From Flavobacteriaceae bacterium (GTDB lineage: Bacteria > Bacteroidota > Bacteroidia > Flavobacteriales > Flavobacteriaceae): a stretch of 64,000 nucleotides of DNA. Shown here in pieces: positions 1-64,000 of the stretch; positions within the stretch are counted from its first letter, which is position 1; every line of letters begins with the position of its first letter. The position numbers and the translations under genes are program-made. Under the pieces are notes generated by a model that worked only from the letters and a program-made list of their open reading frames with translations, ran no database searches and was not told the origin of the DNA. The stretch is taken from NCBI GenBank assembly GCA_947453885.1, contig CANGIF010000002.1:78230-142229 (forward strand), written 5' to 3'.

Positions 1-2
1 AT

Positions 3-200
3 GAAATGGGTAAAAGAAAACCAGAAATTGAAATTTATACTGAATTATTAAAAAAACACGATTTATCTCCAAGAAGAACCTTGTTTATTGATGATAAAAA
101 AGAGAATACTGATGCAGCTGCATCGCTTGGAATTCAAGTGTGGAATTTAAAAGTGGGTGAAGAAGATGTTGTTGACTTATTTGAAAAAAAAATATTTTAA
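3..200 (+). CDS. HAD-superfamily hydrolase, C-terminal fragment (5' end outside window)
   Basis: GKRKPEIEIY...LFIDDKKENTDAAASLGIQVW matches HAD motifs III/IV; frame is open to the window edge. Confidence 0.8.
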   Translation, partial: EMGKRKPEIEIYTELLKKHDLSPRRTLFIDDKKENTDAAASLGIQVWNLKVGEEDVVDLFEKKIF

Positions 201-205
201 ACTAA

Positions 206-817
206 TTGACAAATTCCGATTGTTATACAACACTTTCAACTCCTTGTGAAGGAGTACTTTTAAAAGAAAAAAGCAGTAAATTCTTTGGTTATACCTTCCC
301 TGTTGAAACCGAAGAAGAAGTGAAACAAATAATTATTGAATTGCGTAAAAAACATGAAAATGCGGTTCATTTTTGTTATGCCTATCAATTAGGAACTACA
401 ATAAAAAAGCACAGAGTAAATGATGATGGCGAGCCAAGTAATAGTGCAGGAATGCCAATCTATGGTCAAATTCTATCATATAATTTAACCAATGTTTTAG
501 TTGTTGTTGTTCGTTATTTTGGCGGGACAAAATTAGGAGTTAGCGGATTAATAACTGCTTACAAAACTACTGCGAAAATGGCTATTGAAATTTCAGAAAT
601 CATTGAAAAAACAATTGATGTTCGTTTGCAAATCAACTTTGATTATAAAAACATCAACAAAGTTATGCGCATTATTAAAGAAAAAAAACTCACTATTTTA
701 GATCAAAAAATGGAGTTTGATTGTCAAATTGTAATATCAACTCGCAAAAACAATTCTTATGATATTTATGACCTCTTTTCTTCAATATACGATGTTACTA
801 TTAAAAATATATCTTGA
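206..817 (+). CDS. YigZ/IMPACT family protein
   Basis: HFCYAYQLG..NDDGEPSNSAGMPIYGQI..VVVVRYFGGTKLGVSGLI signature; TTG start. Confidence 0.9.
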   Translation: MTNSDCYTTLSTPCEGVLLKEKSSKFFGYTFPVETEEEVKQIIIELRKKHENAVHFCYAYQLGTTIKKHRVNDDGEPSNSAGMPIYGQILSYNLTNVLVVVVRYFGGTKLGVSGLITAYKTTAKMAIEISEIIEKTIDVRLQINFDYKNINKVMRIIKEKKLTILDQKMEFDCQIVISTRKNNSYDIYDLFSSIYDVTIKNIS

Positions 818-938
818 TTTTGAATTAATTCATTTTTTAAGTTTATTCAAAATCTAGTTAGTAACTGATTTATTAAGTGATTTTTTTCATATACTTATCT
901 TTCTTAAATTGAACATTCCAAAAAATAATTGTACTAAA

Positions 939-1616
939 CTAAAGTTCTATACTTTGACCAATTTCAAGTAACATAAGGTCTTTACCCGCTGAAAAGAATT
1001 TTTTAATAGCTTGTTCGTGGTTAATTTCAATAAAGCCAAATGTATCAAAATGATAACCTAAAATTTTATCGCATTCAAGAAAATCTGCTGCAATTATAGC
1101 ATCGTCAACATCCATGGTAAAGTTGTTACCTATAGGTAAAATGACTAAGTCCAATTTGGTTCGTATAGAAATTAGCTTCATATCCATAGAAAGAGCGGTA
1201 TCTCCTGCAATGTAAATGTTTTTATGTTCACCTTCAATCACAAATCCTCCAGGATTTCCTCCATAACTTCCATCAGCAAAAGAACTGCTGTGAATTGCAT
1301 TTACAAATTTAAGTCTTCCAAATTCAAAATCCCAACTTCCACCGTGGTTCATAGGATGAAATTCAATACCTTTCTTACCAAAATAACTTGCTATTTCATA
1401 ATTGGATATCACGATAGCACCTGTTCTTTTGGCAATTGCTTCTACATCTAAAATATGGTCATGATGAGCATGAGTAATCAATATATAATCAGCTTTAATT
1501 GTTGTACTATCAATGTGGGCTGCTTTTGGATTTCCCGTAATAAAAGGATCAACTACAATATTTATGTTTTTTATTTCAATCCCTAATGCAGCATGACCGT
1601 AAAATGTAATCTTCAT
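939..1616 (-). CDS. Metal-dependent hydrolase, metallo-beta-lactamase fold (UPF0173-like)
   Basis: ITFYGHAALGIE, THAHHDHILD motif, IAGDTALSMDM. Confidence 0.9.
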   Translation of the reverse strand: MKITFYGHAALGIEIKNINIVVDPFITGNPKAAHIDSTTIKADYILITHAHHDHILDVEAIAKRTGAIVISNYEIASYFGKKGIEFHPMNHGGSWDFEFGRLKFVNAIHSSSFADGSYGGNPGGFVIEGEHKNIYIAGDTALSMDMKLISIRTKLDLVILPIGNNFTMDVDDAIIAADFLECDKILGYHFDTFGFIEINHEQAIKKFFSAGKDLMLLEIGQSIEL

Positions 1617-1635
1617 AGTTTCAATTTGTTTTAAA

Positions 1636-2586
1636 TTAGGAATTATTTACAATTAAATCTGATAAGAAAAAAATCAGACATAAGGCTAACAAAACTGAAA
1701 GTAAAAAAGTGCTTAAAGCAAGTTTCTTCAATTCTGGATCTAAATTTCTTGGTTCCTTATTTTTATATACGGTAATTAAATGTTTAACCATTGGAAAAAA
1801 AGCAACAACAAAAATATATTGATCAAAATTAAAATTACTTAATAATGCAAAAAGTACTATTAGTATCATTGCAGAAAGTATAAGAAAATAATGATATAAT
1901 TTGGCTTTAGCTCCTCCCATTTTTACAACAATAGTATTTTTACCGCTTTTTCTATCAGACACCTCGTCTCGCATATTGTTTAAATTCAAAACCCCAACAC
2001 TTAAAAGTCCAATCGCTATGGAAGGTAGTAATAGTAAGAAATCCAATTGTTTGGCAAACATAAAGTACGACCCAAAAGTACTAACAAGTCCAAAAAAAAC
2101 AAAAACAAAAATATCGCCATACCCTTTATAACCGTATGCTTCTTTGCCCACCGTATAACGAATTGCAGAAGCAATAGCAACAAGTCCTAACGCTAAGAAA
2201 AAAATAGAATAGTAAAAATATCTGAAATGAAAAGCATTATAAATTAAAGCTATAGCTGCAAAAAATGTTAGAAACGATGTAATAACAATTGCTCTTTTCA
2301 TCTCTTTAGGAGAAATTACTCCGCTTTGAATGGCTCTTTTAGGACCTATCCTTTCGTTATTGTCTGTACCTTTCATACCATCGCCATAATCATTAGCAAA
2401 ATTAGACAAAACTTGAAGCCCAACAGTTGTTAAAAGTAATAATCCAAAGATGCTCCAACTGAACACTTGTGTAGGGGTAAGGATTTCGTCAGTTGGTTTT
2501 GACAATGCGTAAATACTTCCAACAATTATACCAGATACCGATAAAGGTAAAGTTCGAACTCGGGCTGCTTCAATCCAATGTTTCAT
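1636..2586 (-). CDS. menA: 1,4-dihydroxy-2-naphthoate polyprenyltransferase
   Basis: UbiA-type NFANDYGDGMKGTDN and NLNNMRDEVSDRKSGKNT motifs, multiple TM segments. Confidence 0.92.
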   Translation of the reverse strand: MKHWIEAARVRTLPLSVSGIIVGSIYALSKPTDEILTPTQVFSWSIFGLLLLTTVGLQVLSNFANDYGDGMKGTDNNERIGPKRAIQSGVISPKEMKRAIVITSFLTFFAAIALIYNAFHFRYFYYSIFFLALGLVAIASAIRYTVGKEAYGYKGYGDIFVFVFFGLVSTFGSYFMFAKQLDFLLLLPSIAIGLLSVGVLNLNNMRDEVSDRKSGKNTIVVKMGGAKAKLYHYFLILSAMILIVLFALLSNFNFDQYIFVVAFFPMVKHLITVYKNKEPRNLDPELKKLALSTFLLSVLLALCLIFFLSDLIVNNS

Positions 2587-2684
2587 GATATTTATTTTAA
2601 TTAACGAGTAAAGATACTTAATTTTAAAATTAGAAAATGACGAAATATATTCTTAACTATTTTAATAGTTGCGTTTATTACTAG

Positions 2685-4178
2685 CTAATCAAACCAGTTG
2701 TTAACCATTTGACGCTCTATAAATGTTGCCTTATTATGAACAAATTCATTCGTGTTTTTATCATAAGAATACTCTTTTGCCCAATCTAAATGATTTTCAG
2801 CAAGTGCTTTTATTTTAGAACAAACAAAAGCAATTTCGTCGTTAGTTGTTGTTGGATGAATTGACATTCTTATCCAACCTGGTTTCTGAATCAAATCACC
2901 TGAATCAATTTTACAAACTAACTCATGTGATGTTTCTTTTGAAACATTCAGCAAATAATGTCCGTAAGTTCCTGCACAACTACATCCACCTCTTGTTTGA
3001 ATTCCAAATTTATCGTTCAATAATTTAACTCCTAAATTAAAATGTAATTCTTCAATATAAAATGATATTACTCCCAAACGTTCTTTGTGTTGAGAAGCTA
3101 ATATTTTAAGATTATGAATAGAACTTAATTCAGTAAATACATAAGATACTAATTCGTGCTCTCTTTCTAAAATATTATCTATACCCATTTTTTCTTTTAA
3201 TTGAATGGCCAAAGCTGTTTTAATAACTTGAAGAAAACCAGGTGTCCCACCATCTTCTCTATCTTCAATGTTGTCAATGTATTTATGTTCACCCCATGGA
3301 TTTGTCCAAGAAACTGTTCCTCCTCCTGGACAGTCAGGAATACCATTATGGTAGAGTTTTTTATTAAAAACTAAAACACCTGAAGTACCTGGTCCTCCTA
3401 AAAACTTATGAGGAGAAAAGAAAATAGCATCCAAATAACTCTCTGAATCTTTCGGATGCATATCAATAAACACATAAGGTCCAGAACACGCAAAATCAAC
3501 AAAACATACACCATTGTTTTGATGCATTAATTTAGCTACATCATGGTAAGGCGTGCTAATACCAGTTACGTTCGAGCATGAGGTAATTGACGCTATTTTA
3601 AAATTTCTATTTTTGTACTTATCAAGTAATAATTTCAAATTCTCAAGACTAAAAAGGCCTTCTTTACAACTCGGAATAACTTCTACATCAGCTATTGTTT
3701 CAAGCCAAGAAGTTTGATTAGAATGATGCTCCATATGAGAAATAAAAACAATAGGTCGATTTTCAATTGGTATAGAAGTAAACTCTTTTAAATTTTCAGG
3801 TAGTTTTAATCCTAAAATTCGTTGAAATTTATTTACCACGCCTGTCATTCCAGTTCCATCAGTAATCAAAACATCATTATCATTAGCGTTAACATGCTTC
3901 TTTATAATGTTTCTAGCTTTATGATACGCTAAAGTCATTGTGGTTCCAGAAACAGTTGTTTCGGTATGTGTATTGGCAACAAATGGTCCAAAACTATTCA
4001 TTAATTTTTCTTCAATAGGTCGGTATAACCTCCCACTTGCAGTCCAATCTGTATAAATAATTTTTTTTAGTCCAAAAGGAGATTCAAACATTTGATCAAT
4101 TCCAATAATGTTATCTCTAAAGGAATTAAAATAGCGTTCTAATGAAGTAGATAGTGTTTGTTTATCTTTGGAATTCAT
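2685..4178 (-). CDS. Aminotransferase class V (cysteine desulfurase-like)
   Basis: PLP lysine context FFSPHKFLGGPGTSGVLVF; RGGCSCAGTYGHYLL. Confidence 0.85.
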   Translation of the reverse strand: MNSKDKQTLSTSLERYFNSFRDNIIGIDQMFESPFGLKKIIYTDWTASGRLYRPIEEKLMNSFGPFVANTHTETTVSGTTMTLAYHKARNIIKKHVNANDNDVLITDGTGMTGVVNKFQRILGLKLPENLKEFTSIPIENRPIVFISHMEHHSNQTSWLETIADVEVIPSCKEGLFSLENLKLLLDKYKNRNFKIASITSCSNVTGISTPYHDVAKLMHQNNGVCFVDFACSGPYVFIDMHPKDSESYLDAIFFSPHKFLGGPGTSGVLVFNKKLYHNGIPDCPGGGTVSWTNPWGEHKYIDNIEDREDGGTPGFLQVIKTALAIQLKEKMGIDNILEREHELVSYVFTELSSIHNLKILASQHKERLGVISFYIEELHFNLGVKLLNDKFGIQTRGGCSCAGTYGHYLLNVSKETSHELVCKIDSGDLIQKPGWIRMSIHPTTTNDEIAFVCSKIKALAENHLDWAKEYSYDKNTNEFVHNKATFIERQMVNNWFD

Positions 4179-4326
4179 GTAAAATTAATTTGCATCAAAT
4201 ATACATTAATTTAAATATTTATCATTTTGAGCATGTGAATTGTTTTATAAATTAAATTTAACTTTTCTAATTCTTGAATTATAAATTTAAAATTGAGATC
4301 ATATGAAATAAATCGATTAAATACAT

Positions 4327-4357
4327 AAAAAAAACCCGAATTTCTTCGGGTTTTTTT
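4327..4357. terminator. Rho-independent terminator (bidirectional)
   Basis: AAAAAAAACCCGAA-tttc-TTCGGGTTTTTTT just downstream of the secDF stop. Confidence 0.92.
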
Positions 4358-4376
4358 ATATTATACTAAAAGAGAA

Positions 4377-7300
4377 TTAATCGTTATGCTGATGCTCAAC
4401 AGCTTCTTTATCACTAGCTGAAATGGTATCTACTAACACTGGTGTTGCAATAAATAATGACGAATAGGTTCCAACAACAATACCTATTAACATTGCAAAA
4501 ATGAATCCTCTAATTGATTCACCTCCAAATATGAACATTATTAATAATACTAATATCATTGTTAATGAAGTATTAATTGTTCTAGACATTGTAGTATTAA
4601 TAGATTGGTTTACTATTTCGGCAAATGTACCTTTTGCTTTACCACCTAAAAATTCTCTAACTCTATCAAAAACAATAACAGTATCATTCATTGAATATCC
4701 AATTACTGTTAAAATAGCGGCAATAAAATGCTGGTCAATTTCCATCCCGAATGGCATAACTTTCCATAATAAAGAATAAATTCCTAATACGAATATAACA
4801 TCATGAGCAACTGCAGCAATCGCACCTAAACTATATTGCCATTTTCTAAAACTTATCATTAAATATAAAAACACAATTGCCATTGCCCCTAAAACAGCCC
4901 AGTAGGCATTTGTTTTAATGTCGTCTGCAACAGAAGGCCCTACTTTTGAAGCTTGTAAAATTCCAACTTTTTTTCCATCATATGCATTAACAAATTGTTC
5001 GTAGGTTAAGCTTGAACTGTAGTATTTTTTCAAACTTTCAAATAACATTTTATTAATTTCTTGATCAACTTCAACACCGTGCTCTTTTACTTTGTATTTA
5101 GTAGTGATTTTTAATTGATTTGCGTTACCAAATGTTTTAGCTTCAGCACTTTCAAATACTTTAACCAAATCAGCTTTTACTGTTTCAGCAACAACAGGTT
5201 TTTCAAAACGTACTTGAAAAGTTCTCCCTCCAACAAAATCAACACCTTGATTTAAACCATTTGTTGATAGTGAAATGATACTAACTATTACAACTGTTCC
5301 AGAGAAAATATACGTCCATTTTTTTATTCCTAAGAAATCAAAATGAAAATTAGTGAACCAGTTTTTAGAGAAATTTGTTACAAAAGATAACTTATTACCT
5401 CTACTTACACTCCAATCCAAAAGAATTCTTGAAATGAAAATTGAAGTAAACAAAGAAGTAAAAATACCAATTAATAAAGTAGTTGCAAATCCTTTAATTG
5501 GACCTGTTCCAAAAATTAAAAGTACTAATCCAGTTAAAACGTGAGTTACATTTGCGTCAATTATAGAACGCATTGCTCCTTTCCAACCAAATGATGTATT
5601 AATAGCATCTTCTAACGTTTTACCATGGCGAAGTTCTTCTTTTGCTCTTTCATATATAATTATATTTGCATCAACTGCTGTACCCATTGTTAAAACAATA
5701 CCTGCAATTCCTGGTAGAGTCAATACTGCTCCTAAACTTGCTAATATTCCAAATAAAAACAATAAGTTTACTGCTAGTGCAATATTTGCATACCATCCTG
5801 ATTTCCCATAATAAATCATCATCCAAAGTGATACCAATAATAATCCAACAATAGAAGATGTTGTTCCGTTGTCAATAGCCTCTTGGCCTAAGGATGGCCC
5901 TACCACTTCAGATTGTACAATTTCAGCAGCAGCTGGTAATTTTCCCGCTCTTAATACATTAGCTAAATCTTTTGTTTCAGTTAGTGTAAAATTACCTGAA
6001 ATTTCAGAATTACCTCCAGCTATTGGCCCAGTTGAAACACCAGGAGCAGAATAAACAATATTATCTAATACAATAGCAATATTACTTTGTTGAGTATATG
6101 CTCTACCTGTCAATTCTTCCCAAATTTTTGCTCCTTTGGCATTCATTTGCATTGAAACTGCGGGTTTTCCTGATTGATCAAATGTGTCTTTTGCATCTGT
6201 TACAACACCACCACTCATTGGTGGTTGATTGTCTCTATTGCCTTTCATTACATACAATTCAACAGCTAATGTCTTAACTGAACCTTTTACCATTGTTGGG
6301 TTAACAACTTGTTGCTTTAAAACATCAACTTCGTCAGGTTTTCCCCATAAAAATTTAGCATAATGCAATTCAGCTGGTAGTAACGCTTTAATATCATCTC
6401 TTTTTAGGTATGAATTTACAACTGCAGTATCTTTGGGATTAAAATAAGCAACTATTGGACCATTTCCAATTGCAATTATTTTGTCAATTAATGGACTTTT
6501 ACCTTTTTTGGTAGAAGTTGAATCTTTTGAATCGTTACCCAACAAAGCTTCAACTCCTTTTTTTGTTGATTTTGTTGTATCAGTAGTGGCAGTCACTACA
6601 ACATTATTTTTCTCTGTTTTTTTAAGAGCCTCATCGGCAGACATTATAAAATTACCTAAATCAGATGCTTTATAAGTTTCCCAAAACTCTAATTGCGCAG
6701 TACTTTGTAACAATTTTTTTACACGATCAACATCTTTAGCACCAGGAAGTTCAACTAAAATTCTTCCAGACTCACCCAATCTTTGAATATTAGGTTGTGT
6801 AACACCAAATTTATCTATACGCTTTCTTAATACTTCAAAAGCACTAATAATTGATTCATCAACTTTTTTCTTAATAACTTTTTTTGCTTCAGCATCAGTC
6901 ATTTTAAAAGTTATTTCATCACCTAGATTTTTATTCGCAAAAATATCAGGAGAAGCTAATTTAGTTTTACCAGATGCAGCTTTTTCAAATTCAATAAAAA
7001 AAGCATCTAAATAATCTTGATTACCTTCTCTATGTAATGTAGCATCAGCTAAAGCTTTATTAAAAATTGGATCTTTAGAATTATTAGCTAACCCCTTTAA
7101 AATATCTTTTACAGATATTTCTAAAATCACATTGATTCCACCCTCTAAGTCAAGTCCTTTGTTAATTTGTTTTTCTTTTACATCGTTAAAAGTAAACATA
7201 TTTAAGAATACTTTTTGTTTACCTATTGAATCCAAATACATAAACTCTTTTTTGGAGTCTCCTTTGGCAAATTGTTTGGCATCCTTTTGAATTTTATTGG

Positions 7301-7382
7301 AAACAAAAGTGAAAGATAATTGGTAAATGCTTACCAATGCAAATAGAATTGCGAAAAATTTAATTAGTCCTTTATTCTGCAT
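4377..7382 (-). CDS. secDF: Fused protein translocase subunit SecDF
   Basis: GLDLEGGINVILE (SecD), GIAGIVLTMGTAVDANIIIYER, then GVDFVGGRTFQVRF and GYSMNDTVIVFDRVRE (SecF) in one 1001-aa frame. Confidence 0.97.
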   Translation of the reverse strand: MQNKGLIKFFAILFALVSIYQLSFTFVSNKIQKDAKQFAKGDSKKEFMYLDSIGKQKVFLNMFTFNDVKEKQINKGLDLEGGINVILEISVKDILKGLANNSKDPIFNKALADATLHREGNQDYLDAFFIEFEKAASGKTKLASPDIFANKNLGDEITFKMTDAEAKKVIKKKVDESIISAFEVLRKRIDKFGVTQPNIQRLGESGRILVELPGAKDVDRVKKLLQSTAQLEFWETYKASDLGNFIMSADEALKKTEKNNVVVTATTDTTKSTKKGVEALLGNDSKDSTSTKKGKSPLIDKIIAIGNGPIVAYFNPKDTAVVNSYLKRDDIKALLPAELHYAKFLWGKPDEVDVLKQQVVNPTMVKGSVKTLAVELYVMKGNRDNQPPMSGGVVTDAKDTFDQSGKPAVSMQMNAKGAKIWEELTGRAYTQQSNIAIVLDNIVYSAPGVSTGPIAGGNSEISGNFTLTETKDLANVLRAGKLPAAAEIVQSEVVGPSLGQEAIDNGTTSSIVGLLLVSLWMMIYYGKSGWYANIALAVNLLFLFGILASLGAVLTLPGIAGIVLTMGTAVDANIIIYERAKEELRHGKTLEDAINTSFGWKGAMRSIIDANVTHVLTGLVLLIFGTGPIKGFATTLLIGIFTSLFTSIFISRILLDWSVSRGNKLSFVTNFSKNWFTNFHFDFLGIKKWTYIFSGTVVIVSIISLSTNGLNQGVDFVGGRTFQVRFEKPVVAETVKADLVKVFESAEAKTFGNANQLKITTKYKVKEHGVEVDQEINKMLFESLKKYYSSSLTYEQFVNAYDGKKVGILQASKVGPSVADDIKTNAYWAVLGAMAIVFLYLMISFRKWQYSLGAIAAVAHDVIFVLGIYSLLWKVMPFGMEIDQHFIAAILTVIGYSMNDTVIVFDRVREFLGGKAKGTFAEIVNQSINTTMSRTINTSLTMILVLLIMFIFGGESIRGFIFAMLIGIVVGTYSSLFIATPVLVDTISASDKEAVEHQHND

Positions 7383-7503
7383 TACTTATAAATTAATTAA
7401 TTTAGTTTGAAAAATAGATGTTTAAAAATAATATTATAAACATAATTTATTTTTTTAACAAAAATTCAATTATGTTATCTCTTTACTATTTTTTTGAAAC
7501 GTG

Positions 7504-7534
7504 CAAATATATAATTAACCAATAGATTAACCAA
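7504..7534 (-). promoter_or_regulatory. Putative Bacteroidota-type promoter upstream of secDF
   Basis: Minus strand TTG-N20-TATATTTG, matching the -33 TTG / -7 TAnnTTTG consensus. Confidence 0.55.
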
Positions 7535-7558
7535 TTTATTTACAAATTAATGTTAAAT

Positions 7559-7586
7559 AAAAAGACTGCCTACAAGCAGTCTTTTT
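7559..7586. terminator. Rho-independent terminator downstream of mdh
   Basis: AAAAAGACTGC-ctacaa-GCAGTCTTTTT. Confidence 0.9.
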
Positions 7587-7602
7587 ATTATATTTAAATA
7601 TA

Positions 7603-8538
7603 CTATACTAAAACTGTACTTAAAGCATCATTCATATTTCTAACCGCATCAGCGCTTTTAGAAAATAACGCTTTCTCGTTATCATTTAGATCAATAGTTA
7701 CAATTTCTTCAATTCCGTTTTTACCAATTATACATGGAACGCCAATACATATATCACTTTGTCCATATTCTCCTTCAAGCATAACGGAACAAGCTATCAT
7801 TTTTCTTTGGTCGTTCAAAATACTATCAACAAGGTATGCAACTGAAGCTCCGGGCGCGTACCAAGCTGAAGTTCCTAACAAAGCTGTTAAAGTAGCGCCG
7901 CCGACCATTGTATCTGCTGCAACTTTATCCAAACGTTCTTGACTCAAAAATTGAGAAACAGGTATTCCATTGTATGCTGCTAGCCTTGTTAATGGAATCA
8001 TTGTAGTATCACCATGACCACCTATTACCATTGCAGAAACATCGTTTGCTGGTTTATCTAAAGCTTGTGACAAATAAGTTTTAAATCGAGAGCTATCTAG
8101 TGCTCCACCCATTCCTATAATTCTGTTTTTTGGTAAACCAGTAGCTTTTAATGCTAAGTATGTCATTGTATCCATTGGATTTGAAACAATAACTATAATA
8201 GCATTTGGCGAATGTGATAGCACATTTTCAACAACTGTTTTTACAATTCCTGCATTAATCCCAATAAGCTCTTCTCTTGTCATTCCTGGCTTTCTTGGAA
8301 TACCTGAAGTTATTACAACAACATTACTATTTGCTGTTCTAGAATAATCATTTGTGACACCTACTACTTTGGTGTTAAATCCTGTATTAGTAGCACATTG
8401 CATAATATCAAGCGCTTTACCCTCTGCAAAGCCTTCTTTAATATCTAATAATACTACTTCACTAGCAATTCCTCTATATGAAATTGCATCTGCACATGTG
8501 GCGCCTACATTTCCAGCACCTACGATTGTAACTTTCAT
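7603..8538 (-). CDS. mdh: Malate dehydrogenase
   Basis: MKVTIVGAGNVGATCA Rossmann start, IVSNPMDTMTYLA, MVIGGHGDTTMIPL. Confidence 0.95.
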   Translation of the reverse strand: MKVTIVGAGNVGATCADAISYRGIASEVVLLDIKEGFAEGKALDIMQCATNTGFNTKVVGVTNDYSRTANSNVVVITSGIPRKPGMTREELIGINAGIVKTVVENVLSHSPNAIIVIVSNPMDTMTYLALKATGLPKNRIIGMGGALDSSRFKTYLSQALDKPANDVSAMVIGGHGDTTMIPLTRLAAYNGIPVSQFLSQERLDKVAADTMVGGATLTALLGTSAWYAPGASVAYLVDSILNDQRKMIACSVMLEGEYGQSDICIGVPCIIGKNGIEEIVTIDLNDNEKALFSKSADAVRNMNDALSTVLV

Positions 8539-8563
8539 TTTATTGTGTGTTTAATATTTGTAT

Positions 8564-11537
<2,974 letters not shown>

Positions 11538-11559
11538 CTATATTTTTTTGTATAACACG

Positions 11560-11567
11560 CAAATATA
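11560..11567 (-). promoter_or_regulatory. Putative TAnnTTTG -7 box upstream of gyrB
   Basis: TATATTTG on minus strand 35 nt from the gyrB start; -33 element weak. Confidence 0.4.
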
Positions 11568-11643
11568 TAAAATCGTACCTAATTTTTATTAGGTAATAGC
11601 AATTAAGAAGTTTAAGTTATCAACAATTGTTGATTTTTATAAT

Positions 11644-11675
11644 AAAAAAAGCGTTCAAGTATGTTAAACGCCTTT
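11644..11675. terminator. Rho-independent terminator downstream of asnB
   Basis: AAAAAAAGCGTT...AACGCCTTT hairpin right after the asnB stop. Confidence 0.7.
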
Positions 11676-11690
11676 AATTAAAAAATTTTA

Positions 11691-13304
11691 TTAAACATGA
11701 ATTGATTTGGCTATATGCACATCAGCTTGTAAATGAGCTGCATTGGCCCTTCCGCTTGGATCTTGATTTTCTTGCCATTTTGGAATCCATTTTCTTACTG
11801 TTTGTGCAGCACTTACTTGTGGGTAAAACTTTTGAAAAATCATTCTATAATAGAAAGCTTCTTTTGTTGTTGGGGTATTGTATGGAAATAATTCCGAAGC
11901 TTTCTCAAATTGTTCATCTGATATTTGTTCGGAACAATAAGTAATTAAATTATCTATCCAAGTGTAGCCTACTCCGTCTGAAAATTGCTCCTTTTGACGC
12001 CATAAAACTTCATCCGGCAAATAGGGTGTTTCAGGAGTGTCGAAAGCTTTTCTTAAAATGTACTTTTCAACACCATTATACGTTTTAGGTTGTTTTTCAG
12101 TAGCTTTAATTAACATTGAAACATTTAAAAAATCTTTATCTAAAAATGGAACTCTAGCTTCTAAACCATGAGCCATTGTTGACTTATCCGCTCTTAATAA
12201 ATCAGCTGTAAATAATTTTTGAACTCGCTCAATTGTTTCTTTTTGAAAATCTTCAGTAGTGGGAGCGTTTCTAAAATATAAATATCCTCCAAAAATCTCA
12301 TCAGCTCCTTCACCTGATAAAACAACTTTTACACCTAAATCAGTTATTGCTTTAGATAAAAAATACATTGGAGTACTGGCTCTAATTGATGTAACATCAT
12401 AAGTTTCAAGATGCCAAATTAATCTTTCTAAAATTGAAATACCTTGTTCGATTGTAAAATGAATTTCATGATGTTGAGTCCCTAAAAATAAAGCAACTTT
12501 ACGAGCTGCAATTGCATCAGGAGCATTTTCATCTAATCCTATTGAAAATGAATGCAAAGTTTTTCCACTTTCTTTTAATAATCTTGCTGCAATTGATGAT
12601 GTTAAAGATGAATCTAATCCTCCTGAAAGTAATACTCCTATTGGAACATCGCTCATTAAACGTTTTCTGGTAGCTTCTGTTAAAGAATTTCGAATTGAAT
12701 CCAAAGATAATTCATTAATTGCATTATTAAAATCTTCATAATCTGGATTGTAATATTTTACAAAACCAGTATTTGCGGTATAATAATGTCCTGGAGGAAA
12801 AGTTGAAAAAGTTTTACATTGATCTGCTATTGGTTTCATTTCCGATGCAAAATATATTCTACCTCTTTCGTCTAAACCATAATATAAGGGTTTAACGCCT
12901 AATGGGTCTCTCGCTGCTATAAAATCATCACCATTAATTACAACAAAAGCAAAATCTCCATCTAATTTATCTAAAAAATCATAACCAAACTCTTCGTATA
13001 AATGTACAATTACTTCAGAATCAGATTTAGTTTTAAAAGTATGATACTTTAATACTCCATTTCTTAATTCATGATGGTTGTAAATTTCACCATTATGAAC
13101 CATCCAAGCTGATTCTGTGCCATTTATTGGTTGTTTTCCAGAATGTAAATCTATTATTGACAATCTTTCATGGCTCAATATATGACCATTCTCCGTTACA
13201 TGAATATCACTTTCGTCTGGTCCTCTATGAGACATTCTCTTAGATAGTTGTTTAACTAATTCTTCATCTTTACCTTTACCTATTATTGCTAAAATTCCAC
13301 ACAT
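11691..13304 (-). CDS. asnB: Asparagine synthetase B (glutamine-hydrolysing)
   Basis: MCGILAIIGK N-terminal Cys, RMSHRGPDESD, GVLLSGGLDSSLTSSIAAR, SGEGADEIFGGYLYF. Confidence 0.96.
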   Translation of the reverse strand: MCGILAIIGKGKDEELVKQLSKRMSHRGPDESDIHVTENGHILSHERLSIIDLHSGKQPINGTESAWMVHNGEIYNHHELRNGVLKYHTFKTKSDSEVIVHLYEEFGYDFLDKLDGDFAFVVINGDDFIAARDPLGVKPLYYGLDERGRIYFASEMKPIADQCKTFSTFPPGHYYTANTGFVKYYNPDYEDFNNAINELSLDSIRNSLTEATRKRLMSDVPIGVLLSGGLDSSLTSSIAARLLKESGKTLHSFSIGLDENAPDAIAARKVALFLGTQHHEIHFTIEQGISILERLIWHLETYDVTSIRASTPMYFLSKAITDLGVKVVLSGEGADEIFGGYLYFRNAPTTEDFQKETIERVQKLFTADLLRADKSTMAHGLEARVPFLDKDFLNVSMLIKATEKQPKTYNGVEKYILRKAFDTPETPYLPDEVLWRQKEQFSDGVGYTWIDNLITYCSEQISDEQFEKASELFPYNTPTTKEAFYYRMIFQKFYPQVSAAQTVRKWIPKWQENQDPSGRANAAHLQADVHIAKSIHV

Positions 13305-13498
13305 ATTCTATTTCTTTTCTTTATAAATTATCTAGCTGTCAAATAATATTTTTTATTATTTGAGCAAATTTGAAGTATTTATATTAATTATTAAATCTAA
13401 AATTGATTTTTAATTACATAATATAATCAAAAATAGATTTATTGTATTTTTATGAAAGATTAAAATATAAAATTGAAATAAAACTTTAAAACTGTAAT

Positions 13499-13960
13499 TT
13501 AAACTACACTTTGAATAATGTACTTCGTTTTATTTAATTCAAAAGAATAGCCAACAGAGTTTCCCATAAGTTTACTTCCTAAAGGAGATTGTGGTGAAAT
13601 AGCAAATATTGTTTTACTATTTATAGAAATTTTAGGTAATGCTGTACTCATGTAAAGTAGAATTCCATTTGTTTCAATTAAACTTCCTAAAGTAATTGTA
13701 TTATGTTGATTTAAAGGATTAATCTTAATCAGAATACCGTATTGAGTTCTATATTCTGTTACTTTAAAGTTTAATTTTTCTTGTTCAATATGCATCATTG
13801 AAAGCGCTGTTTCATGTTTATCGCCAGCAGAACCCTTTGCATCATTTTGAGAATCGATCGAAAGATTAATGATCATGTCTTGAAAAACATCAATTCGGTC
13901 TTGAATTATTTCAAGTAAACGTTTATGAATTTGTTCTTTAATTGTCATTTTAAATGTCAA
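13499..13960 (-). CDS. GreA/GreB-like transcription elongation factor family protein
   Basis: N-terminal coiled-coil with SAGDKHETALSMMHIEQEK; C-terminal AISPQSPLGSKLMGNSVGYSFELN. Confidence 0.75.
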   Translation of the reverse strand: MTFKMTIKEQIHKRLLEIIQDRIDVFQDMIINLSIDSQNDAKGSAGDKHETALSMMHIEQEKLNFKVTEYRTQYGILIKINPLNQHNTITLGSLIETNGILLYMSTALPKISINSKTIFAISPQSPLGSKLMGNSVGYSFELNKTKYIIQSVV

Positions 13961-15711
13961 AAATCAAATTTATAACTAGCTCCTATTAAAATTTGAAATC
14001 CTTGAACAGGATAATTCAACCATTTTTGATACGCTTGATTTGCAATATTATTTGCCTTAAAAAAAGCAGTAAAACGCTCATTGTATTTGTAGCCTAGATG
14101 GGCATTTACATCAAAATAATTTGGTACTGTTTTGCTATAATCTGAAACAGCAGTTAAAGATCCCAAGTCATTAACCTGTTGATCACTTCTAGCTCCAATA
14201 AAAAATAAATTTGTTCCAGCATACCAGTTCTTGGTAATGTTGGCTTCCAATTTAGCTTCGAATTTAACAGAAGGTAAATTCCATGCTTTTTCTTGATTTG
14301 TAGTTTTGTAATTACTAAAACTACCGTTAATTGCAAAACTTATGTCTTTTGAAAATTCTGCTTTTAATTCGCAAAATAAATTAACTGTTTTTACATTATC
14401 ATAAACAATGGTATAAGAATTTCCAAACGCATAACCATCTATATTTGTATTTAGAAAGGAATAGTCGTTACTTTTAAACAAAGCTTTGTTACGTTCATTT
14501 AATAGTGACGCTTTTACATTATAACTTATATAATTCGCTAGTTTCCCTTTTAATCCAGCATAAAAATCAAATTGTATATCAGTTGGTGTTATTCCAATAG
14601 TTGGTGATATAAATGGGTTTGAATTTGTAAAATTTCTATATGAATTTTGCTCTAAATTACCTTCCAATCCTGCATAAAAAATCATTAAATCACCAACAAC
14701 TTTATATGTTGTTACAATTTTAGGATACACATAAAAATTATTTTTATTTGCTTCATTGTTTGCGCTATAAAAAAAAGACATGCCCAAATTCATGGTCCAA
14801 TCATTTTTAATTAAAGAATAATTAGGATTTAATCCAAGATTTACAAAACTGTATTTCATTGAATATAAATTTGTTTCATAATAATCTTTATTAAAACCTC
14901 CACCAACATAATCAATAATTAAATTGGTTCTAAATTTATAATCTAAAACATCTAAAGTAAAATTTGGTTTTATAAAAAATTGATTTTCTATTGAACCGAA
15001 TCGATCCCAAAATCTATTATAGTTTAAAGCCATGTCGTTAAAAATTCCTTCATTTACAGCTATTTTACCTCCTAAATAAAAATTCAAATACTTTTGTTTT
15101 GGGTTAATAACTGACAAATCTGTTGGATAATTAACTATTTCATATTCTGAAGGTAAACCATACCAATTGTACATTTGTTTTTGAAATCCAATATTTAAAG
15201 TATAATTCAAATCTTTTTGTTGATTTTCATAAAGTGCATCAATTGATGTAGTACTAAAATTAGAGGCTAAATTGGTTCCTTTAACATTATTTAGAGAAGA
15301 TAAATGTCTAAACATCCCTCCAATAGATTCGCTTGTACTTAATTTTGTATTAGCAAAAAGTGCTGCATCTATAGTTGCAAAATTTCCAAAACCTAAAGTT
15401 GCAAAATTTTGAAAAAGTTTTTGCTTGGGTTCTTTTTCAATTTCAGATGCTTTTCCTTTATTAGGTGAAAAAGTTGAAGCCACTGGAAATGAAAAAATGG
15501 TGTATTGAATTGCCTCTTTCTTAGTAGTTTCTTCATCGTCCAAAATAGGTGTCTCTTTAACCTTAAAAGCATCTGAAACGGATGGAGTATATGTTTTTAC
15601 AACATTTACAACTTCAGTTCCAATGTTTTCGTCTTTTTTTTGTGCTGTAGTATTGTGCGTTTTTACAAAAAATACCGCAATAATAGCTATATATTGAATT
15701 CTAATTTTCAT
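13957..15711 (-). CDS. TonB-dependent receptor-like outer-membrane beta-barrel protein
   Basis: Signal peptide, alternating aromatic beta-strands, C-terminal NPVQGFQILIGASYKFDF-type strand ending in F. Confidence 0.75.
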   Translation of the reverse strand: MKIRIQYIAIIAVFFVKTHNTTAQKKDENIGTEVVNVVKTYTPSVSDAFKVKETPILDDEETTKKEAIQYTIFSFPVASTFSPNKGKASEIEKEPKQKLFQNFATLGFGNFATIDAALFANTKLSTSESIGGMFRHLSSLNNVKGTNLASNFSTTSIDALYENQQKDLNYTLNIGFQKQMYNWYGLPSEYEIVNYPTDLSVINPKQKYLNFYLGGKIAVNEGIFNDMALNYNRFWDRFGSIENQFFIKPNFTLDVLDYKFRTNLIIDYVGGGFNKDYYETNLYSMKYSFVNLGLNPNYSLIKNDWTMNLGMSFFYSANNEANKNNFYVYPKIVTTYKVVGDLMIFYAGLEGNLEQNSYRNFTNSNPFISPTIGITPTDIQFDFYAGLKGKLANYISYNVKASLLNERNKALFKSNDYSFLNTNIDGYAFGNSYTIVYDNVKTVNLFCELKAEFSKDISFAINGSFSNYKTTNQEKAWNLPSVKFEAKLEANITKNWYAGTNLFFIGARSDQQVNDLGSLTAVSDYSKTVPNYFDVNAHLGYKYNERFTAFFKANNIANQAYQKWLNYPVQGFQILIGASYKFDF

Positions 15712-15751
15712 AATTGTTTATTTTACTTTCAGCTAAATATAATTCAAAACC

Positions 15752-18700
15752 TTACTTAATAATTGATGCATTTTTTTTAGCTTCTTGTTCTTTTATAGTT
15801 GCTAATTCACTTTGTGCTTCTTCAACAACATTACTAAATTCTTTAAAATTTTCTATAATTGCATTTAATATATAGGTTGCTTGAAAACTGTCTTTTAAAC
15901 TAAAAAAGTTTTTGGCCATAACAAGTAAACTTTTAGCTCCGTAATATTTATAACCAGAAAAATCTTTAGAAATAATTTGTATTACTTTATTAGATGCTTC
16001 AAACTTTCCATCTTTATTTTTGAAATACGCATCATAATAAAGTGCTTCTGCTTCAAGTTCTCCTTTTGCAATTAAAAGTAATTTAGCATAAGCTACTCTT
16101 GCTTTAGGTTCGTCATTATTTGAAATAGCTGCTCTTGCAATCATAATTTGTGCATCTGATTTTACATTTGTTTCTGATTTAGGATTTGATAAAACTTTTT
16201 CCGCATAAATAACAGCATTTGTATAGTCTTTTTCTTCAAAACTTGCTTTCATTAAATTTGCTTGTGCATATAATACATTTTGAGGAAAATCCGCTTCGGT
16301 TTCTAATCTTTTTAAAACAGGAATGGCATTTTTAAACGCGCCAACTTTTAAATGTATTTGAGCTAATCTAACTAAGGATTGTTCTGTATATTCGCTTCTT
16401 GGTTTTGACAAAACCATTTCATAAAGTGGAATTGCATTGTTCTCTAACTCTTCGGAAAAGTATAATTGTGCCAAATAAAAACTAACTTTCAATGCGTGAA
16501 TTCCATTTGGAAATTTGGCCAAATAATTAGTAAAACCTGAAATAGATGCTTTAGTATTACTTTGAAGATAAAATTTTTCAGCAGATTTAAAAGTATCGTT
16601 ATCCAATTCACTGTCTGAAACTTCAATGAAATTTAGCGTTTTAACCCATGTTCCATATTCGTCAACTTTTCCGTTATCTACATATATCAATCGAGCTGAT
16701 GCAACTGCTTCTATAGCTTCAGGTGTATTGGGATAATCAGCAGCAACTTTTTTAAATTTTAAAATAGCTAAATCATCATTGTCTGAATTGTAATAAATCA
16801 AACCTTGTTTCAATATTGCTTTTGCATTATAAGTTCCATTTGGAGTTTCCAATAATAATTGATCATAAGTTTTTAATGCTAATTCTGATTTTTTTTCAGT
16901 TACTAACGTGTTTGCTAATTCAAACAAAACATCATCTTTATATTTTGACTTTGGAAAATCCTTTAAAAATTTATTAAAATCTTCAATTTTTTTGTCATTT
17001 CTGTTTACAAATCCATAGCTAATTGCTTTTTGAAATGCTGCGTAATCTGCATCAATACTTTTTAATTCAATTGCTTTGTTGTAGGCCTCCATAGCAGGCC
17101 AGTACTTTAAAGTTACAAAACGACAATCTCCTAATCTTAAATAACTGTCAGATAAACGTATTTTATCGTCTTTTACTGTTTCTATTTCGGTTTGAAAATA
17201 AGGTATGGCTAATTCATACTCTTTTTGTTTAAAATAACAATAACCTATATTGTAATTGCTATTTTTATATTCCAATGTTTTCTTTGATTCAGTGCTGTTT
17301 TGAAACTGCTTAAAACTTAGCAATGCTTCGCTAAAATTATCCAATACGTATTCAGTTTCACCTTTCCAAAAAGTTGCTCTTGTAACAAATAAACTGCTTC
17401 TAGGTTCAGAAATTGATTTCTTAAACATTGTTAAAGCTTCTTGATAGTTTCCATCTGTAAATAGTTGCAAACCTCTATAAAATGTCACTTTTTGAAACGC
17501 AGGTTTGTTTTCGGGTAAGTTGTTCTTTTCTAGTAAAACTAAGGCACCCTTATAATTTTTAGAGGTTATATATGAATTAATTAATAAAGTTTCTAGTTCA
17601 TCATTATTTGAATTTTTAGGGTATTTTTCTATAAAATTATTCAAAACATCAGGAATTGATTGGTAAGGATTTCCAATTTCATAACTTAATTTAGCATAAT
17701 TTAAAAAAGCATCTTCTTGAATTTTAACATCAAAATTCATCTCTGAAGCATTTTTAAAAGCATTTAAAGCTTGTTGTTTTTTATCCGTTTTTAAATAGCA
17801 CTCCGCTAAATGATAATAACCATTTTGAGCTACTTCATCTTTACCATTTATAATTGAATTGAATTGTGAAATAGCGTTTTCAAAATCGTTTTGTTTGTAA
17901 AAAGTGTAACCCAATTGATAAAAATCAGTATTTGTCCATTTTCCATTTTTTCCTTTATATTCTTTTAAAAATGGAAGTGCTTTTTCAAATTGATTTAAAT
18001 TAAAATAACTTTCTCCTATAATTTTGTTTAATTCTGATTTTTCAATTAAGCTTGATTTTGGCATCGCAACTGTACCTAATTCTATTGCTTTACGGAATTC
18101 ACCTGATTTAAAACTCATATCAGCCTGAAAATAGGATAATTTTTCTTTGTATTTATCATCGTTAACAACTTGATTAAACTGATTATTAGCTTCTTTAAAA
18201 TCGTCAACTTCGTATGCCATAAAACCTAAATAGTATTTTGCTTGATTACCATATACAGACGAATTAATTACTTTGCTAAAAAAAACGGTTGCATTCTTAA
18301 AATTTTTGGTTGCAAAAAAACAATATCCTTTATGAAAATTATATTTTTCTAATTCCTCTTTTGACCAATTTAGTTCATCTGCTTTATCTAACCAAACCAA
18401 AGCTTGATCATAGTTTCCTTGATTAAATTTAATCAAAGCAATATCAATATAGGCTTGATTAAGTTTTGGAGATGTAGGGAAATCTTTTATGAAATTCTCA
18501 ATTAAAAATACAGCATTTGCCTGATCTAATTGTAAAGCACAATTTGAAACATAATATGCACAATCTGAAAGTAAATCGTTATCAGTAGTTGTATTTTTAA
18601 TTTTTTCAAATAAAAGCTGAGCAGATTGAAATTGTTTGTTTTTAAAAAGTACCAAAGCTTGATTATAATCGACAAGATTATTTGAATAAATAGCAGTTTT

Positions 18701-18766
18701 TTGAGCACTTATTATACTCGTTAATAACAAAAAAGAAACCCAAATTAACTTATTATAATTTCGCAT
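15752..18766 (-). CDS. Large tetratricopeptide-repeat protein
   Basis: Repeated TPR units (YYHLAECYLKTDKKQQALNAFKNA, YRLGDCRFVTLKYWPAMEAYNKAI etc.), N-terminal signal sequence; internal Met start chosen. Confidence 0.85.
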   Translation of the reverse strand: MRNYNKLIWVSFLLLTSIISAQKTAIYSNNLVDYNQALVLFKNKQFQSAQLLFEKIKNTTTDNDLLSDCAYYVSNCALQLDQANAVFLIENFIKDFPTSPKLNQAYIDIALIKFNQGNYDQALVWLDKADELNWSKEELEKYNFHKGYCFFATKNFKNATVFFSKVINSSVYGNQAKYYLGFMAYEVDDFKEANNQFNQVVNDDKYKEKLSYFQADMSFKSGEFRKAIELGTVAMPKSSLIEKSELNKIIGESYFNLNQFEKALPFLKEYKGKNGKWTNTDFYQLGYTFYKQNDFENAISQFNSIINGKDEVAQNGYYHLAECYLKTDKKQQALNAFKNASEMNFDVKIQEDAFLNYAKLSYEIGNPYQSIPDVLNNFIEKYPKNSNNDELETLLINSYITSKNYKGALVLLEKNNLPENKPAFQKVTFYRGLQLFTDGNYQEALTMFKKSISEPRSSLFVTRATFWKGETEYVLDNFSEALLSFKQFQNSTESKKTLEYKNSNYNIGYCYFKQKEYELAIPYFQTEIETVKDDKIRLSDSYLRLGDCRFVTLKYWPAMEAYNKAIELKSIDADYAAFQKAISYGFVNRNDKKIEDFNKFLKDFPKSKYKDDVLFELANTLVTEKKSELALKTYDQLLLETPNGTYNAKAILKQGLIYYNSDNDDLAILKFKKVAADYPNTPEAIEAVASARLIYVDNGKVDEYGTWVKTLNFIEVSDSELDNDTFKSAEKFYLQSNTKASISGFTNYLAKFPNGIHALKVSFYLAQLYFSEELENNAIPLYEMVLSKPRSEYTEQSLVRLAQIHLKVGAFKNAIPVLKRLETEADFPQNVLYAQANLMKASFEEKDYTNAVIYAEKVLSNPKSETNVKSDAQIMIARAAISNNDEPKARVAYAKLLLIAKGELEAEALYYDAYFKNKDGKFEASNKVIQIISKDFSGYKYYGAKSLLVMAKNFFSLKDSFQATYILNAIIENFKEFSNVVEEAQSELATIKEQEAKKNASIIK

Positions 18767-19040
18767 AATATCATTTTTAGTAATCAATTTCAAAAGTACT
18801 ATAGTTATTTTACTAACGTGAATATATTGTGATTTATTGTAAACATTTTTTTAAACAAAATATAAATGACTGAAGTTACTTAAATAAAACCATTAGACTT
18901 TAAAAATTCAAAACCTCAGTTTTTGTAATCTATCTATCGTTTATTTTAAACTTTTAAAATAATTTGTTGATAATTTATAAATATTAAAATTTAACACTAA
19001 TTATAAAACTCATTTTTAACATGTTAAGTCTTAAGCAATG

Positions 19041-19077
19041 TTGTTGACAAAAAACAATAATAAAAGAATTATATTTG
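19041..19077 (+). promoter_or_regulatory. Putative Bacteroidota-type promoter upstream of the orphan ORF at 19184
   Basis: TTG ... TATATTTG (19070-19077); nearest TTG at 19044 gives a 23-nt spacer. Confidence 0.4.
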
Positions 19078-19183
19078 TTATATTTTTAATAGATTTGAAA
19101 AATTATAAAATTAATTAATATTCAATATTTATTGAAGAATTACTTTTTGAAAAATCTATTGAAATTTTAAGAAAAAAAACTGA

Positions 19184-19855
19184 ATGAAACGTCATTTACA
19201 TAAATATTATAAAAAATTTAAAAAACTTTTTAATTTTAATAATGAGTATGCAAGAATGCTTTATTATCAATCATTCTATTACAAATCTTTTTATTATCAA
19301 TCTCCCAGGCATAAAAAGCACACAATAGATACTTATCTTAAATTACATCAAGAATGTACTAATTCAAACTTCATTACTACTGATTTGAAGATAGCTTTTT
19401 CAGATGATTTACCTTTTGGAAGTTCCATTCGACAAGCAAAAAAAATAATTGGAACGCCAAATTTTAAAAGTGAAGATGAAGATATAAATCTTGAAATTTT
19501 ATATTACAGATTATTGATTGGCTCTCATAAAGTAAAATGTCAACTTTTTTTTTATGAAAATGAACTTTTTTTGTATAGTTATACATTTTCTCATATAAAA
19601 AACATGAACAACAATGAGGTATTGGAAACTATTAAAGCAAAATATTTGAATGAAAATCAAAAATATTCAAAGGAAATAATTAAGGACAATTATAACAATT
19701 GTTTACATTTTGAGGATGAAGTGGCTTTAACTTTAAGCTATACATCTTTATCAAGTAAGTTTTACAACAAAATTCTTGAAAATGACATTGAAATTCAAAA
19801 AATGAAAAATGAAGAAAGAAATAAAAATTCAAAAACATTATTCAAAAGAATATAA
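19184..19855 (+). CDS. Hypothetical protein of unknown family
   Basis: 223-aa ORF with ATG start, no recognised motif, basic aromatic N-terminus with YYQSFYYKSFYYQSPRHKK. Confidence 0.55.
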   Translation: MKRHLHKYYKKFKKLFNFNNEYARMLYYQSFYYKSFYYQSPRHKKHTIDTYLKLHQECTNSNFITTDLKIAFSDDLPFGSSIRQAKKIIGTPNFKSEDEDINLEILYYRLLIGSHKVKCQLFFYENELFLYSYTFSHIKNMNNNEVLETIKAKYLNENQKYSKEIIKDNYNNCLHFEDEVALTLSYTSLSSKFYNKILENDIEIQKMKNEERNKNSKTLFKRI

Positions 19856-19894
19856 AAAACATTGTTTTTATTAAACATTTTTTATTAAAATTGT

Positions 19895-20935
19895 TTATTT
19901 AATAAACTCTATTTTTTGTGCTTCTTCTTCATTTAAGCTGTCAAAAAAACCTTGTTCGTTCATCCAATCATCGCTAAAAACTTTACTCATATAACGTGAT
20001 CCGTGATCCGGAAATATAGCAATAACATTACTATTTTCGTTAAATTCTCCTTCCTGTGCGTATTGTTTAATAGCTTGAAGAACTGCTCCTGAAGTATAAC
20101 CAACAAATAAACCTTCTTTTTTAGCTATTTCTCTCGTTGTGTGAGCACTTTCTTCGTCTGATACTTTCATAAATTTATCTATAACATCAAAATCAGTAGC
20201 AGTTGGAATCAAATTTTTTCCTAAACCTTCAATTCTGTAGGGATAAATTTCTTTAAGATCAAATTCTTTGGTTTCGTGGTATTTTTTTAAAACAGATCCA
20301 AAAGCATCTACTCCTAAAACTCTTATCGCAGGATTTTTTTCTTTTAAATATTTAGCAGTTCCAGAAATAGTACCGCCTGTTCCACTGCAAGCAATTAAAT
20401 GAGTAATTTTTCCATTAGTTTGCTCCCAAATTTCAGGTCCTGTCGTTTTATAATGGGCATCAATATTTAATTGGTTAAAATATTGGTTTATATAAACTGA
20501 GCCTTTGGTTTCGTTATGTAATCGCTTTGCAACGTTATAATAGGAACGCTCATCGTCAGCAGCAACATGAGCAGGACAAACATAAACCTTTGCTCCTAAA
20601 CTACGCAACATATCTATTTTATCCTTAGATGATTTAGAAGTTACAGCCAAAACACAACTGTATCCTTTAATTATACTAACCATCGCTAAACTAAAACCAG
20701 TATTACCAGATGTAGTTTCAATAATTGTATCTCCAGGTTTTAATATCCCTCTCTTTTCAGCTTCTTCAATAATAAATAAAGCAATTCTATCTTTTGTAGA
20801 ATGTCCAGGATTAAAAGCTTCTACTTTTGCATAGAAATTACCTTTTAAATTTTGGGTAACTTTATTTAGTTTAATAAGTGGAGTGTTACCTATTAATTCC
20901 AATACATTATTGTAAGCATTTATTTGTTCTTTCAT
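19895..20935 (-). CDS. PLP-dependent cysteine synthase / cystathionine beta-synthase family protein
   Basis: [23 protein letters not shown] (PLP Lys), [31 protein letters not shown]. Confidence 0.92.
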
Positions 20936-21017
20936 AAAAGTAAAGTCAAGGCAAATGGTTAAAATTGAAATGATGCAATTCTTAGCCGTTGCAAATTTAA
21001 TAAAAAAAAAATTTAAT

Positions 21018-23072
21018 CTATTTTTTTATTCCTTCTAATTCAAATAAAAAAATAAACTCTTTAGCCAGTTCCTTTAAATCTTCGTATCTTCCTGAAGCGC
21101 CACCGTGACCTGCATCCATATTTATATCGAAATAAAGCTTTTTCGTATCTGTTTTAGTAGCTCTCAATTTAGCTACCCATTTTGCAGGTTCCCAATATTG
21201 AACTTGAGAATCATGTAAACCTGTTGAGATATACATATTGGGATAGTTTTGAGCCGTCACGTTATCATAAGGTGAATAAGACAACATGTATTCAAAATAT
21301 TCTTTTTTATTAGGATTTCCCCATTCATCATATTCTCCAGTTGTTAAAGGTATGCTGTCGTCTAACATTGTTGTTACCACATCTACAAAAGGGACTTGAG
21401 CAATAATACCGTTATATAATTCTGGATTTGTATTAGCTATAACTCCCATTAATAATCCACCAGCTGATCCACCTTCAGCATATAAATGCTTATTTGAAGT
21501 ATATTTTTCATCTATCAAAAATTGGGAACAAGCAACAAAATCAGTAAATGTGTTTTTCTTTGTTAATAATTTACCCCCTTCGTACCAATTCCTTCCTAAA
21601 TCCTCTCCCCCTCTTACATGCGCAATTGCAAAAATAAAGCCTCTATCTAATAAGCTCAATCTTGTTGATGAAAAACTAGCATCCATTGAATATCCATAAG
21701 AACCATAAGCATATAAAAGTAATGGATTAGTACCTTTTTTCTGAATTTTTTTATGGTAAACAAGTGAGATAGGTATTTTAGTTCCATCGATTGCAACAGC
21801 CCAAATACGCTCTTCAATATAATTACTTTTTATAAATGTACCTCCTACTACTTCTTGTTCTTTTTTGATTTCTTTTTCATGTGTTTTCATGTTAAAATCA
21901 ATAATTGAAGAAGGAGTCGCTAACGATTGGTAGGAATATCTTAAAATAGTTGTGTCAAAATCAACATTTGTACCGGTAAAAGCCGTATATGTTTCGCTTT
22001 CAAACGGTAAATAATAATCAATTTCCGAATCCCATGATCGAATTCTTATTTTGTTTAAACCATTGCTTCGTTCTTCAAGCACTAAGAAGTCTTTAAAGAT
22101 TTCAACGTCTTCTAACAATACATCATTTCTATGGGGTATTACTTCTTTCCAAAACTTTTTATTTGTTTTATTTTCAGGCGTTTTTAACAATTTGAAATTA
22201 TCAGCTCCATCACAATTTGATTTAATATAAAAATAATCGTTATAATGTGAAATTGCATATTCAACACCTCTTTTTCTTTTTTGGAAAACTCGAAAATTAC
22301 CATCTGGATTGTCAGCTTCTAGGATTTGGTATTCTGAAGATAAAGTACTTGCAGCTTCAATAGCTAGATATTTTCTTGATTTTGATTTTGCAATCTCAAC
22401 ACTAAAAGTTTCGTCTTTTTCAAAATAAACTAATTCTGGATTTAAGTTTGAACCAATTTTATATTTAAAAATTTTATCTGATCGAAGCGTACCTAAATCT
22501 TGACTTGAAAAAAATAATGTTTCATTATCATTTGCCCAAACTGCATTTCCAGTTGTATTTTCAATAACATCTTCTGATACCAAATGTGTTTCTAAATTTT
22601 TAATCTTAAGTGTATAAATTCTTCTACCAATTATATCAAAACTAAACAAAGCCAATTTATTGTTAGGACTAACACTTATACTTCCCAATTGGAAAAAAGC
22701 TTGTCCATTTGCCATTTCATTACAATCAAAAAGCAGTTCCTCTGGAGCGTCTATAAATTCTTTCCTTCTAGTATAAAGTGGGTAGTTTTTTCCTTTTTCC
22801 ATTCTAGTAAAATAGTAATAGCCATTATAAAAATAAGGAACAGAAGTATCATCTTCTTTAATTCTTGACTTCATCTCTTCATACAAATTGTTTTGAAATT
22901 CTTTTGTATGAGCCGTTTGTTCTTGGTAATAGGCGTTTTCTTGGTTTAAGTAGTTTAGTACTTCTGGGTTTTCTCTGTTATTCAACCAATAGTAATTATC
23001 TATTCGAATTTGGTTGTGTTTGCGAAGTTTTTTAGGGATTATTTTGGCAATCGGAGCGTTTGTATTTGGCAT
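21018..23072 (-). CDS. ptrB: S9 family oligopeptidase B-like serine peptidase
   Basis: [90 protein letters not shown]. Confidence 0.93.
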
Positions 23073-23155
23073 GTTTTTGAATTCTTTTGATACTATTAAA
23101 AATGTAAATTTAAAAGAAACTGGTTTTGTTTTAAGAGTTTTTAGTTTTTATTAAC

Positions 23156-23188
23156 TTTTGAAAGTTAAAGTTCAAAACCCTAAATTTG
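23156..23188 (+). promoter_or_regulatory. Bacteroidota-type promoter for the ybaB-like gene
   Basis: TTTTG (23156-23160)-N20-TAAATTTG (23181-23188), 28 nt before the ATG. Confidence 0.65.
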
Positions 23189-23215
23189 CATTCAAATAAT
23201 TTAAAACTATACATT

Positions 23216-23536
23216 ATGGACTTAATGGGAATGATGGGAAAAATGAAAGAAACCCAACAAAGAATGGAAGCTACTAAAAAAAGACTCGACACTGTTTTAG
23301 TTGATGAGCAAAGTAGCGACGGTTTGTTAAAAATAACGGTTACTGCCAATCAAAATATTAAAAGTTTCTCGATTGACAATACGCTTTTGGAAGACAAAGA
23401 GCAACTAGAAGATTATTTAATTTTAGTTACCAATAAAGCACTTGAAAAAGCAAAATCAATTAATCAGGCCGAACTTGATGCTGTTGCTAAAATGGACTTA
23501 CCTATGATTCCTGGTATGGAAGATTTGTTTAAATAA
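23216..23536 (+). CDS. YbaB/EbfC family nucleoid-associated protein
   Basis: [54 protein letters not shown]; internal ATG preferred over the track start. Confidence 0.85.
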
Positions 23537-23642
23537 AATGGAAATATCACAAATAAAAGATAAATTTTAGTTCGTAAATTTAAAAAAAACTAAATTTGGT
23601 CAAACTTTATTTTCAGGAATTAAAAACCATAAAAATATTAAT

Positions 23643-24161
23643 ATGAAAAAAATTGTTATCCCCTTTATTACGTTTCTTTTATTTGTAGGATTCGTAAGCT
23701 GTACAGGTCCTCAAGGTCCACAAGGTACCAATGGACAAGACGGATTGTTGAGTCAAGTATATGAAATTTCAAATGTAAATTTTGTTGCGTCAGGCTTTTC
23801 TGTTTTGTACAATTTTAGCACTCCAATTTATGCTTCTGACCACGTTTTGATATATCGTTTGGCGGGAACAACAACTCTAGGTGCCGATATTTGGAAACCT
23901 TTACCTGAAACTTATTTTTTTCCAGATGGAACATTGGATTTTAGTTATAATTTTAATTTTTCTAAAAACGATTTCCAAATTTATTTAGATGGAAATAACT
24001 TACAGACAGTAACTGATGCATATCGATTAGGACAAGTTTTTAGAATTGTAGTTGTTCCAGGAGTATTTGTTAACAAAATGAATAGCACTACTCCAACTAG
24101 TTATAATGAGCTCATTAAAAAATATAACATTGACGAATCCAAAATAATTCAATTGAAATAA
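23643..24161 (+). CDS. Putative lipoprotein with a short collagen-like GPQGPQGTNGQDG segment
   Basis: Lipobox LFVGFVSC followed by Gly-X-Y repeats. Confidence 0.7.
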   Translation: MKKIVIPFITFLLFVGFVSCTGPQGPQGTNGQDGLLSQVYEISNVNFVASGFSVLYNFSTPIYASDHVLIYRLAGTTTLGADIWKPLPETYFFPDGTLDFSYNFNFSKNDFQIYLDGNNLQTVTDAYRLGQVFRIVVVPGVFVNKMNSTTPTSYNELIKKYNIDESKIIQLK

Positions 24162-24167
24162 ATTTTT

Positions 24168-24209
24168 AAAAAATCCATCTATTAGTTTTTTCTGTAGATG
24201 GATTTTTTT
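24168..24209. terminator. Bidirectional Rho-independent terminator
   Basis: AAAAAATCCATCTA...TAGATGGATTTTTTT between convergent genes. Confidence 0.92.
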
Positions 24210-25161
24210 AAGCTTCTTTTTTATTATTATTATCCGAAATTGTTATAGAAACTAAAACTCCAATTAGTAAACTAACCGCAATAAATGCTAACGAAATCCA
24301 TTCAGGTATATTGAGGTAGTTTTTTAATATCATTTTCATTCCCACAAAACTTAAAATAGCAATTAAACTATATTCCAAAAAACTAAATTTTTCGAGCATA
24401 TTTGCCAAAAAGAAGTACATGGATCGAAGTCCTAAAATTGCAAAAATATTAGACGTAAAAACAATAAAAGGGTCGGAAGAAATTGCTAAAATTGCAGGGA
24501 CACTATCTAAAGCAAACAAAACATCCATGACTTCTATGATCAAAAGCGCTACAAATAAAGGAGTTGCTTTAGTTTTGTTTTCTAACCTCATAAAAAAATT
24601 ACCTTTTTGATGTTCTGATGAAATAGGAATTATTTTTCCAATAATTTTAAAAACAAAGGAATGTTTTGGATCAAAAACATCTTCTTCCTTTTTAAAAAGC
24701 ATTTTTATAGCTGTAAAAAGCAAAAAAGCACCAAACACATAGGATGTCCAACTGAATTTGTGAATCAAAACCACACCAAAATAAATCATTAGCCCTCTAA
24801 AAATTAAAGCGCCTAAAATGCCCCAAAACAAAATGCGGTGTTGGTATTTTTGAGGTATTTTAAATGCTGTAAAGATTATAGCCATCACAAAAATATTGTC
24901 GGCACTCAAAGAAAGCTCAATCAAATAGCCTGTTACATACTTCATAGAAGCAGCTAAAGGTTGTAGATGATTTGGATTTTCAAGCACACCTGCATTATAA
25001 AGTCCATAAATTACTACCGAAAATAAAAGCGAAACTGATACCCATATCAGTGTCCACAGTGTTGCTTCCTTAGTAGTTATAATATGTGGTGTTTTATTAA
25101 AAACACCTAAATCTAAACCAAGAATTACAAGTATTATACCTATAAATAAAATCCAAACCAT
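24208..25161 (-). CDS. TerC family integral membrane protein
   Basis: ELSLSADNIFVMAIIF, EVMDVLFALDSVPAILAIS, SNIFAILGLRSMYFFL. Confidence 0.93.
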   Translation of the reverse strand: MVWILFIGIILVILGLDLGVFNKTPHIITTKEATLWTLIWVSVSLLFSVVIYGLYNAGVLENPNHLQPLAASMKYVTGYLIELSLSADNIFVMAIIFTAFKIPQKYQHRILFWGILGALIFRGLMIYFGVVLIHKFSWTSYVFGAFLLFTAIKMLFKKEEDVFDPKHSFVFKIIGKIIPISSEHQKGNFFMRLENKTKATPLFVALLIIEVMDVLFALDSVPAILAISSDPFIVFTSNIFAILGLRSMYFFLANMLEKFSFLEYSLIAILSFVGMKMILKNYLNIPEWISLAFIAVSLLIGVLVSITISDNNNKKEA

Positions 25162-25298
25162 AGTGTATATTTATTTGAATACAAATATACTTTATTGTTT
25201 TGTTTAAATAAAATTGAATTTAAACCTTAAAAATAACTTTTTTTTCAATTTACCCCCTAAAAAAATAAGGTTACAATAATAGTATGCCATTTTTTTAT

Positions 25299-25306
25299 TA
25301 TTTTTG
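25299..25306 (+). promoter_or_regulatory. Putative -7 box upstream of the GSIII gene
   Basis: TATTTTTG (TAnnTTTG), 40 nt before the ATG. Confidence 0.4.
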
Positions 25307-25345
25307 CAATGTTTTTAAAAGGGTTTAATCAATAAAATACAACTT

Positions 25346-27535
25346 ATGTCAACATTACGATTTCAAGCATTAAAAGAAACTGCAGGTAGAAAACCTGTAA
25401 AATTTGAAGAAGCTGACCGAAAATCAACCATTTTTGGATCAAATGTGTTTAATGAAAAAGCAATGAAGCAGTTTTTAACTCCAGATGCTTTTAAAGGTGT
25501 AAAAGATGCTATTCAACACGGTACAAAAATCGACAGAAAACTTGCCGATTATATTGCTATGGGAATGAAAGAATGGGCACTTTCTAAAGGAGTTACGCAT
25601 TATACGCACTGGTTTCAACCATTAACTGGTACTACTGCCGAAAAACACGATGCTTTTTTTGAAACTTCTTATGATGGTTCAGATCCTGTTGAGAAATTTG
25701 GTGGTGGACAGTTAGTTCAACAAGAGCCAGACGCATCTTCTTTTCCTAATGGAGGTATCAGAAATACCTTTGAAGCAAGAGGTTATACTGCTTGGGATCC
25801 AACATCGCCAGCTTTTATTTTTGGTTCAACTTTATGTATTCCTACCGTTTTTATTTCATATACAGGCGAAGCTTTAGATTACAAAACACCTTTATTAAGA
25901 GCCTTAAATGCTGTTGACGAAGCTGCAACTGATATTTGTAAATATTTTGACAAAAATGTAAAGAAAGTTACCGCAACTTTAGGTTGGGAACAAGAATATT
26001 TCTTGATTGACAAATCTTTGGCTGAATCTCGACCAGACATTATCATGACTGGAAGAACACTTTTGGGTCATACCTCTGCTAAAGGACAACAACTAGACGA
26101 TCATTATTTTGGTTCAATTCCAAGCAGAGTTTTGTCATATATGAGAGATTTAGAACAAGAATGTATGTATTTAGGCATTCCTGTAAAAACGCGTCATAAT
26201 GAGGTTGCTCCAAATCAATTTGAGTTAGCTCCAATTTTTGAAGAAACAAATTTAGCAGTTGACCATAACTCGTTGCTAATGGACGTGATGCAAAAAGTAG
26301 CAGAAAGACATGACTTTAGAGTGCTTTTTCACGAAAAACCTTTCAAAGGAGTTAACGGTTCTGGAAAACACAACAACTGGTCTATGGCGACTGATACTGG
26401 CGTAAATTTATTAAGCCCAGGAAAAACGCCAATGAGCAATTTACAATTCTTGTCATTTTTCATCAACACCATTAAAGCGGTTAACGATTATGAAGAGTTA
26501 TTAAGAGCTTCTATAGCTACTGCCAGCAACGATCATCGTTTGGGAGCTAACGAAGCGCCACCAGCTATTATTTCCGTATTCATTGGTCAACAATTGACAA
26601 AAGTGCTGGCAGAATTAGAAGGAGTAACTAAAGGAAAATTATCGCCTGAAGAAAAAACCGATTTGAAGCTAAATGTTGTGGGTAAAATTCCAGACGTACT
26701 TTTAGACAATACGGATAGAAACAGAACTTCGCCTTTTGCTTTCACCGGAAACAAATTTGAGTTCAGAGCAGTCGGTTCTACTGCCAATTGTGCTAACGCA
26801 ATGACTACTTTAAACTCAATCGTTGCAAAACAATTGATTGATTTCAAGAAAGAAGTGGACGAATTAATTGCTTCAAAAGGATTAAAGAAAGACGAAGCTA
26901 TTTTTAATGTCTTGAGAGAATACATCAAACAAACCAAAAACATCCTTTTTGAAGGCGACGGGTATAGCGATGCTTGGGAAAAAGAAGCTAAAAAGAGAGG
27001 GTTGAGCAATCACAAGACTACGCCGTCTGCTTTGAAAGCAAAAGTTTCTGAAAAAGCTTTAGACTTATTCAAAGAATTGAATGTAATGAACCACATTGAG
27101 GTTGAGGCGCGTTATGAAATTGAATTGGAAGAATACACTAAGAAAATTCAAATAGAAGGAAGAGTTCTTGGCGATATTGCTAGAAATCACGTCATCCCAA
27201 CAGCTATTAAATATCAAAACACTTTGATTGAAAACGTAAAAGGTTTGAAAGAAATATTTGGCAATGATTTTACAAAAATCGGAAAAGAGCAAATTGTGTT
27301 GATTAAAGAAATTTCTGAACACATTGAAGGAATCAACACTAAGGTTGAAAAAATGATTGATGCTCGCAAAAAAGCAAACGCATTAACCGATGCACAAAAA
27401 ATGGCAGAAGCTTATTGCGACCAAGTGAAACCTTATTTTGAAGACATTCGTGAACATTGCGACAAATTGGAATTGTTAGTTGACAACGAAACTTGGACAT
27501 TGACCAAATACAGAGAAATGTTGTTTACAAAATAA
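25346..27535 (+). CDS. glnN: Glutamine synthetase type III
   Basis: 729 aa; THYTHWFQPLTGTTAEKHDAF, PNQFELAPIFEETNLAVDHNSLLMDVM, NGSGKHNNWSM, NRTSPFAFTGNKFEFRAVGS. Confidence 0.96.
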   Translation: MSTLRFQALKETAGRKPVKFEEADRKSTIFGSNVFNEKAMKQFLTPDAFKGVKDAIQHGTKIDRKLADYIAMGMKEWALSKGVTHYTHWFQPLTGTTAEKHDAFFETSYDGSDPVEKFGGGQLVQQEPDASSFPNGGIRNTFEARGYTAWDPTSPAFIFGSTLCIPTVFISYTGEALDYKTPLLRALNAVDEAATDICKYFDKNVKKVTATLGWEQEYFLIDKSLAESRPDIIMTGRTLLGHTSAKGQQLDDHYFGSIPSRVLSYMRDLEQECMYLGIPVKTRHNEVAPNQFELAPIFEETNLAVDHNSLLMDVMQKVAERHDFRVLFHEKPFKGVNGSGKHNNWSMATDTGVNLLSPGKTPMSNLQFLSFFINTIKAVNDYEELLRASIATASNDHRLGANEAPPAIISVFIGQQLTKVLAELEGVTKGKLSPEEKTDLKLNVVGKIPDVLLDNTDRNRTSPFAFTGNKFEFRAVGSTANCANAMTTLNSIVAKQLIDFKKEVDELIASKGLKKDEAIFNVLREYIKQTKNILFEGDGYSDAWEKEAKKRGLSNHKTTPSALKAKVSEKALDLFKELNVMNHIEVEARYEIELEEYTKKIQIEGRVLGDIARNHVIPTAIKYQNTLIENVKGLKEIFGNDFTKIGKEQIVLIKEISEHIEGINTKVEKMIDARKKANALTDAQKMAEAYCDQVKPYFEDIREHCDKLELLVDNETWTLTKYREMLFTK

Positions 27536-27603
27536 ACTTTAGCTTGTAAAATAAATAGTGTATAGAACATAGAAAATAGATGTTTCAATCTATACTAAAG
27601 ACC

Positions 27604-27632
27604 AAACCTGCTTGATGAAAGCAGGTTTTTTT
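27604..27632 (+). terminator. Rho-independent terminator of the GSIII gene
   Basis: AAACCTGC-ttgatgaaa-GCAGGTTTTTTT. Confidence 0.9.
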
Positions 27633-27783
27633 ATGTTTATTACTTTCTGTTTATGATAGAAGAAGTTTTAATTTGATTAAAAAAAAGGGTACTTTATAGT
27701 GGGAGTAGTAATTACTAAATTTATTTTTGAGAAACCAATAAATAACATCAAAACACAAATAATTTAATTACATCCTGCCCACC

Positions 27784-27906
27784 GAATTTAGAAATGTTAC
27801 AAAAGAAAAACTGAAAACAACTCAAGAACTACGCATTGCCGAGCTTGAAGAAGAAAACAAAATACTGAAAGCTCAGCTTGATATTGTATTGAAGTTGTGT
27901 GGATAA
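27784..27906 (+). pseudogene. Remnant resembling a transposase (IS3-family orfA-like) C-terminus
   Basis: Open frame TEFRNVTKEKLKTTQELRIAELEEENKILKAQLDIVLKLCG* with a leucine-zipper-like segment and no intact gene around it. Confidence 0.45.
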
Positions 27907-28014
27907 AATGATGTTGATATTTATAAATTTATTAAAATAAATCACATTTTCAAAACAGCAGAATATTTTATTGGTTTAAAAGAAATTAAAACATATTTTC
28001 CTTAACTTCGTTCC

Positions 28015-28914
28015 ATGAATACAAAATATATTATAAGTCTTGCTTTGGTTTGCATGTCGATTCAATTGACAAAGGCGCAAGAACAGTTTTCGGTTTATTT
28101 TGAAAGCAATAAGTTCGAATTAAAACCTGTTGAAATAAAAAGATTAGATAATTGGTTACAAGAAAACAAAAACTCAAAAATAGTTGGGGTTTACGGTTAT
28201 TGCGACGAAGACGGATCTGTTGTATTTAATGATTCTCTCGCAAAAAAAAGAATTGATTTTGTGCATCAGCACATTTTTTCTAAAATAGCAATGCGTTCTG
28301 ATTATAAAACTCGAAACTTTGGTAAACTGCATCAGGTTTCAAAAATAAAATCAGAGAACAGAAATGTAACGCTTTACTACATTACTTCTAAAGATTTAAC
28401 CCAAGAAGACGTCATTCTTGGAATTAAAAAACCCACCGAAATTCCTGTAAAAATTTCACATACTGTTGTTAACTATCCGCCTGGAATTGCCATAGAAAGT
28501 CCCGACGGGAGCGTATCTAAATTTCAATTAGACACAGTTTTTATGAAAAAAATTGCTGCAGCTCGCGTGGGTGAGAAATTAAAAATTGAGCATTTAAACT
28601 TTGTTATTAATACTTTTGCTGTTGAACTCGAATCAAGAGTTAAATTGTACGAATTACTGATGGTTTTAACTAAAAATCCTGATTTAAAAATAGAAATTCA
28701 AGGCCATTTATGTTGCATGCCCACAGACAGATTGGACCTTTCGACCCAAAGAGCTAAAGCGGTTTACAGGTTTTTAATTAATAACAATATTGAAAAAGAA
28801 CGGTTGTCCTATAAAGGTTTTGGAAGTACAATGCCCATTTTTCCACTGCCGGAAAAAGATGAAAAAGAACGTGCTGCAAACCGACGTGTTGAAATTGAAA
28901 TAATAAGCAATTAA
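28015..28914 (+). CDS. OmpA family protein with two OmpA-like domains
   Basis: Signal peptide; VYFESNKFELKPVEIKRLDNWLQE..GYCDEDGS and PDLKIEIQGHLCC..LSTQRAKAVYRFLINNNIEKERLSYKGFGS..NRRVEIEI. Confidence 0.85.
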   Translation: MNTKYIISLALVCMSIQLTKAQEQFSVYFESNKFELKPVEIKRLDNWLQENKNSKIVGVYGYCDEDGSVVFNDSLAKKRIDFVHQHIFSKIAMRSDYKTRNFGKLHQVSKIKSENRNVTLYYITSKDLTQEDVILGIKKPTEIPVKISHTVVNYPPGIAIESPDGSVSKFQLDTVFMKKIAAARVGEKLKIEHLNFVINTFAVELESRVKLYELLMVLTKNPDLKIEIQGHLCCMPTDRLDLSTQRAKAVYRFLINNNIEKERLSYKGFGSTMPIFPLPEKDEKERAANRRVEIEIISN

Positions 28915-28920
28915 GTAAAA

Positions 28921-29679
28921 ATGAAAATTGTAATTTCGCCTGCAAAATCTTTAAATTTTGAGAAAGAACTTCCGACTCAAAAGTATTCAGAAAGTGCTTT
29001 TTTGAAAGAAAGTAAAAAAATTCATTCGGTTTTAAAAAAGAAAAAGCCCATTGAATTAATGGAATTAATGTCGATTTCTAATAATTTAGCCCAACTGAAT
29101 TGGCAACGAAATCAAGAATGGCAGTTGCCATTTACGCAAGAAAATGCTCGTCCTGCCCTTTATGCTTTTGATGGCGATGTTTATACGGGTTTGGATGCTT
29201 ATTCAATTACTGCTGATAAATTTGACCAAATTCAAGATAGGCTTAGAATTCTTTCAGGGCTATATGGCTACCTACAACCATTTGATTTAATTCAACCCTA
29301 TCGGCTAGAAATGGGAACAAATATAAGCATTGGTCAACACAAAAATCTTTATAGCTTTTGGAAATCAAAGCTCACCTCATCTTTAAACAAAGAATTAAAA
29401 AAGGAAGATTTTCTTGTAAATCTAGCAAGTCAAGAATATTTCTCGGTGTTAGATTTAAAAAAAATAATCGTTCCAATTATTACTCCAGAATTCAAAGATT
29501 ATAAAGATGGAAAACCGAAAACGATTAGTTTTTTTGCTAAAAAAGCCCGTGGATTAATGGTTCGATTTATAATTGACAATAATGTTCAAACCATCGACGA
29601 TTTAAAAAAATTCAATGCGGAAGGCTATTGTTTTGACTACAATTTATCAACTACTTCACATTTAGTTTTTACAAGGTAA
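28921..29679 (+). CDS. yaaA: Peroxide stress protein YaaA (UPF0246)
   Basis: MKIVISPAKSLNFE, ALYAFDGDVYTGLDA, LSGLYGYLQPFDLIQPYRLEMGT. Confidence 0.95.
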   Translation: MKIVISPAKSLNFEKELPTQKYSESAFLKESKKIHSVLKKKKPIELMELMSISNNLAQLNWQRNQEWQLPFTQENARPALYAFDGDVYTGLDAYSITADKFDQIQDRLRILSGLYGYLQPFDLIQPYRLEMGTNISIGQHKNLYSFWKSKLTSSLNKELKKEDFLVNLASQEYFSVLDLKKIIVPIITPEFKDYKDGKPKTISFFAKKARGLMVRFIIDNNVQTIDDLKKFNAEGYCFDYNLSTTSHLVFTR

Positions 29680-29683
29680 TTAT

Positions 29684-30217
29684 TTATTTTTTGAACTGAT
29701 TTAAAAAAGGTTGAAATTGTTCCATGCTTGTATTGGAGTTCTTTATGGCATCCATAAAATTCATTACAGCTGCAGGATTCATGTCTTTTCCTAAAATTCT
29801 AATTACAGCAAAACCTGCGTCAATTTTAGTTCCAAAAACTACAAATTCAGAAATATGGGCATCATCACCAACAAAGCTAACACACATGGCATCTTTTCCA
29901 GAGCCAATTTTCATTAGTTGTTGGTATTTTTCGTCTTTTAAAATTGTAGCCACTTTTTCTTTTTCATGTTCAAACTCCTTTTGATTTTGAGTGTTGATTT
30001 TAAATGCTAAAATATTTACTTTTTCAAATGAGTTGAATGCTTTAACTTGTTCAACTGTAAGCTTTGATTTGTCAATGTTTAAAAAATTTGGAGTTACATC
30101 CAGTTGAATAAAATTTTTGTTTTCCGAATTATCAACAATGTATTTTTCCAAACTTGGTTTTGAATTACAACTTACAATTGCAAATAAAACAGCTAGTACA
30201 ATAAGTTTTGCTTTCAT
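29684..30217 (-). CDS. DUF4252-like putative lipoprotein
   Basis: Lipobox FAIVSC; similar layout to the adjacent ORF 30223..30750. Confidence 0.65.
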   Translation of the reverse strand: MKAKLIVLAVLFAIVSCNSKPSLEKYIVDNSENKNFIQLDVTPNFLNIDKSKLTVEQVKAFNSFEKVNILAFKINTQNQKEFEHEKEKVATILKDEKYQQLMKIGSGKDAMCVSFVGDDAHISEFVVFGTKIDAGFAVIRILGKDMNPAAVMNFMDAIKNSNTSMEQFQPFLNQFKK

Positions 30218-30222
30218 GATAT

Positions 30223-30750
30223 CTATTTTTTAGATTTTGATGCTTTTTTTAGAATATCTCCGCCGGGTAAATTCATTTTATTGGTTAATGAAGAAATTTC
30301 GTTTAGTTCAAAATTTCCGGTTAATGACATAATTACGGTTTCATTATCTTTTCCGTTTCCTTCAATAAACATAAAAAGTTCTTTTATTGTGTCAGAAGCA
30401 CCCGATTTTACATAGATTTTTACATTTCTACCGCTATCGTTTACACGCATTAATTCTTCAAGAGTTGTGGATTTTAAGTATTTATCAGTGGTAGCTTTCA
30501 TATCAGAAGCTATTTTTGTATTTGAACTTACAAATACTTTTAAGTTATCTAGTTTTTTAATTAAACTGAAATATTGTTGAGCTTCTTTGTCTTTAGCTTC
30601 AATTTTAACTTTACTCATAAGATCAAACATTTTTTTATTTACAATGATAGACGTTACTTGATCTTGCCCATCAAATTTATCGAAAATTGATTGTGCAAAA
30701 AAGTTATTAGAGGCTAAAAATACTACTAAAAGGATGCCTATTTTTTTCAT
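30223..30750 (-). CDS. DUF4252 domain-containing protein
   Basis: Signal peptide, FDKFDGQDQVTSIIVNKKMFDLMSK..., MFIEGNGKDNETVIMSLTGNFELNEISSL. Confidence 0.8.
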   Translation of the reverse strand: MKKIGILLVVFLASNNFFAQSIFDKFDGQDQVTSIIVNKKMFDLMSKVKIEAKDKEAQQYFSLIKKLDNLKVFVSSNTKIASDMKATTDKYLKSTTLEELMRVNDSGRNVKIYVKSGASDTIKELFMFIEGNGKDNETVIMSLTGNFELNEISSLTNKMNLPGGDILKKASKSKK

Positions 30751-30768
30751 GATTTCTGTTTTTTGGGA

Positions 30769-31209
30769 TTAATTTTTAAATACTAAATTTTTGGATTTTT
30801 CAAATTCCGAAAGATAGGCAACGCTTTGAACACCAACATTTACATGATTTGACAACATTTCTAATGCTTTTTGTGTTTCTTTAAAAGCCATTTCAGGGTT
30901 ACTGTATGTGCCTAAATCTTTTTGGTTTTGAGTTTGAACATAAAGTACTGTACTACTACCTAAAAGGAACACAATTGAGGCTGCAATTGACCATTTAATT
31001 TTCTTTGAAAAAAGAGTTGGTAATTTAATTTGGCTTGTAAATTCGGTTCTTTTGGAAGCTTCAAAATGATTAAAAAGAGGTTGGTATTCTTTCAAATGCT
31101 GCGCAACATTTGTTGAACTAAAATATCTTTTCAATTCTTGTTCTTCTAAAAGCGTGGTTTGGACTTCAAAATATTTTTCTAAAAGACTTTCGATTCTATT
31201 TAATTCCAT
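30769..31209 (-). CDS. Putative single-TM anti-sigma/regulatory protein
   Basis: Directly follows and overlaps the sigma factor; one TM (WSIAASIVFLLGSSTVLYV). Confidence 0.65.
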   Translation of the reverse strand: MELNRIESLLEKYFEVQTTLLEEQELKRYFSSTNVAQHLKEYQPLFNHFEASKRTEFTSQIKLPTLFSKKIKWSIAASIVFLLGSSTVLYVQTQNQKDLGTYSNPEMAFKETQKALEMLSNHVNVGVQSVAYLSEFEKSKNLVFKN

Positions 31210-31705
31210 GAGTATGGGTTTTTAAACTTGTTTCTCTAATTGTTTTTCTTGCTCTTGACAATGCTACTCTTATGGCTGTTTCATTCATGTTAACCATTTT
31301 TGCTATTTCTTCAAATTCATATTGCTCAACATCTCGTAATTGAATCAAAATTTGTTGCTGTGCTGGTAATGTTTTGATTATTTTTTCAACCCAGCTTAAA
31401 CTGTCTTTGTCTTCAAGTTGTTGTTGCAAACCTGCTGTTCTATCTGTATAGTTACTGTGAACCAATGACAAATTTCCTGCTCTTTTTGATTTCAATTGAT
31501 CCAAACAATAATTTTTAGTCATTGTCATAGCCATTGCTTCAACACTTTTATAAGAGGTTAACTCTTTATTTTTAAGCCAAAGTTTCACCAAAACTTCTTG
31601 AGTAGCATCTTCTGCTTCTTCCATACTTGTTAATAATCGCTTTGCTAGTCTAAAGACTTTGCTTTGAAAGGGATTAATAAGTTGTATAAATTCAGTTTGG
31701 TTCAT
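31196..31705 (-). CDS. ECF-type RNA polymerase sigma-70 factor
   Basis: EEAEDATQEVLVKLWLK (region 2), QILIQLRDVEQYEFEEIAKMVNMNETAIRVALSRARKTIRE (region 4). Confidence 0.92.
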   Translation of the reverse strand: MNQTEFIQLINPFQSKVFRLAKRLLTSMEEAEDATQEVLVKLWLKNKELTSYKSVEAMAMTMTKNYCLDQLKSKRAGNLSLVHSNYTDRTAGLQQQLEDKDSLSWVEKIIKTLPAQQQILIQLRDVEQYEFEEIAKMVNMNETAIRVALSRARKTIRETSLKTHTHGIK

Positions 31706-31917
31706 GCTGCATTTGATTGACAAATATAACTTCAAGACGATGCAACTTTTAATTTGTTACAAACATTATTGTATTAACATTCACAAAATTTGAAAATAAT
31801 AGGAAACAAGTCCTTGTTATACCAATTGCTATTTTTGACACAACAATAAAAATTGAAGATATAGAAATATTTTATTTTAATATGTCTATTTCCTTGTATC
31901 TAAAAGAGAAAAGTAAT

Positions 31918-32622
31918 CTATTTTTTGGAAAGATTTGAAACAATTGAAAGTACAACATAAAGTAAAATTACTAAAGCGAGACCTAAAAATTTCAAAAACA
32001 AAAGTAGTAAAACGGCTATTACAAGAAAAACTAGTTGTAATGCATATTTTTGAAAACTAAAATTTTTAATTTTTAAAGAAAACAATGGGATTTCTGCATT
32101 CATGACAATTGCGCTTAAAAAAGTAAATCCTAGTAATACCCAAAAATTAGTAGCAAAAACAAACCATTCAGGAAGCTCTACTCCTAAATGAAGTAAAGGC
32201 AAACTAAGAATAAACAATGTATTGGCAGGAGTTGGTAATCCAATAAAAGAATCAGATTGGCGTGTGTCAATATTGAAATTTGCCAAACGATAACAAGCAC
32301 CTAAAGTAATGATAAATCCCAAATAAGGTACATATTGACAATGAAAAATAGCATTTTGTTGCAACATTTGATACATAACGAATCCTGGTACAACTCCGCT
32401 AGTAACCATATCTGCCAAAGAATCTAACTGAACACCTAAAGGGCCTGAAACATTGAACTTTCTAGCAAAAAAACCATCAAAAAAATCAAAAAAAATTCCA
32501 AAAGCTACAAATAAAAAGCCCATTTCAAATTGCTTTTCTGCAACAAAAACTAAAGCAATACAGCCGCAAAATAAATTAAGTAACGTGATACTATTAGGAA
32601 TATGAGCCTTGCTAATCATCAT
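31918..32622 (-). CDS. pssA: CDP-diacylglycerol--serine O-phosphatidyltransferase
   Basis: CDP-alcohol motif FDFFDGFFARKFNVSGPLGVQLDSLADMVTSGVVPG. Confidence 0.93.
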   Translation of the reverse strand: MMISKAHIPNSITLLNLFCGCIALVFVAEKQFEMGFLFVAFGIFFDFFDGFFARKFNVSGPLGVQLDSLADMVTSGVVPGFVMYQMLQQNAIFHCQYVPYLGFIITLGACYRLANFNIDTRQSDSFIGLPTPANTLFILSLPLLHLGVELPEWFVFATNFWVLLGFTFLSAIVMNAEIPLFSLKIKNFSFQKYALQLVFLVIAVLLLLFLKFLGLALVILLYVVLSIVSNLSKK

Positions 32623-32799
32623 TTTGGATTTTATTTATAAAAGAGTGCAAATTTAGTACAATAAGTTAAAGACAAGTACGTTTTTTAAAAGAGATTTCTA
32701 TGATGCCGTTTAAAAAGCAATTAATTTAAATGTTCCTCAATAAAAATCTATATTTTTGACAAAATTTTCATTAAAAAAAAGAAAATACCTATACTTGTT

Positions 32800-33867
32800 T
32801 TGAGAAAAATCCTTTTGATAGCAGTTATATTTCACTCATTATTTTCCAATGGACAAACTGTTCGGAAATATTCAAATGAATTTATGAATATTGGTGTCGA
32901 TGCTGCAGCTCTTGGAATGGCAAATGCAGTTACAGCTCATTCATCCGATGTAAATTCAGGTTATTGGAATCCTGCTGGATTAATTCAATTAGAAGACAAA
33001 CAAATTGGATTTATGCACGCCAGCTATTTTGCTAATATTGCTCAATACGATTACATTGCATACGCTGCTCCAATTGACAATAGAAGTGCTTGGGGAATGT
33101 CTGCAATTCGGTTTGGTGTTGACAATATATTAAATACTACACAACTTATAGACAGCCAAGGCAACGTAGATTACAATCGTATTAGCCTTTTTTCAGCTGC
33201 TGATTATGGATTTACTTTCTCATATGCTCGAAAATTACCTTTACAAGGATTTCAATACGGGGTAAATGCAAAAGTTATTCGGCGAATTATCGGTAATTTT
33301 GCCAGTTCCTGGGGTTTTGGATTTGACTTTGGACTTCAATTTGAAAGAAACGATTGGAAATTTGGACTTATGCTTCGTGATATTACTACAACTTACAACA
33401 TCTGGAATATAGATGAACAAGAATACAATACTATAAAGGATGCTATTCCGGGTCAAAATCAGGAATTGCCACAAACTACCGAAATTACAGCACCAAAAGC
33501 ACAACTAGGCATGTCAAAAAAAATTGAATTTCACGACGATTATACTCTTTTAGTTGGAGCAAACCTAAACATGCAATTTACCAGAACAAACGCTATTTTG
33601 TCTAGCGATGCTGTTAGTATTGAACCAGCTTTGGGACTTGAAGGTGGCTATGCTAGCTTGGTTTTTTTACGATTAGGAGTAGGCAATTTTCAAAACGTAG
33701 TGCAAATCGATAATACCAAAAAAGTGGGATTTCAACCCAATATGGGATTAGGATTTCAATACAAAGGTGTTCATGTTGATTATGCTTTGACAAACATTGG
33801 AAATCAAGGTGCAGCACTTTACTCTAACATTTTTTCACTTAAAGTGGATTTAGGAATATTCAAATAG
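32800..33867 (+). CDS. PorV/PorQ-like outer-membrane protein
   Basis: NEFMNIGVDAAALGMANAVTAHSSDVNSGYWNPAGL, beta-barrel-like remainder. Confidence 0.75.
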   Translation: MRKILLIAVIFHSLFSNGQTVRKYSNEFMNIGVDAAALGMANAVTAHSSDVNSGYWNPAGLIQLEDKQIGFMHASYFANIAQYDYIAYAAPIDNRSAWGMSAIRFGVDNILNTTQLIDSQGNVDYNRISLFSAADYGFTFSYARKLPLQGFQYGVNAKVIRRIIGNFASSWGFGFDFGLQFERNDWKFGLMLRDITTTYNIWNIDEQEYNTIKDAIPGQNQELPQTTEITAPKAQLGMSKKIEFHDDYTLLVGANLNMQFTRTNAILSSDAVSIEPALGLEGGYASLVFLRLGVGNFQNVVQIDNTKKVGFQPNMGLGFQYKGVHVDYALTNIGNQGAALYSNIFSLKVDLGIFK

Positions 33868-33875
33868 CAAAATGT

Positions 33876-34991
33876 ATGTTTAAAAAATTACTTTATTGCC
33901 TTATTTTAGGAATTATTTTATTGAAATCTAGTGTTTTTGGTCAAAATACTACACTTTCTAATCAATCCAAAATAAGTATTATAACATGTGGGAGTGGAAA
34001 CGAATTGTATTCTATTTATGGACATACTGCAATTAGAGTTCAAGATACTAAAAACAACTTAGACGTAGTTTTTAATTACGGTACTTTTGATTTTAGAACT
34101 GAAAATTTTTACATGAAATTTGTAAAAGGGGATTTGCAATATTTTGTTTCAGCAAGCTCATTTGCTGATTTTATGTCGGAATATATTTTTGAAAACAGAG
34201 AAGTATCTGAACAAAATTTAATCCTTACAACCGAACAAAAACAAAAAATTTATGATGAATTGGTAACTTCTTTGTTTTCTGATGACAAATTTTATACTTA
34301 TAAATTTATCGACAAAAACTGTACAACCATGGTTATGGATAAAGTAAACAGTTTGTATGGATCCGCTTTGGTTAAAAAAAATACAACATCAAATTGTAGT
34401 TATCGAGCAGTTTTGTATCCGTATTTAAAAAATCATTTTTTTGAAAATTTAGGTATAAACATAATGTTTGGATATAAAACGGATCAATTAGCAACTAAAT
34501 TATTTTTACCAATTGAATTACTAGAGAGTTTAAAAACAACAAAATTCAAAAAGCAACATATAACAGAACCGGTAACAATTTTAAACCCAAAATCAAAAAA
34601 TTCAACTTCTTTTGTATGGTGGAATTCTATTTATGCATTTTGTTTGGTACTACTCCTTTTAAATATTTTTCAAAAAAAAGTAATAATTATTGCTTATTTT
34701 TTCCTTTTTGGTAGTTTAGGTTTGTTTTTGTCTTGGGTAGGCTTTTATTCATTTCATCATGAAATAGCTCAAAATTATAATGTTTTACTTTTTAATCCTT
34801 CTTTATTAGTTTTACTGTTCATGTTGGCATTAAAAAAGCAAAAAGTAGTTCTAAACTTAATCTATTTGAATTGGATTTGTTTAGCTATTTACACTGTCTT
34901 TCTTTGTAACAAGCCTGATTTTTTAATGATGCTTCCGCTTATAATAACTTCTTCCCTATTTTTAAAAAAATTATTGCCCTCTGAAAAATAA
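33876..34991 (+). CDS. DUF4105-type membrane protein
   Basis: ISIITCGSGNELYSIYGHTAIRVQD...FNYGTFDFRTENFYMKFVKGDLQYFVS, C-terminal TM helices. Confidence 0.8.
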   Translation: MFKKLLYCLILGIILLKSSVFGQNTTLSNQSKISIITCGSGNELYSIYGHTAIRVQDTKNNLDVVFNYGTFDFRTENFYMKFVKGDLQYFVSASSFADFMSEYIFENREVSEQNLILTTEQKQKIYDELVTSLFSDDKFYTYKFIDKNCTTMVMDKVNSLYGSALVKKNTTSNCSYRAVLYPYLKNHFFENLGINIMFGYKTDQLATKLFLPIELLESLKTTKFKKQHITEPVTILNPKSKNSTSFVWWNSIYAFCLVLLLLNIFQKKVIIIAYFFLFGSLGLFLSWVGFYSFHHEIAQNYNVLLFNPSLLVLLFMLALKKQKVVLNLIYLNWICLAIYTVFLCNKPDFLMMLPLIITSSLFLKKLLPSEK

Positions 34992-36365
34992 AACCGTACT
35001 AAGCGTTTTTATGCAAATGTTGATATCTAAAAATATACTTCGGTGTTTGATGTAATATAAATCGTATTGCAATTTAATCAAACTATCTTCAATTGATTCT
35101 CCGTAAGAAAAATTTACTTGAGCCCACCCTGTCAAACCCGGTTTTATTACATGTCTGGTTTCGTAAAAGGGCATTTCTTTTGATATTGCAGCAACAATAA
35201 TTGGTCGTTCTGGTCGTGGACCAATAACCGCCATTTCTCCTTTTAATACATTAATAAATTGTGGTAACTCATCTATTCGTGTTTTTCTTAAAAATTTTCC
35301 AAAAGGTGTAATTCTATGATCATTTACAGCTGCAAAAACTGCTTTATCACTTTCAGCATTGACAATCATAGTGCGAAGTTTTAATATTTTAAAAACGGTT
35401 CCATTTTTACCAACACGCTCTTGTGTATAAAACATTGGTCCTTCATTCCAAAGTAAATTGAATATAAATAACAATGGTAGCAAACCTAAACCGAGCAATA
35501 AACCCAATAACGAAATAGCAATTTCTAACACTTTTACTACTAATAAATAAAGTCTGTTTTGATTGCTTCTGCTAAAAGGAAAATAACGGTAAAAATCACT
35601 TGCTAAATACTGAACTGGAATTCGTTGTGTTATGCTTTCGTAAACATGTGAATATTCTCGAATACTGAAACCTTTTTCAAGTAGTTCAATCAATTGGTTA
35701 TATAAAACAACCGTAATGCTGTTCGTGTTTTGAGTAGCAACAACAATTTCTGAAATTTGATTTTGAGTGACAAAATGTTGCAATTGATCTATTGCTATTG
35801 ATTTTCTAAATTCAGTAAAAGCAACATTTTCTAAATCTGCATTTACTTGAACAACTGCTACTACTTTATAATGTGGATCAACAATTTCAAGCCCTAGAAT
35901 TTGTTCTTTAACATTTTCGCTATCTACAATTAAAACTACTTTTTTTTGAAAACGATGAGAAGCAAAAAGCTTTAAATACACATAACGCCAAATGAATAAT
36001 GCAATCAAAATAGCTAAAAAGAAAAACAAAATTTGAATTCGTTTTTTGGGTAAAAGCGGTGTGTAAATTGGAGTTAACAAATACGTCAAAACTGTAATAG
36101 CAACTGTTAAAACAATGCTCTTTATCATTTGACTTTCTGTACTGGCTACTTGAAGATTGTACATTTCAAATATGGTTCCGAAAATCATTAAATACAAACT
36201 TAACACAACTGTCCAATAATAATTGGCTGGAGCAATGTAAAAATAATCGAATTTGAAAACAATTCCCACCAAATATAAAGCCGAAAGCACAGAAAACACA
36301 TCGAAAATGCGCAACAATACTTTGCGTTCGGAAATTTCAAAATGAATTTTTTTCTTTGAAAGCAC
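34971..36365 (-). CDS. Exopolysaccharide polyprenyl-glycosylphosphotransferase (WcaJ/WbaP-like initiating enzyme)
   Basis: Five N-terminal TMs; NGTVFKILKLRTM, RITPFGKFLRKTRIDELPQFINVLKGEMAVIGPRPERP, KPGLTGWAQVN. Confidence 0.93.
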   Translation of the reverse strand: MLSKKKIHFEISERKVLLRIFDVFSVLSALYLVGIVFKFDYFYIAPANYYWTVVLSLYLMIFGTIFEMYNLQVASTESQMIKSIVLTVAITVLTYLLTPIYTPLLPKKRIQILFFFLAILIALFIWRYVYLKLFASHRFQKKVVLIVDSENVKEQILGLEIVDPHYKVVAVVQVNADLENVAFTEFRKSIAIDQLQHFVTQNQISEIVVATQNTNSITVVLYNQLIELLEKGFSIREYSHVYESITQRIPVQYLASDFYRYFPFSRSNQNRLYLLVVKVLEIAISLLGLLLGLGLLPLLFIFNLLWNEGPMFYTQERVGKNGTVFKILKLRTMIVNAESDKAVFAAVNDHRITPFGKFLRKTRIDELPQFINVLKGEMAVIGPRPERPIIVAAISKEMPFYETRHVIKPGLTGWAQVNFSYGESIEDSLIKLQYDLYYIKHRSIFLDINICIKTLSTVLFFRGQ

Positions 36366-36407
36366 AACTAAATATATTTAGGCGAAAGTTAAGTAAAATT
36401 TTAACAT

Positions 36408-37421
36408 CTACTCGTTAATTAATTGTAACCATTTTGATTTTATTCCATTCCAATCCATATTTTCGACGCTATTGCGAGCGTTATGAACTATTTGAATTGT
36501 TTTTTCAGGATCAGTAACTATCTTTTCTATGGCCTGAATCATAGCGGTTGCATCATTGTCGTCAACTAAATAGGCCGTTTCGTTATTTTCAATTAAATAG
36601 GGGATTCCGCCAACATTTGTTGAAATAATGGGCAAACCTAGCGCCATTGCTTCCATAACACTAACGGGAGTGTTGTCAAAATGGGTAGTATTTAAAAAAA
36701 TGTCAAAATCTATAGCCTTTTCGGTCCACTCTTTTTTTGATAGTTTACCTGTAAATTGTACCGTTAGCTGTTCTTGTAATACATAGTCTTTGACTTTTTG
36801 TAAAGTTCCGTCAACATCTGGTCCAACCATGCAAAGGATGGCTTCAGGGTAGTTTGCTTTTATTTTTTTAAAAACATGAACCGCTAAAATAGGATTGTAA
36901 ATTGCTGCAAAAGCACGAACCCATAACAGTTTAGGACTAAATGATACACGGTCTTTAAACTCATACTTGTCCAGCTCTAAAACATTGGGTAGGAAACAAA
37001 CATTCTGGTACCCTTTTTTTTGAAATTCATGAAGCAAATAGCGGGATGGTGCACAATTTATTTTCGCGTGATTAAAAAGCAAAGCTGACCATTTTCTACT
37101 TTTTTCCAACCGTTGTGGTAAATTACCTCCATGTAAAATAGGAATATAAGGCAGTTTAAAAAAACGAGCCATTTGAGAAACTGTAACAGCATACCAAAAA
37201 TTTGAAGTGCTGTAAACATCAATCAAAATCAAATCAATTGTACTACGGAGTTGAAAAGTTGTTACCATCATGTCCAAAAGTCTGCGTACTTTATTGTGTT
37301 TTGAAGAAGCATAAAAAACCGTAAACCCTTCTTTTTGAAGTAACGAACCTAAAGTATCAATGGTCGTTTGATTGGTAGTTCTACCAGAAAGTTTGTTACC
37401 TATGTACAGGATCTTCTTCAT
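36408..37421 (-). CDS. Glycosyltransferase family 4-like
   Basis: PYIPILHGGNLPQRL, DIFLNTTHFDNTPVSVMEAMALGLPIISTNVGGIPYLI; MKKILYIGNKL start chosen. Confidence 0.9.
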   Translation of the reverse strand: MKKILYIGNKLSGRTTNQTTIDTLGSLLQKEGFTVFYASSKHNKVRRLLDMMVTTFQLRSTIDLILIDVYSTSNFWYAVTVSQMARFFKLPYIPILHGGNLPQRLEKSRKWSALLFNHAKINCAPSRYLLHEFQKKGYQNVCFLPNVLELDKYEFKDRVSFSPKLLWVRAFAAIYNPILAVHVFKKIKANYPEAILCMVGPDVDGTLQKVKDYVLQEQLTVQFTGKLSKKEWTEKAIDFDIFLNTTHFDNTPVSVMEAMALGLPIISTNVGGIPYLIENNETAYLVDDNDATAMIQAIEKIVTDPEKTIQIVHNARNSVENMDWNGIKSKWLQLINE

Positions 37422-38754
37422 TGAAATCGATTTTAAGTAAAGCCAAAGCATAAATAAACGAGGGCGCAGCCGTTCGCATGGCGGCATGGTTTATAGTAAG
37501 CAACCAAAAAATAAAAAACGAAAGCAAATACAATTGGTTGGGATTTTGAATAGAATACAACAAAGGTGTCAGTATCAAAATTAATAATGCGGCAATTCCA
37601 AATGCACCATGCTCGGCCAACATTCTCGTTATTTCATCGTGAGAAGCCATGTGCTCGCCATAAAGTTCCTCTCTTATCTCCGCCCCTTTTGCTACGCCAA
37701 CTCCAAAGATGGGATTTTCTAAAAACATGGTCATTTCGCTTTTTGCCAATTCTTCTCTACCCGTAAATGTATCGCTTTTTTTCCTTCCTAAAGCATCTTC
37801 GTTGGCATATCTCTTATTGATTAAACCGCCTGTTTGTAAAGAGGAATACATCCAAACTCCAGAGGCCAACACAAAAAACAATCCCGTTAAAAAAACCATT
37901 TTAAGTCGGTTTTGACCTTGACTGTTCCAAAAAACGGTGGCTATAAAAATCAAAACCATTAGAAATCCAGTCAACATACCTCCTCTAGAAAAGGTGATTA
38001 AACCCCTGTAGGCTATGAAAACGGATACTAAACTATAAACCAAAATAGTTAGCTTATTTTTTCCGTCAACTATAATTTTGGAAAAGAAAATAAACATACC
38101 CAATCCAAAAATGGTTGCCACTTGATTGGGGCCGAAACCTCCAGATAAATCCGAATTTGAGCCCGTGTTTTTAAGCACATCACTTATTTTTTCGGTGTAA
38201 AAAGTAACGTAAACCGCACAGGAAATTATGGGAAGTCCTAAAAACAACAATGCTTTATTAAAAATAGAAAAGGGTACTTTCCTGTTGTATGTATAAATTG
38301 TTGCAATTGCTAAACTTACGGGACCTGAAATGTTAAAAGCGATTGTTTTTCTAATATCGGTGGTACTGTTTAAGGTTTCGGTTGCCAAAAGTATTCCCGG
38401 AATTAAAAGCAAAATAAAAATCCAATAACTTATTGATTTTTTTGAAAAACTATGGTACAACATGCCAATTACGGAAAACAATATAAGCTCGTATTTTGCA
38501 AATTCATAAAACAAAATACCTTTTGTCATCCGTATCAATACTTCGCTACCAACAATATAGGCACAGGCTATTAGTGCCACATTGTTTTTATTTTGGTTTT
38601 TAAGTATGTAAATTAAACAAGTAATAAACGTTAAATAGGTATAGCCAATGGACAAAAAAGGAAACCATAACAACAGCAAGCCCAACAGTATGTGCAACAA
38701 AATTAGCAGTAAAAAAGAAATGTTTTTTTTAATCATTTGTTTTACAACTACCAA
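37396..38754 (-). CDS. O-antigen ligase/Wzy-like polymerase family membrane protein
   Basis: About 10 TMs, GFGPNQVATIFGLGMF, FTFSRGGMLTGFL-type motif, ENPIFGVGVAKGAEI...ASHDEITRMLAEHGAFG. Confidence 0.85.
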   Translation of the reverse strand: MVVVKQMIKKNISFLLLILLHILLGLLLLWFPFLSIGYTYLTFITCLIYILKNQNKNNVALIACAYIVGSEVLIRMTKGILFYEFAKYELILFSVIGMLYHSFSKKSISYWIFILLLIPGILLATETLNSTTDIRKTIAFNISGPVSLAIATIYTYNRKVPFSIFNKALLFLGLPIISCAVYVTFYTEKISDVLKNTGSNSDLSGGFGPNQVATIFGLGMFIFFSKIIVDGKNKLTILVYSLVSVFIAYRGLITFSRGGMLTGFLMVLIFIATVFWNSQGQNRLKMVFLTGLFFVLASGVWMYSSLQTGGLINKRYANEDALGRKKSDTFTGREELAKSEMTMFLENPIFGVGVAKGAEIREELYGEHMASHDEITRMLAEHGAFGIAALLILILTPLLYSIQNPNQLYLLSFFIFWLLTINHAAMRTAAPSFIYALALLKIDFNEEDPVHR

Positions 38755-38755
38755 A

Positions 38756-40147
38756 CTAGTCGATACAAAGTTTTTGAATTTGTTTGTAATCTTGGTTGCT
38801 CACTGTTAGATAATAAACACCTTTTGAAAAAGTAGCCGTGGCAATGGTTACATTGTTTTGGGCTGAGTAGGATTGAGAAAAAACAGTTTTACCCAAACCA
38901 TCCGAAATACTAACCTGAAAAGGGCTAGGAGTTTCGGTAAAAGTTAAAGTGATTTGGTCTTTGGCAGGATTAGGAAACACCACCACAGAAGCTTTGTCTA
39001 CAAACGGAGTATCTGTTAAAGAAACAGGACATTCAATAGCTGTCGGCACATATTCATCAAAACTTGTTCCGTCGCCCAATGCTCCATTGCCATTGTAACC
39101 CCAAGCCCAAAGACTACCGTCTGTTTTCAATGCAAGTGTATGCCATAAACCTGCACTTACACTTTGCCAATTGGTAGCAGTACCTATTGTTGTAGGTACA
39201 TTTTTATTTACAGTTGTACCATCTCCTAATTGTCCAAAATTATTTAATCCACAAGCCCAAAGCGTACTATCTGTTTTCAGTGCTAATGTATGAGCATTAT
39301 TTGATATAACACTATGCCAATTGGTAGCTATTCCTATTTGTGTTGGCACATTTCTAACTATGTTCGTTCCATCACCTAATTGCCCAAAATCATTAGATCC
39401 CCAACTCCAAAAAGAGTTATTTGTTTTTATAGCAATTGAATGAACGCTTCCCGCACTTATACTTTGCCAGTTCGTAGCAGTTCCTATTTGTGTGGGTACA
39501 TGTTTATCTATTGTTGTGCCGTCTCCTAATTGTCCATAATTATTTGATCCCCATGACCAAAGAGTGCCGTCGGTTTTTATAGCTAAATTATGAGAATATC
39601 CAGAAGTTATACTTTGCCAATTAGTAGCTGTTCCTATTTGTGTGGGTACATTTTTATTTGTCGTTGTTCCATCGCCTAAATTCCCGTATGAATTATCTCC
39701 CCAAGCCCAAAGTGTTCCGTCAGTTTTTATAGCAACTGAGAAATTTTCTCCAGTACGTATACTTTTCCAATTGGTAGCTGTACCAATTTGTGAAGGAAAT
39801 AATTTGTATATAGTCGTTCCATTTCCTAATTGACCATATTGATTTTTACCCCATGCCCAAAGGGTGCCGTCTGATTTTATAGCAACTGAATGACCGCTTC
39901 CTGCACTTATACTTTGCCAATTTGTAGCAGTACCTATTTGTGTGGGCACATTTTTATTTGTCGTTGTTCCATCGCCTAAATTCCCATTTGAATTATCTCC
40001 CCAAGCCCAAAGAGTGCCATCGGCTTTTATGGCTATTGAATAATCAAAACCTGCGGCAATTTTTGTAAAACATTGCGCTGAGAGTGCATGGTTGGTTAGT
40101 AGTAAAAAGAATAAAGCAATTGTTTTGAGGTAGTGTAGTGTTTTCAT
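38756..40147 (-). CDS. Secreted RCC1-repeat protein with type IX secretion C-terminal sorting domain
   Basis: Seven ~50-aa units ([43 protein letters not shown]); C-terminus [16 protein letters not shown]...[30 protein letters not shown] start chosen. Confidence 0.92.
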
Positions 40148-40175
40148 AAATTGTTTGTTTTTTCCCTTCCCCAAG

Positions 40176-40194
40176 CCCTCCCCTTCGGGGAGGG
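40176..40194. repeat. GC-rich perfect hairpin, REP-like candidate
   Basis: CCCTCCCC-TTC-GGGGAGGG, 29 nt upstream of the RCC1 gene start. Confidence 0.7.
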
Positions 40195-40285
40195 TGTCAT
40201 GGCGGATAAGGTTTTGATTAAAGGGTTACTGTATTTGAAAAGTTATTTTTGATTAAAAAAAGTAGAAATCTGCGATTCAAACTTT

Positions 40286-41032
40286 TTACACCGCTGGATT
40301 TACTGGTGGTGTAGTACCGCCGTTACCGTTTCTGTGGGCTATGATGTTGGCGTAATAGCTGCGTCCGTTGTTTATGGCTTCTAATGCGGTTACAAAATAA
40401 GGACTTGGTGTGCGGCGGTTTGCCATAGTCAAACAGTATTTGGCTAGTTCTTTATAAGTAGTAAAAATGTTTTTCTTTAACAATTTGGTATTGTACACTA
40501 CGGTACTCACGGTGGTGTTTGAACGGTTGTTAAAAGTAGTTTTGAACAAATTGTTGGCTGCTTCTAGTTCGTCTATTTGCTCTATCATGTTCAACAATTG
40601 TACTAACGGCAAATGCTCGGTTGATTTTAGCCCTGCAATGTAGTTGTCAATGCCTAACGATTCTGCTTCGTAATTTTCGGTTGCCAGATTTTTATAGGTA
40701 TTGATTAAAGGTTTCAACTGGTTGTAGGCTTCTTTTTTAGCCACAACATCAGTATCGCGATAGTTGTTCCATGCACCACGAACGGCGGTTATTTTTCTAT
40801 CTCTTCGCACGTCGAGTTGCAACAACAACTCACTTTCGGCTTGGGCAACTACTTGTGCCAACGCGGCTAAATAAGTAGGCAATTGTTCTTCGAGGTCGGT
40901 GTAAATTAATTTAAATTCGGGGTCGAAACCAATGGCTAGCCCTGTGCCTTCAAAATCTAAAAAAAAGCGTCTGAGGAATTGACCTGATTCTAAATTGTGT
41001 AATAATGAGGTAATAATTGGTACTAATTTCAT
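40286..41032 (-). CDS. DUF6261-like protein of unknown function
   Basis: FFLDFEGTGLAIGFDPEFKLIYTDLEEQLPTYLAALAQ, helical protein, C-terminal ANIIAHRNGNGGTTPPVNPAV; family recalled from memory, not searched. Confidence 0.6.
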   Translation of the reverse strand: MKLVPIITSLLHNLESGQFLRRFFLDFEGTGLAIGFDPEFKLIYTDLEEQLPTYLAALAQVVAQAESELLLQLDVRRDRKITAVRGAWNNYRDTDVVAKKEAYNQLKPLINTYKNLATENYEAESLGIDNYIAGLKSTEHLPLVQLLNMIEQIDELEAANNLFKTTFNNRSNTTVSTVVYNTKLLKKNIFTTYKELAKYCLTMANRRTPSPYFVTALEAINNGRSYYANIIAHRNGNGGTTPPVNPAV

Positions 41033-41061
41033 GATACATCTATTTAATAGGTTAATAATGT

Positions 41062-41069
41062 CAAACGTA
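41062..41069 (-). promoter_or_regulatory. Putative -7 box for the DUF6261-like gene
   Basis: Minus strand TACGTTTG (TAnnTTTG), 30 nt before the start; no clear -33 TTG. Confidence 0.35.
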
Positions 41070-41192
41070 AGAAATTAAATAATAGGAATTGCATAAGTTT
41101 TAAAAAAAATAGTGCATTCCTTTAGCAGATTACTTTTTTATAAAAAAACCCTAATTTTTAAAAAAGCAGTTGTAAAAAAGTACCTTTTTTGT

Positions 41193-41356
41193 TCCTTGGA
41201 AGTTCCAAGAAGGAAAATAAGTAGTTTTCTGAGTCCTTGGAAGTTCCAAGAAGGAAAATAAGTAGTTTTCTGAGCCCTTGGAAGTTCCAAGAAGAAAAAT
41301 CAAACTTGTTTTTGGCTCTTGGAGTGTGGAAGCAAGAAAAATCAAATTTTTTGTAC
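41193..41356. repeat. 41-bp-period tandem array (4 units) with internal palindrome
   Basis: Units start at 41193, 41234, 41275, 41316; units 1 and 2 are identical (TCCTTGGAAGTTCCAAGAAGGAAAATAAGTAGTTTTCTGAG), unit 3 keeps the CTTGGAAGTTCCAAG palindrome, unit 4 is degenerate. Confidence 0.9.
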
Positions 41357-41394
41357 TGCATTTTTTTGCCATTCGACTTAAAAAAAACCTTTTT

Positions 41395-42516
41395 TTACTT
41401 TACAATTTTTGCGGTTACTTTTTGTAAGTAGTGCTCAAAAGTAAAGCTTTCGGCTACGGTTTGAATTGCTTTTGATTGGGCTTTCAAACTCGTTTCGCTG
41501 GCTTGAAGGGCTGTAAGTAGTACTGTTTCAAAAGGAATTGAAGCTTGTAGGTTCCAAACAAATCCATTAGTTGCATTTACATAATGCGGAATTGCGCCCA
41601 CATTCGACACCACCGGAATAACACCATAACAAGCTGCTTCGGCAATTACTTTTGGAAAACCTTCGGATAGTGATGGCAGTACTAAAAAATGGGAAGTTGC
41701 CAGCAACGTGTGTACTTGTTCTGAGTTTAGAAATCCATGAAATTGCACTTTGTTTTTTAAATAAGCAGTTGCTTTTTCATACCTAAAACGCTGTGGGCCA
41801 TCGCCAATAAAGTGGACTTTGTGGAGCAACTGCTCGGGACAATTTTGTAAGGCTTGAAGCAGCACATCCATGCCTTTGGCTTTTTCTAATCGTCCAACAA
41901 AAACAAGTGTAAACGGCGCAGTAAAGTTTTTGGCAGCGGTAATTGTCAAGCCGTTTTGAAGGTGCTGTCCCGTTAAACACGGATTTTCAAAGGAGAGACA
42001 ATGTTGGGGTTGTCCAGGCCAAGTGCCGTTTAGGGTTACATTGGTATGTTGTAAAAGTATCAAAAACTGTTTTTGAAATTTGTAGAAAAAAGGCAACGTG
42101 GCGTTGTCCCAACTGCCTGCAAACTTGTGCCACCAAACTTTTTTGGGAAACACTATTGAAAAAAGCATTGCAATAAACGCTGGATGCGAAGGCGCTCTGG
42201 TGTGAATTACGCTAGCCGTCCAAAGATGTTTGCCAATTATCCAAAACATAACGGGATAGTGTACAACTATTTTTAAAATAGCAAAAAAGCCTTTGCCTCC
42301 AATTTTTTCAAATGTCACGCATTTGATGTGCTTAGATTGTATTGCTTGCATCGTTTGGTTTGAAAGTAAATCCATTCGATTATACCCTATCCAAATTATT
42401 TCTTGAAATTTTGGGGCAATATATTCTATTTCGGCAACAACTGGGCTAAAACCAAACCACGCGCCATTGTGAAAATACATGGCCGTATCTGAGACTATAA
42501 CTAATTTTTTGTACAT
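41395..42516 (-). CDS. Glycosyltransferase family 4-like
   Basis: FTLVFVGRLEKAKGMDVLLQAL, HFLVLPSLSEGFPKVIAEAACYGVIPVVSNVGAIPHYV. Confidence 0.92.
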   Translation of the reverse strand: MYKKLVIVSDTAMYFHNGAWFGFSPVVAEIEYIAPKFQEIIWIGYNRMDLLSNQTMQAIQSKHIKCVTFEKIGGKGFFAILKIVVHYPVMFWIIGKHLWTASVIHTRAPSHPAFIAMLFSIVFPKKVWWHKFAGSWDNATLPFFYKFQKQFLILLQHTNVTLNGTWPGQPQHCLSFENPCLTGQHLQNGLTITAAKNFTAPFTLVFVGRLEKAKGMDVLLQALQNCPEQLLHKVHFIGDGPQRFRYEKATAYLKNKVQFHGFLNSEQVHTLLATSHFLVLPSLSEGFPKVIAEAACYGVIPVVSNVGAIPHYVNATNGFVWNLQASIPFETVLLTALQASETSLKAQSKAIQTVAESFTFEHYLQKVTAKIVK

Positions 42517-43520
42517 CGGTAAATAGTCATTATTTTTTCATAATAATCTTCTTCGCCAAAATGGTAGTTGAAAATTGCTTGCATTTCAGTTGTGTCATAG
42601 TGTGTATGGGCAATTTTGTACAACCTTTCTTCCCAAGCGGATAGTTCGTAAGTAGCAATAAAAAAATCAGGATAATGTGCTTTTATTATTCGTGCCACTT
42701 CGCCGGTATCAAATGCTAAGAAAGGCAGCCCTTGAGCTAAATATTCCATTAACACTAATGGTCCAGATTCAAATTCAGAGACATGCAAACCAATTTTGGC
42801 AGCGGCTAAAATGGGTTGTACTTTATTTTGATTTTGAGAAAATTCTATATTTTGATCACTGCCGATTTGTTGTTTTAAAAGCTTGAAATAGGTTTCGTCT
42901 TGCGTTTTTCCTACTATTTGTAACGATTGTTTTAACTGTTGCGCAAGTTGAATAGCAAACAATTGTTTTTTAGCAGGTTTTATATTGGATACCAAAATCA
43001 AATCGAATTTGGGTGGTATAATAGCATCCGCCATTGGTTCTTTAATTATAATGTTTTTCAATAAAAAACACTTTTTTTTGGGAATAGATAAAGCTTTATG
43101 AGCCAAACGAATTAAATCTTTGCTAACCGCAACATATATTTTAGGCTTAAAAATACTGTTAAAAAAAAGAGGGAACTTTTTATTAGAAAAATGGTCCTGA
43201 AAAACAATAGTAGTTTGTAATCGTGTGAGAAGTGCAACTAATTTAATGTATCGATAAACATGTCTCGAATGGCAATGCAGTAGGTCGTGTTTTTTTAATT
43301 CACTATAACATTCATACATTTTAAAAAGGCTCCATTTGTTGTACCTTTTTAAAGCTTTAATTGGAATAGTCGGGTTTAAATACTGTGCCAATTCGCCTCC
43401 TTCAAGCAAGAATAAAACAGCCACTTTTTCGTTGTTTTTATTCAAAACTGTACACATATCAACAAAAACCTTCTCTGCTCCTCCTACATCGAGTTTGTCT
43501 ATAATTTGTAGTACTTTCAT
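42501..43520 (-). CDS. Glycosyltransferase family 4-like
   Basis: MKVLQIIDKLDVGGAEKVFVDM, KIGLHVSEFESGPLVLMEYLAQGLPFLAFDTGEVARII. Confidence 0.9.
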   Translation of the reverse strand: MKVLQIIDKLDVGGAEKVFVDMCTVLNKNNEKVAVLFLLEGGELAQYLNPTIPIKALKRYNKWSLFKMYECYSELKKHDLLHCHSRHVYRYIKLVALLTRLQTTIVFQDHFSNKKFPLFFNSIFKPKIYVAVSKDLIRLAHKALSIPKKKCFLLKNIIIKEPMADAIIPPKFDLILVSNIKPAKKQLFAIQLAQQLKQSLQIVGKTQDETYFKLLKQQIGSDQNIEFSQNQNKVQPILAAAKIGLHVSEFESGPLVLMEYLAQGLPFLAFDTGEVARIIKAHYPDFFIATYELSAWEERLYKIAHTHYDTTEMQAIFNYHFGEEDYYEKIMTIYRCTKN

Positions 43521-43652
43521 TTTGTATTTTTTATCTAACAGCAATTCAATTAAAACTAGTGCAACAAATGTATTGATTAAAAGTAATTACTACCTCCTCA
43601 ATTTAAAAATAGCTTTCAAAATGCATGCATACAACCATTTTAAATAAATGGA

Positions 43653-44990
43653 TTATGGCATTTCTATTTTACTGCCTTCTTCCAATTTTTTACTAGCCAA
43701 TTGCCACGATTTAACTACTTGAAACAGCACCAATGGAATGGAAAATGGAAGCAATACAAAACTAAGTAGTTTTAACAGCTTGCTTTTTTTAAATTGATAC
43801 GGAATCAACGAAGGCATGACGGCATGTAGTACGTACCATTTACTCAATGTGTTGCCAAAGTACTTTCGGGTTAAATACAACACACTAGGAACAGGTCTTG
43901 GACCCAGCACTTTTTTAGGGCGCCATCCGTCCCAACTACCCATCTGTCGCAATCCGCCCTGACTCACTTTCAAATGAAGTCGTTTGGCTTTGTAATTTGA
44001 AATGTTTTTAAAGCCCGCTAAATAAGCTCTTAAACCAAATTCACCATCGCCCATTCTTTGTTTTTCAAATTGAAGATCGAAAAAACCAATTTGATTAAAA
44101 ATACTTTTTTTCAACAATACATTTCCCGTATCCAGTTGGTCACTCCATCTAAAGTAGTAATAATGTTTCGGCACAACATCGCCCACTTTACTTATGGAAA
44201 CACCAGAAGATACATCGGCTTTAAAATAGTCCAAGGTTTTTAAATGTTGTTCAATCCAGTCGCTTTCTACTCGTGAATCATCGTCGTACAACAAAATATA
44301 ATGCCCTTTTGCTGCTTGAATGGCTTCGTTTCTAGCGCGCCAAAGTGCTTTTTCTGTTTGTTGCCAAAAATGCAATTGCAATTTCCATCCTTTGTAAAAA
44401 TCTGCCTGAAAAGCATCTGTTTGATCAACTATAATAACCTCAAAATGGGTATAGGTTTGTTGTTCTAAATCCAATAAAACATCCTTCAAATATTTGTAAC
44501 GGTTCAAAGTGGGTATAACAATCGAAACTAAAGGATTCGATTGAATTAATGGACTTTCAAACGTGCTATATCGTGCATGCTGTTGTTTGTTTACTGTAAA
44601 ATCAACTCGTTTGCTCGTTCTTGATTTTACAAATGAACCGATTTCTACAAACGGATTATGTAAAGATACAATACGAACAACTAACACATAGGTAACCCAA
44701 GCGGTATGGAAATTTTTACGCAAAAAAACATATTCATCTTGAACTGGCAGGATTTCGTTTGTCCAAATAGCAGATTCAGATTGGTTGTGTTGTAATATAA
44801 CGCCTTGCTGAAATGCAGTCCAAGCAACGTCTCTTTGTTGTGCTTCTAGGCTTATGTAATTTTTATCTATACAATAGTCAATCTCCGCTAGCTCGAGTTG
44901 ATGATAGGTAGGGAAATAACAATAATCGACTTTGGGTTTCAGGTTGAAATACCAAATGGGTTTTATATATTTTAAAAAACTAAAAATCAT
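43653..44990 (-). CDS. Glycosyltransferase family 2
   Basis: PLVSIVIPTLNRYKYLKDVLLDLEQQTYTHFEVIIVDQTD, ILLYDDDSRVESDWIE. Confidence 0.92.
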   Translation of the reverse strand: MIFSFLKYIKPIWYFNLKPKVDYCYFPTYHQLELAEIDYCIDKNYISLEAQQRDVAWTAFQQGVILQHNQSESAIWTNEILPVQDEYVFLRKNFHTAWVTYVLVVRIVSLHNPFVEIGSFVKSRTSKRVDFTVNKQQHARYSTFESPLIQSNPLVSIVIPTLNRYKYLKDVLLDLEQQTYTHFEVIIVDQTDAFQADFYKGWKLQLHFWQQTEKALWRARNEAIQAAKGHYILLYDDDSRVESDWIEQHLKTLDYFKADVSSGVSISKVGDVVPKHYYYFRWSDQLDTGNVLLKKSIFNQIGFFDLQFEKQRMGDGEFGLRAYLAGFKNISNYKAKRLHLKVSQGGLRQMGSWDGWRPKKVLGPRPVPSVLYLTRKYFGNTLSKWYVLHAVMPSLIPYQFKKSKLLKLLSFVLLPFSIPLVLFQVVKSWQLASKKLEEGSKIEMP

Positions 44991-46044
44991 CTGCTAACCT
45001 TTTAATGATGCTAGCAATAGAAAGCGTTTCTTTCCATAACTTGCGGTTATTGATTTGCAATTGTACGAAATCTTCAGCAGTAATTGACGCATGAAAAGCA
45101 GTAACTCGTTCGGCAATAGTTTTTCTTTCGTTCCATTCTATCCAAACAACATGCTTTTTCCAGTTTATAGTACTTTCAAATGGCAGCATACAATCGGTGT
45201 TTACAAAAATAGGAATTTTACCCATCATCAGGGTTTCGTACAATCGAACCGAAAAATTTCCAGCTCCGCGAACACAAAGAATGTAATCTGATTCCAAAAT
45301 GTTTTGGAAATACTCTAAAGTAGATTGCGTTTCTTGTTCTTTTGTTTGAACACCAGCACGGTATTGTGATCTGTAAATAAAATTAGTTTGAAGGGTGTTG
45401 GACGATTGGTCTATAAGTTGAAGCAATTTTGCTCTATGAAAACCAGATGGAAAAAGAGGTTCCCAATCGTTCCGATTTGGTTTTTTATAAAATCTCCAAA
45501 GATTACAAAGCATAAATCTGGTAGTTTCAAAAAGCAATTTGGAAAAGTGAAGCCTAGCGTGTCCACAAAATCCGACTATTGGCACTTCTTTTTTAGGCGA
45601 AGGTTTGCAATGTTCTTGATGAAACAACAGCGGTAATTGGTCGGTTAAAGGAATATAAAACCCTTTGTTTTGTGTGGATAATTGCGATTTGAAACCACTT
45701 GGTCGCAAATAGGTAATGGTTGCAAATTCTGGAAATGCAATCCCTAAATCGCCCACTATATAACCATACGCTTTTTTGTTGTGTTTTAAGCATTGTTTGT
45801 GTAGCGCTTCTAAATGAAACTCTTTTTTTTCCTTGTAATAAAAATTAATTGCAAAAGGAATGAGTACAATTGTTGCATTTTCAATAGTGGAAACCAGTTG
45901 AAATTGATCTGGATTTAACCCCCAACTTGTTTTTAAAGTGGCATCGTTTACCCAATTTTTTTCGTTAAAAAAGGGACGTGTTAAAATGAACAACACTTTT
46001 CTGTCTTTAACTTGAAATTCAGTATGTGCTACAAATACTTTCAT
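44980..46044 (-). CDS. Exostosin (GT47)-like glycosyltransferase
   Basis: YILCVRGAGNFSVRLYETLMMGKIPIFVNTDCMLPFESTINWKKHVVWIEW. Confidence 0.75.
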   Translation of the reverse strand: MKVFVAHTEFQVKDRKVLFILTRPFFNEKNWVNDATLKTSWGLNPDQFQLVSTIENATIVLIPFAINFYYKEKKEFHLEALHKQCLKHNKKAYGYIVGDLGIAFPEFATITYLRPSGFKSQLSTQNKGFYIPLTDQLPLLFHQEHCKPSPKKEVPIVGFCGHARLHFSKLLFETTRFMLCNLWRFYKKPNRNDWEPLFPSGFHRAKLLQLIDQSSNTLQTNFIYRSQYRAGVQTKEQETQSTLEYFQNILESDYILCVRGAGNFSVRLYETLMMGKIPIFVNTDCMLPFESTINWKKHVVWIEWNERKTIAERVTAFHASITAEDFVQLQINNRKLWKETLSIASIIKRLADDF

Positions 46045-46046
46045 GC

Positions 46047-47219
46047 TTAATTAAAGAACGTTAGCCATTTTTTTTGTTGATTGATACTGTTGAAATTTGT
46101 TTGTACTCTTTCAATTGCGTTTTTAGAAATTGTGTTTTTTTGTTCTAAACTGAGAGCCAAAACATCCTTTATTTTTTTTGCCAAAGCTACAGAATTTCCT
46201 TTCGGAACCACAAATCCAGTTATTCCATCAACAACATTTTCTGTTAAACCTTCTGCATCGCTTACAATACATATTTTCCCCATGGCTTGAGCTTCTAAAA
46301 CCGCATTACAAAAACCTTCTTGCAAACTGTATTGAATGTACAAATCAGCAGATTCGAGTTTGTTTTTCACTTCTGTTGCTGATAGCTTTCCTAAAAAAGA
46401 AACCTGATTCGTTAATTTTAATTGATTAACAGCAAATTTTAATTTTTCAAATTCTTTTCCATCACCAATAATAGTAAAATAAAATCTTATTCCTTTTTCT
46501 TTTAGAATAAACAATGCTTCTAAAGTATATTCTAGTCCTTTTTTCCAATTTAGTCTAGCAACTGTAATTAACTGTGGAATTTGATTAGAAGTTTTTTCGA
46601 TTGATGAATTGGAAAAAAAAGAAGTATCAATCGCTGGGCATATTTTAACTATTTTATTTTCATATTTAAATCCATTTATTAGAACTAAATTTTTTATGTC
46701 ATCTGAAATCACATGAACTTTATCTACTTTTTCCCATAATAAATTATAACATTTTTTATTTTTTAACGGGTAAATTCCAATATCAAATCCTCTGAAACTA
46801 ACGCCCATTTTAGCACCAATTGCTTCAGCAACATTTTCTTTTCCAATTGCTAAAGTTCCGTATCCAAAGTGAATCCAATCCAAATTATGACCATAAAAAA
46901 CACTATTAACAATGCTGTTTTTAAGTTTTTTTGAAAACGAAATGTTATCTTTTGTATCTAATTGATACAATTTACATACTGTTGGGAAATGAAAAACAAT
47001 TGCTTTACTTAAACAAAATAAGGAATTTCGTATAATTTGCAATCTTGATCCTGATACCTTTGGTAATTGAATAACTTTATATCTGCTATTAGGTATTTCT
47101 GTACCAGGATTTATAAAAAGCAGAACAGTGTGCCCCTGTTCTTGTAATCCTTTAATTTTAGTATTAAAAAAGGTTTCAGAATAAGCCGGAACGCTGGGTA
47201 AAACAATTCCTATTCTCAT
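46047..47219 (-). CDS. Glycosyltransferase family 4 (colanic-acid type)
   Basis: HFGYGTLAIGKENVAEAIGAKMGVSFRGFDIGIYP, ADLYIQYSLQEGFCNAVLEAQAMGKICIVSDAEGLTENV. Confidence 0.92.
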   Translation of the reverse strand: MRIGIVLPSVPAYSETFFNTKIKGLQEQGHTVLLFINPGTEIPNSRYKVIQLPKVSGSRLQIIRNSLFCLSKAIVFHFPTVCKLYQLDTKDNISFSKKLKNSIVNSVFYGHNLDWIHFGYGTLAIGKENVAEAIGAKMGVSFRGFDIGIYPLKNKKCYNLLWEKVDKVHVISDDIKNLVLINGFKYENKIVKICPAIDTSFFSNSSIEKTSNQIPQLITVARLNWKKGLEYTLEALFILKEKGIRFYFTIIGDGKEFEKLKFAVNQLKLTNQVSFLGKLSATEVKNKLESADLYIQYSLQEGFCNAVLEAQAMGKICIVSDAEGLTENVVDGITGFVVPKGNSVALAKKIKDVLALSLEQKNTISKNAIERVQTNFNSINQQKKWLTFFN

Positions 47220-48376
47220 TGGTTAAGCACTTTATTATACAATTCTAAAATTCCTTTAACCATTTGATATTCTGAAAACTGATTACAGATTGTAGCTCTT
47301 GCGTTGTCTCTAATTATCGCTTTCTCATTGTCTGATAAAGCAATAATTGTTTCTACTTTTTGTGCCATAGCTGCTGCATCCCTACTTTTAGTAACAAATC
47401 CATTTATTCCGTCTTGAATTACTTCTGTCATTCCACCACAGTCCGATGAAAGTACGATTGAACCAAGTGCCATAGCTTCTAAAGCTACATTAGCAATTCC
47501 TTCAGTAACACTTGGTAGTAAAAAAATTGCCGCATTTTGCATTTTCAAATTTATTGCATCAAACGACATGTATGGATGAAAAAAAACTTCTTGTTCTAAA
47601 TTCAATTGGTGGCGCAAAAAAAGTAATTCTTCCTCTTGATCTACTCCAATAATATCATATTGAAATGCAATTCCTCGCTTTTTTAATAGCGAAGCTGCTT
47701 GTAGTCCATAACGATACCCTTTTAACCAATGTGAACGTCCTACAGAAAGCAGCATTACTTTAGAACTCGAAGTACTACCATTTTTAAAAGGAAAATCTGA
47801 AAGTTGTAATCCACTATAAACAACATCCATTTTAGTAGCATCGGCATTATAAAGTAATGCTTCGTTTTTGATTGCTTTAGATACAGCATGGAAGCCGTCA
47901 ACATTTGGAAAATTGCTACGATAATTAGTAGCTAAAGTAGAATCAGCTAATGGACTGATAGTAATGTGAGTACCTCTTAAACTTACTACTATTTTACAAC
48001 CAAATTCCTTTACCCACATCCATTCAGCTATTCCTTTTACCCATTGCAAATGAAAAATGTCTGGTTTATGATATAAAACAGGGTAACATTTAGCTTTCCA
48101 ATTGATCTTGCTTCCTGTTTTTTTTGAATACAAACTGTCTAGTTTTTTTTTCTCTTTCGATTTAAAAAGCGACAATAACAAACTGTATTTCAAAATCAAA
48201 AACAGTTTAGAAACGTTGTTTGAATAAGTAATAAGTTTGCAATTTTTATTGTAATTTAAATTTTGATTTTGAATACCAAAAATATAAACAGTAACTCCTT
48301 TATTAGCAATTCCTTTAATTAAGCGCTCTATAAAAGTTGTACTTGGTGCCGTTCCAGAATAGATTGCAATTTTCAT
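47216..48376 (-). CDS. Glycosyltransferase family 4
   Basis: DIFHLQWVKGIAEWMWV, LSVGRSHWLKGYRYGLQAASLL, LPSVTEGIANVALEAMALGSIVLSSDCGGMTEVI. Confidence 0.92.
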   Translation of the reverse strand: MKIAIYSGTAPSTTFIERLIKGIANKGVTVYIFGIQNQNLNYNKNCKLITYSNNVSKLFLILKYSLLLSLFKSKEKKKLDSLYSKKTGSKINWKAKCYPVLYHKPDIFHLQWVKGIAEWMWVKEFGCKIVVSLRGTHITISPLADSTLATNYRSNFPNVDGFHAVSKAIKNEALLYNADATKMDVVYSGLQLSDFPFKNGSTSSSKVMLLSVGRSHWLKGYRYGLQAASLLKKRGIAFQYDIIGVDQEEELLFLRHQLNLEQEVFFHPYMSFDAINLKMQNAAIFLLPSVTEGIANVALEAMALGSIVLSSDCGGMTEVIQDGINGFVTKSRDAAAMAQKVETIIALSDNEKAIIRDNARATICNQFSEYQMVKGILELYNKVLNQ

Positions 48377-49761
48377 TTTTGTTTGCAATTTTGAGTACAA
48401 AAAACGGACAATGTTAAGAGCATACTTACTGGATGTGAATATGTTACATCATCAATTTCTTTGAATTTTTTATAAAAATCTCGAACCAAATTAGTGTCTA
48501 TAAATTTAACAAATTGAGGATTGTCAAACAATCTTTTTTGTAGTGCTTCATCGTTTTTTTTACCTAAAAATTGTAATTCCCAATTGCGTTGGATGTGCTT
48601 TTTTGGTGCTAAAATCCGCTTTATTTTATCAAAAATACGAAAGGGCAAATTATAAGGATTTCGATTATAACCAAAATTATAAAGATTAAAAGGCCGATGG
48701 TCTTGCCAGGTAATCTTTGCCAAGGCAGGCATCCGCAACTTTAAGTATTCTATTTGAATTTGACGTCCTGCCAAATATTTTTCGGGAACAGTGCAAATAA
48801 ATTCACACATTCGATTGTCAAAATAGGGAACAGTAATAGGTCTTACTGACTCAAAAACGGATAGATTCGTATTGGTCCAACGCGTTGCCCAATATAAACT
48901 TTTGAACGCGCGAATTTGTGCATTGGCACTTTCTTTTATTCCTATTTGAAGTAATAACGATTGTATTCTATTGGTTAAATACGGTTCAAAATTTCCTTCC
49001 AATTTCCACGATTTCCATAAAGCTTCTGCTAATTCCAGTCCTCCTTTTTTGATTATTTTTTTGCTGATTACTTTAACTTGTTCGTCGATAGACAAGTCGT
49101 CTGGAATTTTCATATCATCAAACAACACATCGCCCCAATGACCCAAATTAAATAGGTCACCGAGTGTAGCATATTTTTCGATAAAAGCCATTTGCCTTGG
49201 GTGTGTGAATTCGGAATAACAGCCGTTTATCTTGGCTAGTTGTTCTATCGTATTCCATAAATACCCGTTTGGAACTTTCCAATCTTCCAAAGGAAACCCG
49301 CAAGCTTTTGCAATTTTTTTTCCGTAAAAAGTTTCATCATGTCCGCCTGAAAAAGCATAACTATAGGCCTGAACGTCATTCCCAAGATGGTATAAAGCAG
49401 CTGCTTGGGTTCTGCTGTCTAATCCGCCAGAAAGCGGTAAAATGACTTTTTTATCACCAACTTGCTCTTGAATTATTGTTTCAAAAAGTTCAGCAAATTC
49501 AGTTACTATTTGATTTAATGAACGATCAACTGGACTATAATGCCATTTGAAATACGGTTCGCTTGCTATAACTTTTTGATTCTCAAAATCGATTTCAAAA
49601 GCTGTTGCAGGTTTCAAAACCAATTGTTCTTTAAAATAGGTATCTGTATCTAAAAAAAAACCAGTTGCTGCAAAAACACAAATTGCTTCGTAATTAAGTG
49701 TTTTCGGATATCCTATAATCGTTTGCTTAATAGGAATTATTGGTGTTTTAGTATACGCCAT
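48373..49761 (-). CDS. Asparagine synthase-like protein lacking the N-terminal glutaminase Cys
   Basis: KKVILPLSGGLDSRTQAAALYHLG PP-loop and SGGHDETFYGKKIA; starts MAYTKTPIIP rather than MCG. Confidence 0.8.
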   Translation of the reverse strand: MAYTKTPIIPIKQTIIGYPKTLNYEAICVFAATGFFLDTDTYFKEQLVLKPATAFEIDFENQKVIASEPYFKWHYSPVDRSLNQIVTEFAELFETIIQEQVGDKKVILPLSGGLDSRTQAAALYHLGNDVQAYSYAFSGGHDETFYGKKIAKACGFPLEDWKVPNGYLWNTIEQLAKINGCYSEFTHPRQMAFIEKYATLGDLFNLGHWGDVLFDDMKIPDDLSIDEQVKVISKKIIKKGGLELAEALWKSWKLEGNFEPYLTNRIQSLLLQIGIKESANAQIRAFKSLYWATRWTNTNLSVFESVRPITVPYFDNRMCEFICTVPEKYLAGRQIQIEYLKLRMPALAKITWQDHRPFNLYNFGYNRNPYNLPFRIFDKIKRILAPKKHIQRNWELQFLGKKNDEALQKRLFDNPQFVKFIDTNLVRDFYKKFKEIDDVTYSHPVSMLLTLSVFCTQNCKQK

Positions 49762-49824
49762 TAGTTAGCTAAATGTTACTTTTTTAAATTCATTTCAAAT
49801 ATAATAATTCCATTGAAAAAAGTT

Positions 49825-50874
49825 TTAACAAATGTAAGGAATCAACTCGTCTGAAGCTAAAAATAGTACTTCTGGATGGTTTTTAGCTAAAAAGTAAATT
49901 ACTTTTTCTAGTTCTTCTAAAGCCATTTTCCTGTATTCAGGTGTATAAGTTCCTGAAAAATTTACACGATGCATGTCTATAATTGCTGGCATTTTATTTT
50001 TAAAAGCAGTTGCTATAGCTTCAATACATTGAATTGCCGTAAAATTATAGCTTGGATGAACATCAATTCTTGCATTTCGAGTGGCATAATAAATACCTGC
50101 TTTTTTTCTAAAAAGAGGTGCTACATTTCCCTTTCCTTCCTCATTTAAAAAATGATTAGAGGCCTGAAGTAAGCAAATATTGTTTTCAATTAAAACAGGA
50201 ACACACTTAGTTGCAAATTGATAATTTGGTGGAATAAATGTTTGGGATTGATAACCGAAAGTTTTAAAAAACACTTCTTGTGCTTTTTTTAGATTTAATT
50301 CGAAATTGGTATCGAAACATTCTCCTCTATACAATCTTAAATTCTTATTTATGGTAGTTTTTGCTAATGGAAAACCAAATTCTAAATCTTCTTGAAAATC
50401 AAATGAATTAAAACTATTTTTTAATAATTCTGTATTATAATGAGAAAAACCATGAAGTTGCGGTTTAAAAAAACCTTTTTCTATTCCTTCTTTGTATTTT
50501 AAAAATAGTGCTTTATCCGCAAAATTATAGCCCTCCGAAATAGGTTTGAACTTTAAATTATTTTTTGACGAATAATCAATATTATGTGTTATAAAATTTG
50601 CTGTAAGTTGTGGTGCTTTTAAAAAGGAATTTTGATAGTTTGCAAACAAATTATAAATAAGTTCAAGATCTTCAACAGATTCAATTGCATCGGTTGTCCA
50701 TCTGCTTATATTTGATTTCCCATATTTTTCAACTATTTTACTTAATGAAGTCGCATCAATTGCACGTTCTAAACCCCAATCGTCGCTTTCAATCACAACA
50801 ATTTTCTTTGAAACCCTATTTCTTAAATAAAATGAAGTTAATCGCTTGTATTTGTTTATATCTCTGGTGTTCAT
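49825..50874 (-). CDS. Polysaccharide deacetylase-like protein
   Basis: KKIVVIESDDWGLERAID, PQLHGFSHYNTELL, PAIIDMHRVNFSGTY. Confidence 0.65.
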   Translation of the reverse strand: MNTRDINKYKRLTSFYLRNRVSKKIVVIESDDWGLERAIDATSLSKIVEKYGKSNISRWTTDAIESVEDLELIYNLFANYQNSFLKAPQLTANFITHNIDYSSKNNLKFKPISEGYNFADKALFLKYKEGIEKGFFKPQLHGFSHYNTELLKNSFNSFDFQEDLEFGFPLAKTTINKNLRLYRGECFDTNFELNLKKAQEVFFKTFGYQSQTFIPPNYQFATKCVPVLIENNICLLQASNHFLNEEGKGNVAPLFRKKAGIYYATRNARIDVHPSYNFTAIQCIEAIATAFKNKMPAIIDMHRVNFSGTYTPEYRKMALEELEKVIYFLAKNHPEVLFLASDELIPYIC

Positions 50875-50875
50875 T

Positions 50876-51952
50876 TTATTTTTTTACCAAATTTTGATAA
50901 ACCATTTCATGTTTGGATACAAAATTTTGAATAGAAAAATGGTTAATACAATACGCTCTTAACTTTGCTCCTATTTGTGCTCTTTCCTGTGCTGAAAGTT
51001 GTAGCATTTCCATAATTTTTTGAGCCAAAATAACACTGTCGTCACTTGGAATTAGGTATTCTGGAAAATCTTTTAAAACAAAATTTACTCCCATACAATT
51101 TGTTCCTAAAACTGGAACACCCATTGTCATTGCTTCTACTAAAGCCATTGGCATACCTTCGTGTTTGCTACAAATTACATACAAATCAGCTGATTTTAAA
51201 AAAGGACGAACATCATTCTGTTTGGCTATAAAATTTACTTTAGTTTCCAATTTTAATTGAATTACTAATGCCTTTAATTGCTGAGCATAGTCACTTCTTG
51301 AGTCACCAACTATTTCTAAAAAAACATTATGATTTCGTAATGCATTAACTGCATAAATTAGAATTTCTAAGTTTTTAACTGGAGCAATATTTACAACTGA
51401 AATAATTTTAAAATTAGTAAAATTTTTTTTATTATCAAACAACTCTGGATTGTAAAAATTGGTATCAATACCTATTGGAATCAACTGTTGTTGTTTCTTA
51501 TATGGAAAATAATGAATCATATCTTCGTTAATGGTAATAATAAAATTTGCCAAATAACTTTTGATTTTCCAATGAATATTGCCCCAAGTCATTGCTTTTT
51601 TTGTGTACACATATTTAGCGCCTGCAAGTTTAGCTGCAAGTATTTCAGTCCAATCGCTACTCCAATGCCAAGAATGAATAATATCAATTTTTTGTTCTTT
51701 AATAAATTTTCTATAAGGATTTACACGAAAAACAAGAGAAAAATAAGGTCGCAATGGCACGGTAACTTTTTGAAAATAAATAGGTAGTCCTAATTTTTCA
51801 ACTTCTTTAAAGTAAATTCCCTGATTGTGATTACAAGCAATTACAACTTCAAATTTATTTTTATCTATTCCATTTGCTAAATCAAACAAAACTTTACCAC
51901 TTCCAGCAGTATCAAAATTTGAAGTTGTGTAAAGAATTTTAATCTTTTTCAT
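50876..51952 (-). CDS. Glycosyltransferase family 4
   Basis: ILYTTSNFDTAGSGKVLFDLANGI, ADLYVICSKHEGMPMALVEAMTMGVPVLGTNCMGVNFVL. Confidence 0.92.
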   Translation of the reverse strand: MKKIKILYTTSNFDTAGSGKVLFDLANGIDKNKFEVVIACNHNQGIYFKEVEKLGLPIYFQKVTVPLRPYFSLVFRVNPYRKFIKEQKIDIIHSWHWSSDWTEILAAKLAGAKYVYTKKAMTWGNIHWKIKSYLANFIITINEDMIHYFPYKKQQQLIPIGIDTNFYNPELFDNKKNFTNFKIISVVNIAPVKNLEILIYAVNALRNHNVFLEIVGDSRSDYAQQLKALVIQLKLETKVNFIAKQNDVRPFLKSADLYVICSKHEGMPMALVEAMTMGVPVLGTNCMGVNFVLKDFPEYLIPSDDSVILAQKIMEMLQLSAQERAQIGAKLRAYCINHFSIQNFVSKHEMVYQNLVKK

Positions 51953-51972
51953 TTGAAATTCAATCTAGTAAA

Positions 51973-53823
51973 TTATTTAATTCCGTTAATTAATTCATTA
52001 TTTAAAGCCCACTTTTGCCATGCATACATATGCCAAATGCCCCATGAATTTATATTGTTTTTTCCATCAAAAAAATCAGTTGTATTTTGGAGAAAAACTT
52101 TTTGATCAATGAATTCTTGTCCATAAAAAGGAACATCAATTACTGTTTTAAAAAAATCTGTTTTTAATTCATTTCTCAACCATTTTTCAACAGGAACTGA
52201 AAACCCTTTTTTTTCTAAATTAATTTCAGATTGATCAAAAAATGTTCTTAAATACCTTTTTAATAACCATTTAGGTTGTTGATGTTTGTTACATAGTTGG
52301 GGGTTTATTGTGTTACTAAACTTAATTAAGTCTTTGTCTAAAAAAGGAACTCTAACTTCTAAGCTATTTGCCATACTCATTAGGTCCACTTTTTTTAAAA
52401 CGCGCTGTAAATGAGCATTAAATTCGTTTTGTTTTAAATACAACAAAATATCAGATTTGGAATTAAAGTTTGTCAAATTATACGTACTTAAAATTTCTTC
52501 AGAAAAGGATTGATTGGGGATGAAAATATCCAAATGCGAAAAATGAATTTGTTTGTACAGAATCCAATTTGAAAACGTATTTATAACATCTAAAGCACTT
52601 GATAATTTTGGATTAATTCTTCTAAAAAATGGAATTATAAGTTTTCGAAACCATAAAGGCAATTTGAACCAAAAAGCTTGTTGTACCGATTTTATAAATC
52701 TAGGATATCCCCAAAATAATTCGTCGCCCCCATCGCCTGATAGCATGACCGTTGCATGAGTTTTTGCCTTTTTAGTTATTAAATAAGTAGGAACTGAACT
52801 AGCATCTCCAAAAGGTTCGGACATTTCATTAAAATGAGCGTCTATAATTGCAAGAATATCTTTTTCATTACAAGTTTCAACAACTTGCTTAACTCTAAGT
52901 TTTTTAGCATATTGAGCAGCTTTTTCACTTTCATCAAGCTTTTCATCGTTTATTCCGAAAGTAAATGCTTTTATTTCAGGAACTTCTCTTTGAGCAAAAG
53001 CCGTAACTAATGTACTATCAATACCAGAGCTTAAAAAAGTTCCAATTGGAACATCTGCTCTAATTTGAGAAGCAATAACTTTTTGAAAATTTGTTTCAAA
53101 AAGTTGTACAGTTTTTAAATCCGTTTCGTCATTTTCAAGTGACGTTTCCCATTTGTAATAAAAAGACTTTGTTATTGTTTGGGTGTGTAAATTCCAGCTT
53201 ACTATTTGTCCTGCTTCTACTTGAAAAATATTTTCGAAAACTGTATTAGGTGCATGCATATACCCTAATCCAAAAAATTCTTTCATTATTTCAGGTCTCA
53301 ATTTCAATGAATTACAATCAGGATGTTTGAATATTTGATTGAATTGAGAAGCAAAAACAATTCCATTTGTATGCAAACCAAAAAACAACGGTTTAATTCC
53401 AGCAAAATCCCGAATCAAATGCAGCTTCTTTTCGACTATATCCCATACAGCAATAGCAAACATACCATTTAATTTTGCTGAAAAATCAAAAATTGAACAT
53501 TGATCTAGAAGATGCGCTAAAACTTCTGTGTCAGTACCTGATCGTAAATGTGAATCAGAAATTGAATGGTTCTTTTGTAACTCTTTATAATTGTATACTT
53601 CACCATTTAATACTAACGCAAATCGACCAGAAGGGCTTAGAACAGGTTGATTGCCGTTTTGAGATACGTCCAATATTGCTAGTCGGTTAAAACCAATTTG
53701 ACACATACCATCCATCCAATATCCTTGTTGATCAGGACCTCTTTTTTTACTTAAATCTAAAAGCTCCAAGAACCTGCTTTTGGGAAGTAAAAAGTTGGAT
53801 ATTTCACCTAAGAATCCACACAT
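51973..53823 (-). CDS. Asparagine synthase (glutamine-hydrolysing)-like, polysaccharide-locus paralogue
   Basis: MCGFLGEISNF N-terminal Cys, KKRGPDQQGYW, GTFLSSGIDSTLVTAFAQ, SGDGGDELFWGYPRF. Confidence 0.92.
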   Translation of the reverse strand: MCGFLGEISNFLLPKSRFLELLDLSKKRGPDQQGYWMDGMCQIGFNRLAILDVSQNGNQPVLSPSGRFALVLNGEVYNYKELQKNHSISDSHLRSGTDTEVLAHLLDQCSIFDFSAKLNGMFAIAVWDIVEKKLHLIRDFAGIKPLFFGLHTNGIVFASQFNQIFKHPDCNSLKLRPEIMKEFFGLGYMHAPNTVFENIFQVEAGQIVSWNLHTQTITKSFYYKWETSLENDETDLKTVQLFETNFQKVIASQIRADVPIGTFLSSGIDSTLVTAFAQREVPEIKAFTFGINDEKLDESEKAAQYAKKLRVKQVVETCNEKDILAIIDAHFNEMSEPFGDASSVPTYLITKKAKTHATVMLSGDGGDELFWGYPRFIKSVQQAFWFKLPLWFRKLIIPFFRRINPKLSSALDVINTFSNWILYKQIHFSHLDIFIPNQSFSEEILSTYNLTNFNSKSDILLYLKQNEFNAHLQRVLKKVDLMSMANSLEVRVPFLDKDLIKFSNTINPQLCNKHQQPKWLLKRYLRTFFDQSEINLEKKGFSVPVEKWLRNELKTDFFKTVIDVPFYGQEFIDQKVFLQNTTDFFDGKNNINSWGIWHMYAWQKWALNNELINGIK

Positions 53824-54953
53824 GTTGCTAAAATTGAATTATACATAGCTATTGTTCGTTCTAACTCTTTTTGAAGTGAGTAATTTTGATTTGCAAATTC
53901 GATAGCATCAGTAGAAAATTGATAAAATCGTTGTTTATCATTCCACAATAAAATGGTTTCTTTTACAAAAAAATCCAAATCATAATAGGGAGCACAAATT
54001 CCTGTTTTATTAGGAATTATGGCTTCTTTAATACCATCAGAATCAGAAACTATTGCAGGTACTCCAAGCGATTGTGCTTCTATTACGCTAGCTGAAAGTG
54101 CCTCAGAAATACTTAACTGTAAATAAAAGTCATATTCTGGTAATATTTTTTTCAACTCACTATTTTCAATATATCCTTTATAAATTACTTTATTTTGTAA
54201 CTCAAATTTATCAATTAAATAGAATAATTGTCCTAAATCGACGCCATGACCATAAACGTGGTATTCAAAAGGAATTTGATGATCACTTAATACTTTAGCA
54301 AATCTTATATTTCCTTCAATGTTTTTTTCCCATGTCATTCTAAAAGCAGAAATAATTTTCATTTTAAAAGAATTAGGATATTTTGGATTTGCATTGGAAA
54401 CAATTCCAAATGAAACAGGAATTACAAAAACCTTGTTTTTATCAATTCCCCATTTAGTAATGTACTCTTTTTGATTTAGACTTTGAACGGTATAACCGTC
54501 GACTAAATTTCCATATTTTGAATAAAAATCAGTCCATCTTTTATCTGTCCAGGGTTTTACATAAGTTTCACCTCCTACCAATGAAATTATAATCTTTGGC
54601 TTTGAATGTATATTTAACTTAAGTAAATTAAGAACATGATGGAATAAAAAAGAATGCTGAACATGTATAATTCTATTTTTTTTTCTGAACCAAAATTGTT
54701 CTGGATATTTAAGTTTGATTAAGATTGAATGCCAGAAAAAAAATCTTTGTAATAGAATTCTCAAATAAAAATTTGGCATACAATATACATCAGGTGGGGT
54801 TTCTGCTGTGTTCTTAAAAACGGAAATTCCAATGTCTAAATTAGAGTTTTGTTTAATAAAATCTAAAAAAAGTTTAAACGGAGGATATTTACTAGGATAA
54901 ACCTCGTAAACCATTTCTACTTTAAAGCGTTTTGTATTTAACTTTTTTTCCAT
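53808..54953 (-). CDS. Glycosyltransferase family 4-like
   Basis: VYCMPNFYLRILLQRFFFWHSILI, YDFYLQLSISEALSASVIEAQSLGVPAIVSDSDGIKEAI; internal Met start chosen. Confidence 0.88.
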   Translation of the reverse strand: MEKKLNTKRFKVEMVYEVYPSKYPPFKLFLDFIKQNSNLDIGISVFKNTAETPPDVYCMPNFYLRILLQRFFFWHSILIKLKYPEQFWFRKKNRIIHVQHSFLFHHVLNLLKLNIHSKPKIIISLVGGETYVKPWTDKRWTDFYSKYGNLVDGYTVQSLNQKEYITKWGIDKNKVFVIPVSFGIVSNANPKYPNSFKMKIISAFRMTWEKNIEGNIRFAKVLSDHQIPFEYHVYGHGVDLGQLFYLIDKFELQNKVIYKGYIENSELKKILPEYDFYLQLSISEALSASVIEAQSLGVPAIVSDSDGIKEAIIPNKTGICAPYYDLDFFVKETILLWNDKQRFYQFSTDAIEFANQNYSLQKELERTIAMYNSILATCVDS

Positions 54954-55851
54954 TTTTAAAAATAATAAACAAAAATAGCACATAAAATGTTGTTAAAGGT
55001 GCCTTTTTAAAAAGTGTTAATAAACAATAACATTTTGCTAATATTGAAGAATAATGATTGGTTATTAATCTTTTATATTCATTAAATTCAAAATAGCGAA
55101 TTTTTTGTTTTTCACTATTTGAAAAGCGAATTTTTCCCCATTTTAAAAGTGACTTTGTAACTTTTCTGTGCATTAAAATTCTATCCGTTAAATCTTTATT
55201 GGCTAAAAATGTCATATTTGAATCATGCTTTCGAACATATGCCAAAACTTCATGAATTGCATAAAACTTATGATAGTAAGCTGCTTTACGCCAAAAATCC
55301 CAATCTTCTGAAATTGTGAAACTTGGGTCGAAATAACCCGTTTTTATAAATACTTTTTTTCGTAATAAAGGAGTAATTGAATCTGTTCTATTCTTAATTA
55401 ATAAATTCTCAAAAATATAACCGTGATTGTATCCATTGTGGCATTTAACTTTTTCATCTAAAGAAACATGTGTTCCAAAATAGGAAATACAACCCGTGAC
55501 TATATCAAAATCAGGATTTTCTATTAATACTTTAATCTGTTTCTCAACTTTATTTAATACCCAAAAATCATCATCATCGCAAAAACCAATATAAGTTCCT
55601 TTTGCCCTTTTAATTCCATAATTCCTAGAATCGGGTTGACCAGAATTTGGTTTCCAAAAATAAGTACATTTAGAAAATGTATTACAAATAGATTCAACTA
55701 AATGTGCCGTAGATTTTAAAGATCCATCATCAATTACAAGTATCTCAATATTTCCATACGTTTGATTTTGAATAGATTCAATCGTCTGCTCTATATAAGT
55801 TGCTCTATTATAGGTTGTAATAATTACACTAACAAGACTAGAATCCATCAA
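54922..55851 (-). CDS. Glycosyltransferase family 2
   Basis: SLVSVIITTYNRATYIEQTIESIQNQTYGNIEILVIDDGS, IGFCDDDDFWVLNKVEKQ. Confidence 0.95.
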   Translation of the reverse strand: MMDSSLVSVIITTYNRATYIEQTIESIQNQTYGNIEILVIDDGSLKSTAHLVESICNTFSKCTYFWKPNSGQPDSRNYGIKRAKGTYIGFCDDDDFWVLNKVEKQIKVLIENPDFDIVTGCISYFGTHVSLDEKVKCHNGYNHGYIFENLLIKNRTDSITPLLRKKVFIKTGYFDPSFTISEDWDFWRKAAYYHKFYAIHEVLAYVRKHDSNMTFLANKDLTDRILMHRKVTKSLLKWGKIRFSNSEKQKIRYFEFNEYKRLITNHYSSILAKCYCLLTLFKKAPLTTFYVLFLFIIFKNGKKVKYKTL

Positions 55852-55860
55852 TTAAGAAAT

Positions 55861-57126
55861 TTAAATGTTTAGAATTTCCCACATATTTGGGGTATACACG
55901 GTTCCAAAATATTGAGATTGAACTTCTCTTATATAACCAGATTCCAATGAATTAATAATATCAAATGTCAATATATTTTCATAGGTTTGATTTATTACAT
56001 CCACAATTCTTATATCTACTAAATAACTTCCTTCTAAAAGTGAAAAACCACTATTTAAATAACATTTAATCTTTAATTTACCATTTTTTGGAATTATAGT
56101 TTTTGCACTTAGCCAAGTTGATAAAGTAGTAATAATTATTCCTGATTTATTTTTTATAAATAATTCTAAATGTGTTTCAAGTGGAATTGTATTTAAATAT
56201 TCATATTCTATATTAAAACACAATGGTTCAAATGCTTGAATTGTTGAACATGATTTTCCATTTGATAGTATTTCAAATGTAGTTAGATTAACATTTTCAA
56301 AATTATAATTGGTAATTTGTTGTAAATAACTAGATTCTTCTAAATACAAATTAATTGCATCATTAATAGGTAAACTTTGTTTTAAAGTTCCTTTTTCAAT
56401 TACAATACCTCTATTACACAAAGCTTTAACAGCGGCCATATTATGACTCACAAACAAAACGGTTCTTCCTTCTCCTTTGCTTATGTCGCTCATTTTTCCA
56501 AGGCATTTTTTTTGAAATTCAGCATCACCAACTGCCAACACTTCATCTACAATTAGAATTTCACTTTCTAAATGAGCTGCAACTGCAAATGCTAAACGAA
56601 CATACATTCCAGAGGAATAGCGTTTTACAGGTGTATCAATATAACGTTCAACTCCAGAAAAATAAATTATTTCATCTAGTTTTTTATTAATTTCACTTTT
56701 ACGCATTCCCAAAATAGCTCCATTTAAAAAAATATTTTCTCTTCCTGTTAATTCAGGGTGAAAACCAGTACCAACTTCAAGTAAACTTGCTATTCTACCC
56801 TTAACCTTAATTTGACCTTTAGTTGGACTAGTAACTCTTGAAAGAAGTTTTAATAATGTGCTTTTCCCAGCTCCATTCTTACCAATTATTCCAACTGCGT
56901 CACCTTGAAAAACATCAAAATTTATATCTCTTAATGACCAAAATAGGTCATTATTGTTTTTGGAATGTGAACTTGTTTTTTCTTCAATTTTAAGATATGG
57001 GTCTTCTTTCCCTAAAATTCGAGTTGTCCAAAATCTTTGAAAATCCCTAGAAAGTGTTCCAGTACCAAATTGTCCCAGTTGATAAGCTTTTGCTAAATTT
57101 TCTACTTGTATTACAGGTTTAATCAT
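55861..57126 (-). CDS. wzt: Polysaccharide ABC transporter ATP-binding protein (Wzt-like with C-terminal extension)
   Basis: GIIGKNGAGKSTLLKLLSRVTSPTKG, RYSSGMYVRLAFAVAAHLESEILIVDEVLAVGDAEFQKKC; ~170-aa C-terminal domain. Confidence 0.93.
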   Translation of the reverse strand: MIKPVIQVENLAKAYQLGQFGTGTLSRDFQRFWTTRILGKEDPYLKIEEKTSSHSKNNNDLFWSLRDINFDVFQGDAVGIIGKNGAGKSTLLKLLSRVTSPTKGQIKVKGRIASLLEVGTGFHPELTGRENIFLNGAILGMRKSEINKKLDEIIYFSGVERYIDTPVKRYSSGMYVRLAFAVAAHLESEILIVDEVLAVGDAEFQKKCLGKMSDISKGEGRTVLFVSHNMAAVKALCNRGIVIEKGTLKQSLPINDAINLYLEESSYLQQITNYNFENVNLTTFEILSNGKSCSTIQAFEPLCFNIEYEYLNTIPLETHLELFIKNKSGIIITTLSTWLSAKTIIPKNGKLKIKCYLNSGFSLLEGSYLVDIRIVDVINQTYENILTFDIINSLESGYIREVQSQYFGTVYTPNMWEILNI

Positions 57127-57992
57127 TAGATAGTATCTACAAAATTCTTCTCTGTTTTATTAAAAAGTAAAAGTCCAATAAAAAAAATAAAAATGGTTAC
57201 TAGTACTGAGTAACCCAGTGTCCATGCTGAAAAAGTACCTTTCCCTAATAAAGAATATCTAAAAGCTTCTATCACACCAGTCATTGGATTTAATTCAATT
57301 ATATATTTGTATTTTAAGGGAGCTGCACTTAAAGGATAAATAATTGTTGTTGCATACATTAGCAATTGCACTCCAAAAGTAATTAGAAACGTTAAGTCTT
57401 TATATTTAGTAGTTATGGCGGTAATAATTAATCCTAAACCTAAACCTAAAAATGCCATGATAACAATTAACAATGGCAAAATAGCAATACAATTTGTGAT
57501 GTAAAAACTAGAGCCTATAATTGGATAATTATAGAGATAAATCATTACCACTAGTACAAGTAAAAATTGAATTCCAAATCGAATTAAATTACTTACAATT
57601 ATACTTAAAGGCATAATTAATCTAGGAAAGTAAACTTTGCTAAATATGCCAACATTATCTTTAAAAACTGTGCTTGTTTTGGTTAAACAATCTGAAAAAT
57701 AATTCCATGCTGTAATACCCGTCAAATAAAATAATGGCATGGGAAGCCCATCAGTACTAATTCCTGCAAGTTTTCCAAATACAAAAACATACATCAACAT
57801 TGTAAAAACAGGTTGTATAAAAAACCATATCGGACCAAGTATTGTTTGTTTGTAAAAACTCACAAAATCTCGCTTAACAAATAAGAAAAGTAAATCCCTA
57901 TACCGCCAAACTTCTTGAAAATTAATTTCAAAAAGTGAGTTAGATTCCTTGATAATCAAATCCCAATTTTGGTTTTTATAATTACTCGTCAT
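57126..57992 (-). CDS. wzm: Polysaccharide ABC transporter permease (Wzm-like)
   Basis: RDLLFLFVKRDFVSFYKQTILGPIWFFIQPVFTMLMYVFVFGKLAGISTDGLPMPLFYLTGITAWNYF. Confidence 0.93.
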   Translation of the reverse strand: MTSNYKNQNWDLIIKESNSLFEINFQEVWRYRDLLFLFVKRDFVSFYKQTILGPIWFFIQPVFTMLMYVFVFGKLAGISTDGLPMPLFYLTGITAWNYFSDCLTKTSTVFKDNVGIFSKVYFPRLIMPLSIIVSNLIRFGIQFLLVLVVMIYLYNYPIIGSSFYITNCIAILPLLIVIMAFLGLGLGLIITAITTKYKDLTFLITFGVQLLMYATTIIYPLSAAPLKYKYIIELNPMTGVIEAFRYSLLGKGTFSAWTLGYSVLVTIFIFFIGLLLFNKTEKNFVDTI

Positions 57993-58102
57993 TGAAACAC
58001 ATAAATTTAGTAAAAAATGGTTAATAAGCAAATATAACAACTTTGATTATAGTATTAATTTTAAAATTAAAGTAATATTCACTTTCTTTGTTTAAAAAAA
58101 AT

Positions 58103-58840
58103 ATGTTTTCATTTTTTAAGCAAAAACCTAAACTAAAAGATATAATTCCTAGAAATTATATTGACATCCATTCCCATATTTTACCTGGAATTGATGATGG
58201 TTCTAAAAACTTAGAGGATACTCTCTTTTTGACAAATGCTATGAAAAAATTAGGATTTGAAAAATGTATAACCACTCCACATATTATTCAAGGTGTTTGG
58301 AATAATACCCATGAAATAATTCAAACTTTAGAACAAAAGACTATTATTGATTTTAAAAATAACAACCATCATTTTACTGTAAAAGCAGCAGCGGAATATT
58401 TGATGGATTTGGAATTTTTAAAATTATTTCAAAAAGAGCGTTTATTAACTATTAAAGATGATTATGTCTTAGTAGAAATGTCTTACATAAATGCGCCAAT
58501 GCAATTGTATGAAATTCTTTTTGAACTTCAAATTGCAGGTTATAAACCAATATTAGCTCATCCTGAAAGATATTTATTCTATTTCTCTAATTTTGAAAAC
58601 TATACTAAATTAAAAAATGCTGGATGCTTATTCCAATTAAATTTACTTTCTAGTGTTGGCTATTATGGTGAAGGTGTTTTAAAATTAGCAATAAAACTTT
58701 TAGAAAATGGAATGATTGATTTTGTTGGCTCTGATATTCATCATGAGCGACATGTTAACGCTTTTAATTTGCCCTTACAGCTTAAAAATTCAAAAGCGTT
58801 AGAAGAAGCTTTTGAAAGAAATAATTTGTTTAATTTTTAA
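58103..58840 (+). CDS. CpsB/CapC (PHP-type) tyrosine-protein phosphatase
   Basis: YIDIHSHILPGIDDGSKNLEDTLFL, TTPHIIQGVWNNT, LAHPERYLFY, VGSDIHHERHV. Confidence 0.93.
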   Translation: MFSFFKQKPKLKDIIPRNYIDIHSHILPGIDDGSKNLEDTLFLTNAMKKLGFEKCITTPHIIQGVWNNTHEIIQTLEQKTIIDFKNNNHHFTVKAAAEYLMDLEFLKLFQKERLLTIKDDYVLVEMSYINAPMQLYEILFELQIAGYKPILAHPERYLFYFSNFENYTKLKNAGCLFQLNLLSSVGYYGEGVLKLAIKLLENGMIDFVGSDIHHERHVNAFNLPLQLKNSKALEEAFERNNLFNF

Positions 58841-58844
58841 ATAA

Positions 58845-58868
58845 AAAGAAGTCTATTTAGACTTCTTT
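58845..58868. terminator. Bidirectional hairpin overlapping the wzc 3' end
   Basis: AAAGAAGTCTA-tt-TAGACTTCTTT between convergent genes; includes the wzc stop region. Confidence 0.75.
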
Positions 58869-61279
58869 CTTAACATCATATCTTTTAGTTTTACATACCA
58901 TGGAATTGGGTCTGTATTAACATCTACTCCATAACCGTACCCGTATCCGTATCCGTATCCGTATCCGTATCCGTAACCGTAACCGTATCCGTAACCTTTT
59001 GCTAATTCAGTATCATTTAGTAAAATTGACATGTTTGGAAGTTTATTTCCTATATATAATGATTGTGGTAGTTTTAACATTCGTTTATCTAAATAATTTG
59101 CTCTCACTACATAGATAAAAGTATCTGCATATTTAGCAATTAACATGGTATCTGTAACTAAACTAACTGGTGGTGTGTCTACAATTATATAATCAAATTG
59201 CTGTTTCAAAGTATTAAACATAAGATCAACTCTAGATCCCATTAATAACTCTGCTGGATTAGGGGGTATTAATCCAGCAGGTAAAACATAAAAATTTTCA
59301 TATCCTTCTTGTTTAATTAATAAGCTTTCTAAATCCGTGTTTTTTGAAGATAGAAAAGTTGTAACTCCTTTGTTAGATAAATTCATATATTGATCCAATT
59401 TTGGATTTCTAATATCTAATCCAATAAGTAAAACTTTCTTACCTGACAATGCAAACGTACTGGCAAGATTTACAGAAATAAAAGTTTTCCCTTCCTTTGG
59501 AAAAGTAGAAGTAACGAAAATTGTTTTTGCGATTCCATCAGCTACTTGATTAACCATAAAATCAAGATTAGTTCTAATTATACGCATTGATTCTGCAATA
59601 CTAGAACGACTATTTTCTTTAATTAAAACTTCAAGTGTATCTGATTTAGGAATATCGCCAATAAATGGTATAGTAACTCTTGATTCAACATCTGTTCTAT
59701 TCTGAACTTTATTGTTAAATAAATCCCTAAAATAAATTATTGCAAAAGGTATTAATAAACCAATAAAAAAATATATTAAATATATGATACCTTTTACAGG
59801 TGAAACTGGAGTTGGATTAGGATAAGCAGCATCTATTATTTTAGAATTTGGTGCAGTTGCAGCAAGAGAAATAGCATTCTCTTCTCTTTTTTGAAGTAAA
59901 TACAAATATAAAGTCTCTTTTATTTGTTGCATTCTAGATATACTTCTTCCTTCTTTTTCTTGACCTGGAACTGCTCCAATTTTATTATTTAAAAAAGCTT
60001 CTTGATTTTTTAAATCATTTATAGAAATTTCTAAGGCTGATTTATAATTGCTAATACTTTTTATTATACTTAATCGTAAATCTTCTAATTGTTTATTTAG
60101 ATTTATTACGAATTGATTATCGTCTGTTGTAGTTTTTCGTATTCTAGTTCGATCATTAATTAATTTATTATATGTTACAATCAAATTGAACGCATCCGAT
60201 TGTTCTGGTATAACATTCCCGGGTATTATGTCATTGTTTGTATTTTTTGCAATATACTTTAACATAAAATCAGCAACTTTTATCTGAGTTTGAGATTCAA
60301 GAAGTTTTTTCTCAAAATCAGTTGAGGCTTGTAGAAAAATTGTTGATTGGGCAGTAATGTCTGTAATCTTATTTTTTCTTTTAAATAATTCTAAATTAGT
60401 TTCAACGCTATCTAACTCTTTTGTAATGTTTTTTAATCTATCATTGATAAACAAATTTGTTTTTTGTGAAACTATATTTTTGTCTTCGATAGCATCATCA
60501 TTATATATTCTTATTAAAGTATTCAAAAAATCTATTCCAATGTCTTTTACAGGATGAACAAAAGATAACTTTAATACACTACTAGTCATTTTATTAACAG
60601 GTTCTATTTTTAGCTTATTTTGATAACTATTAACTACTTTATCAATAGAACTCAATAAAATTTTCACCTTTTTTATTTCGTCTTTATTATTCAAATTTTC
60701 TAAATTCTTAGTAACAACTAAATTTCCAAGTTTGCTTTTAACTGTTTCACCGTATGAAAATTTTCCTTTACTAGCTTGATTGAAATCTAGCAATTCATAT
60801 TTATTTTCTGAAATAAAATGAATTGAAAAGGTTGTATCTGTTTCATAAAATGTTTTAGATTTATTAATGAAATTTACAGTTATGGGCAAATCTTTATATG
60901 CTTGAATTGTTTTTAACCTGCCCTCAGTAAAATAATTAACATTCAAATTTAATTCTGAAATAGTATTCTTCAATAAAGACCTAGATTTCAAAACTTCCAT
61001 CTCGTTATCTACATTACTCTTTACCGCTCCTAATAAACCTAAATCAGAAAAAGTAGATAACTCTGAAGCTACTCCTCCTTTTTTGTCATCCTTTATAAGT
61101 ATTGTAGCAGAAATCTGATATTGAGGAGTAGTATATCTTAAAAATAAAAAAGCTAAAAAAAGAAAAACAAAAGTTGATAAAAGAAACCATTTCCAATGAA
61201 CAAAAAATTTAAAAAACTGTTCTTGTAGGTTTATTGAGCTATCATTTTGGCTTTGATTTGAATTAATATTTGTATTCAT
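58853..61279 (-). CDS. wzc: Wzc-type polysaccharide co-polymerase/BY tyrosine kinase with (GY)11 tail
   Basis: N-terminal Wzz domain with two TMs; TIFVTSTFPKEGKTFISVNLASTFALSGKKVLLIGLDIRNPKL (Walker A/A'), FDYIIVDTPPVSLVTD (Walker B), Tyr-rich tract. Confidence 0.96.
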   Translation of the reverse strand: MNTNINSNQSQNDSSINLQEQFFKFFVHWKWFLLSTFVFLFLAFLFLRYTTPQYQISATILIKDDKKGGVASELSTFSDLGLLGAVKSNVDNEMEVLKSRSLLKNTISELNLNVNYFTEGRLKTIQAYKDLPITVNFINKSKTFYETDTTFSIHFISENKYELLDFNQASKGKFSYGETVKSKLGNLVVTKNLENLNNKDEIKKVKILLSSIDKVVNSYQNKLKIEPVNKMTSSVLKLSFVHPVKDIGIDFLNTLIRIYNDDAIEDKNIVSQKTNLFINDRLKNITKELDSVETNLELFKRKNKITDITAQSTIFLQASTDFEKKLLESQTQIKVADFMLKYIAKNTNNDIIPGNVIPEQSDAFNLIVTYNKLINDRTRIRKTTTDDNQFVINLNKQLEDLRLSIIKSISNYKSALEISINDLKNQEAFLNNKIGAVPGQEKEGRSISRMQQIKETLYLYLLQKREENAISLAATAPNSKIIDAAYPNPTPVSPVKGIIYLIYFFIGLLIPFAIIYFRDLFNNKVQNRTDVESRVTIPFIGDIPKSDTLEVLIKENSRSSIAESMRIIRTNLDFMVNQVADGIAKTIFVTSTFPKEGKTFISVNLASTFALSGKKVLLIGLDIRNPKLDQYMNLSNKGVTTFLSSKNTDLESLLIKQEGYENFYVLPAGLIPPNPAELLMGSRVDLMFNTLKQQFDYIIVDTPPVSLVTDTMLIAKYADTFIYVVRANYLDKRMLKLPQSLYIGNKLPNMSILLNDTELAKGYGYGYGYGYGYGYGYGYGYGYGVDVNTDPIPWYVKLKDMMLRKKSK
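58929..58994 (-). repeat. Hexanucleotide microsatellite encoding (Tyr-Gly)n in wzc
   Basis: Eleven consecutive 6-bp units (CCATAA, CCGTAC, 5x CCGTAT, 2x CCGTAA, CCGTAT, CCGTAA on + strand). Confidence 0.95.
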
Positions 61280-61289
61280 TTAAGATATT

Positions 61290-62066
61290 TTATTTTTTTA
61301 ATAATGTAAAAACAGTAATTAATACTGAAACAGTAGATATAATAACAGCAGTATTTGGACCAATCATAGAAGAATTTATTCTTGTTTTATTTGGTTCAAC
61401 ATAAACAACGTCATTTTGAGATAAATAATAAAAATCCGACGAAATAAAGTCAGATTTTGTTAAATCAATTCTATTAATTGTTTTTACTCCATTAACTTCT
61501 CTAATTACTATTACATTATCTCTTCTTCCGTAAATAGTTAAATCTCCAGCTAATGAAATAGCATCTAATAATGAAACTCTTTCAGAAACAATATTAAAAT
61601 TACCCGGTTTATTTACTTCTCCAGTAACAGCTATTTTGTAATTCATTATTCTAATATTAACTATCGGATCGTTAATATATTTTTTTAACCTATCAGTTAA
61701 TTGAGAAATTAATTCAATCTTTGTTTTACCTGCTACATTTAATTTACCCAAGGTAGGAAAATCAATATTGCCTTCATTATCTATCAAATAAAGTTGGTAT
61801 TGATACGCAGATGCCGCAGAATTAGTAAATCCTGATATTGAAAAAACTGGTAAATTAAATGGCAATGAAGCTTCAACATCAGGTGAAGAAACTACAATCA
61901 TCAAAACATCATCTTTTTTTAATTTTGTACTGAAATCTGATTTAATTTCTTTTGATTTATCTTTTCCTACATCTTGAAAATAAACAATTTTTTTTCTTGA
62001 AACACAGGAAACTAATAGTAAACTTAAAATCAATAAACTAAATATTTTTTTGGAAATTGAAATCAT
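61290..62066 (-). CDS. wza: Polysaccharide export outer-membrane lipoprotein (Wza-like)
   Basis: Lipobox LLLVSC, KDDVLMIVVSSPDVE, VTGEVNKPGNFNIVSERVSLLDAISLAGDLTIYGRRDNVIVIRE. Confidence 0.93.
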   Translation of the reverse strand: MISISKKIFSLLILSLLLVSCVSRKKIVYFQDVGKDKSKEIKSDFSTKLKKDDVLMIVVSSPDVEASLPFNLPVFSISGFTNSAASAYQYQLYLIDNEGNIDFPTLGKLNVAGKTKIELISQLTDRLKKYINDPIVNIRIMNYKIAVTGEVNKPGNFNIVSERVSLLDAISLAGDLTIYGRRDNVIVIREVNGVKTINRIDLTKSDFISSDFYYLSQNDVVYVEPNKTRINSSMIGPNTAVIISTVSVLITVFTLLKK

Positions 62067-62105
62067 TTTTTTAATCGAGATAGAATTAATTTGAATTTTA
62101 GCTTA

Positions 62106-62113
62106 CAAATATA
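62106..62113 (-). promoter_or_regulatory. Putative -7 box upstream of wza
   Basis: Minus strand TATATTTG, 40 nt before the wza start. Confidence 0.4.
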
Positions 62114-62166
62114 GCATTATCAAAAAGAAATGAACTATTTCGTTTGATATTTTTAAAATTTATAAC

Positions 62167-64000
62167 TTAATCTAATTGTTGGTAATCTGAGTTCATACTT
62201 TTAAACTCTGGTACAATTTTTTTCATTTTTGAAACAATATCAATATTAGAAAATGTTCTTGCTGTTTCTATTAATGAATTAACTGCTTCAAGAGTTGCGT
62301 CATAATTTTCGCATTCTTCTTGTGCAATCATGATTTTTTCATGATGGGTTGGTAAAGTTTTAGCTGAATCATTTAATAATTCTTCATATAGTTTCTCACC
62401 TGGTCTTAAGCCAACAATTTTAATCTTAATTTCTTTTTCAGGTGTAAAACCTGCCAAACGAATCATTTTGTTTGCTAAGTCAATAATTTTTACAGGTTTA
62501 CCCATGTCAAAAATGAATATTTCTCCACCTTTGCCCATTGCACCTGCTTCTAAAACCAATTGACATGCTTCAGGAATTGTCATGAAATAGCGGATAATAT
62601 CAGGATGTGTAATTGTAATTGGTCCACCATTTGCAATTTGTTCAGTAAAAAGTGGTACTACTGAACCATTTGAACCTAAAACATTTCCAAATCTTGTTGT
62701 AATAAATTTGGTTTTTGCACTTGTGGAATTGTGATACAAAGACTGGACATATTTCTCTGCAATACGCTTACTGGCCCCCATTACATTACTCGGATTCACT
62801 GCTTTATCTGTTGAAACCATTACAAAACTATCAACTTGATTTTGTAAAGATAAATCAGCTAGATTTTTAGTCCCCATAACATTTACAAAAATCGCTTGTG
62901 ATGGATTTTCTTCCATCATAGGAACGTGCTTATAGGCCGCAGCATGAAAAACAACATTTGGATTGTATTTTTTAAAAACCTCAGCAATTGAATCTTTATT
63001 TCTAATATCCGCAATTACTGTCCTGATTTTCGACTTTGTAATTACTTTTTCTAATTCTAAACTTAGATGATGTAAAGGTGTTTCAGCTTGATCTAAAATA
63101 ATTACTTTTTTAGGTGTGAAGTTTAATACCTGTCTAGCTATTTCACTTCCAATAGAACCCGCTGCACCTGTAATTAGTACCGTTTTGTTTTCCAATTGTG
63201 AAGAAATCAATCTATTATCTAAAACTATCGGTTTTCGTTCAAGTAAATCATGAATTTTGAAACTCTGTATTTTTTTAGAAATCTCTTTTCTATCTTCCCA
63301 ATCAGAAATTAAAGGTACTGTATATACTTTAAAATTATAATCTAAACATTCTTCAATCAAAGTTATCTTTTCATCTTTAGTCAAACTTTTATCTGCAACT
63401 ATTAATGCTTCTGCCTGTATAGAACGCATTAATACTGGAATTCTTTTATTAAATTTTATAATTGGTAAATTCAATATGCTTTTAGAATAATCTTGATTCT
63501 TTTTATCAATAAAACCAACTACTTTAAAACGTGTCGGTTTTTCAGACTTTAAAGCATTGGCAACAGAAATAGCATTGGCATCAGAACCATAAATTAATGC
63601 TTTCATCAAGTTTTTATCATTTGATTCTGAAAAATAAACTTCAAAAGTTTGTTTTACAACTATTCTGTACAAGAATAAACTACAAAAAGATAGAATAAAA
63701 TTAATAAATAAACTTGTATTCATGAATATCTTTTGACCTAATAAGAAAAAACATCCATAATTAATTGTTACCAATACCACTAACGTAAATGTTAAAGCAA
63801 TAAATATTTTTACAGCATCTATATAAGATGAATGTCGAATTATTCCAGAATAGGTTCTGAAAAGCCAAAAGGAAAATAAATTTAAAATATAAAAGAAAGG
63901 AATTATAAAAAATAAATATCTTTTGTGTAATGAATTAAGCCCCATCCCATCAAATATATGATAGGTAAATAAGGACGAAAACGCTACAATAAGCATGTCA
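62167..64000 (-). CDS. CapD/FlaA1/WbpM-like nucleotide-sugar epimerase/dehydratase (N-terminus probably runs past window end)
   Basis: N-terminal TMs; KTVLITGAAGSIGSEIARQ, VFHAAAYKHVPMMEENPSQA, MVSTDKAVNPSNVMGASKR; frame open to the window edge. Confidence 0.93.
   Translation of the reverse strand, partial: DMLIVAFSSLFTYHIFDGMGLNSLHKRYLFFIIPFFYILNLFSFWLFRTYSGIIRHSSYIDAVKIFIALTFTLVVLVTINYGCFFLLGQKIFMNTSLFINFILSFCSLFLYRIVVKQTFEVYFSESNDKNLMKALIYGSDANAISVANALKSEKPTRFKVVGFIDKKNQDYSKSILNLPIIKFNKRIPVLMRSIQAEALIVADKSLTKDEKITLIEECLDYNFKVYTVPLISDWEDRKEISKKIQSFKIHDLLERKPIVLDNRLISSQLENKTVLITGAAGSIGSEIARQVLNFTPKKVIILDQAETPLHHLSLELEKVITKSKIRTVIADIRNKDSIAEVFKKYNPNVVFHAAAYKHVPMMEENPSQAIFVNVMGTKNLADLSLQNQVDSFVMVSTDKAVNPSNVMGASKRIAEKYVQSLYHNSTSAKTKFITTRFGNVLGSNGSVVPLFTEQIANGGPITITHPDIIRYFMTIPEACQLVLEAGAMGKGGEIFIFDMGKPVKIIDLANKMIRLAGFTPEKEIKIKIVGLRPGEKLYEELLNDSAKTLPTHHEKIMIAQEECENYDATLEAVNSLIETARTFSNIDIVSKMKKIVPEFKSMNSDYQQLD

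Follow-up and report, generated by a model that had tools for sequence, protein, structure and literature searches.

Tandem arrays of dyad-symmetric DNA sites with a constant period of four helical turns accompany DUF6261 genes in Bacteroidota and point to an undescribed gene-plus-array module

Introduction

In Rep/iteron systems, direct repeats are placed near two helical turns apart beside the cognate gene, and ParR proteins, which are typically of the ribbon-helix-helix type, also bind direct repeats. In ParR/parC systems, the tandem repeats are usually located upstream of the operon and are bound by the cognate protein, with repeat sequences that vary by family and a ParR that does not bind parC of other families; in the case of pSK41 ParR these repeats are 20 bp long (PMC9426499). 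A further arrangement is that of REP/REPIN elements with RAYT (TnpA-REP), in which palindromic repeats lie by one cognate gene and REPIN sequence classes track the gene lineage (PMC3116915, PMC2817692).

The DUF6261 family (PF19775) is listed in Pfam with no function given, a full-text search for its name returned a single match, a Streptococcus oralis paper with one mention, and a published description of arrays such as those analysed here was not found in literature searches. Here, an array next to a DUF6261 gene in a 64-kb window, by which the whole stretch of analysed DNA is meant, is described and compared with the surroundings of DUF6261 genes in other genomes.

Results

Architecture of the array in the window

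The array at positions 41193-41356 (recorded, like its dyads, without strand) is composed of four 41-bp units starting at 41193, 41234, 41275 and 41316, hence with an exact 41-bp step, of which the first two (41193-41233 and 41234-41274) are identical, the third (41275-41315) is a variant and the fourth (41316-41356) is degenerate. Strict phasing and identity of units 1 and 2, initially noticed in a sequence-only reading, were confirmed by these unit starts and by TRF, which reports a period of 41 with a score of 202 and finds no other array of period 38-46 in the window. When up to 2 mismatches are allowed, the window contains three occurrences of CTTGGAAGTTCCAAG as compared to 0.33 expected, and three copies were reached in 0 of 100 shuffles.

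The palindrome CTTGGAAgTTCCAAG, designated dyad A, is present in three exact copies (41195-41209, 41236-41250 and 41277-41291), and a fourth, degenerate copy can be discerned by eye at about 41318-41338. The initial description of a conserved palindrome followed by a variable segment can be refined, since the AT-rich segment is best interpreted as another inverted repeat, whose halves change jointly. This dyad B is read directly as GAAAAtaagtagTTTTC at 41214-41230 and recurs as a direct repeat at 41255-41271, while its variant AAAATCAAACTTGTTTTT at 41296-41313 has both halves unlike those of copies 1 and 2 and retains the inverted repeat; a left-edge copy, AAAAAAGTACCTTTTTT, lies at 41174-41190. 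On this reading two dyads alternate, with centres at about 41182, 41202, 41222, 41243, 41263, 41284 and 41304, and hence a spacing of 20-21 bp. The array continues to the left of 41193, and the flank AAAAAACYCTAATTTTTAAAAAAGCAGTTGTAAAAAAGTACYTTTTTTG (41143-41192) is nearly letter-identical to a second array of the same genome. A CRISPR array would have constant repeats and unique spacers; here unit 2 repeats unit 1 over its whole length, and Cas proteins are absent among the Pfam-annotated neighbours in the window. Elsewhere in the window, at 58935-58993, a CCGTAT hexanucleotide is repeated in tandem in about 10 copies.

The DUF6261 gene encodes a 248-aa protein at 40286-41032 on the minus strand, and the array is thus located 5' of its start. 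The protein belongs to PF19775, with an E value of 4.6e-27 and 95.3 bits against a cut-off of 27. Between the array and the gene, 37 bp ahead of the ATG, a weak candidate -7 promoter box, TACGTTTG, is found at 41062-41069 on the minus strand, and no -33 box was recognised for this candidate promoter. Pfam names RCC1-repeat and glycosyltransferase proteins among the neighbours. Directly downstream on the same strand lies an RCC1-repeat gene with a Por sorting tail (38756-40174), and a comparable 150-bp coding repeat is found downstream of DUF6261 at another locus (L045). The polysaccharide locus in which the array had been placed is not a context that recurs around DUF6261 in the gene-neighbour analysis.

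Association of arrays with DUF6261 across genomes

DUF6261 has a patchy distribution in the genus of the window (4/148 genomes), and it was found in 6/200 genomes of the family, in 7/347 of a phylum sample and in 5/296 genomes of a second class of the phylum. In a second genus, 72/149 genomes contain it, with up to 5 copies each. It was found neither on plasmids nor on phages.

The link between the array and DUF6261 is strong across genomes, and it holds through geometry and not through sequence. Periodicity of 41/42 bp at z>=2 was observed in 76 of 88 upstream regions of DUF6261 genes as compared to 9 of 215 controls, the latter being upstream regions of other genes at the same loci (Fisher 7e-48). 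Averaged over the 88 regions, the autocorrelation z is nearly the same for lag 41 (3.54) and lag 42 (3.53), harmonics appear at lags 82-84 and the half period is visible at 20-21, whereas the 215 control regions exhibit the codon signal alone. With a threshold of z>=3, 70/88 DUF6261 upstream regions are positive versus 2/136 ORF-free intergenic controls, and of these two, one is a displaced DUF6261 array copy (L130) and the other, judged by sequence, lies in coding repeats. Similarly, the 39 kb upstream of DUF6261 contain 35 TRF arrays of period 40-43, as compared to 2 such arrays in the other 532 kb, one of these being the second array of L049. Arrays are displaced in six exceptions, being located just downstream of the gene in L098, L102, L143 and L144, and further upstream in L149 and L049. 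In the second class of the phylum, seven of eight newly fetched DUF6261 loci peak at 41/42 bp. As these loci are not independent, the P value has to be weighed together with the lineage count: at 40% protein identity the sample comprises 15 lineages, of which 13 by our own count have a clear array, the lineage of L053 having none and that of L147 being doubtful. Thus, the proposed tie of the array to the DUF6261 family is upheld, since a 41-42-bp array flanks nearly all sampled DUF6261 genes. At L130 the array seems to be split by a 204-aa ORF, with an array edge on either side (positions -1300 to -1216 and -250 to -130, counted from DUF6261), and in L143 and L144 (G292) the 41-bp array downstream of DUF6261 is accompanied by a 27-bp tandem repeat of the ACAGGGTCATTCTGGCGGGCCAGCCCG type.

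Period, dyad symmetry and covariation

The pooled period centroids of 41.5, 83.1 and 124.5 bp correspond to a unit of four B-DNA turns at 10.38 bp per turn, and palindrome centres are enriched at spacings of 10, 20-21 and 41-42 bp, a spacing that matches DNA helical phasing with the sites on one face. Most units are dyad-symmetric, and the dyads are regarded as being under selection: the best dyad score of 23 non-redundant unit consensuses amounts to 5.91 versus 4.05 after shuffling, above 200 of 200 shuffle sets; the arrays of L043, L140 and L142 have no strong dyad in their consensus. The core CTTGGAA-N-TTCCAAG, which had been proposed as a common signature, is not shared, and period and dyad symmetry alone are conserved.

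How letters change while symmetry is kept can be followed in an in-register alignment of 16 related loci from one clade, where dyads are replaced symmetrically, with the variants CCTGCAATTGCAGG, TTCCG..CGGAA and CCAAGctCTTGG, and further AAAACAA..TTGTTTG versus CTCCTGCAAgTTGCGGGA. Covariation between halves in orthologous arrays is 0.258 as compared to 0.156 after shuffling (0/500) and to 0.06-0.145 when the structure is slid out of register, values to be read with the caveat that the structure was drawn by eye from the very sequences tested and that these sequences are related.

These regularities bear on the simplest origin of a tandem array, namely a neutral minisatellite generated by slippage or unequal crossing-over. 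Such an origin would account for the identity of neighbouring units and for a copy number that varies from about 2 to 12, but slippage would not be expected to yield a shared period, dyads or halves that covary symmetrically, whereas unrelated loci keep the 41-42-bp period with different letters and controls lack it. The observed period distribution strongly opposes this explanation, which is hence regarded as highly improbable.

Lineage specificity of the arrays

Unit sequences differ between lineages and also between paralogues of one genome. The share of array words common to paralogues of the same genome (<35% identity) is 0.054, close to the 0.045 of unrelated loci, while orthologues (>=70% identity) reach 0.160. 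Judged by these words, each module appears to have its own code, and with regard to the orthologues, co-inheritance alone could explain why array similarity follows the protein lineage. Because paralogous arrays in one genome are unlike, a single host factor acting on all of them is unlikely.

Further copies and orphan arrays

On another contig, the same genome has a second array (G000:C27:40207-40421; L018:3210-3460) that matches the one in the window at 86% identity over 215 bp, left flank included. Its neighbours, identified from their sequences without a family search, are a large outer-membrane-receptor-like gene and a substrate-binding-like gene, and DUF6261 is not near. The outer ends of this orphan, AAAAAAGCAGTT and AACTGCTTTTTT, form a perfect 12-bp inverted repeat, and it is possible that the orphan serves as a target in trans. 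The second DUF6261 gene of the genome is N-terminally truncated and is without an array of the window type; at this locus (L017, G000:C33:30143-30376), the truncated gene is followed by two copies of GTCAGACYRGTCTGAC at its broken end, perhaps the remnant of another array. Taken alone, the orphan array and the array-less truncated gene would argue against the link between array and DUF6261. A degenerate orphan 41-bp array without DUF6261 is also present in another genome (L165, G028:C64, near 12606).

BLAST of the window array against 148 genomes of the genus returned chance matches only, mostly in coding sequence, and when 85,462 genomes were scanned for TTGGAANTTCCAA sites in pairs, the matches were unrelated, among them coding repeats in Chryseobacterium and Planctomycetaceae, Leucobacter repeats and 21/42-bp arrays of two Bacteroidetes MAGs; paired TTGGAANTTCCAA sites in viral contigs were not found. 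In the two MAGs, the long 21/42-bp arrays are of the TTGGAAnTTCCAA type and extend over several contigs (L035, L036, L040 and L041), and DUF6261 was not found in either genome.

Orphans are what would be expected of a REPIN- or MITE-like mobile repeat, with DUF6261 as a domesticated transposase mobilising it: the array at G000:C27 has diverged and retains the common flank, the G028 orphan is degenerate, and DUF6261 itself is patchy and in some genomes multi-copy. This explanation is nevertheless weak, and we hold it to be quite improbable, as one extra array in its own genome and one weak array in G028 do not constitute a high-copy population, paralogous arrays within one genome differ, and DUF6261 is not matched by any transposase family, Pfam giving DUF6261 alone and NCBIfam and PHROGs nothing significant.

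DNA or RNA

A structured ncRNA with repeated stem-loops was among the readings offered from the letters; as considered here, it would be a leader or a small RNA and would regulate DUF6261 or bind it. In favour of it, the window array folds better than its shuffles on both strands (z of -3.4 and -2.25), and the mean z across the family is about -3.5. The folding is, however, equally strong on both strands, with family means of -3.54 for the strand of the gene and -3.36 for its complement, a difference not beyond composition (p 0.31), and no strand-specific structural signal is found. The stems contain GU and AC pairs at similar frequency (79 vs 63), and an Rfam search with the window array gave nothing near a gathering score. 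A strict Bacteroidota-type promoter, TTTG-N17-21-TAnnTTTG, occurs in 14 loci, at -78 to -26 in 13 of them and at -120 to -88 and further up in L145, and since it is gene-proximal to, or overlaps, the array edge or last dyad, the array lies largely outside the DUF6261 leader in those loci. In addition, arrays are found on either side of DUF6261, and their period corresponds to a whole number of B-DNA turns. Thus, the RNA reading is unsupported and judged improbable.

The DUF6261 protein and a neighbouring HTH gene

The window DUF6261 is a stand-alone protein, predicted to be all-helical with a pLDDT of 94 and a 55-residue helix. A fold search with the predicted structure gave no PDB or viral match at E<=0.001, and a PADLOC search for known anti-phage defence proteins gave no hit. 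Residues D74, R77, D78 and F163 are invariant in the family and Y121 is nearly so, and many homologues are acidic, with a pI of 4.5-5.

In 19 loci, the array is directly preceded by a same-strand gene encoding a Cro/C1-type HTH protein (HTH_3/HTH_19). These proteins have 115-132 aa and a coiled-coil-like C terminus, and the order xre-array-duf6261 is seen in L118, L119, L122, L134 and 15 others. Their C-terminal segment is conserved, with EKLIEQYEERIKELKEQVEYWKN in several of the 19 loci. The HTH gene is absent from most DUF6261 loci, including the window; no other gene recurs and none recurs in most loci, so DUF6261 is the sole constant partner of the array.

Cro/C1 proteins bind dyads of similar length, and together with the placement of the HTH gene this lends some weight to the view that the dyads bind a separate regulator, be it the HTH protein or another factor, with DUF6261 merely as the regulated target or effector. 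Against it, most loci keep the array although the HTH gene is missing, and the differing arrays of same-genome paralogues contradict a model with one host factor per genome; a separate regulator is considered unlikely.

Discussion

A reading in which array and DUF6261 form a cognate module, the helically phased dyad sites being a platform for nucleoprotein assembly by DUF6261 or the HTH protein that accompanies it, is regarded as probable. Each DUF6261 gene would be paired with its own array of dyad-symmetric sites, with one site per two helical turns (about 20.75 bp) and units of four turns (41.5 bp), and such a spacing would place every site on the same face of the double helix. The binder may be an oligomer, most likely DUF6261 or, in some loci, the neighbouring Cro/C1-type HTH protein, which would occupy the dyads cooperatively along one DNA face. 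The resulting ordered nucleoprotein patch could control the neighbouring promoter, amounting to autoregulation, or could nucleate a larger complex, and a role in positioning the locus is among further possibilities; where the array is downstream of DUF6261, it cannot be a simple operator of that gene. DNA geometry would set the spacing, while the recognised letters would drift along with the cognate protein lineage, and it is proposed that for this reason the modules of paralogues within a cell would be free of cross-talk. Of the readings offered from the letters, an array bound by a dimeric protein fits best, and its protein-binding part is adopted here as a presumption. Counting against this reading, DUF6261 is without a recognised DNA-binding fold and many of its homologues are acidic; the rarity of the HTH gene, the few arrays that have no strong dyad and the weak promoter of the window speak against it as well. 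A bolder and more tentative proposal is that DUF6261 represents a new class of array-binding or architectural proteins, which may form phase-locked filaments on their own palindromic arrays, with a specificity that evolves fast among lineages and paralogues and a fixed four-turn ruler in at least two classes of Bacteroidota.

With these arrays, an uncharacterised family gains a directly testable DNA partner. The gene is nearly always accompanied by an array, in which geometry alone is conserved and letters are not, and because the letters differ at each locus, similarity-based annotation is blind to them. They also provide a natural series of diverged protein-site pairs, in which the evolution of specificity under a fixed helical spacing can be followed.

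Among described systems, ParR/parC is alike in having a tandem array, usually upstream of its gene, with a sequence that differs between lineages, but the DUF6261 array is built of dyads, its protein is all-helical with no fold match, DUF6261 has no match in the plasmid collection, and no ParM, ParA or TubZ NTPase recurs beside it as in partition systems. With iterons, the DUF6261 arrays have in common sites near two turns apart next to a gene, whereas no Rep is found by them, they were not seen on plasmids and up to five different modules occur per genome. The likeness to REPINs lies in palindromic arrays beside one gene with a sequence that follows the gene lineage; unlike REPINs, the DUF6261 array is not dispersed at high copy (one further copy in G000 and a weak one in G028), and no Y1/HUH transposase is recognised by Pfam, NCBIfam and PHROGs family models. 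By analogy, the DUF6261 module thus seems to resemble ParR/parC or Rep/iteron in its anatomy and to differ from them in those defining features that can be tested, and a constant period with dyads beside diverse DUF6261 copies points to an undescribed module of a gene and a DNA array with a candidate protein binder.
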